From contig JAFGDS010000069.1 of NCBI GenBank assembly GCA_016931995.1, positions 62,001-126,000 on the forward strand: a stretch of 64,000 nucleotides of DNA, given 5' to 3'. A program made the translations under genes and the position numbers. This document shows, in pieces, positions 1 through 64,000 of this stretch. This stretch comes from Pirellulales bacterium (lineage in GTDB: Bacteria > Planctomycetota > Planctomycetia > Pirellulales > Thermoguttaceae). Positions within the stretch are counted from its first letter, which is position 1. Each line of letters starts with the position of its first letter. The notes below the pieces were generated by a model, which was given only the letters and a program-made list of their open reading frames with translations, was not told where the DNA came from and searched no databases.

Positions 1-224
1 TCCTTTCGGGACCGTTTTTGGAACGCCTGACGCAGGGCCTGCCCGCCGGCGTGCAGGCGTTGCCCAAGGAGCTTTGGCCGCCGACGGCCGCCCACGTGGG
101 CCGGCTGGCCTGGCGCCACCACGCGGCCGGCCGACGCGACAACCCGTGGAGCCTGGTCCCACGCTATTCCCGCCGCAGCGCCGCCGAGGAGAAACGCGAC
201 GGACCGGTCGCGGACAAGGAGTGA
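1..224 (+). CDS. tsaB: C-terminal end of a TsaB-like tRNA threonylcarbamoyladenosine protein (partial)
   Basis: The gene enters from the left edge, so only about 74 C-terminal residues are present, reading in frame from base 3 to a TGA at 222-224. The tail ends in a VPRYSRRSAAEEKRD-like string. That resembles the end of TsaB, where a P-x-Y-x-R segment followed by AEEK is common. TsaB is the dimerisation partner of TsaD in making t6A at position 37 of ANN-decoding tRNAs. Only three bases separate it from the next gene, and its last codons overlap that gene's ribosome binding site, so the two are probably co-transcribed. The catalytic fold lies outside the window, so the call rests on the tail alone. 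Confidence 0.5.
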   Translation, partial: LSGPFLERLTQGLPAGVQALPKELWPPTAAHVGRLAWRHHAAGRRDNPWSLVPRYSRRSAAEEKRDGPVADKE

Positions 225-227
225 ACC

Positions 228-1118
228 ATGATGCGAACCGACAACGTCCTGGATCTGATCGGCAACACGCCGCTGGTGCAACTGGCGGACGAACGGATCT
301 TCGGCAAGGCCGAGTTTCTCAACCCCGGCGGCAGCATCAAGGACCGCGTCGCGCTGGCCATGATCGAAGGCGCCCAGCGCGACGGACGGCTCGGGCCCGA
401 TACGATCATCTGTGAGCCGACCAGCGGCAACACGGGCATCGGCGTGGCCTTGATCGGCCGGCTCAAGGGCTATCCCGTGCGGATCGTCATGCCCGCGGGC
501 ATGAGCGAGGAGCGCAAGAAGATCATCCGCGCGTTCGGCGCGGAGCTGATCCTCACGCCGGACGAGGAAAGCATCGGCGGGGCGGTCCGCGCGGTGCGGG
601 AGATGGCCGCCGCCGATCCGCGGATCTTCGTGCCCCAGCAGTTCGAGAATCCCGACAACCCCCGGTGCCACTACGAGCAGACCGCCAACGAACTGTGGCG
701 GCAGATCCACGGCGACATCGCGGCGTTCGTGGCCGGGGTGGGCAGCGGCGGCACGCTCCAGGGCGTGGGCAAGTTCCTCAAGGAGCACAAGCCCGACGTG
801 AAGATCGTCGCCGTCGAGCCCAAGAACGTGGCGGCCCTGTTGGGTCACGAGCCCGGCCTGCACCAGATCCAAGGCATCGGCGACGGGTTCATCCCCGCCG
901 TGCTCGACATCTCCTTGATCGACCAGGTGATCGAGGTGACTGACGAGGACGCCATCGAGACCACCCGGCAGCTCGGCCGCGACCTGGGTCTCTTGGTGGG
1001 CATCTCCTCCGGCGCGAACGTCTGGGCCGCCCGGCAGCTTGCGCGGACCGTGTCGGGCAACATCGCCACCGTGCTCCCCGACCGCGCGGAGCGCTATTTC
1101 AGCACGGCGCTGTTGTGA
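228..1118 (+). CDS. cysK: Cysteine synthase (O-acetylserine sulfhydrylase), PLP-dependent
   Basis: Makes L-cysteine from O-acetylserine and sulfide in the cytoplasm. The 296-residue protein begins with the family signature LIGNTPLVQL. It carries the PLP lysine in NPGGSIKDR (K38), the substrate loop PTSGNTG, the glycine-rich phosphate cradle GVGSGGTLQGVG, and the late serine motif GISSGAN. It is slightly shorter than the usual 305-315 residues, mostly at the N-terminus before the lysine. The start is an ATG-ATG pair at 228 and 231, preceded by AAGGAG. The first ATG was chosen because it leaves a short gap after the upstream gene. Cystathionine beta-synthase is unlikely because there is no heme or CBS domain. 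Confidence 0.93.
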   Translation: MMRTDNVLDLIGNTPLVQLADERIFGKAEFLNPGGSIKDRVALAMIEGAQRDGRLGPDTIICEPTSGNTGIGVALIGRLKGYPVRIVMPAGMSEERKKIIRAFGAELILTPDEESIGGAVRAVREMAAADPRIFVPQQFENPDNPRCHYEQTANELWRQIHGDIAAFVAGVGSGGTLQGVGKFLKEHKPDVKIVAVEPKNVAALLGHEPGLHQIQGIGDGFIPAVLDISLIDQVIEVTDEDAIETTRQLGRDLGLLVGISSGANVWAARQLARTVSGNIATVLPDRAERYFSTALL

Positions 1119-1422
1119 TGGATTGGGAAGGTCGCGGCCCGCGAAAATGGTTGGGTATCTGGCGACGGGATCACGAAAACGCGAAAGGACGAAAACACGA
1201 CAAGGGAGTTGAACACAAGTAGGGTGGGCCGAGTATGGCGAGCCCCAATGGTCCCAAAGCCCAACCCTCCGCGTCTTGGCGTCTCCGCGCGAGGTTCTTA
1301 TTATGATTCTCGCGCGGAGACGCCAAGACGCGGAGAAACGTTTGTGAACGTTGAGTTATCTTTCGCGATTTCGTGTTTCAATGCTCCTTTTTTGCCACGA
1401 TTTCTTCGACACGCCTTTTGCC
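1119..1422. other. Repeat-bearing gap between cysK and the DUF4416 gene
   Basis: No gene is recognised here. The stretch holds AAAACGCGAAAGGACGAAAA-type sequence near 1175-1200, with a loosely inverse copy near 1362-1380. Between them sits a perfect hairpin at 1267-1335. The open frame that runs through 1351-1422 into the next gene has no family similarity and is probably not translated. Confidence 0.6.
1267..1335. repeat. Perfect 27-bp inverted repeat with a 15-nt loop
   Basis: The left arm (1267-1293, beginning CTCCGCGTCTTGGCG) and right arm (1309-1335) are exact reverse complements around an AT-rich loop. It lies about 150 bases after cysK. It could act as a transcript-end structure, but there is no T-run, and the sequence looks like an interspersed element rather than a classical terminator. 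Confidence 0.85.
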
Positions 1423-1971
1423 ATGGGCCAACCTTCTCCTCACCCGCCGGCGCTACTGATCTTGGCGGCGTTTAGCCGGCATGGGGAGGCGTTGGATTGG
1501 GCGAGGGATCGGGCGGTGGGGGTCTGGGGCGGCTGGGCCATGGAAAGCCCAAGGTTCGCGTTCGACAACACCGACTACTACCGGGCGACCATGGGCGAGG
1601 GGCTCCAGAAGGTCTTCTGGCTCTTCCGCGAGCCGATCGATCCGGCCGAGCTGGTCAAAATCAAGCTCTTGACGAATCGTTGGGAAGAGCAATACACCGC
1701 CCAGAGCGACTGGCCGGAGCCGCGGCCGTTGAACTTGGACCCCGGCTATCTCACGCTCGGCAAGCTGGTGCTGGCCTCGACGAAGGATTTCGCCCATCGG
1801 ATCTATCTGGACCGCGGAATCTTCGCCGAGATCACGCTATACTATCAGCATCACCGCTGGCAGCACCACGCGTACACGTTTCCCGACTACCGTCGCGAGG
1901 ACTACCAGCGGTTCTTAACCGCCTGTCGCGACCACCTGTACGAGACGATCCGCAAGGAGAACGCCCAGTGA
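1423..1971 (+). CDS. DUF4416 family protein
   Basis: A 182-residue protein of a family with no assigned reaction. Conserved features visible are an early aliphatic strand (LLILAAFS), FDNTDYYRATMGEGLQK, the signature LNLDPGYLTLGKLVLAST, HRIYLDRGIFAEITL, and a terminal PDYRREDYQRF block. The start at 1423 (MGQPSP) was chosen because homologues begin at this point. The longer open frame from 1351 would add 24 unrelated residues. No strong Shine-Dalgarno is visible. Its stop overlaps the next gene's GTG by four bases. Coupling to a sugar-phosphate transferase suggests a role around cell-envelope polysaccharide, which is inference only. Confidence 0.85.
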   Translation: MGQPSPHPPALLILAAFSRHGEALDWARDRAVGVWGGWAMESPRFAFDNTDYYRATMGEGLQKVFWLFREPIDPAELVKIKLLTNRWEEQYTAQSDWPEPRPLNLDPGYLTLGKLVLASTKDFAHRIYLDRGIFAEITLYYQHHRWQHHAYTFPDYRREDYQRFLTACRDHLYETIRKENAQ

Positions 1972-3062
1972 GCTGGCTGATCGCGGGGGCGCTAGTGCCG
2001 AGTTTCGTCGTGGCGTGGGCCGCGGGCGGGGTCGTGCGGGCCGTGGCGCCGCGGCTGGGGCTTGTGGACCGGCCGGGCGAGCGGAAGATCCACCACCGGC
2101 CCATGCCGACCGCTGGCGGGCTGGCCATCTGGCTCGGCGTCGTCGGGCCCTTGGCCGCGGGACAGATCGTTCTGACCGTGCTGGGCACGGACATGGCGTG
2201 GCCCTGCGAGTTCGTCCGCGTCCATCTGCCGGGATTGGCCGCGCAGTCCGGCCGGCTGTGGATCCTGCTGGCCGGCGGAACCGTGCTGGCCGCGCTGGGA
2301 TTGGTGGACGACCGCCGCGGCCTGGACTGGCGGGTCCGCCTGGCCGTGCAAACCGCCGTGGCCGTCGCGATGGTCGCCCTCGGCTGGCGGCTGAGTCTGT
2401 TCCTGGACGTGCCCTGGTTCACCGGGCTCTTGAGCGTCCTCTGGATCGTGGGTTTGATCAACTCGTTCAACATGCTCGACAACATGGATGGGCTGTCGGC
2501 CGGCGTGGCGGCGATCGCCGCGGGCATTCTGGCCGTCGTGATGCTCACCGTGCCCGAGACCGGCGGGGCCGAGCCGCAATGGTTCGTCGCCGGGCTACTC
2601 TTGGTGCTCGTCGGCGCTCTGGCCGGGTTTCTCGCGCACAACTTCACACCCGCGCGGCTCTTCATGGGCGATACGGGCAGCTATCTGGTCGGCTATCTGG
2701 TGGCCATGGCCACGCTCTCGGCCACGTTCGCCGGCGGCGAGGCCCCGCCCTACGCGATCCTCGCCCCGCTATGCGCGCTGGCCGTGCCGCTTTACGATAC
2801 GGCCACGGTGGTGTTTCTGCGGTTGCGGTCCGGGCGGAGTCCGTTCGTGGGCGACAAGAGCCATTTTTCGCACCGGCTCGTGGATCTCGGCATGAGCAAG
2901 GCGCAAGCCGTGCTGACGATCTACCTGACCACGGCCACCTGCGGGCTCGGCGCGCTCGTGCTCCATCAGGTGAACGCCTTGGGAGCGTGCGTCGTCGGGC
3001 TTACGGTCGTGTGCGTGCTGGCGCTCGTGGGGATCCTCGAGACGACCGGCCGCGGCCGTTGA
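1968..3062 (+). CDS. MraY/WecA-family undecaprenyl-phosphate sugar-1-phosphate transferase
   Basis: An integral membrane enzyme that should transfer a sugar-1-phosphate from a UDP-sugar to a polyprenyl phosphate, starting an envelope polysaccharide. The 364-residue protein has about ten hydrophobic segments. It carries the family motifs in order: LVDDRRGLDW, NSFNMLDNMDGLSAG (N168, D171, D174), FMGDTGSYLVGY, and the C-terminal loop GDKSHFSHRL. That His-rich loop fits WecA/TagO better than MraY. The GTG start at 1968 overlaps the previous stop (GTGA) and has AAGGAG about ten bases upstream, showing translational coupling. The sugar substrate cannot be read from sequence. Confidence 0.88.
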   Translation: MSWLIAGALVPSFVVAWAAGGVVRAVAPRLGLVDRPGERKIHHRPMPTAGGLAIWLGVVGPLAAGQIVLTVLGTDMAWPCEFVRVHLPGLAAQSGRLWILLAGGTVLAALGLVDDRRGLDWRVRLAVQTAVAVAMVALGWRLSLFLDVPWFTGLLSVLWIVGLINSFNMLDNMDGLSAGVAAIAAGILAVVMLTVPETGGAEPQWFVAGLLLVLVGALAGFLAHNFTPARLFMGDTGSYLVGYLVAMATLSATFAGGEAPPYAILAPLCALAVPLYDTATVVFLRLRSGRSPFVGDKSHFSHRLVDLGMSKAQAVLTIYLTTATCGLGALVLHQVNALGACVVGLTVVCVLALVGILETTGRGR

Positions 3063-3077
3063 CGACGACGTGTAGGA

Positions 3078-3109
3078 GGCGCCCCGGCCTGAAACAAAGG
3101 CGGGGCGCC
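3078..3109 (+). terminator. GC-rich hairpin after the transferase gene
   Basis: Arms GGCGCCCCG (3078-3086) and its complement (3101-3109) form a 9-bp stem starting 15 bases after the stop. No T-run follows, so this is a likely transcript-end structure rather than a textbook intrinsic terminator. Confidence 0.5.
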
Positions 3110-3153
3110 ATGGCCATGCTTGCGTGCCATGCATCCTGTTTTTCGGAAAAGAC

Positions 3154-3176
3154 ATGCCCACGGCGAGCGTGGGCAT
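3154..3176. repeat. Palindrome ATGCCCACG-N5-CGTGGGCAT
   Basis: A 9-bp perfect stem with a GCGAG loop. The same palindrome recurs at 36613-36635, so it is an interspersed family rather than a local terminator. Confidence 0.7.
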
Positions 3177-3215
3177 GGCACCCAACACGCCGCACGTATT
3201 CCCGACACACTCGCC

Positions 3216-3282
3216 GTGTGCCACTGGCTTTGCCAGTGCTTGTCCGGCTAGACTGTTGACACACTGGCGGAGCCAGTGCCAC
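3216..3282. repeat. Paired CACTGGC-N3-GCCAGTG palindromes
   Basis: One element reads GTGCCACTGGCTTTGCCAGT. About 20 bases further on a second reads in the opposite sense with a GGAG-type loop. Each is a 7-bp hairpin, and the two together form a larger stem. This is the commonest repeat family in the window (also at 21659, 31743, 38548, 44106, 44915, 52719 and 56429). Confidence 0.85.
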
Positions 3283-3336
3283 TCCACGCGGCGGACCTGG
3301 TGCTCGGCTGGCTGCCGAGGCATCGTCACGTCTCAT

Positions 3337-5079
3337 TCACCTGCGTCGGCGGACCAGCAGGACCGCGACGGCGCCGATCAGGAGGGCCAGCGCGCCGGGC
3401 TCGGGCACGGCCGCGCCGCCCGCCGGCGCCCAGTTGGCGGCCAGGATGGCCAGGTCGAGATCGTCCACCGTGCCGTCGGTGTTGAAGTCGCCCGCGTCCT
3501 CGCCGCCGGCCACGCCCAAGAGCCAGTTGGCGGCCAGAATGGCGGCGTCCTCGCCGTCCACGGCGCCGTCGTTGTTGGCGTCGCCGGGCAGGCGCTGGGC
3601 GTACGGCGCCCAGAGGCTCTTGATCTGGTCCATCGTCAGGACGGTGTCGTAGAGTCGGAAATCGTCGAACCCGCCGTTGCCGGCCGCGTTCAGGATGCCG
3701 CCGCCGATGGAGAACTTCGAGCCGGGATTGACCCACGTCGCGGCGTCGGCCTCGTACCCGGCGACGTGCTCGCCGTTAATAGCCAGGCTGACGGAGAATT
3801 GAGTGCTCGTGATGAGGATATCGGGCACCTTTTCGCGGAACCAGGAGACGGCGAACTGGTGCCAAGCGTCCGGCCCGCCGAAGTTGTCCAGATCGTATTC
3901 GGCAAAGCCCACCCCGTTGACGCGGAAACGCGCGACGCCCGTGGCGTAAACCCACATTTCCCACTGATTCGCGTCGATCGACGTGTCCATTAAAGCGTTG
4001 TAGTTGTAGAAGCTGCTGGGTTTTGCCCAGAAGACCATGGTTCCCTGTTCGGGCAGCGTGTAGTCCACCTCGACGTGGACGCCGTCGGTGGGCATGTCGG
4101 CGGTTTGCACCAGGCTGAGCGACTGGCCGTCCTTGCCGGCGACGTAGCTGGCCGTGCCGGTCGAGCCCGCCATGCGGGCGTTGTAGGCCGCGCCCAGCGT
4201 GCCGCTGTTGTCCAGATTGCCGTCGAGCTTGTAGTGCAGGATGGGGTTGGGCATCGGGTCGGGGGCCAGCGTGGGATTGGCCTCGAGCACGGAGCGACCC
4301 ATGCCGTTGTTGTACAAGTACGCGATTTCGGCCTGCGAGAGGGCCCGATTCCAGATGGCCGTCTCGTCCACGGTGCCGTTAAAGAAATTGATGCTCGGAT
4401 CGACCTCCGGGTCGATGCCCGGCTGGGCGCCGAAGGCGGCCACCTGGCCGTCGCGCACGGGGCCGGCTATCTTGGTCAGTCCGGCCATGTTCACGAGCTG
4501 GCCGTCGTAGTAGATCCAGGCGCCGCCGCCGTCGTAGACGCCCACCACGTGGTGCCAGCCGGACGTGTCGAGGTACGCCTCGTTGACGCCGGTACGGGCC
4601 TGGCTGACGACGGCGCCATTGAGCGTGGTCACCTTGAACCGCAATTCCTTGAATCCGCGGTCCTGATAGAGGATGTAGTTATCATCCCGCGAGTCGAAGA
4701 TCGAGCCGTACCCCTCGTCCAGCAACGAGGGGAATTCGTTGGCCAGGAACCAGCAGGAGATGGTCAGGGCGTTGGATGCGGGGTTGAGCGTGGAGCTGTT
4801 GGGCACGAGAGCGTAGTCGCTTGAGCCGTTGAAGTTCAGGCCGCCGCCGACCTGCCCCCACGACCACGTGCCACCGTTCAACTCGGCGTTGTTGCCGTTG
4901 ATCACTTCGGCGGCGGTGGTTCCCATCCCGTCGTCGAACGACCAATAGGCAAAGAGGCCTTCCTGCAGCGCGGGATCCGCCAGGGCGGGCATCCCGCAGG
5001 TCAGGCACACCGCCACGGCCAAGGCGATCCTCCGCCAAAGTGTCGTGCCCGACGAAGTCACAAATAATCCGAGGCTCAT
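3337..5079 (-). CDS. Secreted double-LamG protein with dockerin-like repeats and PEP-CTERM sorting tail
   Basis: A 580-residue exported protein of unknown binding target. Order: signal peptide (about residues 15-35, ending LADPALQ); a LamG jelly-roll domain containing HHVVGVYDGGGAWIYYDGQ; a second LamG-like domain containing WEMWVYATGVARFRV and AEYDLDNFGG; a dockerin-like pair of calcium loops (GDANNDGAVDGEDA and GDFNTDGTVDDLDLA); then VPEPGALALL, a hydrophobic helix and RRRR. PEP-CTERM tails are thought to be processed by exosortase during export. The ATG has GGGAGGAA just upstream. It is the last gene of a minus-strand run of three LamG paralogues and a DUF1559 gene. No cohesin partner is in the window. 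LamG domains usually bind carbohydrate or protein. Confidence 0.85.
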   Translation of the reverse strand: MSLGLFVTSSGTTLWRRIALAVAVCLTCGMPALADPALQEGLFAYWSFDDGMGTTAAEVINGNNAELNGGTWSWGQVGGGLNFNGSSDYALVPNSSTLNPASNALTISCWFLANEFPSLLDEGYGSIFDSRDDNYILYQDRGFKELRFKVTTLNGAVVSQARTGVNEAYLDTSGWHHVVGVYDGGGAWIYYDGQLVNMAGLTKIAGPVRDGQVAAFGAQPGIDPEVDPSINFFNGTVDETAIWNRALSQAEIAYLYNNGMGRSVLEANPTLAPDPMPNPILHYKLDGNLDNSGTLGAAYNARMAGSTGTASYVAGKDGQSLSLVQTADMPTDGVHVEVDYTLPEQGTMVFWAKPSSFYNYNALMDTSIDANQWEMWVYATGVARFRVNGVGFAEYDLDNFGGPDAWHQFAVSWFREKVPDILITSTQFSVSLAINGEHVAGYEADAATWVNPGSKFSIGGGILNAAGNGGFDDFRLYDTVLTMDQIKSLWAPYAQRLPGDANNDGAVDGEDAAILAANWLLGVAGGEDAGDFNTDGTVDDLDLAILAANWAPAGGAAVPEPGALALLIGAVAVLLVRRRR

Positions 5080-5211
5080 TGTGTTCCTCCCAAGTCACGT
5101 GTTTTGGTGCCAAACGCAGTGAACGGTCCCGCGCCCGCGGCGCGCGGGTGCGCACGCGCCGCGGGCACAACCAGCGCGGGAGGACGCCCGGCGAAGCCTC
5201 CCGCGACGAAT

Positions 5212-6753
5212 TTACGCCTTGCGCCGTCTCCACAACGGCAGGAGTCCGAGCAAGGAAACGAGCAGACACGCGGCGGCCGGCTCGGGAATGGCGAAGACTT
5301 CGCGGATCTGATCCGGCGTGAGCACGGTCTCGTAGATCCGGAAATCGTCGAAGGCGATCTTGCCGGCCGGGTTGGTCAATCCGCCGCCGATGCCGATCTT
5401 GCCGCCCGGGGCGACCCAGCTTCCCGACACGTCGCCGGCCACCTGTTCGCCGTTGACGAACATGGTCACGCCGACGCTCGTGCCGTTTCGCAGCCACGTC
5501 ACGGCAACGTGGGTCCAGTCCTCGGTTCCGCCGGCATTATCCAGATCGTACTCCGCCCAGGCGTCGCTTTGGATGCGGAAGCGGGCGCGGCCGTCGGTGT
5601 AAACCCACATCTCCCAGTCGTCTTTCTCGACCGAGTTATCCACGACGCTGTTGTAGTTGAAATACGGACTCTTGGGCTTGACCCAAAAGCTCATCGTGCC
5701 CTCGTCGGGCATCGTGTAGTTCACTTCGACGTACGTGCCCGTGCCCAGGGCGGGATTGTTGGCGACCTGCGCGAGGTCCATGGCCTTGCCCAGGGGGCCG
5801 TCGATGTAACTCATCACCCCCTCGCCGGGATCGACCAGCGTGCCGTCGCGCGCGGCGCCGCCCGTGCCCGCGTTGGCCAGGGTCTCGTCAAACGTGTAAT
5901 GGATGACCGGCGCCGGAAGCGCCGCCGGGGCGAAGCTCGGGTTGGCCGCCGTCACCGCGTTGCCGGCGCCACCGTTGTACAGGTAGGCGACCTCCGCGGG
6001 CCCGAGCGCGCGGCTCCACACGGCCGCGTCGTCGATGCTGCCGGGGAAGAAGTTCGACGCCGGATCTTCCCCGTTGGTCTGCATGCCGAAGGCCGGCTCC
6101 TGTCCGGATCGGACGGTCGACGGCCGGAAGCCCACCGCCGCGGCGGCAAGCACCCCGTCGTAGTAGAGCTTCGACCCTTGGCCGTCGTACACGCCGACGA
6201 CGTGATGCCAGCCGGTCGTGTCCAACTGCGCGGCGGGAATGCCGAGGCGCGTGGCGTCGCCCAGGGCGGTCGTGAGCTTGAAACGAAGCTGGTTGTTGCC
6301 GCGATCCAGGTAGAGGACGTAATTGTCCAGGGCGGAATCGTAGATCGCGCCGTAGGGATTCGTCTCGGCCATGTCGCCGGGCAGCATGTCGAGCTTGACC
6401 CACGCGGCAATGGTCAGCTCGCTGGTGGCGGGGCTGAGACTTTCCGAGTTGGGCACGGTGGCCCCGTCGGCGACCCCGTCGAACGCCAACGCGCCGCCCA
6501 GCACGCCGGTGATCCAGTTGGTCGCGTCCATGCCGGCGACCAGCGTGGCGTCGTTCCCGCCCACCGGATCGTCGGCCACGGCCGAGCCGGGCGTGTCGTT
6601 GAACGACCAGTTCGAGATCAGATTGTCTTGCAGAAACACGTCGCCCGAGGCCCCCCCAGTCGCGCCCAGCACGACCGACAATGCCAGAGCGATTGCCGGC
6701 GCGGCCCACGGAAAGCGGGCGGACCGGCATACTCTCATGCAGCGGTTCATCAT
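5212..6753 (-). CDS. Secreted double-LamG PEP-CTERM protein
   Basis: A 513-residue paralogue of its two neighbours. It has a signal peptide (IALALSVVLGATGGASG), two LamG-like modules (HHVVGVYDGQGSKLYYDG, then WEMWVYTDGRARFR and AEYDLDNAGG), and the sorting tail IPEPAAACLLVSLLGLLPLW followed by RRRKA. Unlike both neighbours it has no dockerin-like calcium loops. The start is the first of an ATG pair at 6753, which sits three bases after GAGGAGG. The in-frame GTG at 6765 would begin inside that ribosome binding site. It begins 28 bases after the upstream GDPD gene ends, so co-transcription is likely. Its ligand is unknown. Confidence 0.85.
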   Translation of the reverse strand: MMNRCMRVCRSARFPWAAPAIALALSVVLGATGGASGDVFLQDNLISNWSFNDTPGSAVADDPVGGNDATLVAGMDATNWITGVLGGALAFDGVADGATVPNSESLSPATSELTIAAWVKLDMLPGDMAETNPYGAIYDSALDNYVLYLDRGNNQLRFKLTTALGDATRLGIPAAQLDTTGWHHVVGVYDGQGSKLYYDGVLAAAAVGFRPSTVRSGQEPAFGMQTNGEDPASNFFPGSIDDAAVWSRALGPAEVAYLYNGGAGNAVTAANPSFAPAALPAPVIHYTFDETLANAGTGGAARDGTLVDPGEGVMSYIDGPLGKAMDLAQVANNPALGTGTYVEVNYTMPDEGTMSFWVKPKSPYFNYNSVVDNSVEKDDWEMWVYTDGRARFRIQSDAWAEYDLDNAGGTEDWTHVAVTWLRNGTSVGVTMFVNGEQVAGDVSGSWVAPGGKIGIGGGLTNPAGKIAFDDFRIYETVLTPDQIREVFAIPEPAAACLLVSLLGLLPLWRRRKA

Positions 6754-6781
6754 GGTCCTCCTCACGGATGCGAAAAAGTCA

Positions 6782-9394
6782 TTAAACCCGCCTGCTCTCT
6801 GTTTTCCACTCCCGCTTCAAGTCCGACGAAAAAAACCTTGCCGAGGGCGCCGCGGCGGGCCTGCCCAGCCGTGCCTTTCGCGGGGCACTCGGTTCGCCGC
6901 ACGACCGGGCAAGCCGGCCGCGGCGCCCACGGCGTTGTCGCCTCACAACTCCCAATGCGATCAGTCCGAACAACGCGGCGACCAGCGCGCCTGGCTCGGG
7001 AACGGACGGCGTCCCCGGCGGGGACTCCCAATGCGCGGCCAGGATGGCCAAATCCAGGTCGTCCACCACGCCGTCGCGGTTGAAATCGCCGTCCGTCCAG
7101 TCCGGATCGTCGGCGCTGAGCCAGTTAGCGGCCAGGAGGGCCGCATCGGCGCCATTCACGCGGCCGTCGCCGTTGGCGTCGCCCGGCACGTCGCGCCCGG
7201 CGAGGATGGCGACGATCTCGTCCGTGTTCAAGACGGTGTCGAAGATACGGAAATCATCCAGACTCAACCGGCCGTGGTCGTTGTCCGCGTTGCCCCCGGC
7301 GAGGTAAACGAAGCTCCCGGGATTGGCCCACGTGCCCTCATCCACGTCGCGCAGCAGCCCGTCCACGTAAAGATTCAGCACCACGCCACCGCCGGCGCGG
7401 AACCAAGACACGGCCATGTGGTACCACTCCTCGGGGCCGGCCAGGTTGTCCAGGTCGAAGGCGACGTAGGCATCGCTCTCGATGCGGAATCGCGCCTCGC
7501 CGGTGCTGTAGACCCACATCTCCCAGTCTTCCGGATCCGCGGAATTGTCGAAGATGGTTTGAAAGTCGTAGTACGCGCTGGGCTTGCACCAAAAAGAGAT
7601 CGTGCCCGCGTCGGTGAGCGTGTACGGGACGCGGACGTAGTCGCCGCCGGTTAGGCCGGTGGGATTGTTGAACGCGAGGGCCTGGCCGCGGGGTCCCGCC
7701 GTGTACGCGGTCGTGCCCGTGGCGCCATCGACCAGCGCGCCGTTGTACGTGGCGCCGCCGGAGCCCGTGTTGGCCAAGTTGCCCTCGAAATCCAGCCGGA
7801 CGACGGGCAAGGCCACGGTCGCCAGTGGATTGGCGGCCAGCACGGCGCGGCCCGTTCCGCTGTTGTACAGACCGCGGATCTCCGTCTGGCTCAGGGCGCG
7901 GCTCCATACGGCCGTGTCGTCCAATTGGCCGTCGAAGAAGGAGTTGGTGTCGGAGCCGTTGCGGCCGAAAAAGATCGACTGCGTGCCGACGATGCCCACC
8001 AGCCCATCCGAACCGCTGCCGTCGTCGGCGTGCATGTCCATGAGTTGGCCGTCGAGGTAGATCCGCGCCACGCCGGCGCCCCCGTCGTACACGCCGACGA
8101 CGTGGTGCCAGGCCGTGGTGTCCAGCGCGGTCTCGGGGATGCCGGGTCGGGCCGCAGCGCCCGCGGTGACCTTGAATCGCAGCTCGCCGGCCGAGCGATC
8201 GGTATACAGAACGTAGGCGTCTTGCGACGAATCGAGGATGGGCTGGAAGCTTCCGGTGGACGCCGACGGCAAGCGGTCGAGCTTCACCCAGGCCGAGATC
8301 GTCACGGCGTTGGTCATGGGCGACGTCAGCGGCGAGTCGGCCACCTCGGCGTAGTCGTCCGCGCCGTCGAACTCCAACGCCCCGCCCAGCTTCGCGCCCG
8401 AACCGTCCACCCACTGGCCGGGCAGCAGGACCGTGGGGCCGAGCCGGGCGTCGAGCCCCCGGGCGGAGTCGATCGCCGTCGAACTGGTCGGGTTGGCCAG
8501 CCCGTCGTCGAAGGTCCAGTTCATCATCAGTCCGTCGTGCAGCCGGCGCGGCAGACCGTCGCCAAGCTGCGGGGTGGGCGTGTTCAATACGGCGTCGGCC
8601 AGCACCGTGTTGTCGGTCACGATGCCGTCGATCCCCATGTTGCGCAGCGTCACCATCGTGGACGCGTCGTTGACCGTCCAGGCGTAGACTTGGATGCCCG
8701 CGGCGTGCGCCGCGGCAATGCCCGCGGAGGTCAGCGCCGACGTGTTTTGCCACGAGAGCTTGTCGACGCCGGCGGGAAGCGTAGGCAGCGTGGCCGCGAT
8801 GTCGCCGCTGCCCAGGGCCACGAGCGTGAATCCGCCGGGGTCCAAGGCCTCGACCGCGGCGAGAAAATCCCAGTTGAAGCAGTGGATCTCGACACTATTC
8901 TTGTAGGGCGCAAGCAGGCTCACGTACGTCGCCGCCAACGACGGCGCATTGCTCTTTATGTCCAGGCACGAGATCATTCCGTGGCTGTCGGCCAGCGCGA
9001 CGGCCTCGATCATGGTGGGCACCTGTTCGCCGGCGAACGCGGAACCGAACTTGTCCGGGTAACCGGCGTCCAAGGCGCGGATCTGGTCGAACGTGAACGA
9101 CGAGACGCTGCCCGTGCCGTTGGTCGTGCGATCGACCGTGGCATCGTGCATCAGGATGATCTGCCCGTCGGCGGTCAAACGCGGATCCGATTCGACGCCC
9201 CAGCTCGATCCCACTGCCGCGGTGATCGCGGCCAGGGTATTTTCCGGAGCTATCGAGGAGTTGCCCCGGTGGCCGATCACGACGGGGCCCGCCGAGGCCG
9301 CGGCGCAGAGAACCGCGCACGCCACTACCGCGGCCGCCACGGAAGGTCGCCGTGCCGAGGGCCGGTTGTCGCCGTCGGGGGTGTGTCGCGCCAT
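6782..9394 (-). CDS. Secreted glycerophosphodiester phosphodiesterase fused to LamG, dockerin-like and PEP-CTERM modules
   Basis: The 870-residue protein starts with a signal peptide and then a GDPD TIM-barrel (about residues 38-260). The barrel keeps GHRGNSSIAPENT (H42, R43, E51), the metal pair E68/D70 in VESDPRLTADG and the second histidine in LMHDATVDRTTNG (H83), so hydrolysis of glycerophosphodiesters to glycerol-3-phosphate is expected. Two LamG-like domains follow (HHVVGVYDGGAGVARIYLDG; WEMWVYSTGEARFR), then two calcium-loop repeats (GDANGDGRVNGADA; GDFNRDGVVDDLDL) and VPEPGALVAALFGL. The start at 9394 precedes the signal peptide; frame continues further upstream only as an antisense shadow. 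Oddly, 48 residues follow the point where PEP-CTERM proteins normally stop. Confidence 0.87.
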   Translation of the reverse strand: MARHTPDGDNRPSARRPSVAAAVVACAVLCAAASAGPVVIGHRGNSSIAPENTLAAITAAVGSSWGVESDPRLTADGQIILMHDATVDRTTNGTGSVSSFTFDQIRALDAGYPDKFGSAFAGEQVPTMIEAVALADSHGMISCLDIKSNAPSLAATYVSLLAPYKNSVEIHCFNWDFLAAVEALDPGGFTLVALGSGDIAATLPTLPAGVDKLSWQNTSALTSAGIAAAHAAGIQVYAWTVNDASTMVTLRNMGIDGIVTDNTVLADAVLNTPTPQLGDGLPRRLHDGLMMNWTFDDGLANPTSSTAIDSARGLDARLGPTVLLPGQWVDGSGAKLGGALEFDGADDYAEVADSPLTSPMTNAVTISAWVKLDRLPSASTGSFQPILDSSQDAYVLYTDRSAGELRFKVTAGAAARPGIPETALDTTAWHHVVGVYDGGAGVARIYLDGQLMDMHADDGSGSDGLVGIVGTQSIFFGRNGSDTNSFFDGQLDDTAVWSRALSQTEIRGLYNSGTGRAVLAANPLATVALPVVRLDFEGNLANTGSGGATYNGALVDGATGTTAYTAGPRGQALAFNNPTGLTGGDYVRVPYTLTDAGTISFWCKPSAYYDFQTIFDNSADPEDWEMWVYSTGEARFRIESDAYVAFDLDNLAGPEEWYHMAVSWFRAGGGVVLNLYVDGLLRDVDEGTWANPGSFVYLAGGNADNDHGRLSLDDFRIFDTVLNTDEIVAILAGRDVPGDANGDGRVNGADAALLAANWLSADDPDWTDGDFNRDGVVDDLDLAILAAHWESPPGTPSVPEPGALVAALFGLIALGVVRRQRRGRRGRLARSCGEPSAPRKARLGRPAAAPSARFFSSDLKREWKTESRRV

Positions 9395-9429
9395 GGTTGC
9401 CCGATTCTTCGTTGTGCGCGCCGTCCGCG

Positions 9430-10503
9430 TCAATACGTGCCGTTGAGTGTTAGTCCGTCGTCCCGCACGCCCAGATACCGGTGCGTGCGAGGATTGACCT
9501 CGTAGCCGATCTGCCGCACGGATCCGTCGCAGAACGACATGTTGACGCCCGTGGGATGGCAGCTCCCGAAGGCGTATTGCATGTAGACCCCCTCCCGATC
9601 CTGGACCATCACGAAGTACGTGCTGCGGTGGAAGTCCCGGTTGTAGCCGCCGTAGCACGACTCGTTGTCGCCCTTGTCGTCTAGGTCGCCGCCGACGTAG
9701 CCGTCGTATGCCTCGGGCCGCAGCGACTTCTCGCCGATCAGATAGGTGCAACTGGTTCCGTCCGAGATGTCGGCCGGCGTAATGAGACTCCGCTGGAAGC
9801 AGACGCCGTTCATGGTCTCCATGACGTTCAGAGGCGTCCAGTTGGCCGGGTCGTCGGGATTGGAATGCTGTCCATTGTCGGGAGCGATCTGGGAGGCGTC
9901 CACGTTGATCGGGTCGCCGCAGCAGGCGGCGTAATCCGTCTTGGCCACCTTGCCGCTGGCCGGCATGTCCGCGTTGAGGATGTTGTCGTTGTAGTACGAC
10001 TTCGGCGCGGTGGGTTCGGCGGGCCGGCGACTGGGGCAATACAAAATCGGAATCGCCTTGGTCGTCATATTGGTGAGGGCAAGCCGCTTGAACGCCGGGT
10101 TGGTCTGTCCAACGGCCATGTCGCGGATCGCGCCCTGCTCGATGTACGGCAGGACATTGAAGATCCACCCGCCGCACTGGTCCAACCCGAAGCCGCGCTT
10201 CTGCCCCGTCGGCTTCCCGGGGTGGAGCCAATCCGGATCCCCCACCCAGGTCCAAAGCCAGCCGCCCGTGGGCAAATGGCCGTGGGCGTCCATGTGCGTC
10301 ATGCAGCCCTGGGCCAGCTCGCCGATGTGGTTGGCGCACTGGAGGCGTCTGGCGGCCTCCCTCGCGGCCTGCACCGCGGGAAGCAAGAGCGCGATCAGAA
10401 CGCCGATGATCGCAATGACGACCAGCAGCTCCACGAGCGTGAAGCCGCGCCGAAAGCGCACGCGCGCGGGGCCCGCATGACGCCCCCGAATCGCCTGAGA
10501 CAT
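9430..10503 (-). CDS. DUF1559 family prepilin-like secreted protein
   Basis: A 357-residue protein with a type IV prepilin-like N-terminus: basic leader RVRFRRG, then FTLVELLVVIAIIGVLIALL, with predicted cleavage between G and F by a prepilin peptidase. PAVQAAREAARR follows, the hallmark of the DUF1559 family that is greatly expanded in Planctomycetota. Near the C-terminus an H-X9-DG motif (CHPTGVNMSFCDGSV) marks the second family signature. The role is unknown; pseudopilin-like surface or transport functions have been proposed. The ATG is preceded by AGGAAGGG. Its stop lies 35 bases before the GDPD-LamG gene, so it probably heads an operon of exported proteins. Confidence 0.92.
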   Translation of the reverse strand: MSQAIRGRHAGPARVRFRRGFTLVELLVVIAIIGVLIALLLPAVQAAREAARRLQCANHIGELAQGCMTHMDAHGHLPTGGWLWTWVGDPDWLHPGKPTGQKRGFGLDQCGGWIFNVLPYIEQGAIRDMAVGQTNPAFKRLALTNMTTKAIPILYCPSRRPAEPTAPKSYYNDNILNADMPASGKVAKTDYAACCGDPINVDASQIAPDNGQHSNPDDPANWTPLNVMETMNGVCFQRSLITPADISDGTSCTYLIGEKSLRPEAYDGYVGGDLDDKGDNESCYGGYNRDFHRSTYFVMVQDREGVYMQYAFGSCHPTGVNMSFCDGSVRQIGYEVNPRTHRYLGVRDDGLTLNGTY

Positions 10504-11177
10504 GGCTTATCCCTTCCTACTCGCGTCCCCGAAAGGACCTTGCACCTGACGCGATTGTGACACGGTCGCGCGAGCGTTTCGTTGCGGTCGTGTTCACGTT
10601 TGGTTTCGCGTACGTCGCCGGCTGGGCGACGCGACCGAGCGCCGCGAGGGCAATCGGCGTGTCCACCCGGCGATGAGCCCATTCAATCGAGCAGTCATCA
10701 CCCCGCCGGACCTGGGATATCGTGCCTTGTCTCTGTTCCTCCGCCTCGTGGATGAGTGGGACCGGACGGGCAACCACCGCCACCCAATCGGGAGGCGCAT
10801 TGCCGCCGGCCGAGTTTCCGCGCGACCAATAAAAAAGGCCCCGCGTCTGAAACGCGGGGCCTTTCTCTTTATCTCTTGGCCCGACGATTACGCAGGCAAA
10901 TGAATGGCGATTCACATGCTGCTGACTCCCATCTTACCTCCCGCGTCGGGCAAGTCAAGAGTTGCGCGGGAAGAAAGTATTGTCCGGTGAGGCGCGGCCG
11001 AAATTACCCCGCAACGGGGGCATGTCTCTTCAACCGCATCAATATCACCCAACGGTGGCCCCCGACATGGCGCAGTGCCCGTCGAGCAAGGAGGTACGCC
11101 TTGCCTCCAACGACGGGTGTGCCCCTTCGCCCAGATCGCGCGTCTCCGTGGGATCGGACCGCGCCGAACGAGAAATC
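10504..11177. other. Gap between the DUF1559 gene and eda
   Basis: About 670 bases with one strong hairpin (10834-10864) and no recognisable gene. The part just above 10503 should hold the promoter for the minus-strand DUF1559/LamG run, but no clear -35/-10 pair could be picked out. Near 11073-11125, downstream of eda on the minus strand, nested complementary segments (CCCGTCG with CGACGGG; GCAAGG with CCTTGC) could form a transcript-end fold. Confidence 0.5.
10834..10864. terminator. Bidirectional rho-independent terminator
   Basis: Stem AAAGGCCCCGCGT (10834-10846) pairs perfectly with 10852-10864 around a 5-nt loop. A-run and T-rich flanks lie on both sides, so it can work on either strand. 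It stands between the DUF1559 promoter region and the end of eda. It is the cleanest intrinsic terminator in the window. Confidence 0.8.
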
Positions 11178-11840
11178 TCACCCTTTGGCGAGCATGTCGC
11201 GGCGGGCTTGGGCAACGACTTCGACGAAACGGCGGGCGGTCGATTCGATCTGGGCGAGGTCGCCTTCGGCAATCGCCTTGGCCGAGGCCAACGCGCCGCC
11301 CACCCCCAACGCGCACGCCCCCGCGCGAAGAAACGCGGCCGCCGTGTCCAAGTTTACCCCGCCGGTAGGCATCAGCGGAATCTGCGGCAAGGGGCCATGG
11401 ATTGCTTTTATGTGCGCGGGGCCCGTCACCTCGGAGGGAAAGACCTTGACCACGGCCGAGCCCGCCTCCCACGCCGCGAGCACTTCCGTCGGCGTCATCG
11501 CCCCGGCCATGACCGGCTTCGCGTAGCGGCGACCCATCTGGATCACGTCGAGACTGACCGTGGGGCTGACGAGAAACTCGGCCCCGGAGAGCATGGCGAT
11601 CCGCGCGGTCTCCGCGTCGAGGACGGACCCCGCCCCCAAAAGGATCCGATCGCCGAGCCGATCGGCCACCTGCTCCAGAACGCGGTGCGCCCGGGGCACG
11701 GTAAACGTGACCTCGATCACCTCGACCCCGCCCGAGCGCAGCGCCTCGGCCACGTCGGCGAGCCGCCCGCCGTCCGGCGCTCGGAGAATCGCGACAATAC
11801 CCGTATCCAAAACCCGAGCCAACGCGGGGTTTCCACACAT
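11178..11840 (-). CDS. eda: 2-dehydro-3-deoxy-phosphogluconate (KDPG/KHG) aldolase
   Basis: Cleaves KDPG into pyruvate and glyceraldehyde-3-phosphate (Entner-Doudoroff or sugar-acid catabolism). Family features run through the barrel: TGIVAILRAPDG, ALRSGGVEVIEVTFTVP, LLGAGSVLDAE, FLVSPTVSLDVI, VKVFPSEVTG (the Schiff-base lysine region) and LMPTGGVNLDTA. The start at 11840 (MCGNPALARVLDTG) gives 220 residues, near the usual 205-215. The longer open frame to 11927 runs into the tRNA-Ser gene and is rejected. The KxFP motif supports the KDPG class. Substrate stereochemistry cannot be told from sequence. Confidence 0.9.
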   Translation of the reverse strand: MCGNPALARVLDTGIVAILRAPDGGRLADVAEALRSGGVEVIEVTFTVPRAHRVLEQVADRLGDRILLGAGSVLDAETARIAMLSGAEFLVSPTVSLDVIQMGRRYAKPVMAGAMTPTEVLAAWEAGSAVVKVFPSEVTGPAHIKAIHGPLPQIPLMPTGGVNLDTAAAFLRAGACALGVGGALASAKAIAEGDLAQIESTARRFVEVVAQARRDMLAKG

Positions 11841-11900
11841 CGCCTCAAGAGTCTCCCGTTCCGTGTTTTGCCGCGAAGACCAATGAAAAGGACCTAGAAG

Positions 11901-11984
11901 CGGAGGGCATGGGACTCGAACCCACAACCCCAGGAAAGGGGCACCACATTTCCAGTGTGGCCGCTAGCCATTCGCTTACCCTCC
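11901..11984 (-). tRNA. tRNA-Ser (anticodon GGA)
   Basis: Read on the minus strand, an 84-base class II tRNA. The acceptor stem GGAGGGT pairs with GCCCTCC (one G-T pair), with discriminator G. The anticodon stem CCACA/TGTGG encloses the loop CTGGAAA, whose anticodon GGA reads UCC and UCU. A long variable arm is closed by CCCC/GGGG, and the T-loop is TTCGAGT. The 3' CCA is not encoded. It lies between eda and rho on the same strand. Confidence 0.95.
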
Positions 11985-12068
11985 GGTTGGGACGCGGCTT
12001 GCGCCGGGTCCAGCGCCTTCTCCCGAGGAGAGAGCAAACCCGATCGCGACATTCGCGTAAACGGGCTC

Positions 12069-13346
12069 TCAGTCGGCGACGTGGGCGCCGCTTATCAGTT
12101 CGATAAACTCCCGATTGGATTTGAACTTGGCGAGTTTCTGCGTCAACTGCTCCATGGCGTCGACATGGTGCATCGTCGACAGGGTCCGCCGGAGCATGGT
12201 CACGGCGTGCAGGGTGTCGGGCGGGAGGAGCTTTTCCTCGCGGCGGGTGCCGGACTGGCTGATGTCGATGGCGGGCCAGACGCGGCGGTCGGCCAGCTTG
12301 CGGTCCAATACCAGCTCCATGTTGCCCGTGCCTTTGAACTCCTGAAAGATCAACTCGTCCATCCGGCTGCCGGTGTCGATCAGGGCGGTGGCCACGATGG
12401 TGAGCGAGCCGCCTTCTTCAAACAGCCGGGCGGTGGCGAACAGTTTCTTGGGGATGTCGAGGGCCTTGACGTCCACGCCGCCGCTCATCGTGCGGCCGGT
12501 GTTTCCGACCCATTTGTTGAACGCGCGGGCCATGCGGGTGATCGAGTCCATGAGGAGGAAGACGTCCTTGCCCATCTCGGCCAGCCGGCGGCACCGCTCG
12601 ACGACGAGTTGGGACAGGCGGACGTGGCTTTCGATCTCGCGGTCGAGGCTGCTGGCGATCACCTCGCCGTGAACCGCGCGGCGCATGTCGGTCACTTCCT
12701 CCGGGCGCTCGTCGATCAGCAGGACCATGAGGGTGACTTCGGGGTAGTTCGTCGAGATGGCCTGGCTGATGTGTTGGAGCAGGAAGGTCTTGCCGGTTCG
12801 CGGCGGGGCGACGATCAGGGCGCGTTGACCTCGGCCCAAGGGCGTGAGCAGGTCCATGACGCGGGTGGTCAAGGGGGTGGGGCCGGTTTCCAGGCGGAGC
12901 CACGACTCGGGGTTGATTGGCGTCAGTTCGTCAAAGGTTTTGACCTTGACGTATTCCTCCGGGGGCATGCCGTCGACGTCGGTGATTTCCTTCAGCCGGG
13001 GGCCTTGCTGCCGGCGACCGGGCTGAACCATGCCGCTGAGAAGGAGACCCTCGCGGAGGCCGAACTTCTCGATCATGCTGCCCGGCACGAACGGGTCGGT
13101 CATCTGGCGGATGTAGTTGTTGTCGGGATCGCGGAGGAAGCCGTAGCCGTTGGGGTGCATTTCGAGCACGCCCCGGCCCGGTTCGACCGGCCCGGCGTCG
13201 CCATTGTCCGAGGCGTCGTTGTACTGGACCTGACCCTCGCGGTTTGCCGGTCCGCGATCGCCGCGATTGCCGCGTGGTCGCCCACGGAAGTTGCCGGTGG
13301 ACGTGCCGCCCTTGCCTCGGGGGCGACTCTTTTTCCTTTTCGCCAT
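12069..13346 (-). CDS. rho: Transcription termination factor Rho
   Basis: Hexameric RNA helicase that releases RNA polymerase. The 425-residue protein has a basic low-complexity N-terminus rich in R and G (residues 1-45). A cold-shock-like RNA-binding domain follows (GVLEMHPNGYGFLRDPDNNY). The RecA-type ATPase has Walker A APPRTGKT (K186), Walker B VLLIDERPEEV, the arginine-finger region and the Q-loop KALDIPKKLF. The C-terminal half closely follows canonical Rho. The usual N-terminal helical Rho_N domain is not evident; the Arg/Gly segment takes its place. The start ATG at 13346 has only a weak upstream GAAGG. The 700-base upstream region may carry an autoregulatory leader, but none was recognised. 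Confidence 0.96.
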   Translation of the reverse strand: MAKRKKSRPRGKGGTSTGNFRGRPRGNRGDRGPANREGQVQYNDASDNGDAGPVEPGRGVLEMHPNGYGFLRDPDNNYIRQMTDPFVPGSMIEKFGLREGLLLSGMVQPGRRQQGPRLKEITDVDGMPPEEYVKVKTFDELTPINPESWLRLETGPTPLTTRVMDLLTPLGRGQRALIVAPPRTGKTFLLQHISQAISTNYPEVTLMVLLIDERPEEVTDMRRAVHGEVIASSLDREIESHVRLSQLVVERCRRLAEMGKDVFLLMDSITRMARAFNKWVGNTGRTMSGGVDVKALDIPKKLFATARLFEEGGSLTIVATALIDTGSRMDELIFQEFKGTGNMELVLDRKLADRRVWPAIDISQSGTRREEKLLPPDTLHAVTMLRRTLSTMHHVDAMEQLTQKLAKFKSNREFIELISGAHVAD

Positions 13347-14064
13347 GGAACACCTTCAAAAGTGACTTGGGCGCAAACGCGGACCCACAGCGCGGAACAC
13401 TGGGAATGACATCCCCGAGCCCAAGGCATTCCTCGAACCCGGAAGGTTCACGAGGAGTTGGCCTGCGAGCTCAATCCCCGTTGGAGCACGAGAATCGCAA
13501 ATCTCACCTGGCCGGTCGCCCCCTGCGGGCGGCGCGGACCTCAAGCGGCTTCATTTCGGCCGAAACGGAGTCTGTTCGTCAATCACTGAGTTGATGACCA
13601 AACCCGGCCTGCCGGAAAAAACGTCAACGCCAACAGCGTCAACGGCAAGAACCCCCGGCCGCGAAGCGACTTCCCCAAAAGCGCGGCGAAGTTACTCCCA
13701 AGGGGTGGCCCGAAGATACTCAATCGTGGGCCTTAAGCGCCTACTTGCGAGGCAGAACGCAAACTATGGCTATCTTAACCTTGTGTCGGTTTGTGTCAAG
13801 GCGGGAGTGGACAATTCCCAGGAATTCGGAAGGATTTTCCGACAATCCGCCGGGACGACGCCTCGCATTGCCTCAACATATCTATCTACCCCATGTTGTC
13901 GGCTTTACCGGGACCGAACTCGCGGCCAATTGGCTGGGGACCCAAATCCGCGCCTTCCGCTACAACCCAACGATTTTCCCACGATGTTGTCCCGGCCGCG
14001 TTCCGATAAGCATTAGGCGGCATACCCGGCCGCTTTCCACGTCTTCCTCGCGCGGGGATTAGGA
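13347..14064. other. Long gap between divergent rho and thioredoxin/YHS genes
   Basis: This 718-base region separates two divergently transcribed genes and is lower in GC than its surroundings between 13740 and 14000. Open frames inside (for example 13591-14016) show no family similarity and have atypical composition. Both promoters must lie here; a TTGACG string near 13625-13645 on the minus strand is the only weak candidate seen. No RNA gene, long repeat or attachment site was recognised. Confidence 0.5.
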
Positions 14065-15174
14065 ATGATCGCGATGCGCCCGAAAGCATGGTTCCTCTAC
14101 GCCTTGGTACTGACTTTGGTTTCCACCGGGCAGGCGCCGGGGCAGGTTGTGGCTTGGCAATCGGACCTCCAGACGGCCCAGCAGATGGCCGCCCAGTCGA
14201 ACCGACTGGTGTTGATCCATTTCGGGGCGCCCTGGTGCGAGGCGTGCCACAGGATGGAGCGGGAGACCCTGGCCGACCCGATGGTATATGACGCCATGAG
14301 GATGGACTTCGTGCCGGTGGGGCTCAACGTGGACCACCATCGGGCGCTCGCTCGCCAATACGGCGTCAACGCGTTGCCCACCGACGTCATTATCGCGCCG
14401 CAGGGTCAACTGATCGATCGGCTGGTGGGGTACATTTCGCGGACGGATTACGCGGCCCGGCTCGCGCGGATTGTTGCCGCCACGCGGCGCCCGGCGCTTG
14501 CGGCGAACATGCCCGGAGGTTCTCCGGAAATAGCCGGTCGGTACGCGCCGCCATCCAGCGTGGGATACGACAATCCGGCCATGACCACGGCGCCGGCCCA
14601 ACCGTTCGGTCCACCGCCGACCGTGAGCCAGCCGTCGCTGTCGTCGCCAGGTCAACCGACGGGTCCGCGGGGGACGCTGCCACCGTGGGCGAATGCGTCC
14701 ACGCCCTATCCCGCCCCGGCGGGACCGGCGTTGTCGCCCGGCAATCCCACGATGCCACCCGGCGCGACATCCGTGGCGGGCGCGGCTCCGCAACAGCCGC
14801 CCGCGCCGTTGGGACTCGACGGCTATTGCCCGGTCGAATTGATCGAACGCAAGGAATGGACACTAGGCAACCAGCAATGGAGCACGGTGTTCGCCGGGCG
14901 GACGTACCTGTTCGCCGGCCCGCGGCATCTTCAGCGGTTCCTGGCGGATCCGGATCGGTACAGTCCGGTCAACTCGGGCGTGGACGTCGTGCTGCAATTC
15001 GACCGCGGGCAGATCGTACCGGGCCAACGCCGACACGGCGTCTTCTTCGGCGAGCGGATCTTTCTTTTTGCGTGCGAGGACTCGTTGCAGGCGTTTGCCC
15101 GCGATTCGGCGCGCTACGAGAACGCGTTGCGACAGGCCGCCGAACAAGCCCGCCGACCGGCAAACTATCGTTGA
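14065..15174 (+). CDS. Exported thioredoxin-fold protein with C-terminal YHS-like domains
   Basis: A 369-residue protein with a signal peptide (AWFLYALVLTLVSTGQAPG) and a thioredoxin-like domain (about 35-150) with FGAPWCEACHRM, whose CxxC pair is C58 and C61. The order resembles DsbD-gamma/SoxW-type reductases. A Pro/Ala/Ser-rich linker of about 100 residues follows. From residue 253 there are two tandem YHS-like halves starting GYCPVELIERKEWTLG and ending in repeated RTYLFAGPRHLQRFLADPD and RIFLFACEDSLQAFARD. YHS domains are often linked to metal handling. A periplasmic redox or metal-handling role is plausible but unproven. The ATG follows GGGGATTAGGA. Confidence 0.8.
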   Translation: MIAMRPKAWFLYALVLTLVSTGQAPGQVVAWQSDLQTAQQMAAQSNRLVLIHFGAPWCEACHRMERETLADPMVYDAMRMDFVPVGLNVDHHRALARQYGVNALPTDVIIAPQGQLIDRLVGYISRTDYAARLARIVAATRRPALAANMPGGSPEIAGRYAPPSSVGYDNPAMTTAPAQPFGPPPTVSQPSLSSPGQPTGPRGTLPPWANASTPYPAPAGPALSPGNPTMPPGATSVAGAAPQQPPAPLGLDGYCPVELIERKEWTLGNQQWSTVFAGRTYLFAGPRHLQRFLADPDRYSPVNSGVDVVLQFDRGQIVPGQRRHGVFFGERIFLFACEDSLQAFARDSARYENALRQAAEQARRPANYR

Positions 15175-15190
15175 GCGCGCCGCGCGCTAA

Positions 15191-15252
15191 CTCCCTTCTC
15201 CCGGTGGGAGAGGGGACGCGATATCAATGCTCTCCCGGTGGGAGAGGGGACG
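15191..15252. repeat. Two CTCTCCCGG-GGGAGAGG palindromes
   Basis: Two tandem copies (15191-15218 and 15230-15252) of a CTCCCGGTGGGAGAGGGGAC-type palindrome. The second lies in the 3' end of the neighbouring minus-strand gene and supplies its last residues and stop. Related copies are at 49245, 56375, 62843 and 62939. Confidence 0.8.
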
Positions 15253-16960
15253 CCGGGGCGGAGACGGCGCGCTCGTATTCGCTGTAGCGATAGACCCGCA
15301 CCAGTGGCACGTCCAGCCGCCAGGGGCCCCATCCGGCGCGGCGAATCACCTTGACGTGGGCGGGCGCGGCGTGGGCCCGCAGCCATTGGTCCGCTTCGCT
15401 CCAGGCGCTGGGCCGCTCTTGAAGGACTAACCAGCGGAACGCGCCTGGGTCGCTCGGGCGGAAGTCTCGCTCCAGCGCGCCCCAGCGGCGCAGCCAATCG
15501 AGGTTTTCGGTCGGCCCCGCGGCAAAGCGGATCTTTTGGCCCTCGGGCGTATTCCGGTTAAGCCAATCCAACACCGAGGCGTCCAGTCCATCCCAATAGT
15601 ACGTGGGCTCCATCCCCGCGGCGGTTGCCCCGCGGAGCCCGCCGATTAGGATATTGTAATAGGACAACCACTGCGGCGCGTACCAGACGAGGCTCGTGAC
15701 CGTGCCCCCGTGGAGCAGGACCACGGCCATCCACGCGAGCCAACGGCCTCGTGGGTTGGGCTCCGCCCGACAGTCGCCTCGTGTGTTCCCATCAGGCACG
15801 GCCTGACCCACGGGCCTCGCGAAGACGCCGCCTTGCGGCAGCCACGCCGCGCCGACGCCGGCCAGCGCCGCGAGGAAGGCGAAGCTGGGAAGGAATTGCC
15901 GCACGCCGTCGTGCGGGGGCGTGCCGGGCAGGGCGCGGGCCACCAACAAGGTCGCCGCGCTGGCCGCCAGCAACCCGCCCGGACCACGCCACGTCGGTCG
16001 CCGCCAAATGGCCCAAAGGCCCGCGCCGAGCATCGCCAGAAGTGGCGCCGGCACGCTTATCGCGGTCCATAAAAGCGTGTTGTACCACGGCAGCGGTCGG
16101 CCGAGATGGTGGATCTCGCCCAGGAACTGCGTGGGGATGTTCCACCCCATCACGCCGCGGTCCAGATTCATGCGGAAAAACGTGGTGATGCCGCCTATGG
16201 GATCGTGCCAGAGCGGTGGATTGCACACGAAGAAGACCAGGACCGCCAAGGGCACGCCCAGCGCCAAAACCCGCGCCGAAGCCCGATCGCGCGCGATAAG
16301 GCTCCACGCGAGCAACGGGCACGGCGCCAGCCAGCCAGTGGCCTTTGTGCTCAGCGTGATGCCCAGAGCCATCGCGAAGAGAATCACTCCGGCTCGGCGC
16401 GTGCGGGCAAGATCAAACGCGACCACGGACAGGATCCAACCGCTCGTGAGCGGGCCGTCGAACGAGGCGAAATGCGCGTGGGCGAACAAGCGCGGCAGCA
16501 AGAGCATGGCCGCGACGCCCAGCACGCCCGCCGCGAGCGAGAATCGCGCGGCCAACCACGCGCCCAGCGCCCCGGCGGCCAGGGAGAATAGAAGAATGGG
16601 ACCGAGCCGGGCGGACGAGAGCGGCGCGAGAGCCGAGTCGCCCAGCACGCGGCCCGCGGCAATCGCGATCCCGTGGAACGCGGGATGGCCCTCGATCCGC
16701 GTCGTGTAGGCCCAATCCTCCTCGATGGCCCGAGCGGTCCACGGCCGCGCGGCCTTCCCCAGCGGGTCGTTGGGCCACCAGCGCCGCGCCCAGCGGGTGA
16801 TTCCCTCGGCCCGGCTGATGGCATTGCCTTCGTCCCAGACCATGGGCAAGCCCGGCGACGTGGCCAGCAAGACCGCCGCGACGACCGTGCCCAATCCCAT
16901 GCCCGTCCACGTCTCGCGGCGGCGCGTCACCGAACACGTTGAGGGAAATCGGGGAATCAT
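15224..16960 (-). CDS. GT-C fold (family 39-like) membrane glycosyltransferase
   Basis: A 578-residue polytopic membrane protein with about ten hydrophobic segments. Near the N-terminus it has the acidic loop VWDEGNAISRAEG expected of GT-C polyprenyl-phosphate-sugar transferases (PMT/ArnT type), and a later FDGPLTSGWI loop. It should move a sugar from a lipid carrier to an acceptor outside the membrane; neither is known. A GTG at 16972 is an alternative start; neither site has a clear ribosome binding site. Two oddities: residues about 383-403 (VGQAVPDGNTRGDC region) are encoded by interspersed-repeat sequence, and the last residues (ASPLPPGEH) are encoded by the palindrome at 15230-15252. 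Confidence 0.75.
   Translation of the reverse strand: MIPRFPSTCSVTRRRETWTGMGLGTVVAAVLLATSPGLPMVWDEGNAISRAEGITRWARRWWPNDPLGKAARPWTARAIEEDWAYTTRIEGHPAFHGIAIAAGRVLGDSALAPLSSARLGPILLFSLAAGALGAWLAARFSLAAGVLGVAAMLLLPRLFAHAHFASFDGPLTSGWILSVVAFDLARTRRAGVILFAMALGITLSTKATGWLAPCPLLAWSLIARDRASARVLALGVPLAVLVFFVCNPPLWHDPIGGITTFFRMNLDRGVMGWNIPTQFLGEIHHLGRPLPWYNTLLWTAISVPAPLLAMLGAGLWAIWRRPTWRGPGGLLAASAATLLVARALPGTPPHDGVRQFLPSFAFLAALAGVGAAWLPQGGVFARPVGQAVPDGNTRGDCRAEPNPRGRWLAWMAVVLLHGGTVTSLVWYAPQWLSYYNILIGGLRGATAAGMEPTYYWDGLDASVLDWLNRNTPEGQKIRFAAGPTENLDWLRRWGALERDFRPSDPGAFRWLVLQERPSAWSEADQWLRAHAAPAHVKVIRRAGWGPWRLDVPLVRVYRYSEYERAVSAPASPLPPGEH
15752..15812. repeat. GGGTCAGGC-type palindromes inside the GT-C gene
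   Basis: Within the coding region lie a GTGGGTTGGGCTCCGCCCGA-type palindrome and, at 15791-15812, ATCAGGCACGGCCTGACCCA. The second matches intergenic sequence at 61063-61082 (GTGGGTCAGGCTGCGCCTGA). It keeps the reading frame open and falls in a loop between membrane segments. Confidence 0.7.
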
Positions 16961-17157
16961 TCGAGGGCTCACGCGGACAGTCGGTCGCGGTCGTTGCTCT
17001 GGTTATAGACGCTGCCTCACTCTTCGGCAATCGGTCGGCACGTTCGCGAAACAACCCGCCGGCGACGTCCGTTCACGACGCGTCTTGGTTCCGCGGTCGA
17101 AAAACGTTAGAGTGTTTGGGGGGCGGGGCAACGACTCCTTGACCTCTTGGATGTCAC

Positions 17158-17835
17158 GTGAAAACACACCGAACGCTTCTTCGATTATTCGTGGAGCGGT
17201 TGCCGCGGCACGCGGGCAGGTCGCTGGCGATCGCGGCGGTTTGCGCGGTTCTCTTGTCGTGTCGGGGCGGATCGTCTCCTGAAACCAAGGTCGGTTACGC
17301 CCCGGCGCAGCCCGTGGCGTTCTCCCACGCGGCGCACGTGGGTGGGATGGGCATGGATTGTCGGCAATGCCACGCCACCGTGGAGACGGCCGCGCGAGCC
17401 GGCATCCCGCCGACGTCGGTATGCGTCGACTGCCACGGCGGAATGGGAATGGACCTGCCGAGTCTCGCCCCGGTCCGGCAGAGCGCCGACACGGGCAAGG
17501 CGATCCGCTGGGTCCGCGTGCACGATCTGCCCGAAGACGTCTTTTTCGACCACGGCGCGCACGTCGCGCGGGGCGTGAGCTGCGTCTCGTGCCACGGCCG
17601 CGTGGACCAGATGGAGCGGATTGCCCAGGTCGAGACGTTGAGCATGGCCTGGTGTCTGGATTGCCACCGCGACCCGGCGCCGCGCCTTCGGCCCAGGCAA
17701 TTCGTCACCCAACTCGGCTGGGATCCGGCCCAGGATCCGACGATCGACGAGAAGGACCGTCGCGCGCTGGGCGAGCGGCTCATGCGCGAGGGAGACATTC
17801 GACCGTCGACCGACTGTTCGACGTGCCATCCGTAG
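17158..17835 (+). CDS. Pentaheme c-type cytochrome lipoprotein, ActA-like (alternative complex III family)
   Basis: A 225-residue protein with an N-terminal hydrophobic segment ending in a lipobox-like LLSC, so probably a periplasm-facing lipoprotein. It has five CXXCH heme sites: CRQCH, CVDCH, CVSCH, CLDCH and CSTCH. The surrounding text (FSHAAHVGGMGMDCRQCH, ETAARAGIPPT, IRWVRVHDLPEDVFFDHGAH, CHGRVDQM, AWCLDCHRDPAPRLRPR) follows the pentaheme ActA subunit of alternative complex III, a quinol:electron-acceptor oxidoreductase. None of the other complex III genes is nearby, so this copy may serve a different electron route. The start is GTG with no clear Shine-Dalgarno. The family match is strong; the specific role is inferred. 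Confidence 0.85.
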   Translation: MKTHRTLLRLFVERLPRHAGRSLAIAAVCAVLLSCRGGSSPETKVGYAPAQPVAFSHAAHVGGMGMDCRQCHATVETAARAGIPPTSVCVDCHGGMGMDLPSLAPVRQSADTGKAIRWVRVHDLPEDVFFDHGAHVARGVSCVSCHGRVDQMERIAQVETLSMAWCLDCHRDPAPRLRPRQFVTQLGWDPAQDPTIDEKDRRALGERLMREGDIRPSTDCSTCHP

Positions 17836-17940
17836 GCCGCGAAGGACCCGGCGGGTGTCGCGAGCAATCTCCGTCGCCCTGCGACGCCGGGGTCTCTTTT
17901 TTGTTGTGACGCGTGCGCCGCCTGACTAGCATGGAAGGAT

Positions 17941-17971
17941 CGGGCCGCGATGGGGTCGGCCCGGCTTTTTT
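17941..17971 (+). terminator. Hairpin plus T-run after the cytochrome gene
   Basis: CGGGCC (17941-17946) pairs with GGCCCG (17958-17963), followed by GC and six Ts. It sits about 105 bases after the cytochrome stop and just before the M48 protease start, so it probably ends the cytochrome transcript. Confidence 0.55.
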
Positions 17972-17995
17972 GCGTTTCGCGGGCGGCGTCGAGCG

Positions 17996-19363
17996 ATGCA
18001 GATTCTCTTGGCCCTGGCGGTCGTTGCGGTGTTGGCGGTTGCCCAAACGGGTCCGGCGGAGCCGGTCGCGGGCGTGGCGATGCGGCTGGTCGCGGCCAGC
18101 GGGGGCATGGCCTGCGTCGCATTGTTCGCCGCGGTCTCGTCGGGGGTGACCGCCCGCGGACTGCGGCGCGATCCGGGCGGCGCTTCCCGCCTCGTCGCCC
18201 GCTACCGGCGGCTCCGCCGCGCGCACGTGCTCGTCTGGCTGATCGTGGCGGGCTCGATCGCCTGGGGGCTCGATTGGGCGCGGATCGTGCGGTTCAACGG
18301 GCGATTGGACGGCGTCTTTCTGTTGGACGAGACGCTGATTCTCCTGCCCTTGATCTTGCCGTTGGTGCTCTCGTGGTGCGCGTTCTACGAGGTGGACCGC
18401 TACCTGTTCGGTCCGGCCCGCGGGGACGGCGCGGCAGTCATGGCGACCCGCCGGGAATACCTCGGCCTGCACGTGCGACATTACCTGGGGCTGTTGCTGG
18501 CGCCGACGTTGGGTCTGCTGGCCCTGGGCGATCTGGCCGGCGGGGCCGCGCCGGGCTGGCTCCAGGGCCGCGGCGCCGCGCTGGCGGCGATGGCGCTGCC
18601 GTGGGTCCTGTTGGCCCTGTTCCCGTGGATCTTGCGATACGTGTGGCGGACCCGTCCCTTGGCGCCCGGGCCGTTGCGGACGCGGCTGGAGACGGCCGCC
18701 GCGCGAGCGGGCTACCCCGTGCGGGAGATCCTCGTTTGGCAAACCCACTCGCTGGTGGTCAACGCTGCGGTGGCCGGCTTCGTCCCGCCGCTGCGGTACG
18801 TCTTCTTGAGCGACGGGCTTCTGGATCGACTGACCGACCGGGAGGTCGAGGCGGTCTTTGGGCACGAACTGGGACACGTGCGCCATCACCACCTGCCGCT
18901 CCGCATGGCGGCGATGTTCGTACCGCTGAGCCTTTGGTTGGGGTTGGCGGGAGCTCTGCCCAATTTTGCCACCCAGGGTGACATTCTGCTGGGTTCCCCC
19001 TCCCTGGCGATGGCCGCGCCCTGGGGGCTGGGCGCTCTGGCGGCGATGGGGCTGTACGTCCTGACCTTCTTCGGTTTCGTCTCAAGGCGGCTGGAGACCC
19101 AGGCCGATCTATTCGCCTGTCGTTTCTTGGGTTCGGACAACGGAGTGGGGACGTTTGTGGCGGCTCTGGAGAAGCTGGCCGAGGCCCAAGGCCGACGCGA
19201 CACCCGCGGCTGGCAACACGCCAGCGTGGCCCGCAGGGTGGAATTTCTTCAAACGGCGGCCCGGCGACCGGACGTTGAGCTACGTTACGACAGACGGGTT
19301 CGCTTGCTGGGATGCGCGGTGCTCGGTCTGGCCACCCTCCCTTTGATCGGCTTGCTCTGGTAG
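17996..19363 (+). CDS. M48 family membrane zinc metalloprotease
   Basis: A 455-residue protein with about five N-terminal membrane segments (residues 1-230). The Ste24/HtpX-like catalytic domain follows, containing the zinc motif FGHELGHVRHHH (H290, E291, H294). Two further hydrophobic segments lie after it (PLSLWLGLAGAL and MGLYVLTFFGFV), then ETQADLFACRFLG, which supplies the third zinc ligand (Glu) as in M48 enzymes. The chain ends in another membrane helix. The likely role is membrane-protein quality control. HtpX is shorter, so this is a Ste24-like planctomycete variant. It has its own upstream terminator and no close operon partner. Confidence 0.88.
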   Translation: MQILLALAVVAVLAVAQTGPAEPVAGVAMRLVAASGGMACVALFAAVSSGVTARGLRRDPGGASRLVARYRRLRRAHVLVWLIVAGSIAWGLDWARIVRFNGRLDGVFLLDETLILLPLILPLVLSWCAFYEVDRYLFGPARGDGAAVMATRREYLGLHVRHYLGLLLAPTLGLLALGDLAGGAAPGWLQGRGAALAAMALPWVLLALFPWILRYVWRTRPLAPGPLRTRLETAAARAGYPVREILVWQTHSLVVNAAVAGFVPPLRYVFLSDGLLDRLTDREVEAVFGHELGHVRHHHLPLRMAAMFVPLSLWLGLAGALPNFATQGDILLGSPSLAMAAPWGLGALAAMGLYVLTFFGFVSRRLETQADLFACRFLGSDNGVGTFVAALEKLAEAQGRRDTRGWQHASVARRVEFLQTAARRPDVELRYDRRVRLLGCAVLGLATLPLIGLLW

Positions 19364-19606
19364 AGACGCTCGTCAACGGCCACCGCCCCGCTCAGGCACG
19401 ACCGTGAGGATCATTACAGCCCGGCCCGTTTAGCCGGATTCCTTCATTTCCCGCGGAATACCCCGTTATCGGCGTTTCCCTCGGTCGCCGATGGGGGAGA
19501 AGGCGGGAGGACCCGGATGGGAATCTGGTCAGTGAGGTCGCGAGACTAGATCAACCAGGCCGCGGGCGATTACGCCCTCTTTTGAGCAGCAGAGCACGGA
19601 CAAGAG

Positions 19607-19816
19607 ATGATCAACACCACCCTGGACCACCGAGTTCTCTCCGCGTTGGAACAGAATGTACACCTTCGAGGTCGTCAATTGCATTGCCAAACGGACGAAG
19701 GCCGCGTAACGCTGCAGGGTAGCGTTCACTCCTTCTTCCAGAAGCAGATGGCCCAAGAGGCGATCCGCAAACTGGACGGGGTCTGCGAGATTGCCAACGA
19801 GCTTCACGTTTGCTAG
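19607..19816 (+). CDS. Small BON-domain protein
   Basis: The 69 residues form one BON domain: LDHRVLSALEQN, a short LHCQTDEGRVTLQGSVHS strand pair with the conserved glycine, a KQMAQEAIRKLDGV helix and a final EIANELHV strand. BON domains associate with membranes or phospholipid and occur in osmotic-shock proteins. There is no signal peptide, so it is probably cytoplasmic. It faces the STAS gene tail-to-tail, with a shared hairpin between them. Confidence 0.75.
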   Translation: MINTTLDHRVLSALEQNVHLRGRQLHCQTDEGRVTLQGSVHSFFQKQMAQEAIRKLDGVCEIANELHVC

Positions 19817-19870
19817 GAAGCGCCGCGCCCGCCGTGACCCTCGGATCACGGGCCGCGCGCCGCGCGGATA

Positions 19871-19890
19871 CCACCCGATCTAGCGGGTGG
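19871..19890. terminator. Hairpin between convergent BON and STAS genes
   Basis: CCACCCG (19871-19877) pairs with CGGGTGG (19884-19890) around ATCTAG. It abuts the minus-strand STAS stop codon at 19891 and lies 54 bases after the plus-strand BON stop, as expected of a shared terminator. There is no T-run. Confidence 0.5.
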
Positions 19891-20268
19891 CTATCGGGGC
19901 CAATGCGGCCCGCCGCCCTTGACGGCGGACACGCGGTCGCCGTACGCCGGCAAACGGTCATCCAGTCGGCAGGTCTGGAGCACTTCTTGGTTGTGCCGAG
20001 ACAAGCCGGATAGCCGGACGACGCCGTCATGCTCGCGGACCCGCCGGTGCAGCACGATAAGCTGGGCAATCAGCAGCGTGCGGAGGATATCGATCTCATC
20101 CATCTCCAGCACCACCCGATAGGTCAGGTGTTTCTCGAGCAACTGCCAGAGCTGGTCGGCCAGCTTGCCCGCCCCGGGATCGTCCGGGTCGAAATTCCGC
20201 AGCCGCACGAAAAGCCAGTTGGGGCCGCGGTCCAAGACGAGATCGCATCCCTTCGATGTGACGAGCAT
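19891..20268 (-). CDS. STAS-domain (anti-anti-sigma-like) protein
   Basis: A 125-residue protein with the STAS pattern: a first strand pair (CDLVLDRGPNWLFVRL), a KLADQLWQLLEKH helix, the central strand RVVLEMDEIDILRTLLIAQL, and a second strand-helix HDGVVRLSGLSRHNQEVLQTC. In classic anti-anti-sigma factors a phosphorylatable serine follows the central Asp; here that position reads DEIDILRTL, with no Ser. It may therefore be a regulatory or scaffold STAS rather than a switch. The start at 20268 (MLVTSKG) is chosen because GGGGAGAAAAGGA precedes it. The open frame extends further to 20337 without similarity. Confidence 0.7.
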   Translation of the reverse strand: MLVTSKGCDLVLDRGPNWLFVRLRNFDPDDPGAGKLADQLWQLLEKHLTYRVVLEMDEIDILRTLLIAQLIVLHRRVREHDGVVRLSGLSRHNQEVLQTCRLDDRLPAYGDRVSAVKGGGPHWPR

Positions 20269-20484
20269 TCCTTTTCTCCCCTTCGCGAAACCGTCGGAAA
20301 CGCGACAACCGATCGAATCGTCACAGACGGCCACCATTGCTCATCGTAACAGATCGGCATTGCCCGACAACCCCCCGTCTGAATGAGGAGGTGGGAATCG
20401 CGCAATTTAGGGTGGATCGAGCACAGGGCTATCGCATGCGTGCTCCATCGCGCCTGATTGAACGGATGAGGTGACGATGCCCCA

Positions 20485-20544
20485 GTGGCACAGCCGCCCT
20501 CGGCTGTGCAAAATGCCCAGCACAGCCGAGGGCGGCTGTGCCAC
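20485..20544. repeat. Perfect 25-bp inverted repeat containing CAGCCGCCCTCGGCTG
   Basis: Arms 20485-20509 and 20520-20544 are exact reverse complements around a 10-base loop, and each arm is itself a smaller palindrome. The element lies 11 bases beyond the ruvB stop. Related copies are at 44152 and 62643. Confidence 0.85.
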
Positions 20545-20555
20545 ACACCCTGCCG

Positions 20556-21572
20556 CTAGTCGAAAAGCGTCGATGGGGGATTGGGGGCGGCAAGGCCGAG
20601 ATGGGCAAGGCCGGCTGCCGTGAGCCGCCGCCCGCGGGGCGTGCGGATGATGAGTTCGCTCCGGAGTAGGTAGGGCTCCACCTCGTCGATGAGTGTGTCG
20701 GCGGGGACGTTCATGGTGTGACCCACCGCCTCGACGCCCACCGGTCCGCCGGCGAACACCCGGGCGATGGTCTCGAGATATTTACGGTCCTGTGGGTCCA
20801 AGCCCAGCACGTCGATGCCCTGCATGTCCAGCGCGGCCTTGGCGACCGGCCGGGTAATCCGGCCGTCGGCGCGGCTCATGGCGAAGTCGCGGACCCAGCG
20901 GAGGCGGTTGTTTGCCAACCGGGGCGTGCTCCGGCTCCGCGAGGCAATCTCCAGAGCCGCGTCCGGTTCGATCTCCACGCGGAGCTTGGCGGCGTTGCGC
21001 GTGACGATCTCCGAAAGCTCCTCGACCGAGTAAAAATCCAAATGCTCGCGCATCTGGAAGCGGTCGCGCAGGGGCGCCGAGAGCAAGCCCGTCCGCGTGG
21101 TGGCCCCGATGAGCGTGAAGGGCTTCAGCGGCATGTTGATCGTGCGGGCGTTGACGCCCTCGCCCAGCGTCAGGTCGATCCGGAAATCCTCCATGGCCGG
21201 ATAGAGGAATTCCTCGACGGCCTTTTGCATCCGGTGGATCTCGTCGATGAAGAGGACGGAGCCTTCCTCGGCGTTGGTCAGATAGGGGATCACGTCCTTG
21301 GGGGCCTTGAGGGTCGCGCCGCTGGCGATCTGCAGGGCGACGCCCAGTTCGTGCGGGATGCAGGTGGCGAAGGTCGTCTTGCCCAAGCCCGGGGGCCCAT
21401 CGAAGAGAACGTGCCCCAGTGGCTCGCCCCGCTTCACGGCGGCATCGACGGCGATCTCGATCCGCGCGTAGACGGCCCGCTGACCGACCATCTCGTGGAG
21501 CTTCTGCGGCCGTAGCGCGCGGTCCTCCTCGGCCGTGTCGGAATGGTTCCGCAAGAGCGGTTCTCGCGCCAT
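20556..21572 (-). CDS. ruvB: Holliday junction branch migration ATPase RuvB
   Basis: Motor of the RuvABC resolvasome. The 338-residue protein contains FDGPPGLGKTT (Walker A), VLFIDEIHRM (Walker B), GATTRTGLLSAPLRDRF (sensor 1 with arginine finger), a lid domain with RSRSTPRLANNRLRWVRDFA (sensor 2) and a winged-helix C-terminus ending EPYLLRSELIIRTPRGR, the DNA-binding wing. RPQKLHEMVGQ matches the usual N-terminal start of the fold. The start at 21572 (MAREPLL) fits the normal length of about 335; the open frame runs on to 21647 without similarity. RuvA and RuvC are not adjacent, which is common in this phylum. Confidence 0.95.
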   Translation of the reverse strand: MAREPLLRNHSDTAEEDRALRPQKLHEMVGQRAVYARIEIAVDAAVKRGEPLGHVLFDGPPGLGKTTFATCIPHELGVALQIASGATLKAPKDVIPYLTNAEEGSVLFIDEIHRMQKAVEEFLYPAMEDFRIDLTLGEGVNARTINMPLKPFTLIGATTRTGLLSAPLRDRFQMREHLDFYSVEELSEIVTRNAAKLRVEIEPDAALEIASRSRSTPRLANNRLRWVRDFAMSRADGRITRPVAKAALDMQGIDVLGLDPQDRKYLETIARVFAGGPVGVEAVGHTMNVPADTLIDEVEPYLLRSELIIRTPRGRRLTAAGLAHLGLAAPNPPSTLFD

Positions 21573-21980
21573 GGGAAACGGGAGTCGGCGAGGTGAACGG
21601 GTGTAAACCGGCAAGTCACTATAACACAACCGGCACTGCCCTACCACGTCATCCCTTGAGTGCCACGGGCTTTGCCAGTGCGTGTGCCACTGGCTCCGCC
21701 GGTGCCGTCACGGCCGGGTGCCACTGGCTCCGCCAGTGCCGTCACGGGAGCGCGTTCGGGACCCAATCCCCAATCCCCAGCCAAAGAGCACTGGCGGAGC
21801 CAGTGGCACACGAGGGCAGCACGGGCAAAGCCAGTGGTACTCAAGGGGTACCCGGGCGCTTGGCATCTTGGGAGCCAGGCCGTAGACTGGAGGTAGGAGT
21901 TGGGAGCCCCACTTACGGGGAGACGTGCGGGCTCCCGTCGTCGAGTGTTGCTACCCGTCGGTCCCCCAGCGAGGTCCGCC
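21573..21980. other. Repeat-filled gap between divergent ruvB and the WXG100 cluster
   Basis: Most of this gap consists of CACTGGC-family palindromes (21659-21842). What remains, 21845-21980, should carry the promoter of the secretion-like operon; no clear promoter motif could be assigned. No gene is recognised. Confidence 0.6.
21659..21842. repeat. Cluster of five CACTGGC-type palindromes
   Basis: Elements at about 21660, 21684 and 21718 read in one direction; those at 21788 and 21824 read in the other. Several differ at one or two bases (CCACGGGC, GCCGGTG). The two blocks could fold on each other as a long stem upstream of the WXG100 genes. Confidence 0.8.
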
Positions 21981-22253
21981 ATGCCCCAAGCCATTGTCGA
22001 TCCCGAGGAACTCCGGCAGTTCGCCCGAAATCTCCAGCGATTCAACCAGGAGCTACAGGACCGCTTGTCGGTGCTTGCCGGACAGTTGGCCGCGCTGGGC
22101 AAGACGTGGCGCGACCAGGAACAGAAGAAGTTCGTCGAGGAGTTCGAGCAGCAGACGCGGACGATGGCTCGATTCGTCGAGCTCACCGAGCAGCACATCC
22201 CCTATTTGCTCCGCAAGGCTGAACTCATCGACCAGTATCTGCAGCAGAGGTAG
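21981..22253 (+). CDS. WXG100-like small helical protein
   Basis: A 90-residue, almost fully helical protein with no signal peptide. Two amphipathic helices flank a turn containing GKTWRDQE, with W43, R44 and D45 at the place of the W-x-G turn of WXG100/ESAT-6 proteins. After the turn comes FVEEFEQQTRTMARF, like the W-x-G to downstream-acidic arrangement of secreted substrates. It lacks the classic glycine. The start MPQAIVDPEEL has GAGG eight bases upstream; earlier in-frame codons are repeat-derived. It lies nine bases before the next gene in a run leading to an FtsK-type ATPase, which is the main reason for the secretion-related call. Confidence 0.75.
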   Translation: MPQAIVDPEELRQFARNLQRFNQELQDRLSVLAGQLAALGKTWRDQEQKKFVEEFEQQTRTMARFVELTEQHIPYLLRKAELIDQYLQQR

Positions 22254-22262
22254 CCGGAGCCG

Positions 22263-22871
22263 ATGACGCGGTCCGCCAAGCTCACCTCGATCGACGCCGT
22301 GCGCGAGCTGGCCGCGGCGTTGCGCGCGTTCGGCGAGGAGATGACCGGCGCCCTGGACCACCTGGAGTTGAGCGTCCGCCGGGCGCGGGAATGGATCCAG
22401 CACGACCGGAAGGAGTATTGGCAACACGAGGTCCGTCGCGGCGGCGAGAAGGTGGGCGAGGCCCGGGCGGACCTGGAGAAAGCCCTGAACTACCGCGGCG
22501 TGTCGGGTCAGGCGCCCAGTTGCCGGCAGGAGCGGGCGATGCTCGAGGCGGCCGTGCGCCGGGCGCGCATTGCGGAAGAGAAGATCGAGGTGGTGCGGCA
22601 CTGGACCCACGCCATCGACCACGCCGCGATCGAACTGGCCGGCGGCCAGGCCCCGGCGGTGGATTGGCTTCAGAGCGAGCTGCCCCGCGCGTTGGCCGCG
22701 TTGGCGCGGATGACCGAGGCGCTGGAATCGTACGCCGAGGCGACCGGCCAGGCCGAGGGCCCATCCTCGCCCGCGTCCGTTGTTTCAGAGGGCAAAGCAG
22801 ATGAGAACGTGGGACCTGAACACGCCGGCGGCGAGGCTTCGCCAGGCGATGAAGGATCTCAACCTGGCTAG
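22263..22871 (+). CDS. Unknown coiled-coil protein of the WXG100/FtsK cluster
   Basis: The family is not recognised. The 202-residue protein is predicted to be long helices from residue 8 to about 165 (ELAAALRAFGEEMTGALDHLEL, then EARADLEKALNYRG and RARIAEEKIEVVRHWTHAID), followed by an acidic Gly/Ser/Pro-rich tail. It has no signal peptide or membrane segment. It sits between two WXG-like proteins and overlaps the second by 71 bases in another frame. A chaperone, adaptor or structural partner of the small proteins is plausible. The start at 22263 follows CCGGAGCCG. Confidence 0.7.
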   Translation: MTRSAKLTSIDAVRELAAALRAFGEEMTGALDHLELSVRRAREWIQHDRKEYWQHEVRRGGEKVGEARADLEKALNYRGVSGQAPSCRQERAMLEAAVRRARIAEEKIEVVRHWTHAIDHAAIELAGGQAPAVDWLQSELPRALAALARMTEALESYAEATGQAEGPSSPASVVSEGKADENVGPEHAGGEASPGDEGSQPG

Positions 22872-23028
22872 ACGCCGCCTGGGCGACCAATGGCAGGACG
22901 ACAAGTTCCGCGAGTTCCAGGAGACGTTCCTCGACCCGCTGGAGCCGAAAATCCGCACGTTGCTCACCTCGCTGGCCGAATTGGACGAGGTGCTCGCGAA
23001 GGCGGAACGGGCGTGCGGGGAGAATTAA
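22801..23028 (+). CDS. Second WXG100-like small helical protein
   Basis: A 75-residue helical hairpin: MRTWDLNTPAARLRQAMKDL as first helix, then RLGDQWQDDKFREFQETFLD with W31, Q32, D33 at the turn, then a long helix KIRTLLTSLAELDEVLAKAE. The W-x-D followed by F-x-x-x-F resembles WXG100 proteins and parallels the turn of the first protein in the cluster (W-R-D). The start ATG is inside the preceding gene. Frame analysis supports it because the helical heptad pattern begins there. It probably forms a homodimer or heterodimer with the first WXG-like protein. Confidence 0.75.
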   Translation: MRTWDLNTPAARLRQAMKDLNLARRRLGDQWQDDKFREFQETFLDPLEPKIRTLLTSLAELDEVLAKAERACGEN

Positions 23029-23046
23029 TAGGTTGCAGGACGCGCC

Positions 23047-26000
23047 ATGACTGATGGATCCTTCTCGGCGAATCGACCGCGAGAGCTTTGGGCGCAGCTT
23101 CGATCGCTTGTCGCCCGGCGCGCGCCGGCCGAGGCCGATCTGGCCGCGAACCGCGCGAAGCAGCGGGAGGAAACGGAGCGGCAGTTCCGCGAGGCGCGGC
23201 GGAAACTCGCCGACGAACTCGATGCCGAGCGGAGCGCCTTGGAGACGCGGTACACGACCGCGCGCAAGGCGGTGGTCGAGCGATGCGGGCAACAACACGC
23301 CGCGCTGGCGGACGAGTATCGTCACGCCCGGAAGGTGGCGGACGAGCAGTTCAAACGAGCTGAAGTCGGCCAGAAGCAGCGGCTCAAGGAAGCCCGCTGG
23401 GAGGCGACGACCGTCTTCGAGGCGACCAAAGACGCGCCGGCGGCGCGGTTGAAACAGCTCGAAGAGGATTTGGCGGCGAAACAGGAGGAGCTGGCGGCGT
23501 TGCGCGGTCAGGCGGACGCGCTGCTCGAGCGGCGTTGGCAGCGGCCGTCCCCGATCGAGCCGGCGCCGTCCGCCGCGCCGGCGGCGATCGAGCCGGCCGA
23601 GCACTTCGCCCAGCTTGTGGAGCAGGCGAACCGGCAATGGGAGGCCCTCCTGGGCCAGCGGATCGCGCGGCAGTTCGAGGAAGGACGGCCGGTGCTGTAT
23701 TTCTTCCTCTGCTGGACGGTCGCCATCGTGCCTTGCGGCGCGGCGATGGGTTGGAGCAACTGGCTGTGGTTTCCGGCCAGCGCGGTGGCGGGGGTGTTGC
23801 TTTGGGGTGGGCTGGGCGTCTGGCTTTATCGGCTCGCCCGGCGGCAGACGGCCGAGGTCCACGCGATGCTGCGTCAGACCGCGGTCGACGCGGAGGCGGC
23901 CGCCGGTCGGGCTCGCGAGGCGGCCCGTGCGATCTGCCAGCGCGAGAACGCCGCGATTGCCCAGCGCCTCGAGCGCGAACTGAGCGGCGCGACGGAGCAG
24001 TCATCGGCGGCCCTGGCCGAGATCCACGCCCGCCGCCAGACCGCCCTGGAAGAAGCCGACGCGCACTATCCGCCGCGGCTGACCGAGTTGATCGTCCAAC
24101 GCGAGCGGGAGTTGGATCGGCTCGAAGAGGAGTACACCCGGCAGCTTGAACAGTGGAACCAGGCCCGCGCGACCCGGACCGCCCAGCTCGAATCCCAATA
24201 CTCCGACCAGGTCAAAGAGCAAGAGGATGACTACCGGCAAGCCTGGGACGAGCTTTCGCGGAACTGGCGGGAGGGCATGGCCGCGTTCGAGCAGGGCGTG
24301 GATGAATTGAATGCCGCGACGGCGGATCTCTTTCTCGACTGGCAGACCCGCGAGCCGAGCCAGTGGAAGCCGGCGGCGGAAAATCCCCGGGCGGTTCCGT
24401 TCGGTCGGGTCGAGGTGGACCTGGCCCGGCTGGACGGCGGCATTCCCACGGACGAACGGCTCCGGCCCGAGCGAACGCGGTTCACCCTACCGGCCCTGGT
24501 CCCGTTTCCGCAGCGGCCGGTGGTATTCGCCGCCCGCGACGAGGGCCGCGCCCGCGCGGTCGAGGCCATCCAGGCGATCATGCTGCGGATGCTGACGGCG
24601 GCGCGGCCGGGCAAGGTGCGGTTCACGGTGATCGACCCCGTGGGTCTCGGCGAGAGCTTTTCGGCCTTCATGCACCTGGCCGACTTCGACGAGCAGATCA
24701 TCACCAGCCGCATCTGGACCGAGAGCAGCCACGTCGAGCAGCGTCTGGTCGATTTGACCGAGCACATGGAGAACGTCATCCAGGTGTATCTTCGCAACGA
24801 GTTCGAGACGATCCAGGAGTACAACGATTTCGCGGGCGAGATGGCCGAGCCGTTTCGCGTGCTCGTGGTGGCCAACTTCCCGGCCAATTTCACCGAGGCG
24901 TCGGCCCGGCGGCTGGTGAGCATCGTCGCCAGCGGCGCCCGCTGCGGCGTGCATGGCCTAATCAGCGTCGATACGCGGCTGAAGCTGCCGCACAACTTCG
25001 ACCTGGCCGATCTGGAGTCGCAGTCGCTGCACCTGGAATGGGAAGACGGCCGGTTCGCGTGGCGCGACGCCGAGATGGCCGAATTGCCGCTGGAAATGGA
25101 ACGCCCGCCGGAGCCGCGCACGTTCACCGAACTGGTCCGCGTGGTGGGCCAACGGCTGCACGAGGTGGACCGGGTCGAGGTGCCCTTCGAGTTCGTCGTG
25201 CCCGGCGAGGAAAAATGGTGGCGCGGCGACGCCGCCCGCGAGTTGGTCGTGCCGCTGGGCCGCGCCGGCGCGATGAAGCTCCAGCATCTGAACCTGGGTC
25301 GCGGCACGGCGCAGCACGTTTTGGTGGCCGGCAAGACGGGCTCGGGCAAGTCGAACCTGCTGCACGCCATTGTCACGAGCGTGGCGTTGTGGTACGGGCC
25401 GGACCAGGTCGAGTTGTATCTGGTCGACTTCAAAAAGGGCGTCGAGTTCAAGCCCTACGCCGAGTTCGGGTTGCCCCACGCTCGCGTCGTCGCGGTCGAG
25501 AGCGAGCGGGAGTTTGGCCTGAGCGTGCTGGAGCAGCTCGACGCGGAGCTGAAGCGCCGCGGCGACTTGTTCCGGCAGCGGGGCGTGCAGGACCTGGCCG
25601 GCCACCGCCGCGCTCGGCCCGACGAGCCGATGCCGCGCGTCCTCCTGGTGATCGACGAATTCCAGGAGCTGTTTGTCGAGGATGACCGGCTCGCCCAGAG
25701 CGCGGCATTGCTCTTGGACCGTCTGGTCCGCCAAGGCCGGGCGTTCGGGATGCACGTCTTGTTGGGCTCCCAGACCTTGGCCGGAGCGTATTCGCTGCCC
25801 CGGGCGACGATCGGGCAAATGGCCGTGCGGATCGCGCTGCAGTGCTCCGAAGCCGACGCCCACTTGATCCTGAGCGAGGAGAACACGGCCGCGCGGCTTC
25901 TGGCGCGGCCCGGCGAGGCGATCTACAACGACGCCAACGGCCTGTACGAAGGCAACCATCCGTTCCAGGTGGTGTGGCTGCCCGACCACGAGCGAACGGC

Positions 26001-26943
26001 CTATCTGGAGCGGATCCGCCAGTGGGCCGCCGCGAACGGTTGCCGCACGGCGCCGCCGATCGTGTTCGAGGGCAACGCGGCGGCCGATCCGGCGGGCAAC
26101 CGGCTCTTGGCCGAGGCGCTGGCCGCGCCGGCGTGGCCAGCGCCGGCCCCCTCGGCCACCGCGTGGCTCGGCGCGGCCGTGGCCATCAAAGATCCCACGT
26201 CGGTCGTCTTTCAGCGGCAGGGCGGCGGCAACCTGCTTTTGGTGGGCCACCGCGAGGAGTCGGCCTTGGGCATCCTGGCCGTGGCCGTGCTTGGCCTGGC
26301 GGCCCAGATTCCACCGGGCGCGGACGGCGACGCGCCGACGTTCGTGGTGCTCGACGGCACGCGGCCCGACGCGCCCGAGGCCGGCTACTGGGAAAGGCTC
26401 GGCCAGATCGTCCCCCAGGGAATTTGCCTGGCCACGCCGCGGGACATGCCCGAGGCAATTGCCCAGGTGACGGCGGAACTCGACCGGCGCCACGAGCAAG
26501 GCGTCGAAGGGGCGGCGCCGATGTTCCTGATCGTCCACGACCTGGGCCGGTTCCGCGATCTGCGGCGGGAGGAAGAAACGTTCCGCTTCTCCGCCGCGGA
26601 CGACGATCAGCCGCCCAGTCCCGCCAAGCAGTTCGGCCGAATCCTCCGCGACGGCCCCCCGCTGGGCATCCACGCGCTGGTCTGGTGCGACACGTGCAAC
26701 ACGCTGGGCCGGTGGCTCGAACGTCAGGCGATCCACGATCTGGAGAAACGCGTGGCGTTTCAGATGAGCGCGGGCGATTCGAGCACGCTGATCGACTCGG
26801 CGGACGCCGGCCGGCTGGGCGCCCACCGCGCGATCCTCTACGACGAGGGCCTGGGCCAGATGGAGAAATTTCGCCCCTACGCCCCGCCCGGCAAGACGTG
26901 GCTGGACGAGGCGCAGGCAAGGTTTCAGTCGCGAGGGAAATGA
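23047..26943 (+). CDS. Membrane-anchored FtsK/SpoIIIE-type ATPase (EccC/EssC-like)
   Basis: A 1298-residue protein. Residues 1-170 are highly charged coiled coil. Two membrane helices follow at about 217-265 (VLYFFLCWTVAIVPCGAAM and a second), then another long coiled coil (270-440). The rest appears to be three FtsK-like modules. The first (about 455-700) has a lost P-loop near 495-502 (AARDEGRA) and a hydrophobic strand without the Asp (FRVLVVANF). The second keeps Walker A GKTGSGKS (K768) and Walker B VLLVIDEFQE (D870, E871). The third (about 1030-1298) has GHREESA in place of a P-loop and VHDLGRF. This matches the three-ATPase plan of type VII secretion motors, although there the first domain is usually the active one. 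Confidence 0.87.
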   Translation: MTDGSFSANRPRELWAQLRSLVARRAPAEADLAANRAKQREETERQFREARRKLADELDAERSALETRYTTARKAVVERCGQQHAALADEYRHARKVADEQFKRAEVGQKQRLKEARWEATTVFEATKDAPAARLKQLEEDLAAKQEELAALRGQADALLERRWQRPSPIEPAPSAAPAAIEPAEHFAQLVEQANRQWEALLGQRIARQFEEGRPVLYFFLCWTVAIVPCGAAMGWSNWLWFPASAVAGVLLWGGLGVWLYRLARRQTAEVHAMLRQTAVDAEAAAGRAREAARAICQRENAAIAQRLERELSGATEQSSAALAEIHARRQTALEEADAHYPPRLTELIVQRERELDRLEEEYTRQLEQWNQARATRTAQLESQYSDQVKEQEDDYRQAWDELSRNWREGMAAFEQGVDELNAATADLFLDWQTREPSQWKPAAENPRAVPFGRVEVDLARLDGGIPTDERLRPERTRFTLPALVPFPQRPVVFAARDEGRARAVEAIQAIMLRMLTAARPGKVRFTVIDPVGLGESFSAFMHLADFDEQIITSRIWTESSHVEQRLVDLTEHMENVIQVYLRNEFETIQEYNDFAGEMAEPFRVLVVANFPANFTEASARRLVSIVASGARCGVHGLISVDTRLKLPHNFDLADLESQSLHLEWEDGRFAWRDAEMAELPLEMERPPEPRTFTELVRVVGQRLHEVDRVEVPFEFVVPGEEKWWRGDAARELVVPLGRAGAMKLQHLNLGRGTAQHVLVAGKTGSGKSNLLHAIVTSVALWYGPDQVELYLVDFKKGVEFKPYAEFGLPHARVVAVESEREFGLSVLEQLDAELKRRGDLFRQRGVQDLAGHRRARPDEPMPRVLLVIDEFQELFVEDDRLAQSAALLLDRLVRQGRAFGMHVLLGSQTLAGAYSLPRATIGQMAVRIALQCSEADAHLILSEENTAARLLARPGEAIYNDANGLYEGNHPFQVVWLPDHERTAYLERIRQWAAANGCRTAPPIVFEGNAAADPAGNRLLAEALAAPAWPAPAPSATAWLGAAVAIKDPTSVVFQRQGGGNLLLVGHREESALGILAVAVLGLAAQIPPGADGDAPTFVVLDGTRPDAPEAGYWERLGQIVPQGICLATPRDMPEAIAQVTAELDRRHEQGVEGAAPMFLIVHDLGRFRDLRREEETFRFSAADDDQPPSPAKQFGRILRDGPPLGIHALVWCDTCNTLGRWLERQAIHDLEKRVAFQMSAGDSSTLIDSADAGRLGAHRAILYDEGLGQMEKFRPYAPPGKTWLDEAQARFQSRGK

Positions 26944-26958
26944 AACCTCGATGGGCTC

Positions 26959-27029
26959 TGTGGGAGGCGACTCCCGTCGCCGACGGCGGTCAAATTAACG
27001 CGAATCGGCGACGGGAGTCGCCTCCCACA
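26959..27029. repeat. Perfect 25-bp inverted repeat with GGAGGCGACTCCCGTCGCC arms
   Basis: Arms 26959-26983 and 27005-27029 are exact reverse complements around a 21-base AT-rich loop. It fills the space between the FtsK-like ATPase stop and the flavin reductase ribosome binding site, so it may mark the end of the secretion-like operon. Confidence 0.85.
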
Positions 27030-27083
27030 ATCAGAAGACCTCCCACCGTCAACAAACGAAGCCAGACCGAAAAGGAGGAATCC

Positions 27084-27659
27084 ATGCGAGTTTTAGGAAT
27101 CTCGGGCAGTCCGCGGGCGGGGGGCAACACGGAAATCGCGGTTCGCGCGGCGTTGGACATTCTGGCGTCAGAGGGGATGGAGGTGGATTTCCTCTCGTTG
27201 GCCGGGCGGCAGGTCAAGCCCTGCACGGCGTGCGGAGGCTGCGGCAAGTCGGACGAGGTGGACTGCGTGCAGCCGGACCCGGCGTTCGAGGGCGTCGTCG
27301 AGCGGTTTGTCGCCGCCGACGGGATCCTGGTCGGCTCGCCGGTCTACTTCGGCTCGGCCACGCCCGAGACGATGGCCCTCTTGGATCGCGTCGGGTACGT
27401 CAACCGGCGCAAGCAGGGTTTCCTCCGCCGCAAGGTGGGCGCGGCGATCGTCGTCGGCCGCCGCGCCGGGCACAATTTCACGCTTGCGCAGATCAACTTC
27501 TTCTTCCTCCTCTCCGAGATGATCGTGCCCGGCTCCACGTATTGGAACGTCGGTTTCGGCCGGGAGAAAGGCGATATTCTGGGCGACGCCGAGGGCATCC
27601 AAACCATCCGCGATCTGGCCGCCAATATGGCCTGGACGATGAAAAAGCTGGCCGGGTGA
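27084..27659 (+). CDS. Flavodoxin-fold NAD(P)H-dependent FMN reductase / iron-sulfur flavoprotein-like
   Basis: A 191-residue flavodoxin-like protein. GISGSPRAGGNTE is the phosphate loop of the NADPH-dependent FMN reductase family. VKPCTACGGCGKSDEVDC supplies a cysteine cluster like that of archaeal iron-sulfur flavoproteins. SPVYFGSATPETMALLDR is the second flavin loop, and a conserved GRRAGHNFT loop comes later. It probably binds FMN and shuttles electrons in the cytoplasm. It has AAAGGAGGAATCC before the ATG, the best ribosome binding site in the region. Its stop shares one base with the start of the next gene (TGATG). Confidence 0.88.
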   Translation: MRVLGISGSPRAGGNTEIAVRAALDILASEGMEVDFLSLAGRQVKPCTACGGCGKSDEVDCVQPDPAFEGVVERFVAADGILVGSPVYFGSATPETMALLDRVGYVNRRKQGFLRRKVGAAIVVGRRAGHNFTLAQINFFFLLSEMIVPGSTYWNVGFGREKGDILGDAEGIQTIRDLAANMAWTMKKLAG

Positions 27660-28246
27660 TGAAGACCCGCGTTGCCTCGCGTTTCTGGCAAATCCTCCTG
27701 ATCGGCTCGACGCTCGCGCTAGCCTGGTTGGGCATGATGGCCACGCACGAGCTGGGCCACGTGCTGCACGCCTGGGCCAGCGGCGGGCGCGTCCAGCGGG
27801 TGGTGCTCCATCCGCTGGCGCTCTCCGAAACCGTGCTCTCCAAGAACCCCTGCCCGCGGTTTGTCGGCTGGGGCGGAGCGATCTGGGGTTGCCTCGTTCC
27901 GCTGGCGATCCTGGGCGCGGTCCGCCTCGCGGCAAAATCTTACGTGTATCTGGCGGCATTCTTTGCAGGGTTCTGTTTGGTGGCCAACGGGGCGTATCTC
28001 GGCGCGGGCGCGTTCCTCTCCGGTCAATGGCACGACGCGGCGGTTCTCAGTCAGCACGGCGAATCGCGATGGACGATCGTGCTGTTTGCCCTGGTGACCT
28101 TGCCTGCGGGGCTGTATCTGCTCAACGGGCTGGGACCGTCCTTTGGGCTGGGCGCGGCGCAGGGGAGTGTGGACCGTCGGGTCGCCGTGGCCATGGCGGC
28201 GACGTTGGGGATCGTCGTTGTCGCCGAGCTGTGTTGGCAGCCGTAG
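27659..28246 (+). CDS. Small M50-like membrane metallopeptidase
   Basis: A 195-residue polytopic membrane protein. The second half of its first membrane segment holds THELGHVLHAWASGG, the HExxH zinc motif of site-2-protease-like M50 peptidases. Four further hydrophobic segments follow. A later N-x-x-P-x-P/LDG motif expected in M50 is not clearly present. The protein could therefore be a minimal member or a non-proteolytic relative. It is translationally coupled to the flavin reductase by TGATG. What links the two functions is unknown. Confidence 0.7.
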   Translation: MKTRVASRFWQILLIGSTLALAWLGMMATHELGHVLHAWASGGRVQRVVLHPLALSETVLSKNPCPRFVGWGGAIWGCLVPLAILGAVRLAAKSYVYLAAFFAGFCLVANGAYLGAGAFLSGQWHDAAVLSQHGESRWTIVLFALVTLPAGLYLLNGLGPSFGLGAAQGSVDRRVAVAMAATLGIVVVAELCWQP

Positions 28247-28556
28247 GCTCCTCGGGGCGGCGCGGTTTGTGGGAGAGCGGCGCCTCGGGGAGCCTGGGAA
28301 AAGATTTCCTGCCGACGTCATTGTTGCCGCGACGTACCCCCCCGCGGTATTAACGCCATTTTCGGAGGATCGGGCCTTTCCGGATTAGGCCCCCGCGACG
28401 AGTGGGGCAACAAGCCCACAAAACAGCAGCCCTCCGCATCGGGACCCCGCGCCATCGTGTTTCAGGCGCGTTGGGGGCCGTCCACAACGTAGAATTGTGA
28501 GGATATTGTGTGGGCAGATCCCTGGCGAAAGCGATGGCACACGGCAACGGACGACC
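28247..28556. other. Gap before the HEAT-repeat gene
   Basis: About 310 bases with no gene recognised. A small hairpin, GGGCCT pairing with AGGCCC at 28372-28392, could end the upstream transcript. The region beyond it should hold the promoter for the HEAT-repeat gene; none was identified. Confidence 0.45.
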
Positions 28557-30227
28557 ATGAGTACTGGGCTCCGGCTCACCTTCGATCTGCTGGCCAGATC
28601 AGAGAATCGGGCTGCCACCGAACTTCTGATCATGACGTTGGACTGCCCGGACCGGGTAATCCAGCAACGGGGGCTGGCCGCGCTGATGGACCGTCTCGAT
28701 CCCGACGGCCATCAGGAAGTTTTCCGACGCCTGTCCATACTGGACCCGGCGTGTCGCGATGTCGTCCGGCGCCGGGCCCATCGCCTCGAGACCATGGCCA
28801 CGGCCGCGGTTCGGGCGGCCAGCGTGAGCGAATGCCAAGCCGCCTGCGAGGCGGTCGTGGAATTCCGTCTTTACGACACGTTGCCGGGGCTCGTTTCCGT
28901 GCTGGGCGACGAAAACAGCCAAACGCGCGTCATCGCCGCACAGACGCTCCTTCGACTTGCCGAGGCCTTCTACCAGGAACTCAGCGGGGCCGACAACGCG
29001 ACGTCCACCACGAAGGCGTCGGACATGGACACCATGCGGCACCGGGTGACGACCAGCCTGGAGGAAGCCGCCAGGAAATACTACAAGCATCAGCAGGCCG
29101 AGGCGGTCGAGGCATTTCTCCTCGTGGCGCGGCCGCAGAACGTCACGCTCCGCCAACTGCTCCGGAATCCCGACGACAAGTGCCACGAAGCCCTCCTGGA
29201 CCTTTTGACGCACAGTCGCCGGGGCGGCGTGATGCGGCTGTTGCTGGGGTTCCTCGACGACGCGCAACTACCCCGACCCATCATCGACGTCCTCGCCAGT
29301 CGCCGCGACAAGCGTTTTGTGAAACACCTGCTCCGCCGCGTCACGGCGTCGGATGCCCGTTTGCGAAGCTGCGGCGAGACCCTTGGCCGGTTCGACAAGC
29401 TCGCGTGGGCCCGACCGGACGATCCGGTCCTGGAAGCCCTGGACGACGACGATCAGGCCGCGGCGGTGCGGGTAATCATGGCCTCGGGCATGCCCGAGGC
29501 CGAGAAGATCGAGGCCGTCGGCCACGTGCTCCAGCGGGGTAAGGTGGGCGGGCGCCGGGCGGCGGCCCGGGCGCTGGCCGCCATTAAAGGGCCCGCGGCC
29601 GACGCCTTGGTGGTGCGGGCCGTCAGCGACGAGGATCCCGAGGTCCGCGCGGCGGTCCTGCGGCAGTTCCGCTCCCGCGGCATTCCCGGCGCCCTGCTGC
29701 TCCTGATCCGGATGGTCGACAGTCCGCACGCCGTGATCCGCGAGGCCCTGCGCGACGCCCTGCCGGAGTTCAGCTTCCGCCAGTTCATGATGACCTTCGA
29801 GGCCCTGCCCGAGAATTTGCAGTTGATTTCCGGACATCTCGTGCGGCAGATCGACCCGGACGCCGCGGCGCATCTCGTTCACGAGATGGCCGTTCCCTCG
29901 CCGGTGCGGCGGCGCCGCGCGGTGCAGGCGGCCGGCGCCATGGGCCTGGTCAAGGAGATCGAGGTCCACGTGGCCCGGCTTGTCGCGGACGAAGACCACA
30001 TGGTCCGGGCGGCCGCGGCGGCCGCCCTGGCCGAAAGCGAGTCGACGCGAAGCTGGGAGGCGCTGCGCGACGCCATGTTCGACCGGAGCGTCGTGGTCCA
30101 GGAGGCCGCCGAGCAGAGCTTGCTCCGCATCAGCCAGGCATTTCTCTCGGGCGACAGTCCGGCAGCGGATGCCGAACCACCCGCCGCGCAGCCGACTGTA
30201 CCCTCCCAGGAGGAGGTTGCGCCATGA
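28557..30227 (+). CDS. HEAT-repeat scaffold protein
   Basis: A 556-residue soluble protein built largely of paired helices typical of HEAT repeats. The clearest repeats are at about 330-420 (GRRAAARALAAIKGPAADAL, then SDEDPEVRAAVLRQFRSRG) and 450-530 (RRRRAVQAAGAMGLVKEI, then VADEDHMVRAAAAAALAES). No catalytic motif or signal peptide is seen. It probably scaffolds other proteins. The start at 28557 (MSTGLRLTFDLLA) is where helical similarity begins. Its stop overlaps the next gene by four bases (ATGA). The encoded membrane partner suggests the HEAT protein is held at the membrane. Confidence 0.8.
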   Translation: MSTGLRLTFDLLARSENRAATELLIMTLDCPDRVIQQRGLAALMDRLDPDGHQEVFRRLSILDPACRDVVRRRAHRLETMATAAVRAASVSECQAACEAVVEFRLYDTLPGLVSVLGDENSQTRVIAAQTLLRLAEAFYQELSGADNATSTTKASDMDTMRHRVTTSLEEAARKYYKHQQAEAVEAFLLVARPQNVTLRQLLRNPDDKCHEALLDLLTHSRRGGVMRLLLGFLDDAQLPRPIIDVLASRRDKRFVKHLLRRVTASDARLRSCGETLGRFDKLAWARPDDPVLEALDDDDQAAAVRVIMASGMPEAEKIEAVGHVLQRGKVGGRRAAARALAAIKGPAADALVVRAVSDEDPEVRAAVLRQFRSRGIPGALLLLIRMVDSPHAVIREALRDALPEFSFRQFMMTFEALPENLQLISGHLVRQIDPDAAAHLVHEMAVPSPVRRRRAVQAAGAMGLVKEIEVHVARLVADEDHMVRAAAAAALAESESTRSWEALRDAMFDRSVVVQEAAEQSLLRISQAFLSGDSPAADAEPPAAQPTVPSQEEVAP

Positions 30228-30685
30228 CCCAGGCATCCTCGGGCCTTGTCGAAAGGCAAAGATCGCTGTTGGTGGCCGCCGACGCCCGCCTGAGCAACGC
30301 CGAGACGGTGGCCTACCTGATCGTCGTCGTGGGGGCGATCATTCTGGTCGGGGTGGCCATCTGGGTCATCAACCGCCTGGTGCATCGATGGCGATACAAC
30401 AGCCACGCGGGGTTGTATCGCGCCCTGTGCCAAGCCCACCATCTCAGCCGTGCCCAGCGGAGTCTTCTGACGCAGGTTGCCCGGTACCATGGGCTCGCTC
30501 GGCCTGGCCGGCTCTTCACCGATCCCCGCTTGCTCGATCCGGGACGACTCGCAAAGGCTTTTTCCGCCCGTCGGAGCGAACTGGCCCGGTTGCGGACGCA
30601 GCTCTTCGAGGAGCCCAAGCCGGAGGGCGACGCGGCGACGGCCGAAACGCCGTCCGCCGAGGCAACGCCCCAGGCGTCGGGATAG
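30224..30685 (+). CDS. Single-span membrane protein, partner of the HEAT-repeat protein
   Basis: A 153-residue protein not assigned to a family. It has one strong membrane segment (VAYLIVVVGAIILVGVAIWV, about residues 29-48), a basic juxtamembrane patch (HRWRYNS), a helical domain (GLYRALCQAHHLSRAQRSLL, then YHGLARPGRLFTDPRLLDP) and an acidic Ala/Glu/Pro-rich tail. The pattern 'short helical domain with FxDPxLLDPxRL' looks conserved. The start overlaps the previous stop and has AGGAGG upstream, so production is probably matched to the HEAT protein. Confidence 0.75.
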   Translation: MTQASSGLVERQRSLLVAADARLSNAETVAYLIVVVGAIILVGVAIWVINRLVHRWRYNSHAGLYRALCQAHHLSRAQRSLLTQVARYHGLARPGRLFTDPRLLDPGRLAKAFSARRSELARLRTQLFEEPKPEGDAATAETPSAEATPQASG

Positions 30686-30907
30686 CTCCTCGGGAAGCCG
30701 CCAGCGGCCGGAGCGGATGACTTGCGACTTCCACCGGGGTGTGGTTCCATGCACCCCTGTTGACACGCGCGCCGGCGCCGTTAGAATGTGACCTTCAAAT
30801 CCCGCCTGAAGTGGGAGCCGCAGGACGCGCCTCGAGGAGGGATTCCCGCCCTTGCACCGACCCTGGCGCGTGTTTCGCGGCCAAGGGATTGCATTGGAGG
30901 TTGGTTG

Positions 30908-31678
30908 ATGACTGACGCACCCTCGTCGAAGCCCGCCCCCGCGAAGGTCGACGGCGCCGCGGCGATGATCGAAGCCGCGGGCCTGTCGAAGTTCTACGGC
31001 CCGTTCGCGGCGGTCCGAAACGTGTCGTTTTCGGTCGCCCGCGGCGAGGTGGTGGCCTTCCTGGGACCCAACGGAGCGGGGAAGAGCACCACGATGCGGC
31101 TGTTGACCGGCTACCTGGCGCCTTCCGAGGGCGTGGCGCGGATCGCCGGGCACAACATGGCGACCGACCGCCTGGCGGGGGCCGCCGTGCTGGGGTATCT
31201 GCCGGAAAACGGCCCGCTGTACCCCGACATGACGCCCCGCGGCCTGCTTCGCTTTTTTGCCCACGCCCGCGGCCTGGCCGCCGCGCGAGCCCGCGATCGG
31301 ATCGACCAGGTGGTCGAGCTTTGCGCGCTGGGCAGCGTCATCGGCAAGCCGATCGGCAAGCTTTCCCGGGGCTACCGTCAGCGGGTCGGCATGGCCCAGG
31401 TGCTCCTGCACGAGCCCGAGGTGCTCATCCTCGACGAACCGACCGCCGGGCTGGACCCCAACCAGATCCACGAAGTCCGCGAGACCATCCGCCATTTGGG
31501 GCGCAACAAGACGATCCTTCTCTCGACGCACATCCTTCAAGAAGTCGAGGCAATGGCGGATCGGGTCATCTTCATCGACGAGGGACGGCTAGTGTTCGAC
31601 GGCTCGATCAAGGAACTGACCGCCGGACGGCCCCTGGACCAGCGTTTCCGCGAGCTCACCGGCGCCGGCGCGGCGTAG
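30908..31678 (+). CDS. ABC transporter ATPase, GldA-like
   Basis: A 256-residue nucleotide-binding subunit. It has FLGPNGAGKSTTMRLLTGYL (Walker A), LPENGPLYPDMT (Q-loop), LSRGYRQRVGMAQ (signature), VLILDEPTAGLDPNQ (Walker B plus D-loop) and the switch histidine in LLSTHILQEVE. The LSRGYRQRVG form and the neighbours (a GldF-GldG fusion and a DUF4340 protein) place it in the Gld-type exporter cassette, known from gliding motility in Bacteroidota but also common in planctomycetes without known gliding. An N-terminal 18-residue Ala/Pro-rich extension precedes the domain. The ATG at 30908 follows TTGGAGG. Confidence 0.92.
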   Translation: MTDAPSSKPAPAKVDGAAAMIEAAGLSKFYGPFAAVRNVSFSVARGEVVAFLGPNGAGKSTTMRLLTGYLAPSEGVARIAGHNMATDRLAGAAVLGYLPENGPLYPDMTPRGLLRFFAHARGLAAARARDRIDQVVELCALGSVIGKPIGKLSRGYRQRVGMAQVLLHEPEVLILDEPTAGLDPNQIHEVRETIRHLGRNKTILLSTHILQEVEAMADRVIFIDEGRLVFDGSIKELTAGRPLDQRFRELTGAGAA

Positions 31679-31742
31679 AGGCGTGTCTTGATAGTAAGGA
31701 ATCGTAGAGGAGGCCGGTCCCGTGTGTCTCTGTGCGTTGAGA

Positions 31743-31806
31743 GTGCCACTGGCTCTGCCAGTGCTCTGAGAGACTGACATTCGCGCACTGGCGTTGCCAG
31801 TGGCGC
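31743..31806. repeat. Pair of facing CACTGGC-type palindromes
   Basis: Elements at 31743-31764 and 31785-31806 face each other in the gap between the ABC ATPase and its permease gene, which would otherwise be a single operon. Confidence 0.8.
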
Positions 31807-31883
31807 GCATTGCATGTTGCGACCACCTCCCTTTGCCCCACCCTACCGGAAACCCGACAACACGATTGATCGGTGAACGAAAC

Positions 31884-34676
31884 ATGAACGCAAGCGTGCT
31901 GCGAGCGGTATTCGCGCGGAACTTGATGAGCTATTTCGCCAGCCCGACGGGCTACGTGTTCATCTGCCTGTTCGTGGCTCTAAGCTCGATGGCCGCGTTC
32001 TGGCCGAACGCCTTTTTCAACGACAACTCGGCCAGCTTGAGCCAGCTCAACGCGGCCTTCCCGTTCATCATGCTCATCTTCATCCCCGCCATCACGATGG
32101 GCGTCTGGGCCGAAGAGCGCCGCGACGGGACCGACGAGCTGCTTCTGACCATTCCCGCGACCGACCTGGACGTCGTGCTGGGTAAATACCTGGCCGCCCT
32201 GGCCATCTACAGCGTCGCGCTGGCGTTCTCGCTGGTGACCAACTACCTCGTGCTCAACCAGTTGGCCAGCCCCGAGGGATTCGTCCTTTGGCCCGCGATC
32301 GACATGGGCCTGATCCTCGGCACGTACTTCGGCTACTGGCTGGTGGGCCTGGCGATGCTGGCCGTGGGCATGGTCGCCTCGTTCATCACGCGCAACCTCA
32401 CGGTCGCCTACATCCTGGGCGCCGTGTTCAACGCCCCGCTGGTCTTCGCCGCCATGGCCGGCGTGATCCTGCCGGCTGCCTTGTCGTTGGAGGTAAAGGA
32501 ATGGAGCGTCGGGGGCAGGATGGTCGATTTCGGCGAGGGCGTGCTCAGCCTCACCGGCGTGGTCTACTTTCTGGCGATCGTCGCGGTCATGCTCTACCTG
32601 AGCATGGCCCTGATCGGACGCCGGCATTGGGCGCATCGCGGCGGGGGCTTGATGGGCGTCCATTACCTGCTGCGGGTGCTTTCGCTGGCAATCATCGGGA
32701 TCGGCCTGACGATAATGGCCGAGCGGTTCCCGGCCCGCGCCGACGTGACCACCGCGCGACTCTCGTCGCTGTCGGCCGAGACCAAGCGGCTCCTGGCCGA
32801 TCTGGCGGACGATCGGCCCGTAATCATCGAGGCCTTCGTCAGCCCCGAGGTGCCCGAGGAGTACGTCCAGACACAAAAAAATCTCCTCAACGTGCTACGC
32901 GAGATGGATGCCCTGGGCGGCGGCGCCGTGCGGATCGCGGTGATCGACACCGAGCCGGCCACGGAGGAAGCCGCCCGGGCGGAGGAACGCTACAAGATCG
33001 CGCCCCGCGAGGTCGTCAATCGCCGCCGCGAGAAGTACGTCATGGACCGGATCTTCATGGGCGTGGCGGTCCGCTGCGGCCTGAACCGCGTGACCATCCC
33101 GTTCTTCGACCGCGGCGTGCCGGTGGAATACGAGTTGATCCGCTCGATCTGCACCGTGCTCGAGGAGAAGCGGAAGCGGATCGGCGTGCTCACCACCGAC
33201 GCGCCGCTCTACGGACAGTTCAACATGCAAACCTTCTCGGCCGGGCGCAACTGGCCGATCATCGATGAGTTGGAGAAGCAATACGACGTCGTCCGCGTGG
33301 AGGCCGACGCGCCAATCGATCCCAAGCAGTTCGACGTCCTATTGGCCGTCCAGCCGTCGTCGTTGGGCGAGGAGCAGATGCGGCACTTCCTCGACGCCGT
33401 GCGAAGCGGCGTGCCCACGGCCATCTTCGAGGATCCCTTCCCGCTGCCATCCCTGGTGGGCAACGTGCCGGGCACGGGCTTCCCGCGGCAACCGCCCGGC
33501 GGCATGAACCCCATGATGATGCGTCAGCCGCCGCCCAAGGGCGATATCGCGAAGCTTTGGGCCCTGTTGGGCGTGGACTTCGCGCCCGACGTGGTGATCT
33601 CCCAGCAGTACAATCCGTACAACAAGGTCCAGGAGTTTCCGGAGGAGTTCATCTTCATTAATGCCGACGCCGCAAGGAAGATCGACCGGCGGGCGTTCAA
33701 TCCCGAGGACCCCATCAGCTCCGGCTTGCAGCAGGTGCTGTTCCCCCATCCCGGCGCGGTGTCCAAGCTGAACGCGTCGCTCCTGGAGCTTGTGCCGCTG
33801 GTCGAGACGCACCACAAGACGTCCACGGTGCGCATGGACGATCTCGTGCGGATGTCGCCCTTTGGGCAAATGGGCGGGCTGAACCCCCATCCGCCCAAAA
33901 CGCCCACGGGCTCCGCGTATTGCCTCGCCGCCCACATCACCGGCCAGGTGGACGTGCCCGCCGCGAACGAGGATGAGCCGGAGAATACGAACGGCGAGGC
34001 GAAAAAGGACGAGCCCAAGAAGAAAGTCAAGCCGACCAAGGCAAAGATCAACGTGGTCCTCGTGACGGATATCGATTTCCTGGCGCCGGGTATCTTCCAG
34101 CTCCGCGAGCAGGGCAAGGTGCCGGATTTGGATATCTACCTCGACTTTGACAACGTGACGTTCGTGTTGAACGTGCTCGACGTGCTGGCCGACGATAACC
34201 GATTTCTTGAGATCCGCAAGCGTCGCCGGGCACACCACACGTTGGCCCGGATCGATACCCAAACCGAGGAAGCCCGCACGAGAACGGCCAAGCTCCGCAA
34301 GGAGTTTAATGACGGGTTCGACAAGGCGTGCGCCGAGGAGCAGGACAAGCTCGATAAGAAAGTCGCCGCAATCGAAAAGCAGATCGGCGCACAACGATTG
34401 GACACGCAAGAGGCGCTTCAGAAACTCGCGATGGCGCAGCAAAGCGGCCAGAAACGGCTCGCCGCGACAGTCGACCGGCTGAAACGCGATCGTGACAGGA
34501 ACATCGAACAGGCCGACAAGACGTTTAGGGAGAAGGTCGAGAGCGTCGAAAACGCCTGCAAGCTCTGGGCCGTCCTGCTGCCGCCCATCCCACCCTTGGT
34601 GCTGGCGATCGTCGTCTTCTGCGTTCGGCGCATGCGCGAGAGCGAGGGCGTCGCCCGCACGCGATTGCGGAGTTGA
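31884..34676 (+). CDS. GldF-GldG fusion: ABC-2 permease joined to an extracellular auxiliary domain
   Basis: A 930-residue protein. Residues 1-250 are a six-span ABC-2 permease (FARNLMSYFASPTGYVF, MGVWAEERRDGTDELLLTIP). A further membrane helix at about 257-280 follows, then a GldG/ABC-auxiliary domain (KRLLADLADDRPVIIEAFVS and RKRIGVLTTDAPLYGQ). Later there is a Lys/Glu-rich insertion (PENTNGEAKKDEPKKKVKP), a coiled coil at about 790-880 and a final membrane helix. In Flavobacterium these two parts are separate genes, gldF and gldG. Together with the ATPase before it and the DUF4340 gene after it, it forms a complete exporter cassette. The start MNASVLRAVF has no strong Shine-Dalgarno. Confidence 0.88.
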   Translation: MNASVLRAVFARNLMSYFASPTGYVFICLFVALSSMAAFWPNAFFNDNSASLSQLNAAFPFIMLIFIPAITMGVWAEERRDGTDELLLTIPATDLDVVLGKYLAALAIYSVALAFSLVTNYLVLNQLASPEGFVLWPAIDMGLILGTYFGYWLVGLAMLAVGMVASFITRNLTVAYILGAVFNAPLVFAAMAGVILPAALSLEVKEWSVGGRMVDFGEGVLSLTGVVYFLAIVAVMLYLSMALIGRRHWAHRGGGLMGVHYLLRVLSLAIIGIGLTIMAERFPARADVTTARLSSLSAETKRLLADLADDRPVIIEAFVSPEVPEEYVQTQKNLLNVLREMDALGGGAVRIAVIDTEPATEEAARAEERYKIAPREVVNRRREKYVMDRIFMGVAVRCGLNRVTIPFFDRGVPVEYELIRSICTVLEEKRKRIGVLTTDAPLYGQFNMQTFSAGRNWPIIDELEKQYDVVRVEADAPIDPKQFDVLLAVQPSSLGEEQMRHFLDAVRSGVPTAIFEDPFPLPSLVGNVPGTGFPRQPPGGMNPMMMRQPPPKGDIAKLWALLGVDFAPDVVISQQYNPYNKVQEFPEEFIFINADAARKIDRRAFNPEDPISSGLQQVLFPHPGAVSKLNASLLELVPLVETHHKTSTVRMDDLVRMSPFGQMGGLNPHPPKTPTGSAYCLAAHITGQVDVPAANEDEPENTNGEAKKDEPKKKVKPTKAKINVVLVTDIDFLAPGIFQLREQGKVPDLDIYLDFDNVTFVLNVLDVLADDNRFLEIRKRRRAHHTLARIDTQTEEARTRTAKLRKEFNDGFDKACAEEQDKLDKKVAAIEKQIGAQRLDTQEALQKLAMAQQSGQKRLAATVDRLKRDRDRNIEQADKTFREKVESVENACKLWAVLLPPIPPLVLAIVVFCVRRMRESEGVARTRLRS

Positions 34677-34699
34677 ACAACCAGCCTTCTTCTGACCAT

Positions 34700-34726
34700 G
34701 TCATCCCGAGCGCAGCGAAGGATCTC
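34700..34726. repeat. GTCATCCCGAGCGCAGCGAA-type element next to a start codon
   Basis: A single arm of the family also seen at 49317, 52257 and 61020. Its AGCGAAGGA end lies about nine bases before the DUF4340 start, where a ribosome binding site is expected. Confidence 0.75.
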
Positions 34727-34732
34727 TTTACG

Positions 34733-36430
34733 ATGAACGATAATACGAAGACGGCCGTCCTGGTAATCGTTGCCGCCGTCGTGGCGGTGGGCGTGTGGCT
34801 GACGAAGCCCGGGGCGATCGACACGGGAGCCGGCAACATCGAGGGGACGCTCCTGTTTCCCGAGTTCACGGACCCGCTGGCCGCCACGAGCCTCGAGGTG
34901 ACCAAGTACGACGAGCAGACGGGCGACCTGATCCCCTTCTCGGTGGCCCAGGTGAACAACGTGTGGTCGATCCCCTCGCACGAGAACTACCCCGCCGACG
35001 CGAAGGACCATCTGGCGTCCGCCGCGGCCGATCTGGTGGACCTGAAGATCCTGAGCGTCGCCGGCGACAATCCGGCGCGCCACGGCGAGTTCGGCGTGCT
35101 CGATCCGACCGACAAGGACCTGAAACCGGGCGCCGAGGGCGTCGGCATGAAGATCGTCATGAAGGACAAGGGCAACAAGCCGCTCGTGGCGATCATCGTC
35201 GGCAAGGAAGACAAGAACGCCCCCGGCTTGCGCTACGTCCGCCGCGCCGGGCAGGACGCCGTGGTGACCGTCGCGCTTTCGACCGACAAGCTCACCACCG
35301 ACTTCGGCGACTGGATCGAAAAGGACCTCTTGAAGCTTAACGCTTTTGACGTTCGAGAAATCTATATCCGAGATTACTCGGTCGACGAGGTTCAGCAGGC
35401 CATCGAACAGCGCGACCAATTGACGCTGGCGTATGACGACGCGGCCCAGCCGCCGTGGAGACTGGTCCTCGATGAGGTTTATGAGAATGACAAGTGGACG
35501 CCGGTTCCCCTGGCCGCCGACGAAGAGCTTGACACCGCGAAGCTGGACGACATGAAGTCGGCCCTGGACAACCTCGAGATCGTCGACGTCGTCCGCAAGC
35601 CGGCGGGATTGAGCGGAGACCTGGCTGCGAACAAGGAGTTCCTTGACGACGCCGCGGCGAGAGAATCGTTGCGGCGTCGGGGATTCCATACCGCGCAGGT
35701 TGGCGATCAACGGGGGCTTTATTCCAACGAGGGCGAAATCCGCTGCCTGACGAAGGAGGGCGTCGAGTACGTCCTGCGGTTCGGCAACATCGCCGGCTCG
35801 GGCAAGGCGGCGGCCGCCGAAGGCGAGAATGAAGCCGATGACGAGGGCGGCGTGAATCGTTACATCTTCGTCATGGCCGAGTTCAATCCCTCGCCCATCA
35901 AGCCGCCGAAGCTCGACCCCCTGCCCGAGCTCCCCAAATCGGACGAGAAGCCCGACGAGGCCAAGCCGGAAGAGGGCAAGGCCGACGAGGCGACGCCAGA
36001 AGAAAGCAAGGCGGGCGAGGAGCCGAAGCCGGATGCCGCCGACGAGACCAAGCCCGACCAAGCCAAAGCGGAGTCGCCTGACGACGCCGACGAGCCCAAG
36101 CCGGACGAAGCGCCCAAGGCCGAGGACGTGAAGGCCCAGCGCGAGCGGATCGAGAGGGAGAACCAGCGGAAGCAGGAGGAGTACGACGCGCGGATCGCGG
36201 CGGGCAAGAAGCGGGTGGAGGAACTCAACGCCCGGTTCGCCGACTGGTACTACGTCATCTCCGAGGCGACGTACAAGAAGATCCACCTGGGCCGCAAGGA
36301 CGTCGTCAAGAAGAAGGCGCCCCCAAAGGAAGAATCCGCCGAGGGCGGACCCGGCGTTCCCGAGCCTGGGGACCACACGCCCGAAGCCTTCGATCAGCTC
36401 CAGAAAGGCCTCGAGCCGGCGCGGCCGTAA
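34733..36430 (+). CDS. DUF4340 membrane-anchored protein of the Gld-type exporter
   Basis: A 565-residue protein with one N-terminal membrane anchor (TAVLVIVAAVVAVGVWLT) and a DUF4340 domain outside (LEVTKYDEQTGDLIPF, NVWSIPSHENYPADA, AADLVDLKILSVAGD, and GKEDKNAPGLRYVRR with SDWIEKDLL-type text). A strikingly Lys/Glu/Pro/Asp-rich region follows at about 405-480 with repeated DEAKPEE-like units. The tail contains a basic-acidic helix. DUF4340 genes typically follow gldG. The domain probably works outside the membrane with the GldG part. The start ATG sits just after the repeat element at 34700-34726, whose GAAGGA may serve as ribosome binding site. Confidence 0.85.
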   Translation: MNDNTKTAVLVIVAAVVAVGVWLTKPGAIDTGAGNIEGTLLFPEFTDPLAATSLEVTKYDEQTGDLIPFSVAQVNNVWSIPSHENYPADAKDHLASAAADLVDLKILSVAGDNPARHGEFGVLDPTDKDLKPGAEGVGMKIVMKDKGNKPLVAIIVGKEDKNAPGLRYVRRAGQDAVVTVALSTDKLTTDFGDWIEKDLLKLNAFDVREIYIRDYSVDEVQQAIEQRDQLTLAYDDAAQPPWRLVLDEVYENDKWTPVPLAADEELDTAKLDDMKSALDNLEIVDVVRKPAGLSGDLAANKEFLDDAAARESLRRRGFHTAQVGDQRGLYSNEGEIRCLTKEGVEYVLRFGNIAGSGKAAAAEGENEADDEGGVNRYIFVMAEFNPSPIKPPKLDPLPELPKSDEKPDEAKPEEGKADEATPEESKAGEEPKPDAADETKPDQAKAESPDDADEPKPDEAPKAEDVKAQRERIERENQRKQEEYDARIAAGKKRVEELNARFADWYYVISEATYKKIHLGRKDVVKKKAPPKEESAEGGPGVPEPGDHTPEAFDQLQKGLEPARP

Positions 36431-36500
36431 CCGTTTGAGTGTGCAGCGGGTCCGGTCAAGGCAATTTCTGGCGTGGTGTCTCGCAAATGATATTCTGTAG

Positions 36501-36553
36501 GGAACGGCCTCTGTGCCGTTCCGGTGGCCGCGGAACGCCACAGAGGGCGTTCC
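36501..36553. repeat. Facing palindromes GGAACGGC...GCCGTTCC and GGAACGCC...GGCGTTCC
   Basis: Two related 22-base palindromes (36501-36522 and 36532-36553) with central CTCTGT and ACAGAG segments that can also pair with each other. Confidence 0.75.
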
Positions 36554-36716
36554 GCCACGGATCACGATTTCCCTGAGCCACTACACGAGATAGGCGTAGC
36601 GTCTTGGGTGCCATGCCCACGCTCGACGTGGGCATGAGAAGCTTGGCAACATGCTTGCCGTCTTGCTCTCGCTCGCTTGGCAAGCATGGCACCCAGCGCC
36701 ATCCCGGACGGTTCTT

Positions 36717-36748
36717 TTGGAGTGCGGCGACAAGTCGCCGCGCTCCAA
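36717..36748. repeat. TTGGAG-GCGGCGAC-type palindrome
   Basis: TTGGAGTGCGGCGAC pairs with its near-complement ending CGCGCTCCAA. The same sequence forms the arms of the larger inverted repeat at 61087-61154. Confidence 0.75.
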
Positions 36749-36767
36749 AGTCGTCAAACGCGCCGCT

Positions 36768-38132
36768 CTATTGGCTTAGCCGTTCGAGCAGGGCCTCGGC
36801 GTCTTCGCGCGACGAGAACAGGCCCGTCGCCGCCGCCAGGGCGTCCTGGAGGATCTTCTTGGCCTCGTCCTTGCGGTTGGTCGCGGCGAAGACCTCGGCG
36901 ATGTAGAAGCCGGTGTCCGGGCTGATCCGCTTGCCGTTGTTTCTGGCAATGGTGGCCGCCTTGTTGAGCGACTGCTCGGCTTCGCCGAGCTGCCCCAAGC
37001 GGAACAGCACGCGGCCCAGCGTCGAGAACGGCTCGGCGTCGTTCGGATACAGCCGGGCGTTGATCTGGGCGTATTGCAGGGCAAGCCGCTGCTTGGCCGG
37101 GTCGTTCTGCTCGGCCAGCGCCACCGCCAGGTTGTTGCTCGTGGCAAAGTTGCTCGGGGCCGCGTCCAATGCCGTCTTGAGGTACTTCTCGGCGGCCGGG
37201 AAGTCCTTCTGGAAGATGGCGATGTTGCCGGCCAGCAGGTTGGCCTGAATCGAGTCGGGCTGCGTCTTGATCGCGATGTCGATCTGCTGCCGCGCCTGGG
37301 TGAAGTCCTTCGAGTTGAACGCCCAATCGGCGGCGGCCAGACGGGTGTTGAAGTCGTTGGGCTGCGCGGTCAGGGCGGCCACCATCATCTCGCCCGCCTT
37401 CGCGTGGTTCTTCGCCCGCTCGTACCACTGCGCCATGATTGCCTCGGGCGTGAGCAGCCGGTCGTCGGCCGCCTTGGCCGCGCGAAGCTTCTCCAGGGCC
37501 TCGTCCGGCTTCTTCAGCTCGAAGAGCACCTGGGCATACATCTGTAGTGCCGGCGCGTCGCTGGGACGGAGCTTCAAGAGCGCCTCCAGGTGTGGTTGGG
37601 CAATCGCCCAATCCTGCTGGCCCATGGCCAGTCGGCCCAACGCGGCCAGGGCCGCGGCTTCGATGGTCTCCTTCCGTTTGGCGTCGCCCTGGAACGCCGC
37701 GGCCACCTCGACGCCCTTCTCCAAGAGCAACCGGGCCTCGGCGACGCGGTTGGCCTGCATGGCGTCTTGCCCCAGCGCGACGTACGCCTGCGGATCGCCG
37801 GGGGTGTCGTGTATCGCCCGCTCCAGCCACCCGCGGGCCATGGGTTCCTGCTTTGCCAGCATGAAGAACTCGGCCATGAGTACCTCGGCGGGCGGCAGTT
37901 CCGGGTGTTTCTTCACCGCCTCTTTGAGCGAGGCGTGGGCCCCGTCCATGTCGCCGTTCTTCAGACGATTGAATGCCTCCGTGACCTCGGGAATCTGCGT
38001 CTGCTCCTGGCCGGTCGTTTTGGTCAAGCTGTCCACCGAGAGCGGCTCGGCCGGCGCCACGCCCGGACCCAACAGGACGCACACCACGGCCAATGCCGTC
38101 ACAACACCCAAACCCATCGGTAGACGTGCCAT
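36768..38132 (-). CDS. Exported tetratricopeptide-repeat protein
   Basis: A 454-residue protein. It has a signal peptide (MGLGVVTALAVVCVLLGPGV, cut near APAEP), then about ten TPR units, for example VLMAEFFMLAKQEPMARGWL, ALGRLAMGQQDWAIAQPHLE and LGRVLFRLGQLGEAEQSLNK. TPR solenoids mediate protein-protein contacts; a periplasmic scaffold is likely. The ATG at 38132 has GGGGGGAG seven bases upstream and so is preferred over the GTG at 38162. It is a single gene, convergent with the DUF4340 gene. Confidence 0.85.
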   Translation of the reverse strand: MARLPMGLGVVTALAVVCVLLGPGVAPAEPLSVDSLTKTTGQEQTQIPEVTEAFNRLKNGDMDGAHASLKEAVKKHPELPPAEVLMAEFFMLAKQEPMARGWLERAIHDTPGDPQAYVALGQDAMQANRVAEARLLLEKGVEVAAAFQGDAKRKETIEAAALAALGRLAMGQQDWAIAQPHLEALLKLRPSDAPALQMYAQVLFELKKPDEALEKLRAAKAADDRLLTPEAIMAQWYERAKNHAKAGEMMVAALTAQPNDFNTRLAAADWAFNSKDFTQARQQIDIAIKTQPDSIQANLLAGNIAIFQKDFPAAEKYLKTALDAAPSNFATSNNLAVALAEQNDPAKQRLALQYAQINARLYPNDAEPFSTLGRVLFRLGQLGEAEQSLNKAATIARNNGKRISPDTGFYIAEVFAATNRKDEAKKILQDALAAATGLFSSREDAEALLERLSQ

Positions 38133-38441
38133 CGGATTGCTCCCCCCATTTGGCTGAGTCACTGGGAGCGCCAGGCTCCCCTTTTCTTGGCTTCCTCACG
38201 GCCTCGTGGCCGGTTTTCATTGTGGCCGCCCCTGGGCAGCCTCGAGTTCCATTCTAGGCTACCCCGAAAATCGTTGCCGGACAAGGATTGCGAAAAACGA
38301 CCACGCCGGTCCGAAGGCGTTGAAGGCGACTGTTGCCCTGCCGTTTGGGGGGGATTTGCCGGTTGTGGCACTTCACTAGCCCGCATTTATCACCACGGAG
38401 GACGCGGAGGGACACGGTGAATCCTTGGTGAGAAATCGGGG
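38133..38441. other. Gap between the DNA methylase and the TPR gene
   Basis: About 310 bases without a gene. It contains a possible promoter for the TPR gene (38256-38284) and, near 38395-38421, a CCACGGAGGACGCGGAGGGA string of the kind seen as filler elsewhere (compare 50949-50963). Confidence 0.5.
38256..38284 (-). promoter_or_regulatory. Possible promoter of the TPR gene
   Basis: On the minus strand TTGTCC (38284-38279) and TAGCCT (38261-38256) are 17 bases apart, a spacing typical of housekeeping promoters. It lies about 120 bases before the start. This is weak evidence from sequence alone. Confidence 0.3.
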
Positions 38442-40670
38442 CTAGCGGGCCCCGTGGCACGCGGCGGGGCCGTCCGCGTCCAGGGCCGCCATCTCGGCCG
38501 CCGACAGGCCGTACAGGCTCTCGACAATCTCGTCGATCCGCCGTTGTGTGCCACTGGCTTTGCCAGTGCGGACATTCTGGTGCGCGAGGGCACTGGCGGA
38601 GCCAGTGGCACTCGGTACAGCGGCACTGGCGGAGCCAGTGGCACTCGCGGGAAAGGCGGAGCCGGGGGGACTCGGTGGAGAAACAGCCAGGTCCTGCCGA
38701 ACCAGATCAACCAGCTCATCGTGACGGGCGAGGTCGGCCGCATCGGTCGGATCGATCGGCCGGATCGGGGCGGCGGCCAGCACGCGGCCATTGATTTCCA
38801 GGCCCACGCCCCGCCGCTTCGCGTGATGCGAAAACCACGCGGCCAGAAGCCGGCTCCGCAAAACCGCCGCGAAGTAGAACAGGTGTTCGGGCCTCTCCAC
38901 CGCGGGCACGAACACGTTCACGCTGAACGGCACGTAGGCGGGCGCCACCGCCGGCACGAACGTCGGCCGCCGCGCCATCTGGACCGAGAGGATCTTCGGC
39001 GCGAGCCAGACGCCCTCGTCGCGGGGCCAGTGGAGCTGCCACCACGGGCGCGCGCCCGCGAGGGTTTCGCGCCGCGCGTCCATCACGGGGCGGAACCGCG
39101 CGAGATGGGCGCGGATCGTCGGGAAGGCGTCGATATCGGGGCACGTCCGCGCCGTGGAGTAGATCAGCCGGCGCGAGGGGCAAGCGGCCCGGCCGTCGCG
39201 GACCAGGTCGCGCGCATCGAAATACGGTCGCACCAGCGTCTGTTCCCGCGGGGGCAGGGCCAGAGCGTCCAGCTCTTCTGGCGTCAAAGAGAACACGCCC
39301 TGGCCGACCGTCCAGCGGTCGCCGAAACGGCGGTTCGTGCGGGCGTTGATCGCGGCGGGGTTCTCGGCGATGCCCTGGCGGACGATGCCCAGGCGGCCCA
39401 GCGGCACGTCCCGTGCCAGCTTGGCCAGGAGTTCGTCCCGCGGCGGCTCCAGGTCGATCCGGCCGTCGAGGAAGAGCGACTCGCAATGTTTGGAGAAGAC
39501 AACCAGGGGCGCGGAACCGTCCAGGTAGGAAGCGACCGACCTGGACGCGGCGGACGGGATCCGCTTGATCGTGGTGGGCGGCTGGTGGTTTGACGTCTTG
39601 ACCAGTCGCAAGATCAAGTGCCGTCCCGCCACGCCGGGAAACACGGGCACGTTGCCCAGATCGAAAAGCTCTTCCACGCGGGCCTCGCGGCGGAGGCGTT
39701 CGATCAAAGCGGCGGCCCCTCGGCCCGCGGTCCAGTAGGCGTTGACAACAAACGCCAGCCGGCCGCCGTCGCTCAGCAAATCAAGGCCGCGATGGAGGAA
39801 GAAGTGCCACAGGTCCATCCGGGCCGCGCGCCATTGCCGGCCCCAGGGAGTCTGCGCGACGCGATCCAACAGCTCTTTCGCCCCGCGTTCGCGACGATAC
39901 GGCGGGTTGCTCAGCACGAGGTCGAACGCGCCCGGCTCGGGCGGCGGGTCGGCCAGGGCGTCGCCTTGACGGATGTTCTCGGCCAGGAAGCCGGTCGCGC
40001 CGAGCGGGGGCATCGGTCCAGAACCGACCATTTCCAGCCAGAGCGTCCGCCGGGCGGCCAGCACCGCGTCGGCGTCCAGATCGATCCCGTGAAGACGTCG
40101 CGCCAATTCGATCCGCCGCGCCAACCCCGCCCGAGGCTCTCCGGCCAGCAACCGGCGGTACGCCGCCAACAGAAACGCCCCGCAACCGCACGCCGGGTCG
40201 AGGATCGCGAGGTCCTGATGTGCTGCATCGCGCCCCGGAACTGTCCCCATTTTCGCCCCGGGGACTGTCCCCATTTTCGTCTCAGCGAAAATGGGACTGT
40301 CCCCTTCGGTGGAACCATCAAGCGGGCACATCGCCCCCTCGACCATGTACCGCGCGACGCACTCGGGCGTGTAGAAGACGCCCCGGGCCTTGCGGGACGC
40401 GCGCTCGCGGCCGAGCTCTCGCAGATGCAGCCGCCCAAGCGCCTCGGGCTCGTCGGCCACCGGTCCCAGCGCGCCCCATGCGCGGGCCACGTCGGCCGGG
40501 TCCGTCTCGGGGTCGTCCAGGACCGGGTCGAGCCGGTCTCGGGTGAGGGAAACCAGGCCTTCCGCCGGGCCGTCCGGCAGCAGACCACGCCGATGGCATA
40601 GCTCCACAAACGCGGCGTATTGCACCGCGCGTCGCGGGATCGACTCGGACGATTTCTGTTGGGCGGGCAT
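38442..40670 (-). CDS. N6-adenine DNA methylase, Eco57I/TaqI type
   Basis: A 742-residue class I methyltransferase. GVFYTPECVARYMVE (motif X) is followed by ILDPACGCGAFLLAAYR (motif I, D158), HGIDLDADAVLAARRTLWLE (motif II) and the catalytic VLSNPPYRRE (N255-Y258). The C-terminal half is TaqI-like specificity domain (LVRPYFDARDLVRDG and SVNVFVPAVE). No nuclease domain or neighbouring restriction gene is seen, so it may be a solitary methylase or half of a scattered system. Two segments are encoded by palindromic repeats: about residues 123-145, between motifs X and I, and about 676-708 near the C-terminus. Both keep frame. The start has AAGGG upstream. Confidence 0.85.
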   Translation of the reverse strand: MPAQQKSSESIPRRAVQYAAFVELCHRRGLLPDGPAEGLVSLTRDRLDPVLDDPETDPADVARAWGALGPVADEPEALGRLHLRELGRERASRKARGVFYTPECVARYMVEGAMCPLDGSTEGDSPIFAETKMGTVPGAKMGTVPGRDAAHQDLAILDPACGCGAFLLAAYRRLLAGEPRAGLARRIELARRLHGIDLDADAVLAARRTLWLEMVGSGPMPPLGATGFLAENIRQGDALADPPPEPGAFDLVLSNPPYRRERGAKELLDRVAQTPWGRQWRAARMDLWHFFLHRGLDLLSDGGRLAFVVNAYWTAGRGAAALIERLRREARVEELFDLGNVPVFPGVAGRHLILRLVKTSNHQPPTTIKRIPSAASRSVASYLDGSAPLVVFSKHCESLFLDGRIDLEPPRDELLAKLARDVPLGRLGIVRQGIAENPAAINARTNRRFGDRWTVGQGVFSLTPEELDALALPPREQTLVRPYFDARDLVRDGRAACPSRRLIYSTARTCPDIDAFPTIRAHLARFRPVMDARRETLAGARPWWQLHWPRDEGVWLAPKILSVQMARRPTFVPAVAPAYVPFSVNVFVPAVERPEHLFYFAAVLRSRLLAAWFSHHAKRRGVGLEINGRVLAAAPIRPIDPTDAADLARHDELVDLVRQDLAVSPPSPPGSAFPASATGSASAAVPSATGSASALAHQNVRTGKASGTQRRIDEIVESLYGLSAAEMAALDADGPAACHGAR
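38548..38644. repeat. Three CACTGGC-type palindromes inside the methylase gene
   Basis: Elements at 38548-38569, 38590-38611 and 38623-38644. The last two share orientation, and the first is inverted relative to them. They encode an Ala/Thr/Gly/Ser-rich stretch (ATGSASA repeated) near the protein's C-terminus. Confidence 0.85.
40237..40304. repeat. GGGGACTGTCCCCATTTTCG elements inside the methylase gene
   Basis: Two direct copies (40237-40255 and 40260-40279) and one inverted copy (40286-40304) of a CTGTCCCCATTTTCG element. They encode a KMGTVPG-containing stretch between methylase motifs X and I. Confidence 0.85.
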
Positions 40671-41079
40671 GGCCCTTGGAATGTGTTGGAAAATGCGTTA
40701 CGGCCGCTTTGGGGGTAGCACACCACGCCGTTAACGTTTTTTATCAGACGACCGTCAGACGTGGCGCCGGACACTTGCCCCGAAGGGGCTTCGTAGGTTA
40801 GCCCAGGGTTGCCGCGCATGCGGCTACCCTGGGTTCGCGAATCCGATCTTCCGAGAAACCCCAAGGGGGTTTCGTGGTCGCGATTTGTTACGCAACCCTT
40901 TCAGGGTTGAACGAAATCACGTGGCCCGTTGACCCAGGGTAGCGGCTGCGCCGCAACCCTGGGCTATCCTAAAAAACCCCTTCGGGGTAGACGGCTTCCG
41001 AGAGTTTCGCCAAGAAATAACGAACAACTCGATGAACGGCCCAAAACAAGGTTAACGGAGTAGCGTGGCACGTCTTTTC
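40671..41079. other. Repeat-rich gap between the methylase and GH36 genes
   Basis: About 410 bases. The central 210 are a composite of palindromes (40777-40988). Bases 40671-40775 presumably carry the methylase promoter; none was recognised. No gene seen. Confidence 0.6.
40777..40988. repeat. Composite palindromic block with ACCCAGGGT-type arms
   Basis: In order: GCCCCGAAGGGGC (40777); a 34-base palindrome CCCAGGGTTGCCGC...CTACCCTGGG (about 40801-40834); GAAACCCCAAGGGGGTTTC (40855); CAACCCTTTCAGGGTTG (about 40893); a second palindrome ACCCAGGGTAGCGG...CAACCCTGGGC (about 40932-40965); and ACCCCTTCGGGGT near 40976. The two longest units are also inverted relative to one another. Confidence 0.8.
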
Positions 41080-43077
41080 TTATTCTCGGACGCGTTTATA
41101 CACGATCAGCACGGCCTCGGGCCGGTTTTTCATTACCACAAGCAGGCCCGGCTCGGCCAATTCCTTGCCCGTCATCTTCGTCACGCCGCGTTCGTCCAGA
41201 TTCTGGACGTCGTACGTGGCATCGGGATCCAGCCCGCGGAGCTGAAGCCGGGCGGATTCATAGACGCACTCGGGCCGGCGGAACGCCTGCACGAGGCCGT
41301 CGCCCTCCTCCGGCCGGTCGAATTGCCAGGCGATCCAGGCGTCGGGGGCCAGATTGTAGGGCGTCAGGGGATAATAATCGCCGAAGTAGCACGGTGCAAC
41401 CGCCCGCCATTGGGCCGAGAGCTTGCGGAGCAGGCCATAATCCAGGTCCTTGTTGCGCATGTCCCAACAGGGGATGTTGCCCGCGCACATGCAGCTTCGG
41501 AACACGTAGGGATCGACGGCCATCTCGCCCGTGCCGAAGAAGGGCAGCCAATACGCCAGGCCGTAGGTGTGTCCCTGCTGGCCGATGGGCTCGAAGATGT
41601 AGTCGCTCCGCAGAAGCGGCACGGCGCGGCGCATGGTTTCCAGATCGTTGCGGTGTCCGCCGCTGGCGCAGGAGTCGATCAACATGTCGGGGTGGTCGCG
41701 GCGGAGCGAGTCCCAGTAGGCCAGATAACCAACGACGTAGGCGTTTTCGGTCATGCCTTGGCGGTCCGGGGCGTCGTTGCCGCGCCAGAAGGGCAGCGGG
41801 TCAATGTTGTAGTCCTGGCGATACAGGCCAATGCCCTCGTCGGTAATCATCTTGCTCACGTGCTGGGAGAGCCAGGCCAGGGCGTCCGGATTACCGAGAT
41901 TTAGAAGCTGACCGCCCAGGATCCATTCGGGGTGGTTTTCGGCGAGCCAGGTGCCGCCCGCGACGCGCTCCGGCTCGAACCAGACGATCGTTTTGATCTC
42001 TTTGCTCTTGGCGTGATCGCTCACGGCCCGCAGACCGCGGGGGAACCGGGTCTTGTCCACCTCCCAGGTGCCGGTGACCGGCCAGTTGCCCCCGCAGGGA
42101 TACCAGCCGGCGTCCATCCACCAGTAGTCGATCTTGATCCCTTCCTCGACGTAGCGGTCAATGAATTGGATCTGGCTTGCCTCGTCGGCCTTGGTCATTT
42201 CGGCGAACTGGTGGGAGCTGCACGGGGTCATCCGCGGCGGGGGCAGCTTTCCGCCGGGCCGCGGCAGGTTGTGCGCGAGCATCCAGCGTCGCCAAATGTT
42301 TTGCGCCCGCTGCCAGTCGCCGTGGTAGAACTGCTGGACCATAAGCGGCGTGCGGATCTCCTCGCCGGGCAGCAGCTTCGCGTGGACCAACTCCTGGCCG
42401 GCCGTGACGCGGACGCCCTGGCCCGCCTCGTGCTGAAAACCGGCCGCCCAACGGCCGGGCCAGCCCACGACGAGGATGCGACCCTTGCCGCCGCATTGGA
42501 GGTTGAAATAGGGCCAGACGCCGCCGCTGGTGCGTCCGCCGTTGGGCGCAAGGGCCACCTGCGCCCCCGGCGGCAGCTCGGTCACCAGCGGCTGGAAGTC
42601 GGTGGCCTGGACCGTCGTGCCCTGGTTGTGGTGCAGCGTGTACTTCTCCTCCGGCCCGGCCGCGATCCGCAGGTCCATCGCCCGCACGTCGGCGAGGATA
42701 GGCGTGTCCCGCTCGCCCGTGTTCTTGAAGTACAGCGTCCATTCCACGGTGGGGAAGTCGGTGTATTCGACGGCGACCGCGCGGACCTGGAGATCCGTGG
42801 CCGGGTCGCGGTACTCGATGGTCCGCTCGGTCTTGTGGTCGTCGATCGCCCGGCTCGCGCGGCGGACCTCCCAGTTGGGCAAGAGTTCGGCCGAGGGCTT
42901 GCCATCGTAGGTGAAGGAGAAGAACGGCACGGCCTCGCCGGCGCCCTCCAGGTTCGCTGCCACCCACTGCCGGGCGTCGGCCATTTCGTCCGGGGTGGGC
43001 GCCACGGCGGCCGGGCTACTGGCCGGCGCGAGGGCGGTGTAAAGGGCGATGATTCCGACCAGGACTTGGATTCTCAT
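41080..43077 (-). CDS. Exported GH36-family alpha-galactosidase
   Basis: A 665-residue enzyme with a signal peptide (VLVGIIALYTALAPASSPAA). It has an N-terminal beta-sandwich, a TIM-barrel with YWWMDAGWYPCGG, the catalytic nucleophile in LYRQDYNID (D422) and acid/base in SCASGGHRNDLETM (D478), and a C-terminal beta domain. It should remove terminal alpha-galactose from oligosaccharides or plant galactomannan outside the cytoplasm. Its ATG overlaps the stop of the preceding minus-strand gene (ATGA), with AAAGGAG upstream, so the two are made together. Alpha-N-acetylgalactosaminidase activity is an alternative within this family. Confidence 0.9.
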   Translation of the reverse strand: MRIQVLVGIIALYTALAPASSPAAVAPTPDEMADARQWVAANLEGAGEAVPFFSFTYDGKPSAELLPNWEVRRASRAIDDHKTERTIEYRDPATDLQVRAVAVEYTDFPTVEWTLYFKNTGERDTPILADVRAMDLRIAAGPEEKYTLHHNQGTTVQATDFQPLVTELPPGAQVALAPNGGRTSGGVWPYFNLQCGGKGRILVVGWPGRWAAGFQHEAGQGVRVTAGQELVHAKLLPGEEIRTPLMVQQFYHGDWQRAQNIWRRWMLAHNLPRPGGKLPPPRMTPCSSHQFAEMTKADEASQIQFIDRYVEEGIKIDYWWMDAGWYPCGGNWPVTGTWEVDKTRFPRGLRAVSDHAKSKEIKTIVWFEPERVAGGTWLAENHPEWILGGQLLNLGNPDALAWLSQHVSKMITDEGIGLYRQDYNIDPLPFWRGNDAPDRQGMTENAYVVGYLAYWDSLRRDHPDMLIDSCASGGHRNDLETMRRAVPLLRSDYIFEPIGQQGHTYGLAYWLPFFGTGEMAVDPYVFRSCMCAGNIPCWDMRNKDLDYGLLRKLSAQWRAVAPCYFGDYYPLTPYNLAPDAWIAWQFDRPEEGDGLVQAFRRPECVYESARLQLRGLDPDATYDVQNLDERGVTKMTGKELAEPGLLVVMKNRPEAVLIVYKRVRE

Positions 43078-43943
43078 GGGTGTTCTCCTTTTGGTGGGTC
43101 AACCTCTTGCCCCAGGGCCTGTAGGGCCTCTTTCGCTGCTTCTCGTACGAAAAAGACTCGGCTCCATTTCCAGTCCGTGATGCAATCGAAATACTCTTCG
43201 TCGGCTAGCAGCTTTCGTAATTGGGGAACGGCTTGCATGTATTTCTCTTCACCGCAGATCACCGCGGCGGTTCTTCTTTCTTCCGGATCGTCGGAGGTCA
43301 ACATCTTCACGACGCGTTCCGCCAGCTTCTTCTCACGGTATTCTTCCAGCTTGAGCCATCGCTGATCGTGCTGTTTGCGAAGATCGTCACGATAGAAGTC
43401 CTTCTCTTTAGCCAGGAGGTCACCGTTCTCAAGCTCCAATACGATCCATTTGCCCCAGTGAAGGCGAATAAGGAACGTCTCGTCATCAGGTCCAAATAAG
43501 CTGACGGCGCCCTCGTTCCACCAGTAGCTCGATATGGACATTTTGATGTTGAGGACGTCGTCCTTCAGACCAAGCGAGTCCGTGTCATGCACCCGAATCA
43601 GCCTCCCGTCGTTCCCGTAGATGACTACGGGGAGTTTTCCGACGTGATGCCATTCATCCATGGTGACGACGTACCTTCCCGAGTCGGCAACGAACACTTG
43701 CACCGGGCCGTGGTCGTTGATGAGATGGCGCGACCAAACCCTCCTGCCCTCACGGAGAAGGGTCGCGCGACAGTGCCCCGGTTTGTCCGGCCAGTCAGGA
43801 TGGGGTTCAATTTTGAGCGTGTACTTTCCGTTGGCAGAGCGGAACTCCGTCGGCTCAAGAGGTCCCCAGAAATCGGCGCGGGCGCACCGAACACAGGCAC
43901 AAATCGCCAGGACCGTCACGAAGATGTGGTACGCCGTCTTCAT
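43074..43943 (-). CDS. Exported protein of unknown function with a C-terminal HEAT-like segment
   Basis: A 289-residue protein with a signal peptide (AYHIFVTVLAICACVRCARA). A beta-rich N-terminal domain follows (SANGKYTLKIEPHPD, HGPVQVFVADSGRYVVTMDE, LPVVIYGNDGRLIRVHDTDS). Such strand pairs are common in planctomycete secreted proteins of unknown role. The C-terminal third is helical and resembles one or two HEAT repeats (ERVVKMLTSDDPEERRTAAV). The start at 43943 places the signal peptide at the N-terminus. It is translationally coupled to the alpha-galactosidase gene and may assist or regulate it. Confidence 0.75.
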   Translation of the reverse strand: MKTAYHIFVTVLAICACVRCARADFWGPLEPTEFRSANGKYTLKIEPHPDWPDKPGHCRATLLREGRRVWSRHLINDHGPVQVFVADSGRYVVTMDEWHHVGKLPVVIYGNDGRLIRVHDTDSLGLKDDVLNIKMSISSYWWNEGAVSLFGPDDETFLIRLHWGKWIVLELENGDLLAKEKDFYRDDLRKQHDQRWLKLEEYREKKLAERVVKMLTSDDPEERRTAAVICGEEKYMQAVPQLRKLLADEEYFDCITDWKWSRVFFVREAAKEALQALGQEVDPPKGEHP

Positions 43944-44105
43944 GGGTGCACCAAAATGCATGTGTATTTGGGCTCGGCCAGTGCTTCGGTGGGAGGGAAA
44001 CAGGAGTCGGCCCTTCTCCGGCGGGTGGCGAGGGAAGCATCGAATCGTCCTTTCGCCGGCACTTATCTTCGTGCATCGCGTGGGGGAACGTCAACCCAGC
44101 CCAGG

Positions 44106-44127
44106 GCACTGGCAGAGCCCGTGGCAC
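44106..44127. repeat. Single CACTGGC-type palindrome
   Basis: GCACTGGCAGAGCCCGTGGC-type element with one mismatch in the stem. It has no facing partner nearby. Confidence 0.7.
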
Positions 44128-44151
44128 TCGGCGAGTTGCGAAATCCAACTG

Positions 44152-44231
44152 GTGGCACAGCCGCCCTCGGCTGTGTTGAATTCCACAGCCGAGGGCGGCT
44201 GTGCTACAGAGACCGAGGGCGGCCGTGCTAC
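44152..44231. repeat. CAGCCGCCCTCGGCTG inverted pair plus a third partial arm
   Basis: Arms at 44152-44175 and 44184-44207 are near-perfect reverse complements. A degraded third copy, ending GGCCGTGCTAC, follows at about 44211-44231. Related to 20485-20544 and 62643-62702. Confidence 0.8.
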
Positions 44232-44328
44232 AGGGACGAGACGCCCCCTATGGACAATCACCCCGAGGTCGGGTAGGAACCGTAGGTGGACGTTTTCGCG
44301 TCGGTCTTGACCCGCAGGAGATAATCCC

Positions 44329-44904
44329 ATGAGTAGTGTGAAGGGTACCCAAACGGAAAAGAACCTCTTGGCCGCCTTTGCGGGCGAGTCGCAGGCTCGG
44401 AACCGGTATGACTACTACGCCGGCGCCGCCCGGAAGGAGGGGTTCGTCCAGATCGCCGACATCTTCGCCGAGACGGCCAATCAGGAAAAGGAGCACGCCA
44501 AGCGGTTTTTCAAGTTTCTGGAGGGGGGAGAGGTCGAAATCACGGCGGCGTTTCCGGCGGGCGTGATCGGCACGGCCGCCGAGAACCTCAAGGCCGCGGC
44601 CGCCGGCGAGCACCACGAGTGGTCCGCGCTGTACCCCGGCTTCGCCGCCGTCGCCCGCCAGGAAGGCTTCGAGCCGATCGCCCGCGTGCTCGAGGCCGTC
44701 TGCGTGGCCGAGCAGCAGCACGAGAAGCGTTACCTGGGCCTGTTGGCCAACGTCGAGGCGGGCACGGTGTTCAAGAAGAGCAAGAAGGTCGTGTGGCGAT
44801 GCCGCAACTGCGGCTACCTGCACGAAGGCGAGGAAGCCCCCAAGGCGTGCGCCGCGTGCGCCCATCCGCAGGCGCATTTTGAGTTGTTGGCCGAGAATTG
44901 GTGA
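44329..44904 (+). CDS. rbr: Rubrerythrin
   Basis: Reduces hydrogen peroxide to water at a non-heme diiron site, fed by rubredoxin-type iron. The 191-residue protein has the four-helix ferritin-like domain, with ligand helices FAGESQARNRYDYYA, ANQEKEHAKRFF and VCVAEQQHEKRY. The C-terminal rubredoxin-like domain has two CxxC pairs (WRCRNCGY and KACAACAH). The organisation and length are classical. The ATG has GGAGATAATCCC upstream. A flavodiiron protein and a separate rubredoxin lie 6-8 kb away, completing a typical anaerobe defence set. Confidence 0.95.
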   Translation: MSSVKGTQTEKNLLAAFAGESQARNRYDYYAGAARKEGFVQIADIFAETANQEKEHAKRFFKFLEGGEVEITAAFPAGVIGTAAENLKAAAAGEHHEWSALYPGFAAVARQEGFEPIARVLEAVCVAEQQHEKRYLGLLANVEAGTVFKKSKKVVWRCRNCGYLHEGEEAPKACAACAHPQAHFELLAENW

Positions 44905-44914
44905 TGATCGCCGT

Positions 44915-45020
44915 GTGCCACTGGCTTTGCCAGTGCGCCCGCCGATCGAAGGCTTGGCGATGTATCAACCGGCAACCATGTGCCCCGTGCCCACGCACGC
45001 ACTGGCATAGCCAGTGGCAC
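44915..45020. repeat. Facing CACTGGC-type palindromes 84 bases apart
   Basis: Elements at 44915-44936 and 44999-45020 face each other just after rubrerythrin. The spacer between them (44937-44998) contains no gene. Confidence 0.8.
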
Positions 45021-45054
45021 ACGTGCGCACCGCGAGGCACGAGTCCGAAACGCC

Positions 45055-45309
45055 ATGAACGGTTTGAGATCGCCCCGAACGCCGCGATGGGAGAGACGCC
45101 AGTGCAACGCCCGTGCCGTGGCCAGGTGGAACGGGCGTTTGATGCTCTACGTCCTTGTCCCGATCGTGTTGGTGGGACCCCTCGTCGGTCCGGCGGGAGA
45201 TTATCGGTGGTGGCATCCGCTTGTCTCCATCCCGCTGGCTGCGGGCATTGCCGCGTTCAGCGTGTATTGGATTCGTTGGGGGAAACAAGGACCCTTGCGA
45301 CGGCAATAG
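45055..45309 (+). CDS. Small two-span membrane protein, unknown
   Basis: An 84-residue reading frame with two hydrophobic stretches (LMLYVLVPIVLVGPLVG and PLVSIPLAAGIAAFSVYWI) and a basic N-terminus (RWERRQCNARAVAR). No family was recognised. The start at 45055 is chosen because the frame before it runs through repeat DNA. No clear ribosome binding site. The membrane pattern argues for a real gene, but a chance frame cannot be excluded. Confidence 0.45.
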   Translation: MNGLRSPRTPRWERRQCNARAVARWNGRLMLYVLVPIVLVGPLVGPAGDYRWWHPLVSIPLAAGIAAFSVYWIRWGKQGPLRRQ

Positions 45310-45334
45310 CCGATCAGTTGGTTTTTTTGGCCGC

Positions 45335-45543
45335 ATGACGAAACACCGCGTCCTATTCCTGTGCGTGGGCAACGCCTGTCGTTCGCAGATGGCCGAGGGC
45401 TGGCTGCGCCATCTCGCGCCGGAGCGGTTTGACGTGGCCAGCGCGGGCGCCGTGCCCAGCGGACTCAGTCAACGCGCGGTCCGCGTCCGGGACGAGATCC
45501 GCGCGTGGGTCGAGAGTTTCATCGAGCAGGTGGACGGGGCCGC

Positions 45544-45547
<4 letters not shown>
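45335..45547 (+). CDS. Internally shortened LMW phosphatase / arsenate reductase-like protein
   Basis: A 70-residue protein. Residues 1-45 follow the N-terminus of thioredoxin-coupled arsenate reductases and LMW tyrosine phosphatases: [20 protein letters not shown] with the C-X5-R loop (C10, R16), then [20 protein letters not shown]. Residues 51-65 ([14 protein letters not shown]) match the last helix of the same family. The 60-70 residues that normally lie between, including the second catalytic cysteine or Asp region (D-P-A), are missing. The frame is intact and the stop overlaps the metH ATG (ATGA). It is probably an inactive deletion remnant kept open for translation coupling, or a minimal binding version. 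Confidence 0.65.
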
Positions 45548-49239
<3,692 letters not shown>

Positions 49240-49244
49240 CGCGT

Positions 49245-49389
49245 CTCCCCTCTCCCGCCGCGCGGGAGAGGGGCCGGGGGTGAGGGGTGGTGACAATGAA
49301 ACGACCGCCAAAATCCGTCATGCCGAGCGCGGCGAAGCATCTCGTCTCATTCCGATTCAACGAGATCCTTCGCCGCGCTCAGGATGACG
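49245..49389. repeat. CTCTCCCG palindrome followed by a GTCATCC-type inverted pair
   Basis: First, a palindrome with CCCCTCTCCCG/CGGGAGAGGGG arms plus a CCGGGGGTGAGGGG tail (49245-49286). Then arms 49317-49344 and 49361-49389 (GCCGAGCGCGGCGAAG and its near-complement). Together they fill the gap between metH and the dehydrogenase. Confidence 0.8.
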
Positions 49390-49453
49390 TGTTGCATCGG
49401 CGACGATCTTCGGATCGGCGTTGAATCACGCGTGGGGAACCCAATCAGAATCC

Positions 49454-50413
49454 ATGGAACCCGAAACGATCAGAACGGGCAAGGTGGTCATCGTCGGCGC
49501 GGGGGCGGTCGGCGCGACGTTCGCCTATGCGCTGCAGATCCACGGCGCCGCGCGGGAGATCGTGCTGGTCGACGCCGACCGTCAGCGGGCCGAGGGCCAG
49601 GCGCTCGACTTGAGTCACGGCGAGTTTTTCACGCCGCCGGTGGACGTGCGGGCGGGCGACTACGACGATTGCGCGGGGGCGGACGTGGTGGCCCTCTGCG
49701 CCGGCGCCCGGCAGAAGCCCGGCCAGTCGCGCATGGACCTCGTTGAAACGAACGTCCAAATCTGCCGGTCGATCGTCGCCGAGGTGCTCGCGCGGACCGA
49801 TCGGGCGATCCTGCTGGTGACGACCAATCCGGTGGACGTGCTCACGCTGGCGGCGCTGCGTTTCTCGGGCTTGCCCACGGGCCGGGTGATCGGCTCGGGC
49901 ACGGTGCTCGATAGCGCGCGATTCCGGCACCTTTTGAGCCGCCATTGCCGGCTGGACGCCCGAAACGTCCACGCCTACGTGCTGGGCGAGCACGGCGACA
50001 GCGAGGTTTTCCCGTGGAGCATGGTCACGCTGGCCGGCGTCCGTCTGGAGGATTACTGCCGCGCGTGCCCGCGGGCGTGCGCCGCGCCGGACCGCCAGGC
50101 GATTGCCCAGGCCGTGCGCGATTCGGCGTACCACATCATCGACACGAAGGGGGCGACCAATTTCGCCGTGGGTCTGGCGCTGGTGAAGATCGCCACGTCG
50201 ATCCTCCGCGACGAGAACAGCGTACTCACGGTTTCGACGTTGCTCGAGGGCGAGTACGGCCTGGACGGGCTCTGCTTGAGCCTGCCCGCCGTGCTCAACC
50301 GCCGCGGCGTCGACCGGGTCGTCTGTCCCGAATTGACCGATGCCGAACTGGCCGACCTGCGGGCCTCGGCCGCGGCGATCCGGGGGATACAGGAGACGGT
50401 CGGGTTGGCATAG
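49454..50413 (+). CDS. ldh: L-lactate dehydrogenase
   Basis: Interconverts pyruvate and lactate using NADH. The 319-residue protein has the Rossmann motif VVIVGAGAVGAT, the NAD-adenine acid VLVDADR, and the substrate loop GARQKPGQSRMDLVETN. Gln at Q87 favours lactate; malate enzymes usually have Arg there. It also has LVTTNPVDVLT and the catalytic histidine in LGEHGDSEVF. No N-terminal extension beyond about nine residues. The ATG at 49454 lacks a strong Shine-Dalgarno. It stands alone between repeat blocks. Malate dehydrogenase of the LDH-like clade is the alternative. Confidence 0.9.
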   Translation: MEPETIRTGKVVIVGAGAVGATFAYALQIHGAAREIVLVDADRQRAEGQALDLSHGEFFTPPVDVRAGDYDDCAGADVVALCAGARQKPGQSRMDLVETNVQICRSIVAEVLARTDRAILLVTTNPVDVLTLAALRFSGLPTGRVIGSGTVLDSARFRHLLSRHCRLDARNVHAYVLGEHGDSEVFPWSMVTLAGVRLEDYCRACPRACAAPDRQAIAQAVRDSAYHIIDTKGATNFAVGLALVKIATSILRDENSVLTVSTLLEGEYGLDGLCLSLPAVLNRRGVDRVVCPELTDAELADLRASAAAIRGIQETVGLA

Positions 50414-50491
50414 CGCGGGGCAAGGGACGTGAATGGTCTTGAATCCGCTCTCGCGTGTCATGGGATTTGACCTAAGACGGACGATCACGCA

Positions 50492-50923
50492 ATGACGAAC
50501 ATGACTCGCGAGAATGCAGACTATCCAGATTACCCGGAAGCCGAACGCCGATTCAAGGACTTCCTTCGCGACAACGGTTGGCCCGATCGACTTCGATGGA
50601 AGCGTCCCTCGGATGTTGGAGTCCATGGGAGTGAGGTTCTCTTGCGGGTCCTGCCCGTCGAGCTTGCGGATGTGCGAAAGGAATACGATAATGCAGCGAT
50701 GCAACGGCTGGGCGCGTTGTTTGAAGGAGTCTGTTGTGACGACAACATAACGTACTGTCGGTTGTGGACGCCGGCTGACGCGACCGACGCGCAACACGCG
50801 ATGATGCCCGATGGGCTGAAGCTACGCATCCCACGGGAGAGGCGTCGATGCAGGCAGATCCGAGGGGCAATCCGATGGCGTTGGGCCACGTGGGTTGCAC
50901 AACGCCGGTCAAGAAGGGGATGA
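50492..50923 (+). CDS. Hypothetical protein
   Basis: A 143-residue reading frame without recognised family. The first 100 residues (ERRFKDFLRDNGWPDRLRWK, EVLLRVLPVELADVRKEYD) look like a folded soluble domain. After about residue 112 the composition becomes Arg-rich (RERRRCRQIRGAIRWRWATW) and unlike the rest, so the original end may have been lost or the reading frame may have shifted near 50840. GC is lower than in its neighbours. No Shine-Dalgarno is evident. Confidence 0.5.
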   Translation: MTNMTRENADYPDYPEAERRFKDFLRDNGWPDRLRWKRPSDVGVHGSEVLLRVLPVELADVRKEYDNAAMQRLGALFEGVCCDDNITYCRLWTPADATDAQHAMMPDGLKLRIPRERRRCRQIRGAIRWRWATWVAQRRSRRG

Positions 50924-51016
50924 CACGGCCACAAGGCGCTTCGCACTATCACCGTGCCTCCGTGGTGATCCATCGTCAAACGAAGTACATCTCTTCATCA
51001 AGAATCAAGACGCATC

Positions 51017-52207
51017 ATGAACATCAAAATTAGCGACAACATCGACTGGGTCGGCTACGTCGATTGGACCGTGCGCGACTTCCACGGCTACGAGACGGCC
51101 CGCGGGGCCACGTACAACGCCTATCTCGTGCGCGACGAGAAGACCGCGCTGATCGACACGGTCAAACGCCCGTTTGCCGACGCGTTGCTGGCCAACGTGG
51201 CCGCCGTGGTCGATTTGGGCGACGTGGATTACGTGGTCTGCAATCATGCCGAGCCGGACCATGCCGGCGCGCTGCCGCGGGTGATGGCCGCGATGCCCCA
51301 TGCCGAGCTCGTGTGCAATAAACGCTGCGCGGCGGCGCTGGCCAGGCACGCCGACACGAGCGGCTGGAAGATCCGCATCGTGGACAACGACGCAATTTCG
51401 CTGGGCGGCCGGACGCTCCAGTTTATCGACACGCCGATGGTGCATTGGCCGGAGTCGATGTTCACCTACCTGCCGGAGGACCGCATCCTCTTCTCGATGG
51501 ACGCCTTCGGCCAGCATTACGCCACGTCGCAGCGGTTCGACGACGAGGTGTCGGCCGCCGTGGCCCTGGACGAGGCGAAGACGTACTACGCGAACATCGT
51601 CATGCCCTACGGCCGTCAGGTGGCCGCCGTGCTGGACAAGGCGGCCGCGCTGCCGATCGACCTGATCGCCCCGAGCCACGGGATCGTCTGGCGGAGTCAC
51701 GTGGCCGATATCCTCGCGGCCTACCGCGACTGGTCCACGTGCCGAGCCCGGCCGAAGGTGGTGGTGATTTACGACACGATGTGGGACGCCACGGGCGAGA
51801 TGGCCCGGGCGATCCACGAGGGGGCTTCGCAGCCGGGCGTCGAGGCCGTGCTCATCCACGTCCGGCTCTCGAATCTCACCCGAATCGCCGCCGAGATGCT
51901 CGACGTGGCCGCCGTGGCCTTCGGCAGCTCGACGCTCAACCGGGGCATGATGCCCATGGCCGCCGCCGTGCTGAACTACCTGGAGGGGCTTCGCCCGGCG
52001 AATAAGGCGGGGTTCGCGTTCGGCTCGTACGGGTGGGGAACGGGGGGCGCCGAGGCCGTCCACGGCTGGTTGGAATCCCAGAAATGGGATATCCTACGGG
52101 AGCCGCTGCGGGTCCAGTACCGACCGACGCCCGACGTGCTCGACGAGTGCCGCCGGGCCGGCCGCCTGCTGGCCGAGCGGGCCCGAAGCGCGACCGCCGA
52201 GAGGTAG
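51017..52207 (+). CDS. Flavodiiron protein (rubredoxin:oxygen/NO oxidoreductase)
   Basis: Reduces oxygen to water or nitric oxide to nitrous oxide with electrons from rubredoxin. The 396-residue protein has a metallo-beta-lactamase-like domain with the diiron ligands H77, E79, D81, H143, D162 and H221 in NHAEPDHAGALP, MVHWPESMF, FSMDAFGQHY and APSHGIVW. A flavodoxin domain follows (VVVIYDTMWDATGEMARAI and FGSYGWGTGGAEAVH). H82 follows D81 as in the oxygen-reducing class. A rubredoxin gene lies 250 bases downstream on the same strand and is the likely donor. No clear Shine-Dalgarno is visible. Confidence 0.95.
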   Translation: MNIKISDNIDWVGYVDWTVRDFHGYETARGATYNAYLVRDEKTALIDTVKRPFADALLANVAAVVDLGDVDYVVCNHAEPDHAGALPRVMAAMPHAELVCNKRCAAALARHADTSGWKIRIVDNDAISLGGRTLQFIDTPMVHWPESMFTYLPEDRILFSMDAFGQHYATSQRFDDEVSAAVALDEAKTYYANIVMPYGRQVAAVLDKAAALPIDLIAPSHGIVWRSHVADILAAYRDWSTCRARPKVVVIYDTMWDATGEMARAIHEGASQPGVEAVLIHVRLSNLTRIAAEMLDVAAVAFGSSTLNRGMMPMAAAVLNYLEGLRPANKAGFAFGSYGWGTGGAEAVHGWLESQKWDILREPLRVQYRPTPDVLDECRRAGRLLAERARSATAER

Positions 52208-52220
52208 CGACGATGAGGAA

Positions 52221-52358
52221 ATCGGAATTCAGTAGTCCCAGATTTGTCTCCGCAAGTCATCCCGAGCGCAGCGAAGGATCTCGGCGGCAAGAGAGATTCT
52301 TCGCTTCGCTCGGAATGACGGTATTGCCTGCGAGATCTGGAACTACTGGAATTCGGAT
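52221..52358. repeat. 138-bp imperfect inverted repeat
   Basis: Outer arms GGAATTCAGTAGTCCCAGAT and its near-complement enclose inner arms of the CCGAGCGCAGCGAAGGATCT family. It reads as one long stem with a short loop near 52285, lying between the flavodiiron and rubredoxin genes. Confidence 0.75.
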
Positions 52359-52460
52359 GTGACATCATTTTTTGTCGCGGCGTGGCCGCTTGCGGCTTCG
52401 CAACGGGCGGCGCCGGCCGCGACCTGTATTCTTTCCTTTGATTCCTTTGGGAGCATCACT

Positions 52461-52658
52461 ATGGATCGTTACGTTTGCGACGCGTGCGGTTGGGTCTACG
52501 ATCCGGCGGTCGGCGTGCCGGAGCAGGGCATCGAGCCGGGGATTCCCTTCGACGAACTGCCCGACGACTTCGAGTGCCCCGAATGCGCCGCCGGCAAGGA
52601 CGAGTTCTCGAAGGAGGAATGGACCTCGCCCGGCGCCGCGGGCGACGAGAAGCTGTAG
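52461..52658 (+). CDS. Rubredoxin
   Basis: A small one-electron carrier. The 65 residues contain two CxxC sites ([15 protein letters not shown] and [13 protein letters not shown]) that bind a single iron, with conserved W, Y and P positions, and an extra acidic tail. It probably donates to the flavodiiron protein just upstream and to rubrerythrin. The start at 52461 ([11 protein letters not shown]) is standard. The longer frame upstream is not family-like. Confidence 0.93.
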
Positions 52659-52718
52659 AGCGCATCTCGCGAAATCATGGCGGGCGCCATGGCCACGCCC
52701 GCGTGGTCGTGCGCGCGT

Positions 52719-52782
52719 GTGCCACTGGCTTTGCCAGTGCTGAATCGCCTGTGTTTCCGAGCACTGGCGGAGCCAGTGGCAC
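52719..52782. repeat. Facing CACTGGC-type palindromes
   Basis: Elements at 52719-52740 and 52761-52782 face each other across 20 bases. They lie between convergent rubredoxin and sensor kinase genes. Confidence 0.8.
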
Positions 52783-52829
52783 TCAAAACGGGCCTTCAAC
52801 ACGATCGCTCGCCCTCCCGGATCCGTTCG

Positions 52830-54407
52830 TCAGGGCGTGCCACGGGATGGCTCGCCTACGGACGATCTCGGTTGGCTGGGCAGGGTGAGGAAGAAGGTGG
52901 CGCCCTTGCCCTCGCCTTCCGACTCGACCCAAATGCGGCCCCCGTGGACCTCGACGATCCGCCGCACGAGGGCCAGGCCCACGCCCGTCCCCTCGCCGGT
53001 CGGGTCGATCTGCTCGAACAAGCCGAAGATCCGTTCGTGGTACCGCGGGTCGATCCCCCGCCCGTTGTCGCGGACGCGGCAAACGATCTGCTTCTCCTGA
53101 CGCTCGGCGCCGATCTCGATTCGGGGATGGGCTCGATCGCCGGCGTATTTGACCGCGTTTTCGATCAGGTTCTGAAACACCTCGACGAGCCGGCGCCGAT
53201 CGCCGAAGAGCGTCGGCAAGTCCGGGGCGACGATAATCTGGGCCCCTCGCTCGTGCACCGCCCCGCCCAACAGCCCGACCGCCTCGGCCACGAGCGCTTC
53301 CATGGCAACGTCTTCCGGCTCGCTGGCCAGCCGTCCAACCCGCGACAACTCCAACAGGTCGTTCAGGAACGCGAGCATCCGGTCGGCGGCGCCGGCGATC
53401 GACTTGAGATCGTCCTGGACCTGCTTCGTCTTTCCATCGGCCATGTCCTGGGCCAACATGCCCAGGAAGCCCTTGATCGTGATGAGCGGGCCCTTGAGGT
53501 CGTGGGAGACGGTGTAGGTGTACCGTTCGAGTTCGGCGTTCTTGGCTTCGAGCTCGGCGATAGTCCTTTCGCGTTCCTGCTCGGCCCGTTTGCGTTCGGT
53601 GATGTCGTGGGCCGTCCCGACGATCCGCACGAGGTTGCCCTGTTCGTCGTATTGGCCCTCGAAGGTCGAGGTGAAGGTGCGCACCGACCCGTCGGGCCGG
53701 AAGATCCGTTGCTCATACACGCCCGGCTCGTGGCACTCGATTGCCCGGGCGATGAGTTCCTTGTCGAGCGGTCCGTCGTCGGGATGGGTGATCGCCATGA
53801 TGGAGTCGATCTGGGGCGTGAAGGTCGCGGGGTCCAGCCCGAAGATGCGGAAGATCTCGTCCGACCACGTCACTTCTCCGGAGTGGACGTCCCAGGTCCA
53901 ATTGCCGACGTGGGCGAGCCGCTGCGCGCTGATCAGATCGGCTTGAGTGGCCGCGAGTTCGGCCGTTCGCTCGGCAACTTGCTTCTCGAGACCCTCGCGG
54001 TACTCGCGGTTCTTCCGGATCAATTCGGCGCGTTCCAGAACGGTTTGGACCCCGTGAAGGAGGATATCCATGTGCTCGATCGGCTTAAGCAGGTAGTCCC
54101 ACGCGCCCCGGTGCAACGCTTCCACCGCGTTGGCGATCGCGCCCGTGCCGGAGATGACCACGACGGGCGTGTCGGGCGACTCGCGGGTGACGTGGGAGAG
54201 AGCCTCCAGTCCGTCCATCACCGGCATGCGGAGGTCCAGGAGGATCACGTCCGGCTTGTTGCGGCGGAAGACCTCCAGGCCCACCGCGCCGTTTTCCGCC
54301 TCGAGGATCCCGAAACCCCGATCCTCCAGGTAGGCCACGATGCTCCGCCGGACCGACGCGTCGTCCTCAACGATCAAAATAGTGGGCAAAGATTCGCTGG
54401 TCATCAT
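52830..54407 (-). CDS. Receiver-PAS-histidine kinase signal protein
   Basis: A 525-residue soluble protein. It begins with a receiver domain (LIVEDDASVRRSI; phospho-acceptor D58 in VILLDLRMPVMDG). A coiled coil and a PAS domain follow (HVGNWTWDVHSGEVTWSDEI, ending VGTAHDITERKRAE). Then come HisKA with YTVSHDLKGPLITIKGFLG and an HATPase with NLIENAVKYA, RDNGRGIDPRYHERIFGLFE and GTGVGLALVRRIVEVHGG. All boxes are intact. Because the receiver precedes the kinase, another kinase probably controls this one. There is no membrane segment. The ATG pair at 54407 follows AAGAAAGG and is preferred over 54479. Confidence 0.92.
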   Translation of the reverse strand: MMTSESLPTILIVEDDASVRRSIVAYLEDRGFGILEAENGAVGLEVFRRNKPDVILLDLRMPVMDGLEALSHVTRESPDTPVVVISGTGAIANAVEALHRGAWDYLLKPIEHMDILLHGVQTVLERAELIRKNREYREGLEKQVAERTAELAATQADLISAQRLAHVGNWTWDVHSGEVTWSDEIFRIFGLDPATFTPQIDSIMAITHPDDGPLDKELIARAIECHEPGVYEQRIFRPDGSVRTFTSTFEGQYDEQGNLVRIVGTAHDITERKRAEQERERTIAELEAKNAELERYTYTVSHDLKGPLITIKGFLGMLAQDMADGKTKQVQDDLKSIAGAADRMLAFLNDLLELSRVGRLASEPEDVAMEALVAEAVGLLGGAVHERGAQIIVAPDLPTLFGDRRRLVEVFQNLIENAVKYAGDRAHPRIEIGAERQEKQIVCRVRDNGRGIDPRYHERIFGLFEQIDPTGEGTGVGLALVRRIVEVHGGRIWVESEGEGKGATFFLTLPSQPRSSVGEPSRGTP

Positions 54408-54645
54408 CGCATAACCTTTCTTGTGCCGGCCCGCAGGCAACCGCCGCCCGCGCCGGGCAACCCTTGCCGCCGCCCCCAAACCCGGCTACATTGACGCTTT
54501 CCTGATTGCGTTGACACGGACACGAATCATGCCGTTTGACGCGGTCGCCGCCCGAGGGCGAGCGACTCCGACCGGCGGTTTCGTGGACGTGCCGTTCGTT
54601 GGGACAAGCCACCCATGCGGGTGGCCCTGCTAGCCAGAGGGGAGT

Positions 54646-56358
54646 ATGGCAATCATGGCCAAATCGTCAGCAAAGAAGAAGTATGCCCTGGGCGTTGACT
54701 ACGGGACGAACAGTGTCCGCGCGTTGATTGTGGACGTGGCCACGGGCGAGGAGGTAGGCACGCACGTCTACCCTTACCGGGCCGGCGTGGACGGCATCCT
54801 ATTGGACCCGAAAGACCCGAATCTGGCAAGGCAGGACCCGGCCGACTACATCGAGGGCTTCGCGAAATCGGTCCGCGGCGCGATCGACGCGGCCAAGAGG
54901 AAGGTCCGCGGGTTCAAGCCCGAGGCGGTCATTGGCATCGGCGTGGACACGACCGGCTCGACGCCCATCCCGGTCGATCGGGAGGGTACCCCCCTGGCGC
55001 TTTGCCCCGAGTTCAAGAAGGACCTGGCCGCCTACGCTTGGCTCTGGAAGGACCACACGTCGCACGCCGAGGCGGCCGAGATCACCCGCGAGGCCGCCCG
55101 CGACGCGGACGGCTACCTGACCAAGTGCGGTGGCACGTACAGCTCGGAGTGGTTCTGGTCCAAGATCCTTCACTGCCGGCGCAGCAGTCCGAAGGTCTTT
55201 GCGGCGGCCTACTCCTGGGTGGAACAGGCCGATTTCATCCCCGCCTTCATCACCGGCCGGCTCGACCCGCTCACGCTGCCGCGGGGCATCTGCGCGGCGG
55301 GACACAAGGGGATGTACCACGAGGACTGGGGCGGCTGGCCCCGCAAGGAGTTCTTGGCCAAGCTGGACCCCAAGCTGGCCGCGCTGCGCGATCGGCTGGC
55401 TCCCAAGGCGGTTCCCGCCGACCAGAAGGCCGGCGAGCTGACCGCCGCGTTGGCCAAGAAGGTTGGCCTGCCGGCGGGCGTGCCCGTGGCCGTCGGCGCG
55501 ATCGACGCCCATCTGGGCGCCGTGGGCGCGGGCATCAAGCCCGGAGCGCTGGTGAAGATCCTCGGCACGAGCGCGTGCGACATGCTGGTCGCGCCGATGG
55601 AAGGCAAGGCGATGGACGTGCCGGGGCTGTGCGGGATCGTACCCGGCTCGATCGTGCCGGGTCTCTTCGGCATCGAGGCCGGCCAACCCGCGGTGGGCGA
55701 CATCTTCAACTGGTTCACCAGCCATCTTGCCCCCGCCGCGTACACGGCCAAGGGCGACACGCACGCGAATCTCACCCGCGAGGCGAGCCGGCTGGCCCCG
55801 GGCCAAAGCGGACTCTTGGCCCTCGACTGGAACAACGGCAACCGCTCGATCCTGGTCGATCCGCTCTTGACCGGCCTCTTGGTGGGCCAGACGCTGCACA
55901 CGACCGCCCCCGAGGTTTATCGCGCGCTCGTGGAGGCGACCGCCTTCGGCGCGGCGACGATTATCAAGCGGATCGAGGAGTGCGGCGCGTCGGTCAAGGA
56001 GGTGATCAACTGCGGCGGCATCGCGGAGAAGAACGCCTTCGTCATGCAGATCTACGCCGACGTGTGCAACCGGCCCATGAAGATCAGCCGCTCGGCCCAG
56101 ACCTGCGCCCTGGGGGCGGCCATTTTCGGCGCGGTGGTGGGCGGGGCCTATAAGAAGACCGAGATGGCGCAGCGCAAGATGACCGGCGTGAAATCCACCG
56201 TCTACCGCCCCAACAAGGCGGCTGCCGCGGTCTACGCCGAGCTGTACACGCTGTACCGCCAGGTGCACGACGCCTTCGGAGTGCCCAACGCCCAAGCCAA
56301 CCTCGGCCAGATCATGAAACGCCTCATCGCCATCCGCGACCGCGCGCGAGGCAAGTAG
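54646..56358 (+). CDS. araB: Ribulokinase
   Basis: Phosphorylates L-ribulose in arabinose use. The 570-residue FGGY-family protein begins YALGVDYGTNSVRALIVDV (phosphate-1 motif) and has GIGVDTTGSTPIPVD, the ribulokinase-type KCGGTYSSEWFWSKILH, AAGHKGMYHEDWGGWP, and later VNCGGIAEKNAFVMQ-like text with CALGAAIFGAVVGG. Length and motifs match AraB rather than xylulokinase. Start: ATG at 54646 has AGAGG five bases upstream; a second ATG nine bases on is possible. No isomerase or epimerase gene is nearby. Confidence 0.9.
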   Translation: MAIMAKSSAKKKYALGVDYGTNSVRALIVDVATGEEVGTHVYPYRAGVDGILLDPKDPNLARQDPADYIEGFAKSVRGAIDAAKRKVRGFKPEAVIGIGVDTTGSTPIPVDREGTPLALCPEFKKDLAAYAWLWKDHTSHAEAAEITREAARDADGYLTKCGGTYSSEWFWSKILHCRRSSPKVFAAAYSWVEQADFIPAFITGRLDPLTLPRGICAAGHKGMYHEDWGGWPRKEFLAKLDPKLAALRDRLAPKAVPADQKAGELTAALAKKVGLPAGVPVAVGAIDAHLGAVGAGIKPGALVKILGTSACDMLVAPMEGKAMDVPGLCGIVPGSIVPGLFGIEAGQPAVGDIFNWFTSHLAPAAYTAKGDTHANLTREASRLAPGQSGLLALDWNNGNRSILVDPLLTGLLVGQTLHTTAPEVYRALVEATAFGAATIIKRIEECGASVKEVINCGGIAEKNAFVMQIYADVCNRPMKISRSAQTCALGAAIFGAVVGGAYKKTEMAQRKMTGVKSTVYRPNKAAAAVYAELYTLYRQVHDAFGVPNAQANLGQIMKRLIAIRDRARGK

Positions 56359-56374
56359 GGCGTCTTCGTTCCTT

Positions 56375-56492
56375 CTCCCCTCTCCCGCGCGCGGGAGAGG
56401 GGTCGCACGGTGAGGGGGAGTTCGTTGAGTGCCACTGGCGTTGCCCGTGCATGATCCATGGGCCCCGACAACACTGGCGGAGCCAGTGGCAC
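56375..56492. repeat. CTCTCCCG palindrome plus facing CACTGGC pair
   Basis: The first part (56375-56420) is CCCCTCTCCCGCG/CGCGGGAGAGGGG. Then come palindromes at 56429-56450 (one mismatch) and 56471-56492. Two separate families sit side by side in one gap. Confidence 0.8.
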
Positions 56493-56546
56493 GCGGCGGC
56501 AGAGAGGCGCGGGGGGGCCATTCCGCCGCAACATCCGGAGGCCACC

Positions 56547-57731
56547 ATGGAACCGCCGCTGGACTACGACTTCCTCGCGCCCGGGCGGATCGTCTTCGGC
56601 TGGGGACGACGCCGCGAGGTCGGCGCGTTGGCCGCGGAGCTGGGCCGCCGGGCGTGGATCGTCCGCGGCTCGCGGACGCTCAAGCGACAGGGTCTTATCG
56701 AGGAGATCGGCCAAACGCTCCGCGCGGCGCGGGTCGAGCCGATCGAGCTGGAGACGCTTTCGCGCGAGCCCGAGGTGGCTGACGTCGATCGCGCCAGCGC
56801 CGAGTTGATCGATCGCGGCGCCGCTCCCGGTGACCTGCTCCTGGCCGTCGGCGGCGGTGCCGCGATCGATCTGGCCAAGGCCGTCGCCGCGATGGTTACC
56901 AACCGGCATGGCGCCACCGTCCGGGACTTCCTCGAGGGCGTGGGCCGAGGGCTCGCGTTGGTCGAGGCGCCGCTGCCCGTGCTGGCCATGCCCACCACGG
57001 CCGGCGCCGGGGCCGAGGCCACGAAGAACGCCGTCATTTCTTCGTTTGATCCCCCGTTCAAGAAGAGCCTCCGCGACCCGCGGCTCGTCCCGCGGATCGC
57101 CCTGGTGGACCCGGAGCTGACCGTGAGCGTGCCCCGGGCGATCACGGCGGCAAGCGGCATGGACGCCATCACGCAACTGATCGAGAGCTTCATCTCGCGC
57201 AAGGCCCGGCCGATTCCCCGGGCGTTGGCCGTCCAAGGCTTGGCGATGGCGTTGGAGTCGTTGCCCGAGGCGGTCGACCGGCCGGAATCGCGGCCGGCGC
57301 GCGAGAAGATGGCGCACGCGGCGCTCTTGTCGGGCGTGTGCCTGGCCAACGCGGGCCTGGGGCTGGCCCACGGCGTGGCGGCGGCGCTGGGCGTGCATTG
57401 CCGCGTGCCGCACGGCGCGGCCTGCGCCGTGATGTTGCCGGTCGCACTGCGCGTCAACCGCGAGGCGTGCCGCGCCGAACTGGCTCTTCTCGCCCGCCAG
57501 ACGCTTCGTCCCTGCCCTACCGGCTCGGACGACGATGCGGTCGAGGGCCTGATCGCGCGGATCGCGCGGCTTGCCGAAACGATCGGCGCACCCCGCCGGC
57601 TGGCCGAGCTGGGCGTCGCGCGCGAGCGCCTTCCCGCCATCGCCGCGGATTCGCGCGGCAGCAGCATGAGCGGCAATCCGGTGGACGTGTCCGACGATCG
57701 CCTGCTCGCGGTGCTGGAAGCGGCTCTGTAG
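56547..57731 (+). CDS. Iron-containing alcohol dehydrogenase family protein
   Basis: A 394-residue group III dehydrogenase. It has an NAD(P)-binding N-terminal domain (RRAWIVRGSRTLKRQG and LLLAVGGGAAIDLAKAVA), the loop MPTTAGAGAEATKNAVI, and an iron-binding helical domain with GMDAITQLIESFISRK, AHGVAAALGVH and CRVPHGAACAVML carrying the Asp and three His ligands. Such enzymes act on alcohols, aldehydes, glycerol or lactaldehyde. The substrate is unknown. The ATG at 56547 follows CCGGAGG. It lies after the ribulokinase gene, but two repeat families intervene. Confidence 0.9.
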   Translation: MEPPLDYDFLAPGRIVFGWGRRREVGALAAELGRRAWIVRGSRTLKRQGLIEEIGQTLRAARVEPIELETLSREPEVADVDRASAELIDRGAAPGDLLLAVGGGAAIDLAKAVAAMVTNRHGATVRDFLEGVGRGLALVEAPLPVLAMPTTAGAGAEATKNAVISSFDPPFKKSLRDPRLVPRIALVDPELTVSVPRAITAASGMDAITQLIESFISRKARPIPRALAVQGLAMALESLPEAVDRPESRPAREKMAHAALLSGVCLANAGLGLAHGVAAALGVHCRVPHGAACAVMLPVALRVNREACRAELALLARQTLRPCPTGSDDDAVEGLIARIARLAETIGAPRRLAELGVARERLPAIAADSRGSSMSGNPVDVSDDRLLAVLEAAL

Positions 57732-58001
57732 GCCGTCCTCGTCGCGATGGAATGCCTCCCCCACGTTGGTTGGGATTGGTGAGCGGATCACTGGAGAACG
57801 GCCAGGGTCCCTCGCCCGGACAAACAAGCGAGCCAGACGGTCCAGCCCGCGCCACCGCTTTTTTCGCGATGCGCGACGGAGATTCCGCCGCCGTGGGCGC
57901 GGGTCGGCCCGCGCCATCCCCTGCGTGGCGTATTTTTCAGTAATGCGGGGTTGGCCTGATTCTGCCGGGGCGGGATAACCCTTCTCGAGAAGTGACGCAG
58001 C

Positions 58002-59837
58002 ATGCCCAACAATATCGTACGCGACATGGCGCAGTTGCTCGACGCGGTGCCTTCGGCCCGCGACACGACGGGCACGCTGCGCCTTCACCAGGAACTGGCA
58101 GACGCGTGGCAGCCGGAGCTTCTGGTGGTCGCCGAGGAAAACGGCTCGCTGATCGCGGTCGATAATCCTTCCGGCACGATCGCCTCGCACGAGGCCGAGA
58201 TCATTGCCCGGCAAATGGCCGAACAACTGAAGTCAGCGGAGACGTGCCGGACGGAAGTCCTCACGGGCAAGGGAACCCACATCGCGTTCGCCGCCCGGCT
58301 GGCCGACGTGGGATCCAGGCAGTTTCTTGCCTGCGCGATTCCGGCCGATCGCGCGCCGGCCGACGAGGCCTCCGTGGCCCAGGTGCTTTGCCGTGCGTTT
58401 GCCTGGGCGACGATCCACAATAAGGCCGAAAACATCAAGCTGAAGACCCGCATCGAGCACCTCGAGGCGGAGGATTTCACGCTGCGCATGGCCCGCGCCG
58501 AGGCGGTTGGCGAGGTGATGCAGGATCGCGAGGAGCTTCGTTGGCGCGAACAGGAGCACGTCGCGATGGCGGCGCTTTGCCGCGCGACCGACGCGGCGCA
58601 TCGCGCCAAGAGCGAATTCCTGGCCGGCATGAGCCACGAAATCCGCACGCCGATGACGGCTATCCTTGGCTTCACCGATTTGCTCCTGGAGACCGACGAC
58701 CCCCGCGAAAGGGCCGAAGCCGTCAAGACCATCCGACGCAACGGCCAACGCCTCTTGGCGGTCGTCAACGACATCCTCGATTTGTCGAACATCGAGGCTG
58801 GCAAGTTCAAGGTCGAGCGGGAGCCCGTCTCCCTGTTCGACCTGATCCCCGAGATCGTCTCCTCGTTGAAGTCGGCGGCCAACGACCGGGGACTGTCGCT
58901 GTTGACGGAGTTCGTCGGACCCATCCCCGTCACCATCCTCTCCGACGCGGATCGTCTGCGCCAGATCCTCGTCAACCTGCTGGGCAACGCGATCGACTCG
59001 ACGGAGACGGGCAGCGTGCGCCTCGTGGCGCGGATGGCGCGAGACGAGTATAACGACCACGTGCTCCAATGCGAGGTCATCGACACCGCTCCCACCATGA
59101 CCAAGGATCAATTGAGCCGGCTCTTCGAACCGTTCACGCAGAGCGACGGCGCGACCGCGCGACGATTGGGCGGGTCGGGGCTTGGACTGGCGGTGAGCAG
59201 CCGCCTGGCCGAATCGCTGGGCGGATCGATCATGGCCGCCGCCGGCAAACGCGGCAACACGGTCACGCTTTTCGTGAAGACCGGTCCGCTGGACGGCGTG
59301 CCGCACATCGACGGGACAACCGGCCAGGTCGTGACGGCGCCGGGCAACGGCGCTTTGCCGGAGGAGAATCCGCCGCCGGACCGCCCTCGCGTTCTCGTCG
59401 TCGAGGACGTGCCCGACAACCAACGCCTCGTCGCCCAAATGCTCAAGAAGGCGGGCTTCGAGGCGGTTATCGCCGCCAACGGGCAAGAGGCTTTGGAGCG
59501 GGTCTGGCGCGAGGCCCAACGACGGGATCATCCCGCCGCGGAAACGGGCTGGGAGCCCTTCGACGTCATCCTGATGGACATGCAAATGCCCGTCATGGAC
59601 GGCTACGAGACGACGCGACGGCTTCGCGCCGACGGGTATCACGGGCCGATCATCGCCCTAACGGCCCACGTGCTCGACTTCGATCGGCAATCCTGCCTCG
59701 ACGCCGGTTGCGACGAATACACCACGAAGCCGATCCAGCGGGACCATCTGATCGAACTGGTGGGCCAATGCGTCGCGCGGCGCGCGGCCGCGCGCTCGGT
59801 CCAACCCGGCAGCGTCGCGCCCGCCGACGTCGTCTAG
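58002..59837 (+). CDS. Hybrid histidine kinase with C-terminal receiver and altered ATP-binding box
   Basis: A 611-residue soluble protein. Residues 1-150 form a GAF-like sensory domain ([18 protein letters not shown] and [10 protein letters not shown]), followed by a coiled coil. HisKA has [19 protein letters not shown] (H212). The ATPase domain has [13 protein letters not shown] and [19 protein letters not shown], but the G1 box, normally D-x-G-x-G, reads IDTAPTM (D361-M366). A receiver domain follows with [12 protein letters not shown], the phospho-acceptor in [13 protein letters not shown] (D526) and the conserved Lys in TTKPIQ. It may phosphorylate poorly or act mainly as a phosphatase or relay. 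The start is ATG at 58002 without strong Shine-Dalgarno. Confidence 0.9.
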
Positions 59838-59858
59838 GACGTTCCGAGTGGTCCCGCG

Positions 59859-60989
59859 TCACGAGCCGCCTCGCGGCGAGGGTGGCGCCGCGGGCCGATG
59901 CGTGAAAGCGGCCGCCTTGCGGTCGAAAAGCTCGAGCCAGCCGAGCGTCAGAGCGTCGCCGAGCGTACCCGACCGGCGGCACTCGTCCGGCGTCTTGCCC
60001 CAGTAGAACCCGATCCACCCCGAGGCGGTTCCGCGCGAGCGCTCGAAGAACTCGCCCAGTTCCTCAGGCGAACATGAGAGCGGGAACGTCTCCTCGATCA
60101 CCACCGGCTTGCCGACTTTGAATCCCTTGAGCGTGTCGAGGGCCGCGTCGAGCTTGCCCTGCTCGGGATAGAGATGCACGGCGAGGAAATCGAGCCGGCC
60201 AGCGATCTTTTTGGGCACGAAGCCGGAGGAGAGGCCCGGCCTGTCCAGGCTCCACGGCACCAGGCCCACCGTGACCAGACGCCGCGGGTCGCGCCGGCCA
60301 ATCGCGGCGACCAGATGGTCGATCCACCGCGCGGCGACCTCGGGCCGCGCGCGGTCGCCCGTCGCCAAGGTGATGAATTGGACAAAATGTTTGTCGCCAA
60401 AGGCCGGTCCCAGCCAGTCGTCGCGCCGGGCGGAACCGCCGGGTACCACCGGCTCGTTCATTAGATCATAGCAAAACACCGCCGGGGAGCCCGCGCACCG
60501 GCCGGCCACGGCCTCCCAGAATCGAGCCTGGGCGTCCCACCGCGGGCCTTCCTCCAGGGCATCGTACCACGCCGGCACGTCCTGCTTGTGGTAGCAGCCC
60601 AGGCCAGTCAGATCCAGATAGAGGCCTATCTCTTCGGCCAGCCGAAGCAAATGGCCGAGTTGGTCTAGCGCTTGGGCGTTGGGCGTCTGGGCGTCCTGCA
60701 TGAACCACCCGAACTGGAGATGCACGCGGACCACGTTGGCCCCGAGCCGCTTCATCTCGCGGAAATCCTCTTCGACCTTGGCCCACTCGTCGGCCCAGTA
60801 ATCCTCGATCAGCCGGCCGCGCTCGTCGTGGTCGTAGTTGAACCCCCAGGGCACGAAGGCTTTGCCCGACGGTTCAAGAACGAATCCGGTCTTGTCCTTG
60901 GCCACGGCGACCCGCTCCATCTCGGCCGCGGAGCCAGCGGCGCACGCGGCCAGACACGCAATCATTATCAGAGTATGCCAGTTACCCAT
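59859..60989 (-). CDS. Exported GH5-like glycoside hydrolase
   Basis: A 376-residue TIM-barrel enzyme with a signal peptide (HTLIMIACLAACAAGSAAE). Acid/base glutamate is in FCYDLMNEPVV (E179), and the nucleophile is in KPVVIEETFPLSCS (E299 or E300). GANVVRVHLQFGWFM and HLYPEQG mark other barrel strands. It is closest in layout to GH5 mannanases or cellulases; the substrate is not certain. The start at 60989 (MGNWHTLIM) has GAGGAGGTGTGAC upstream. It is a single gene on the minus strand. Confidence 0.83.
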   Translation of the reverse strand: MGNWHTLIMIACLAACAAGSAAEMERVAVAKDKTGFVLEPSGKAFVPWGFNYDHDERGRLIEDYWADEWAKVEEDFREMKRLGANVVRVHLQFGWFMQDAQTPNAQALDQLGHLLRLAEEIGLYLDLTGLGCYHKQDVPAWYDALEEGPRWDAQARFWEAVAGRCAGSPAVFCYDLMNEPVVPGGSARRDDWLGPAFGDKHFVQFITLATGDRARPEVAARWIDHLVAAIGRRDPRRLVTVGLVPWSLDRPGLSSGFVPKKIAGRLDFLAVHLYPEQGKLDAALDTLKGFKVGKPVVIEETFPLSCSPEELGEFFERSRGTASGWIGFYWGKTPDECRRSGTLGDALTLGWLELFDRKAAAFTHRPAAPPSPRGGS

Positions 60990-61019
60990 GTCACACCTCC
61001 TCAAGAAGAACGCGACTCG

Positions 61020-61154
61020 GTCAGCCTGAGCGAAGCGAAGGATCTCCGTCAATGCCGAGTTCGTGGGTCAGGCTGCGCCTGACACCCTTGGAGTGCGGCG
61101 ACTTGTCGCCGCTTTCGGACAAGACAAAGCGGCGACAAGTCGCCGCACTCCAAG
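61020..61154. repeat. Three palindromic elements in series, including a 29-bp perfect inverted repeat
   Basis: First a GTCAGCCTGAGCGAAGCGAA-type arm (61020-61046). Second, GTGGGTCAGGCTGCGCCTGA at 61063-61082. Third, arms 61087-61115 and 61126-61154 are exact reverse complements (core TGCGGCGACTTGTCGCCGC) around 10 bases. The set lies between the GH5 and tryptophanase genes. Confidence 0.85.
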
Positions 61155-61219
61155 GCGGGTACCCCAGGATGGTTACAGATCGCCAGGAGCCTCGCCCTCC
61201 TAATAGTCATGCCAACGCC

Positions 61220-62629
61220 TCACACCGGCTCGAACCGGGCGGTGAAGTGCGGCAAAAACGGCGGGCGGTACGTCATCCGCAAACCCCGCAACGACGCCTT
61301 GCGCGCCGCGAGCGATTGCATCCCCTCGAGAATATAATCGAAATGGCTCTGCGTGTACACGCGCCGCGGAAACGCCAGGCGGACCAGCTCCATCGACGCG
61401 GGCGCGAACCGGCCGTCCACCTCCCGGCCGAACATGACCGAGCCGATTTCGCACGAGCGGATGCCCTCGCTCAGGTACAACTCGCACACCAGGGCCTGGC
61501 CGGGATACTGCTCGGGCGGAATGTGCGGCAGGAAAGCCTTCGCGTCGATGTACACGGCGTGCCCGCCCGCCGGCTGCACGGTCGGGATGCCCGAGCGGTT
61601 GAGCCCCTGGGCCATGTACCGGCTCACGGCCAGGCGGTAGTCGAGGTAGTCCTCGTCGAGCACCTCTTCCAGGCCGACGGCAATGGCCTCCAGGTCGCGG
61701 GCGGCCATCCCGCCGTAGGTCGGAAAACCCTCGGTCAGGATGAGCTGGTTGCGGAGGTGATCGACCCACCGCGACTCGCGCAGGGCGATAAAACCGCCGA
61801 TGTTCACCAGACCGTCCTTCTTGGCGCTCATCAGGCAACCGTCCGCCTCGGCGAAGGTCATCCGGGCGATCTCCTGGACGCCGTGATGGGCCATTCCCGG
61901 CTCGCGGAGCTTGACGAAGTAGCTGTTCTCGGCGAAACGGCACGCGTCCAGGATCATCGGGATCCCGTGCCGGTGGTAAATGACCGCCGCGGCGCGGAGG
62001 TTCTCCAGCGAAACGGGCTGGCCGCCGCCGGTGTTGTTCGTGATGGTCAACATGCCGCAGGGTATCTGCCCGCGATGGGTCGCGCAGAAGGCTTCCAGCC
62101 GGTCCAGGTCGATATTGCCCTTGAACGGATGCGTGCTGGCCGGGTCGCGTCCCTCGGCGATCACCAGATCGACCGCCTCGCCGCCGAGTTGTTCGATATT
62201 CGCCCGGGTGGTGTCGAAATGGCAATTCGACGGGACTTTGCTGCCCGGCTTGACCAGATGAGAGAACAGGATCCGTTCGGCGGCGCGGCCTTGATGGGTG
62301 GGGATGACGTGTCGGTAGCCGGTCAGCTCGCGGACCGCGCTCTCGAAACGCTCGAAGCTCCGCGAGCCGGCGTAGCTCTCGTCGGCCACGAGCATCGCGC
62401 CCCACTGCGCAGCGCTCATGGCCGTCGTGCCCGAGTCGGTCAGGAAGTCGAACGTGACGTGCTTGGCCGCCACGAGAAACAGGTTGCCCCCGGCCTCGCG
62501 CAGGATCGGCTCCCGCTCGTGCCGCGTGAGAATCGCCAGCGGCTCGACCATTTTGATCTTGAACGGCTCGATGATCGTCCGGTGGTCCGCCGCGGCGGAG
62601 GTCGTCAGGTGGTGTTCCGTTTCTGGCAT
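61220..62629 (-). CDS. tnaA: Tryptophanase / tyrosine phenol-lyase family enzyme
   Basis: PLP-dependent beta-eliminating lyase that breaks tryptophan into indole, pyruvate and ammonia. The 469-residue protein follows the family throughout: EPFKIKMVEPL, LTDSGTTAMSAAQWGAML, RHVIPTHQGRAAE, FKGNIDLDRLE, TNNTGGGQPVSLENL, DACRFAENSYFVK, the PLP lysine in LMSAKKDGL (K270-K271), EGFPTYGGMAARDLEA and PAGGHAVYIDAKAFLPHIP. The PAGGHA loop favours tryptophanase over tyrosine phenol-lyase, but the two cannot be fully separated. There is no leader peptide or tnaC, nor a tnaB permease. The ATG at 62629 has no strong Shine-Dalgarno. Confidence 0.88.
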   Translation of the reverse strand: MPETEHHLTTSAAADHRTIIEPFKIKMVEPLAILTRHEREPILREAGGNLFLVAAKHVTFDFLTDSGTTAMSAAQWGAMLVADESYAGSRSFERFESAVRELTGYRHVIPTHQGRAAERILFSHLVKPGSKVPSNCHFDTTRANIEQLGGEAVDLVIAEGRDPASTHPFKGNIDLDRLEAFCATHRGQIPCGMLTITNNTGGGQPVSLENLRAAAVIYHRHGIPMILDACRFAENSYFVKLREPGMAHHGVQEIARMTFAEADGCLMSAKKDGLVNIGGFIALRESRWVDHLRNQLILTEGFPTYGGMAARDLEAIAVGLEEVLDEDYLDYRLAVSRYMAQGLNRSGIPTVQPAGGHAVYIDAKAFLPHIPPEQYPGQALVCELYLSEGIRSCEIGSVMFGREVDGRFAPASMELVRLAFPRRVYTQSHFDYILEGMQSLAARKASLRGLRMTYRPPFLPHFTARFEPV

Positions 62630-62642
62630 GAATGTCTCCCCT

Positions 62643-62769
62643 GTAGCACAGCCGCCCTCGGCTGTGTTGCGCGTTTCTCACAGCCGAGGGCGGCTGTGCT
62701 ACATACCGGTGGGCGGCTGTGCTACATACCGGTGGGCGGCTGTGCTACATACCGGTGGGCGGCTGTGCT
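62643..62769. repeat. CAGCCGCCCTCGGCTG inverted pair followed by three 23-bp tandem copies
   Basis: Inverted arms 62643-62666 and 62679-62702 are followed by three exact tandem copies of a 23-base unit beginning ACATACCGGTGGGCGG (62701-62723, 62724-62746, 62747-62769). The unit ends with the right arm of the palindrome, so the tandem grew out of it. Confidence 0.85.
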
Positions 62770-62842
62770 GCAAGCAGGCCGTGGGCTCCGACCTCAGTGT
62801 CGCAGATCCGGGCGGAGACGCAAGGACCGGCGAGCCACCGCA

Positions 62843-62996
62843 CTCCCCTCTCCCGCTTCGCGGGAGAGGGGCCGGGGGTGAGGGGATTTCACGCAAGAGG
62901 AGTGCTGGCGCGTTGGCCAGCGGACGAGACGAATCCACGTCCCCTCACCCGGCCGCTGCGCGGCCACCCTCTCCCGCCGTGCGGGAGAGGGGACGG
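62843..62996. repeat. Two CTCTCCCG palindromes in opposite orientation
   Basis: The first (62843-62886) has CCCCTCTCCCG arms plus CCGGGGGTGAGGGG. The second (62939-62996) carries the reverse, CCCCTCACCCGGCCGC, then CCCTCTCCCGCC. The two face each other across about 50 bases just beyond the LRR gene stop. Confidence 0.8.
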
Positions 62997-62998
62997 TG

Positions 62999-64000
62999 TT
63001 AGCGCATCCTCCGTCGGCGAAGGACGAGCGCCAAGCCGACGCAGGCCAAAAGGGCAAGCGCGGACGGCTCGGGCACGACGGTCAAGACGTTGCCCGGGCC
63101 GGCGTCCCACGCGTCGAGATCCGTCCGCATGGCGGCGTAAAGCTCCTGGTTCACCGTCAACGCGTCCAGCTTCTTCGCGTCCAGCGCCGAGATCAGATCC
63201 CACACCTCGGCATAGCCTTCGGCAATGATTGAGTCGGAGAAGATCACGTCGGTGAGGATCAGGGTTTCGAGGTCGTGCATGAAGAACATCGTGTCCAGTT
63301 GATTGACTCCCGACATGTCTGCGCGGCGGAAATCAGCCAGGGCGACGCCGTCACGAGAGGCAATCCCAGGAGTATCGTCGTGCCAAGAGCTACTCCCATT
63401 CATGAGTGTGTCAAAAGTGTTTTGCGAGAGAATCGCCTCGGTGAGAACGACTTCCTCCACTGGATTCCATGCAATATCGAAACCTGCCAGCGCCGATGCG
63501 TTGAACCCGGTCAAGTCCAGCGAGTAAATACAGCTGTCGAATAGGTCAAGGGTTTTAAGGCTGGGGAGGCCCCGAAACACGCCGGGATCGAGTGTCATCC
63601 TGTTGCGGCCCGTAGTACTTGCGAAGGCAAGTGCCATGTTTAGGTGCTCCAACCTAGAAAGCCCCTGAAACACGTCGGCGTCCACAGAGGAAATGCCGTG
63701 GGAGACAAGCCGCAGCTTCGTGAGATTAGTCAATCCCTCAAATGCGTAAGGAGCCACTGAGGAGATCTCGTTGAATTCGAGATTAAGGGTATCGAGATTG
63801 ACTAGGCCCAGGAACTGGCCGGCAGCCAGAGAAGTAATCCCATTGAAACCAAGCTCAAGCGTACGCAAATGAGTGAAGCTACTCACTCCATCTGCACTGG
63901 TAATCCCCTTCCCTGTTGCATTGCACTCCCACCCCACCGGCCCCGGCGGGGTGTAGCCGTTGTTGAGGGCCCACTGGCCGAAGGTCAGTTCGGCGGAGGC
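62999..64000 (-). CDS. C-terminal part of a leucine-rich-repeat PEP-CTERM protein (partial)
   Basis: The reading frame is open to the right edge, so the N-terminus lies outside the window. It begins AELTFGQWALNNGYTPPGP, then several leucine-rich repeats of the 'L-x-x-L-x-x-L-x-L-x-x-N' type (FTHLRTLELGFNGITSL, LVNLDTLNLEFNEISSV, LTNLTKLRLVSHGISSV, LPSLKTLDLF). A mixed domain follows, then the exosortase tail VPEPSALALLACVGLALVL plus RRRRMR. It is probably surface-attached or secreted and binds protein. Base composition in the LRR region is less GC-rich than around it. Confidence 0.82.
   Translation of the reverse strand, partial: ASAELTFGQWALNNGYTPPGPVGWECNATGKGITSADGVSSFTHLRTLELGFNGITSLAAGQFLGLVNLDTLNLEFNEISSVAPYAFEGLTNLTKLRLVSHGISSVDADVFQGLSRLEHLNMALAFASTTGRNRMTLDPGVFRGLPSLKTLDLFDSCIYSLDLTGFNASALAGFDIAWNPVEEVVLTEAILSQNTFDTLMNGSSSWHDDTPGIASRDGVALADFRRADMSGVNQLDTMFFMHDLETLILTDVIFSDSIIAEGYAEVWDLISALDAKKLDALTVNQELYAAMRTDLDAWDAGPGNVLTVVPEPSALALLACVGLALVLRRRRMR

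What the first reader, a model, noticed from the sequence alone, without database searches (positions are those of the whole stretch)
21981..26943. Compact WXG100/FtsK cluster resembling a minimal type VII secretion system
Seen: two small helical-hairpin proteins with W-x-D turns at mid-length (W43 of 90; W31 of 75), an unknown coiled-coil protein between them, and a membrane-anchored FtsK/SpoIIIE ATPase in one tight run. Known: WXG100 proteins and a membrane FtsK-type ATPase are the two components shared by all ESX/T7SS systems. Inference: a four-gene planctomycete secretion unit lacking the usual EccB/D/E or EsaA/EssA/EssB genes. This is the best candidate in the window for a little-described system.
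Basis: partly seen in the sequence, partly recalled or inferred. Interest (0 to 1): 0.78.

Follow-up and report, generated by a model that had tools for sequence, protein, structure and literature searches.

The report
Toxin-less planctomycete WXG100/FtsK export unit
Many planctomycetes carry the same four genes for a membrane-anchored motor and three small helical partner proteins, which look like a stripped-down type VII secretion machine that kept the delivery domain of a toxin but lost the toxin itself; nobody has yet shown what it moves.

Summary
Window 21981-26943 (+) encodes P1 (WXG100 by Pfam, 51 bits), P2 (helical, no family), P3 (weakly WXG100-like) and P4 (1298 aa; coiled coil, membrane hairpin, coiled coil, three FtsK/EccC-type modules, only the middle one catalytically intact). 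The order P1-P2-P3-P4 is kept in 63 of 71 planctomycete loci with room to tell, with unrelated flanks. Over 392 Planctomycetota genomes P1, P2 and P4 each occur in 60 and nearly always together. In at least five genomes the genes lie hundreds of kb apart on one contig yet all are retained, so they work together without being neighbours. The P4 tree follows taxonomy, so the unit is mainly inherited, not recently mobile. Relatives on Helicobacter, Caballeronia, Rhodococcus and Deinococcus plasmids join the same WXG protein and ATPase to a helical protein with a C-terminal nuclease or toxin-like domain; P2 is the counterpart of the helical part and never carries a toxin (80 of 80). The kind was already noted (2012 footnote naming planctomycetes; 2024 CoCoNuT paper). 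New here: the exact four-gene composition, the conserved membrane anchor, the missing toxin, and vertical, sometimes dispersed, inheritance. Secretion is inferred, not shown.

The parts
21860..21888 (+). sigma-70-like promoter match upstream of the cassette (TTGGCA-17-TAGACT)
   Evidence: 1 found against 0.1 expected; weak
21981..22253 (+). P1, WXG100 hairpin protein, 90 aa, W43-R-D turn
   Evidence: PF06013 51 bits; 72% mean column identity over 13 genomes; best solved relative H. pylori HP0062, 3fx7, E 8.6e-10
22263..22871 (+). P2, long helical hairpin (residues 3-80 and 88-164) with disordered A/P/E/S-rich tail; no toxin domain
   Evidence: no Pfam family; AF2 model; tail composition; profile relation to the N-terminal part of toxin-cassette proteins
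22801..23028 (+). P3, small helical protein with W31-Q-D turn, 75 aa; start overlaps P2 by 71 bp
   Evidence: weak WXG100; family alignment, same start in relatives
23047..26943 (+). P4, membrane-anchored three-module FtsK/EccC-type ATPase, 1298 aa
23134..23541 (+). P4 first coiled coil (about residues 30-165)
   Evidence: sequence; conserved in length in relatives; extent inferred by eye
23686..23835 (+). P4 membrane hairpin (about residues 214-263)
   Evidence: hydrophobic segments in the N-terminal 45% in 71 of 72 full-length relatives (two in 53, one in 17, three in 1; in the window one passes the threshold and the second is below it)
23854..24336 (+). P4 second coiled coil (about residues 270-430)
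   Evidence: sequence and alignment; extent inferred by eye
24469..25206 (+). P4 module 1, degenerate FtsK-type ATPase fold (no Walker A lysine)
25207..26046 (+). P4 module 2, the only catalytically intact ATPase
25330..25353 (+). P4 module 2 Walker A GKTGSGKS (residues 762-769); Walker B D870-E871 at 25654-25659
   Evidence: invariant in 59 aligned sequences
26134..26940 (+). P4 module 3, degenerate ATPase fold
   Evidence: matches EccC/EssC third-domain structures, Z about 18-21

Best explanation
It is a self-contained, membrane-anchored relative of the type VII secretion motor that has lost its toxin. P4 is expected to form a ring on the cytoplasmic face, held to the inner membrane by a two-helix hairpin and a long coiled-coil stalk; module 2 hydrolyses ATP and modules 1 and 3 are non-catalytic, for assembly and cargo binding. 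P1 and P3 are WXG100-type helical hairpins that dimerise and dock on P4. P2 is the helical trafficking domain that in relatives carries a nuclease or toxin; here it ends in a disordered tail. The most likely action is that P1/P3 load P2 onto the P4 ring, and ATP hydrolysis by module 2 threads or pushes that complex into or across the inner membrane. The cargo would be the unit's own small proteins, not a toxin repertoire. Shown: genes, families, order, co-retention, membrane hairpin by hydrophobicity, catalytic residues, EccC-type fold of the model. Inferred: hexamer, docking, direction of transport, P2 as cargo.
For: P1 is WXG100 and closest in the PDB to HP0062 and EsxB. P4 is nearest to EccC/EssC and far from the FtsK DNA translocase (116 against 20 bits); EccC 4nh0 is the best whole-chain structural match (Foldseek 3.7e-31; VIA Z 24.9 over 719 residues, rmsd 15.3). 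Membrane hairpin in relatives. Order 1-2-3-4 in 63 of 71 loci with unrelated flanks. P1, P2 and P4 each in 60 of 392 genomes, 58 shared for P1/P2 (Fisher p 2e-64) and 57 for P1/P4. Genes dispersed but all kept, e.g. G063 P1 at 2.50 Mb, P2-P3 at 4.30 Mb, P4 at 5.92 Mb. Distant relatives pair the same WXG protein and ATPase with a helical-toxin fusion; P2 relates to that helical part by profile in Rhodococcus (hhalign probability 91%) and Deinococcus (79%), with shuffled controls much lower. Exactly one P1 and one P2 per genome, apart from one short partial P1 match in G269, and no LXG proteins in 15 genomes, so no effector repertoire.
Against: No export experiment exists. P1, P2 and P3 lack the YxxxD/E signal (sequence). 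Most distant ATPases have no clear membrane segment (and stated for CoCoNuT relatives in PMC11090510), so the ancestral job may not have been secretion. No outer-membrane component is linked, and planctomycetes are diderm. P2 homology to toxin trafficking domains is only by position in Helicobacter and weak in Caballeronia. P3 is below the Pfam cut-off. One genome (G146) has P1 and P4 but no detectable P2.
Confidence: 0.58

Rival explanations
1. A cytosolic-side, non-secretory ATPase machine at the membrane: P4 uses WXG-type adaptors and P2 to remodel a protein or nucleic-acid complex for stress response or defence, as guessed for TerY-P/CoCoNuT-linked relatives.
For: Relatives in Caballeronia sit in a TerY-P triad with CARF, VWA, phosphatase and kinase genes; Rhodococcus AH-ZY2 lies next to TerD genes; most distant ATPases lack clear membrane segments; PMC11090510 links such units to defence.
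Against: The planctomycete unit has no Ter, kinase, nuclease or McrBC gene as a constant neighbour, no toxin, and a conserved membrane hairpin; the PADLOC matches for P4 fall on the generic ATPase domain or the coiled coil, and P1-P3 have none.
Confidence: 0.25
2. A mobile type VII secretion element, as the 2012 footnote proposed, spreading between bacteria.
For: Plasmid-borne relatives in four genera; patchy presence in Planctomycetota (60 of 392).
Against: The P4 tree follows family labels (11 changes, minimum 9, shuffled mean 38.7); one copy per genome; genes dispersed on the chromosome in several lineages; flanks are ordinary clade-specific genes.
Confidence: 0.08
3. P4 is a DNA translocase (FtsK/SpoIIIE) and the small proteins are unrelated neighbours.
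For: The middle module superposes well on the FtsK motor (VIA Z 27.4, rmsd 2.6 over 257 residues).
Against: Sequence models favour EccC/EssC over FtsK by 116 to 20 bits; three tandem modules; a second, weaker FtsK-type match exists elsewhere in most genomes; P1/P2 co-occur with P4 even when unlinked.
Confidence: 0.04

Closest known systems
Solo-WXG plus YueA-like three-module ATPase ('mobile versions of T7SS'), Zhang et al. 2012, PMC3482391 table note 6
   Same: WXG protein with an ATPase of three HerA/FtsK domains, only the middle one active; planctomycetes are named.
WXG100/EssC-like unit in Type III-A CoCoNuT and TerY-P loci (PMC11090510; H. pylori island in PMC4978471)
   Same: Two WXG100-like proteins (one without the motif), a coiled-coil protein, an EssC-like ATPase with long coiled coil and only the central module active.
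   Different: There the coiled-coil protein is fused to a nuclease, a DNA-mimic protein follows and the ATPase lacks membrane helices; here no nuclease, a conserved membrane hairpin and no constant defence genes nearby.
H. pylori HP0062 (structure 3fx7) with FtsK-type HP0066
   Same: P1 is closest in the PDB to HP0062, which also has a WRD turn and dimerises (PMC3397514).
   Different: HP0062/HP0066 are described as paralogues of the island's WXG and FtsK genes (PMC4978471); I could not fetch the HP0062-HP0066 locus to compare it.
T7SSa/T7SSb and T7SSc-j (EccC/EssC systems; PMC11217815)
   Same: Membrane FtsK-type ATPase with WXG100 protein.
   Different: No EssB (YukC) or EsaA match in 15 genomes, YukD in one elsewhere; one active module, which is the middle one; diderm non-mycolate host.

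Membership tests
Type VII secretion system (general) | membrane-bound EccC/EssC-type FtsK ATPase | tested here: met
   note curated equivalog cut-offs are not reached (116 against 509 bits)
Type VII secretion system (general) | WXG100 protein encoded with the ATPase | tested here: met
   P1 51 bits, cut-off 27.3
Type VII secretion system (general) | ATPase-dependent export of WXG100 proteins | not testable with these tools
   needs fractionation experiments
Type VII secretion system (general) | YxxxD/E export motif in WXG100 partner (T7SSa) | tested here: not met
   P1 ends Y86-L-Q-Q-R90 in most relatives; none in P2 or P3
T7SSb | EssB/YukC and EsaA | tested here: not met
   0 of 15 cassette-bearing genomes; B. 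subtilis control rings
T7SSb | YukD/EsaB ubiquitin-like protein | tested here: not met
   absent from 14 of 15 genomes, elsewhere in one
T7SSa | EccB | tested here: inconclusive
   0 of 15, but no control genome rang
T7SSa | EccD, EccE, mycosin | not tested
   no constant further gene in the neighbourhood of the cassette, but the families were not searched
Solo-WXG three-module ATPase systems (Zhang 2012) | three HerA/FtsK modules, only the middle active | tested here: met
   Walker A invariant in module 2 only, lysine and acidic Walker B pair missing in modules 1 and 3
Solo-WXG three-module ATPase systems (Zhang 2012) | mobile | tested here: not met
   tree follows family labels, single copy, dispersed genes
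CoCoNuT/TerY-P WXG-FtsK unit | coiled-coil protein fused to nuclease, ATPase without membrane helices, TerY-P or McrBC neighbours | tested here: not met
Polymorphic toxin system | C-terminal toxin domain and immunity gene | tested here: not met
   P2 has no domain beyond the helical part; tails 12-135 residues, A/P/E/S rich, in 80 sequences
FtsK DNA translocase | equivalog-level similarity to FtsK | tested here: not met
   PRK10263 19.8 bits, cut-off 1566

The most novel reading that the evidence does not exclude
A toxin system turned household machine: an ancient, vertically kept, membrane-anchored WXG100/FtsK exporter in diderm planctomycetes whose only cargo is its own P2 (with P1/P3), perhaps building or regulating an envelope structure, without any of the accessory membrane proteins of known type VII systems.
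Probability: 0.35. Interest if true: 0.75.

Novelty: new variant of a known kind. Interest (0 to 1): 0.57.

Why it matters
Type VII secretion is treated as a property of Gram-positive and mycolate bacteria. A four-gene version in about one in six or seven sampled planctomycetes (60 of 392) would define the smallest plausible core of the machine, give a toxin-free and non-pathogenic model for how an EccC-type motor uses WXG proteins, and show how a conflict system can be tamed. It makes the old question of whether WXG/FtsK pairs outside Gram-positives secrete anything directly testable.

Tried and rejected
Searched for a recurrent fifth gene by clustering flanking proteins over about 100 loci: only clade-local synteny and common families. 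P2 by Foldseek and VIA against PDB: only generic long helical hairpins and coiled coils (SMC arms, HlyD, YscO, RipA; best Foldseek E 0.025, VIA Z 11.5, inside the range noted for helical models), so no fold-based function is claimed. PDB sequence matches of P2 to MHC class I are chance (E 0.05 or worse). PADLOC matches of P4 (SspH, mad8, HerA, ZorA) fall on the generic ATPase domain or the coiled coil. Weak extra WXG100 matches in the own genome (E 0.06-0.6, in frames of 581-1389 aa) were not followed as paralogues. Whether module 2 equals EccC D1 or D2 could not be settled: sequence favours D1 but it is also the only catalytically intact one. Could not use another phylum as search centre, and the own genome was not available as a file.
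Full report
OBSERVATION. The four ORFs exist as described. P1 (21981-22253, 90 aa) is WXG100 by Pfam (51.0 bits, cut-off 27.3). P3 (22801-23028, 75 aa) is a weak match (16.4 bits). P2 (22263-22871, 202 aa) has no family. P4 (23047-26943, 1298 aa) carries FtsK_SpoIIIE at residues 733-910 and is nearest to EccCa, EssC and EccCb models (116, 95 and 88 bits) while the FtsK DNA translocase model gives 20. P3 begins inside the 3' end of P2 (71 bp overlap); relatives share that start residue pattern.

CONSERVATION. In 40 genomes drawn around the window's own, P4 has full-length or near-full-length relatives at 41-61% identity in about 18. Around them the order P1-P2-P3-P4 recurs with different neighbours. 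A scan of GTDB genomes with the P1 alignment found 551 pattern matches, 529 of them confirmed by tblastn; the 80 best are planctomycete records, except one contig labelled Acidobacteria. Of the 71 of these with at least 1.5 kb after P1, 63 show all four genes, same strand, same order. Clustering of flanking proteins shows only clade-local synteny, so the unit is exactly four genes.

CO-RETENTION. Across the same 392 Planctomycetota genomes P1 is found in 60, P2 in 60 and the P4-specific module 1 in 60. P1 and P2 share 58 genomes (Fisher p 2e-64); P1 and P4 share 57 (comparison of the lists; those lacking one are mostly incomplete MAGs). Each genome has one P1 and one P2, apart from a short partial second P1 match in G269. 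In several lineages the operon has come apart: on one contig, G063 has P1 at 2.50 Mb, P2-P3 at 4.30 Mb and P4 at 5.92 Mb; G144 has 0.71, 2.66 and 0.24 Mb; G393 has 2.83, 2.33 and 2.50 Mb; in G190 and G344 P4 lies about 0.7 and 0.5 Mb from P1-P2; in G288 the order is shuffled and P4 is 0.18 Mb away. The genes are kept together in the genome without being kept together on it, which is strong evidence that the products work together.

INHERITANCE. A tree of module 1 from 70 planctomycete rows and five outgroup rows groups strongly by family label: 11 changes where the least possible is 9 and shuffles give 38.7 (quick method; outgroup branches are very long, so only within-phylum grouping is used). 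With single copies and dispersed genes this speaks for old, mainly vertical inheritance with many losses, against a currently mobile element.

ANATOMY OF P4. Residues about 30-165 and 270-430 are coiled coil (by eye). Between them lies a hydrophobic hairpin: of 72 full-length sequences 53 show two segments over threshold in the N-terminal part, 17 one, one three and one none. The model of residues 440-1298 (mean pLDDT 88.6, pTM 0.77) has three ATPase-fold modules. Walker A GKTGSGKS (762-769) and Walker B D870-E871 are in module 2 and essentially invariant; modules 1 and 3 lack the lysine and the acidic pair. Foldseek ranks the T. curvata EccC cytoplasmic domain first (3.7e-31). VIA gives FtsK motors Z about 27 over the middle module alone (rmsd about 2.6-3.2, about 260 residues) and EccC 4nh0 Z 24.9 over 719 residues at rmsd 15.3, that is, the same chain of modules in another relative posture.

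P1, P2, P3. P1 is the most conserved (72% mean column identity) with an invariant W-R-D turn; its best solved relatives are H. pylori HP0062 (E 8.6e-10) and EsxB. HP0062 was described as an ESAT-6-like dimer with WRD turn and a gene cluster holding an FtsK/SpoIIIE protein (PMC3397514). P2 is predicted as two helices of about 78 residues in a hairpin (most blocks pLDDT above 90) followed by a low-confidence tail; the tail is A/P/E/S-rich and 12-135 residues long over 80 sequences.

WHAT P2 IS. tblastn of P4 against plasmids found five records that match far beyond the FtsK core or far better than EccC does: two Rhodococcus, Caballeronia, Deinococcus and Helicobacter. Four of them encode a protein recognised by the planctomycete P1 profile (79, 50, 36 and 25 bits). 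Beside it lies a long helical protein: in Helicobacter it ends in a WHH/colicin-type DNase (Pfam) and is followed by an SMI1/KNR4 gene, a typical immunity family. In Caballeronia the cassette is inside a TerY-P locus. The P2 profile matches the Rhodococcus AH-ZY2 middle protein (E 1.6e-5; hhalign probability 91%) and less strongly the Deinococcus one (79%), while 600 shuffled sequences and 717 flanking proteins reach at most 4.8 and 7.3 bits. A C-x-x-E motif sits at the hairpin tip in P2 and in the Rhodococcus, Deinococcus and Caballeronia proteins (by eye). Helicobacter supports the relation by position only. The C-terminal parts of the Rhodococcus, Deinococcus and Caballeronia proteins have no Pfam family here; calling them toxins rests on their place in the cassette and, for Caballeronia, on the published nuclease fusion of its kin. 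So P2 is best read as the trafficking part of a toxin without the toxin.

MECHANISM. Shown: membrane hairpin by hydrophobicity, one intact ATPase module, EccC-type architecture, three cognate partners, co-retention. Inferred: ring assembly, P1/P3 as adaptors, P2 as cargo, direction of movement. No LXG protein, EssB or EsaA was found in 15 cassette-bearing genomes; B. subtilis served as ringing control. YukD is in one genome, elsewhere. The EccB search had no ringing control and says nothing.

PRIOR ART. [quoted passage not shown] PMC11090510 (2024) describes, next to Type III-A CoCoNuTs, two WXG100 proteins, a coiled-coil-nuclease fusion and an EssC-like ATPase with a long coiled coil, no transmembrane helices and only the central module active. 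PMC4978471 calls the WXG and FtsK pair of H. pylori a minimal T7SS. The planctomycete unit is therefore a new variant, not a new kind. I found no paper in the held library that studies it.

VERDICT. A real, conserved and experimentally approachable toxin-less WXG100/FtsK unit; export function plausible but unproven.

Noticed in passing
window 3222-3278, 21722-21805, 31747-31802, 38552-38640, 44919-45016, 52723-52778, 56472-56488: Palindromic element CACTGGCnnnGCCAGTG occurs 14 times in 64 kb (0.00 expected by shuffling), mostly in pairs; the pair at 21722-21805 lies in the gap just upstream of the cassette. Looks like a REP-type repeat family.
   Followed up: partly
L173:6047-10449 (Helicobacter sp. 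NHP19-012 plasmid): Complete WXG - helical WHH DNase - SMI1/KNR4 - small protein - FtsK ATPase cassette on a plasmid: a toxin-bearing relative of the unit in a Gram-negative.
   Followed up: partly
L172:8159-8587 and L171:11166-11777: In Deinococcus and Rhodococcus pseudokoreensis the ATPase has no clear membrane anchor, but a neighbouring small helical protein ends in a strong membrane segment: perhaps the split form of the anchor that is fused in planctomycete P4.
   Followed up: no
L109:8001-16267: P1 and P2 here are followed not by P4 but by a 586-aa repeat-like protein, a 301-aa protein with one membrane-like segment and a 1138-aa protein with an FHA-like start (by eye).
   Followed up: no
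L191:5042-8631 (G146): P1 directly followed by a shorter P4 relative with no detectable P2 or P3: a possible two-gene form.
   Followed up: partly
L088: A contig labelled Acidobacteria carries a planctomycete-type P1 alone; possibly a wrongly binned contig.
   Followed up: no
P0004 residues 728-992: Phage family phrog_1358 (FtsK/SpoIIIE-like, 'moron') matches P4 better (158 bits) than the curated EccC models do.
   Followed up: no
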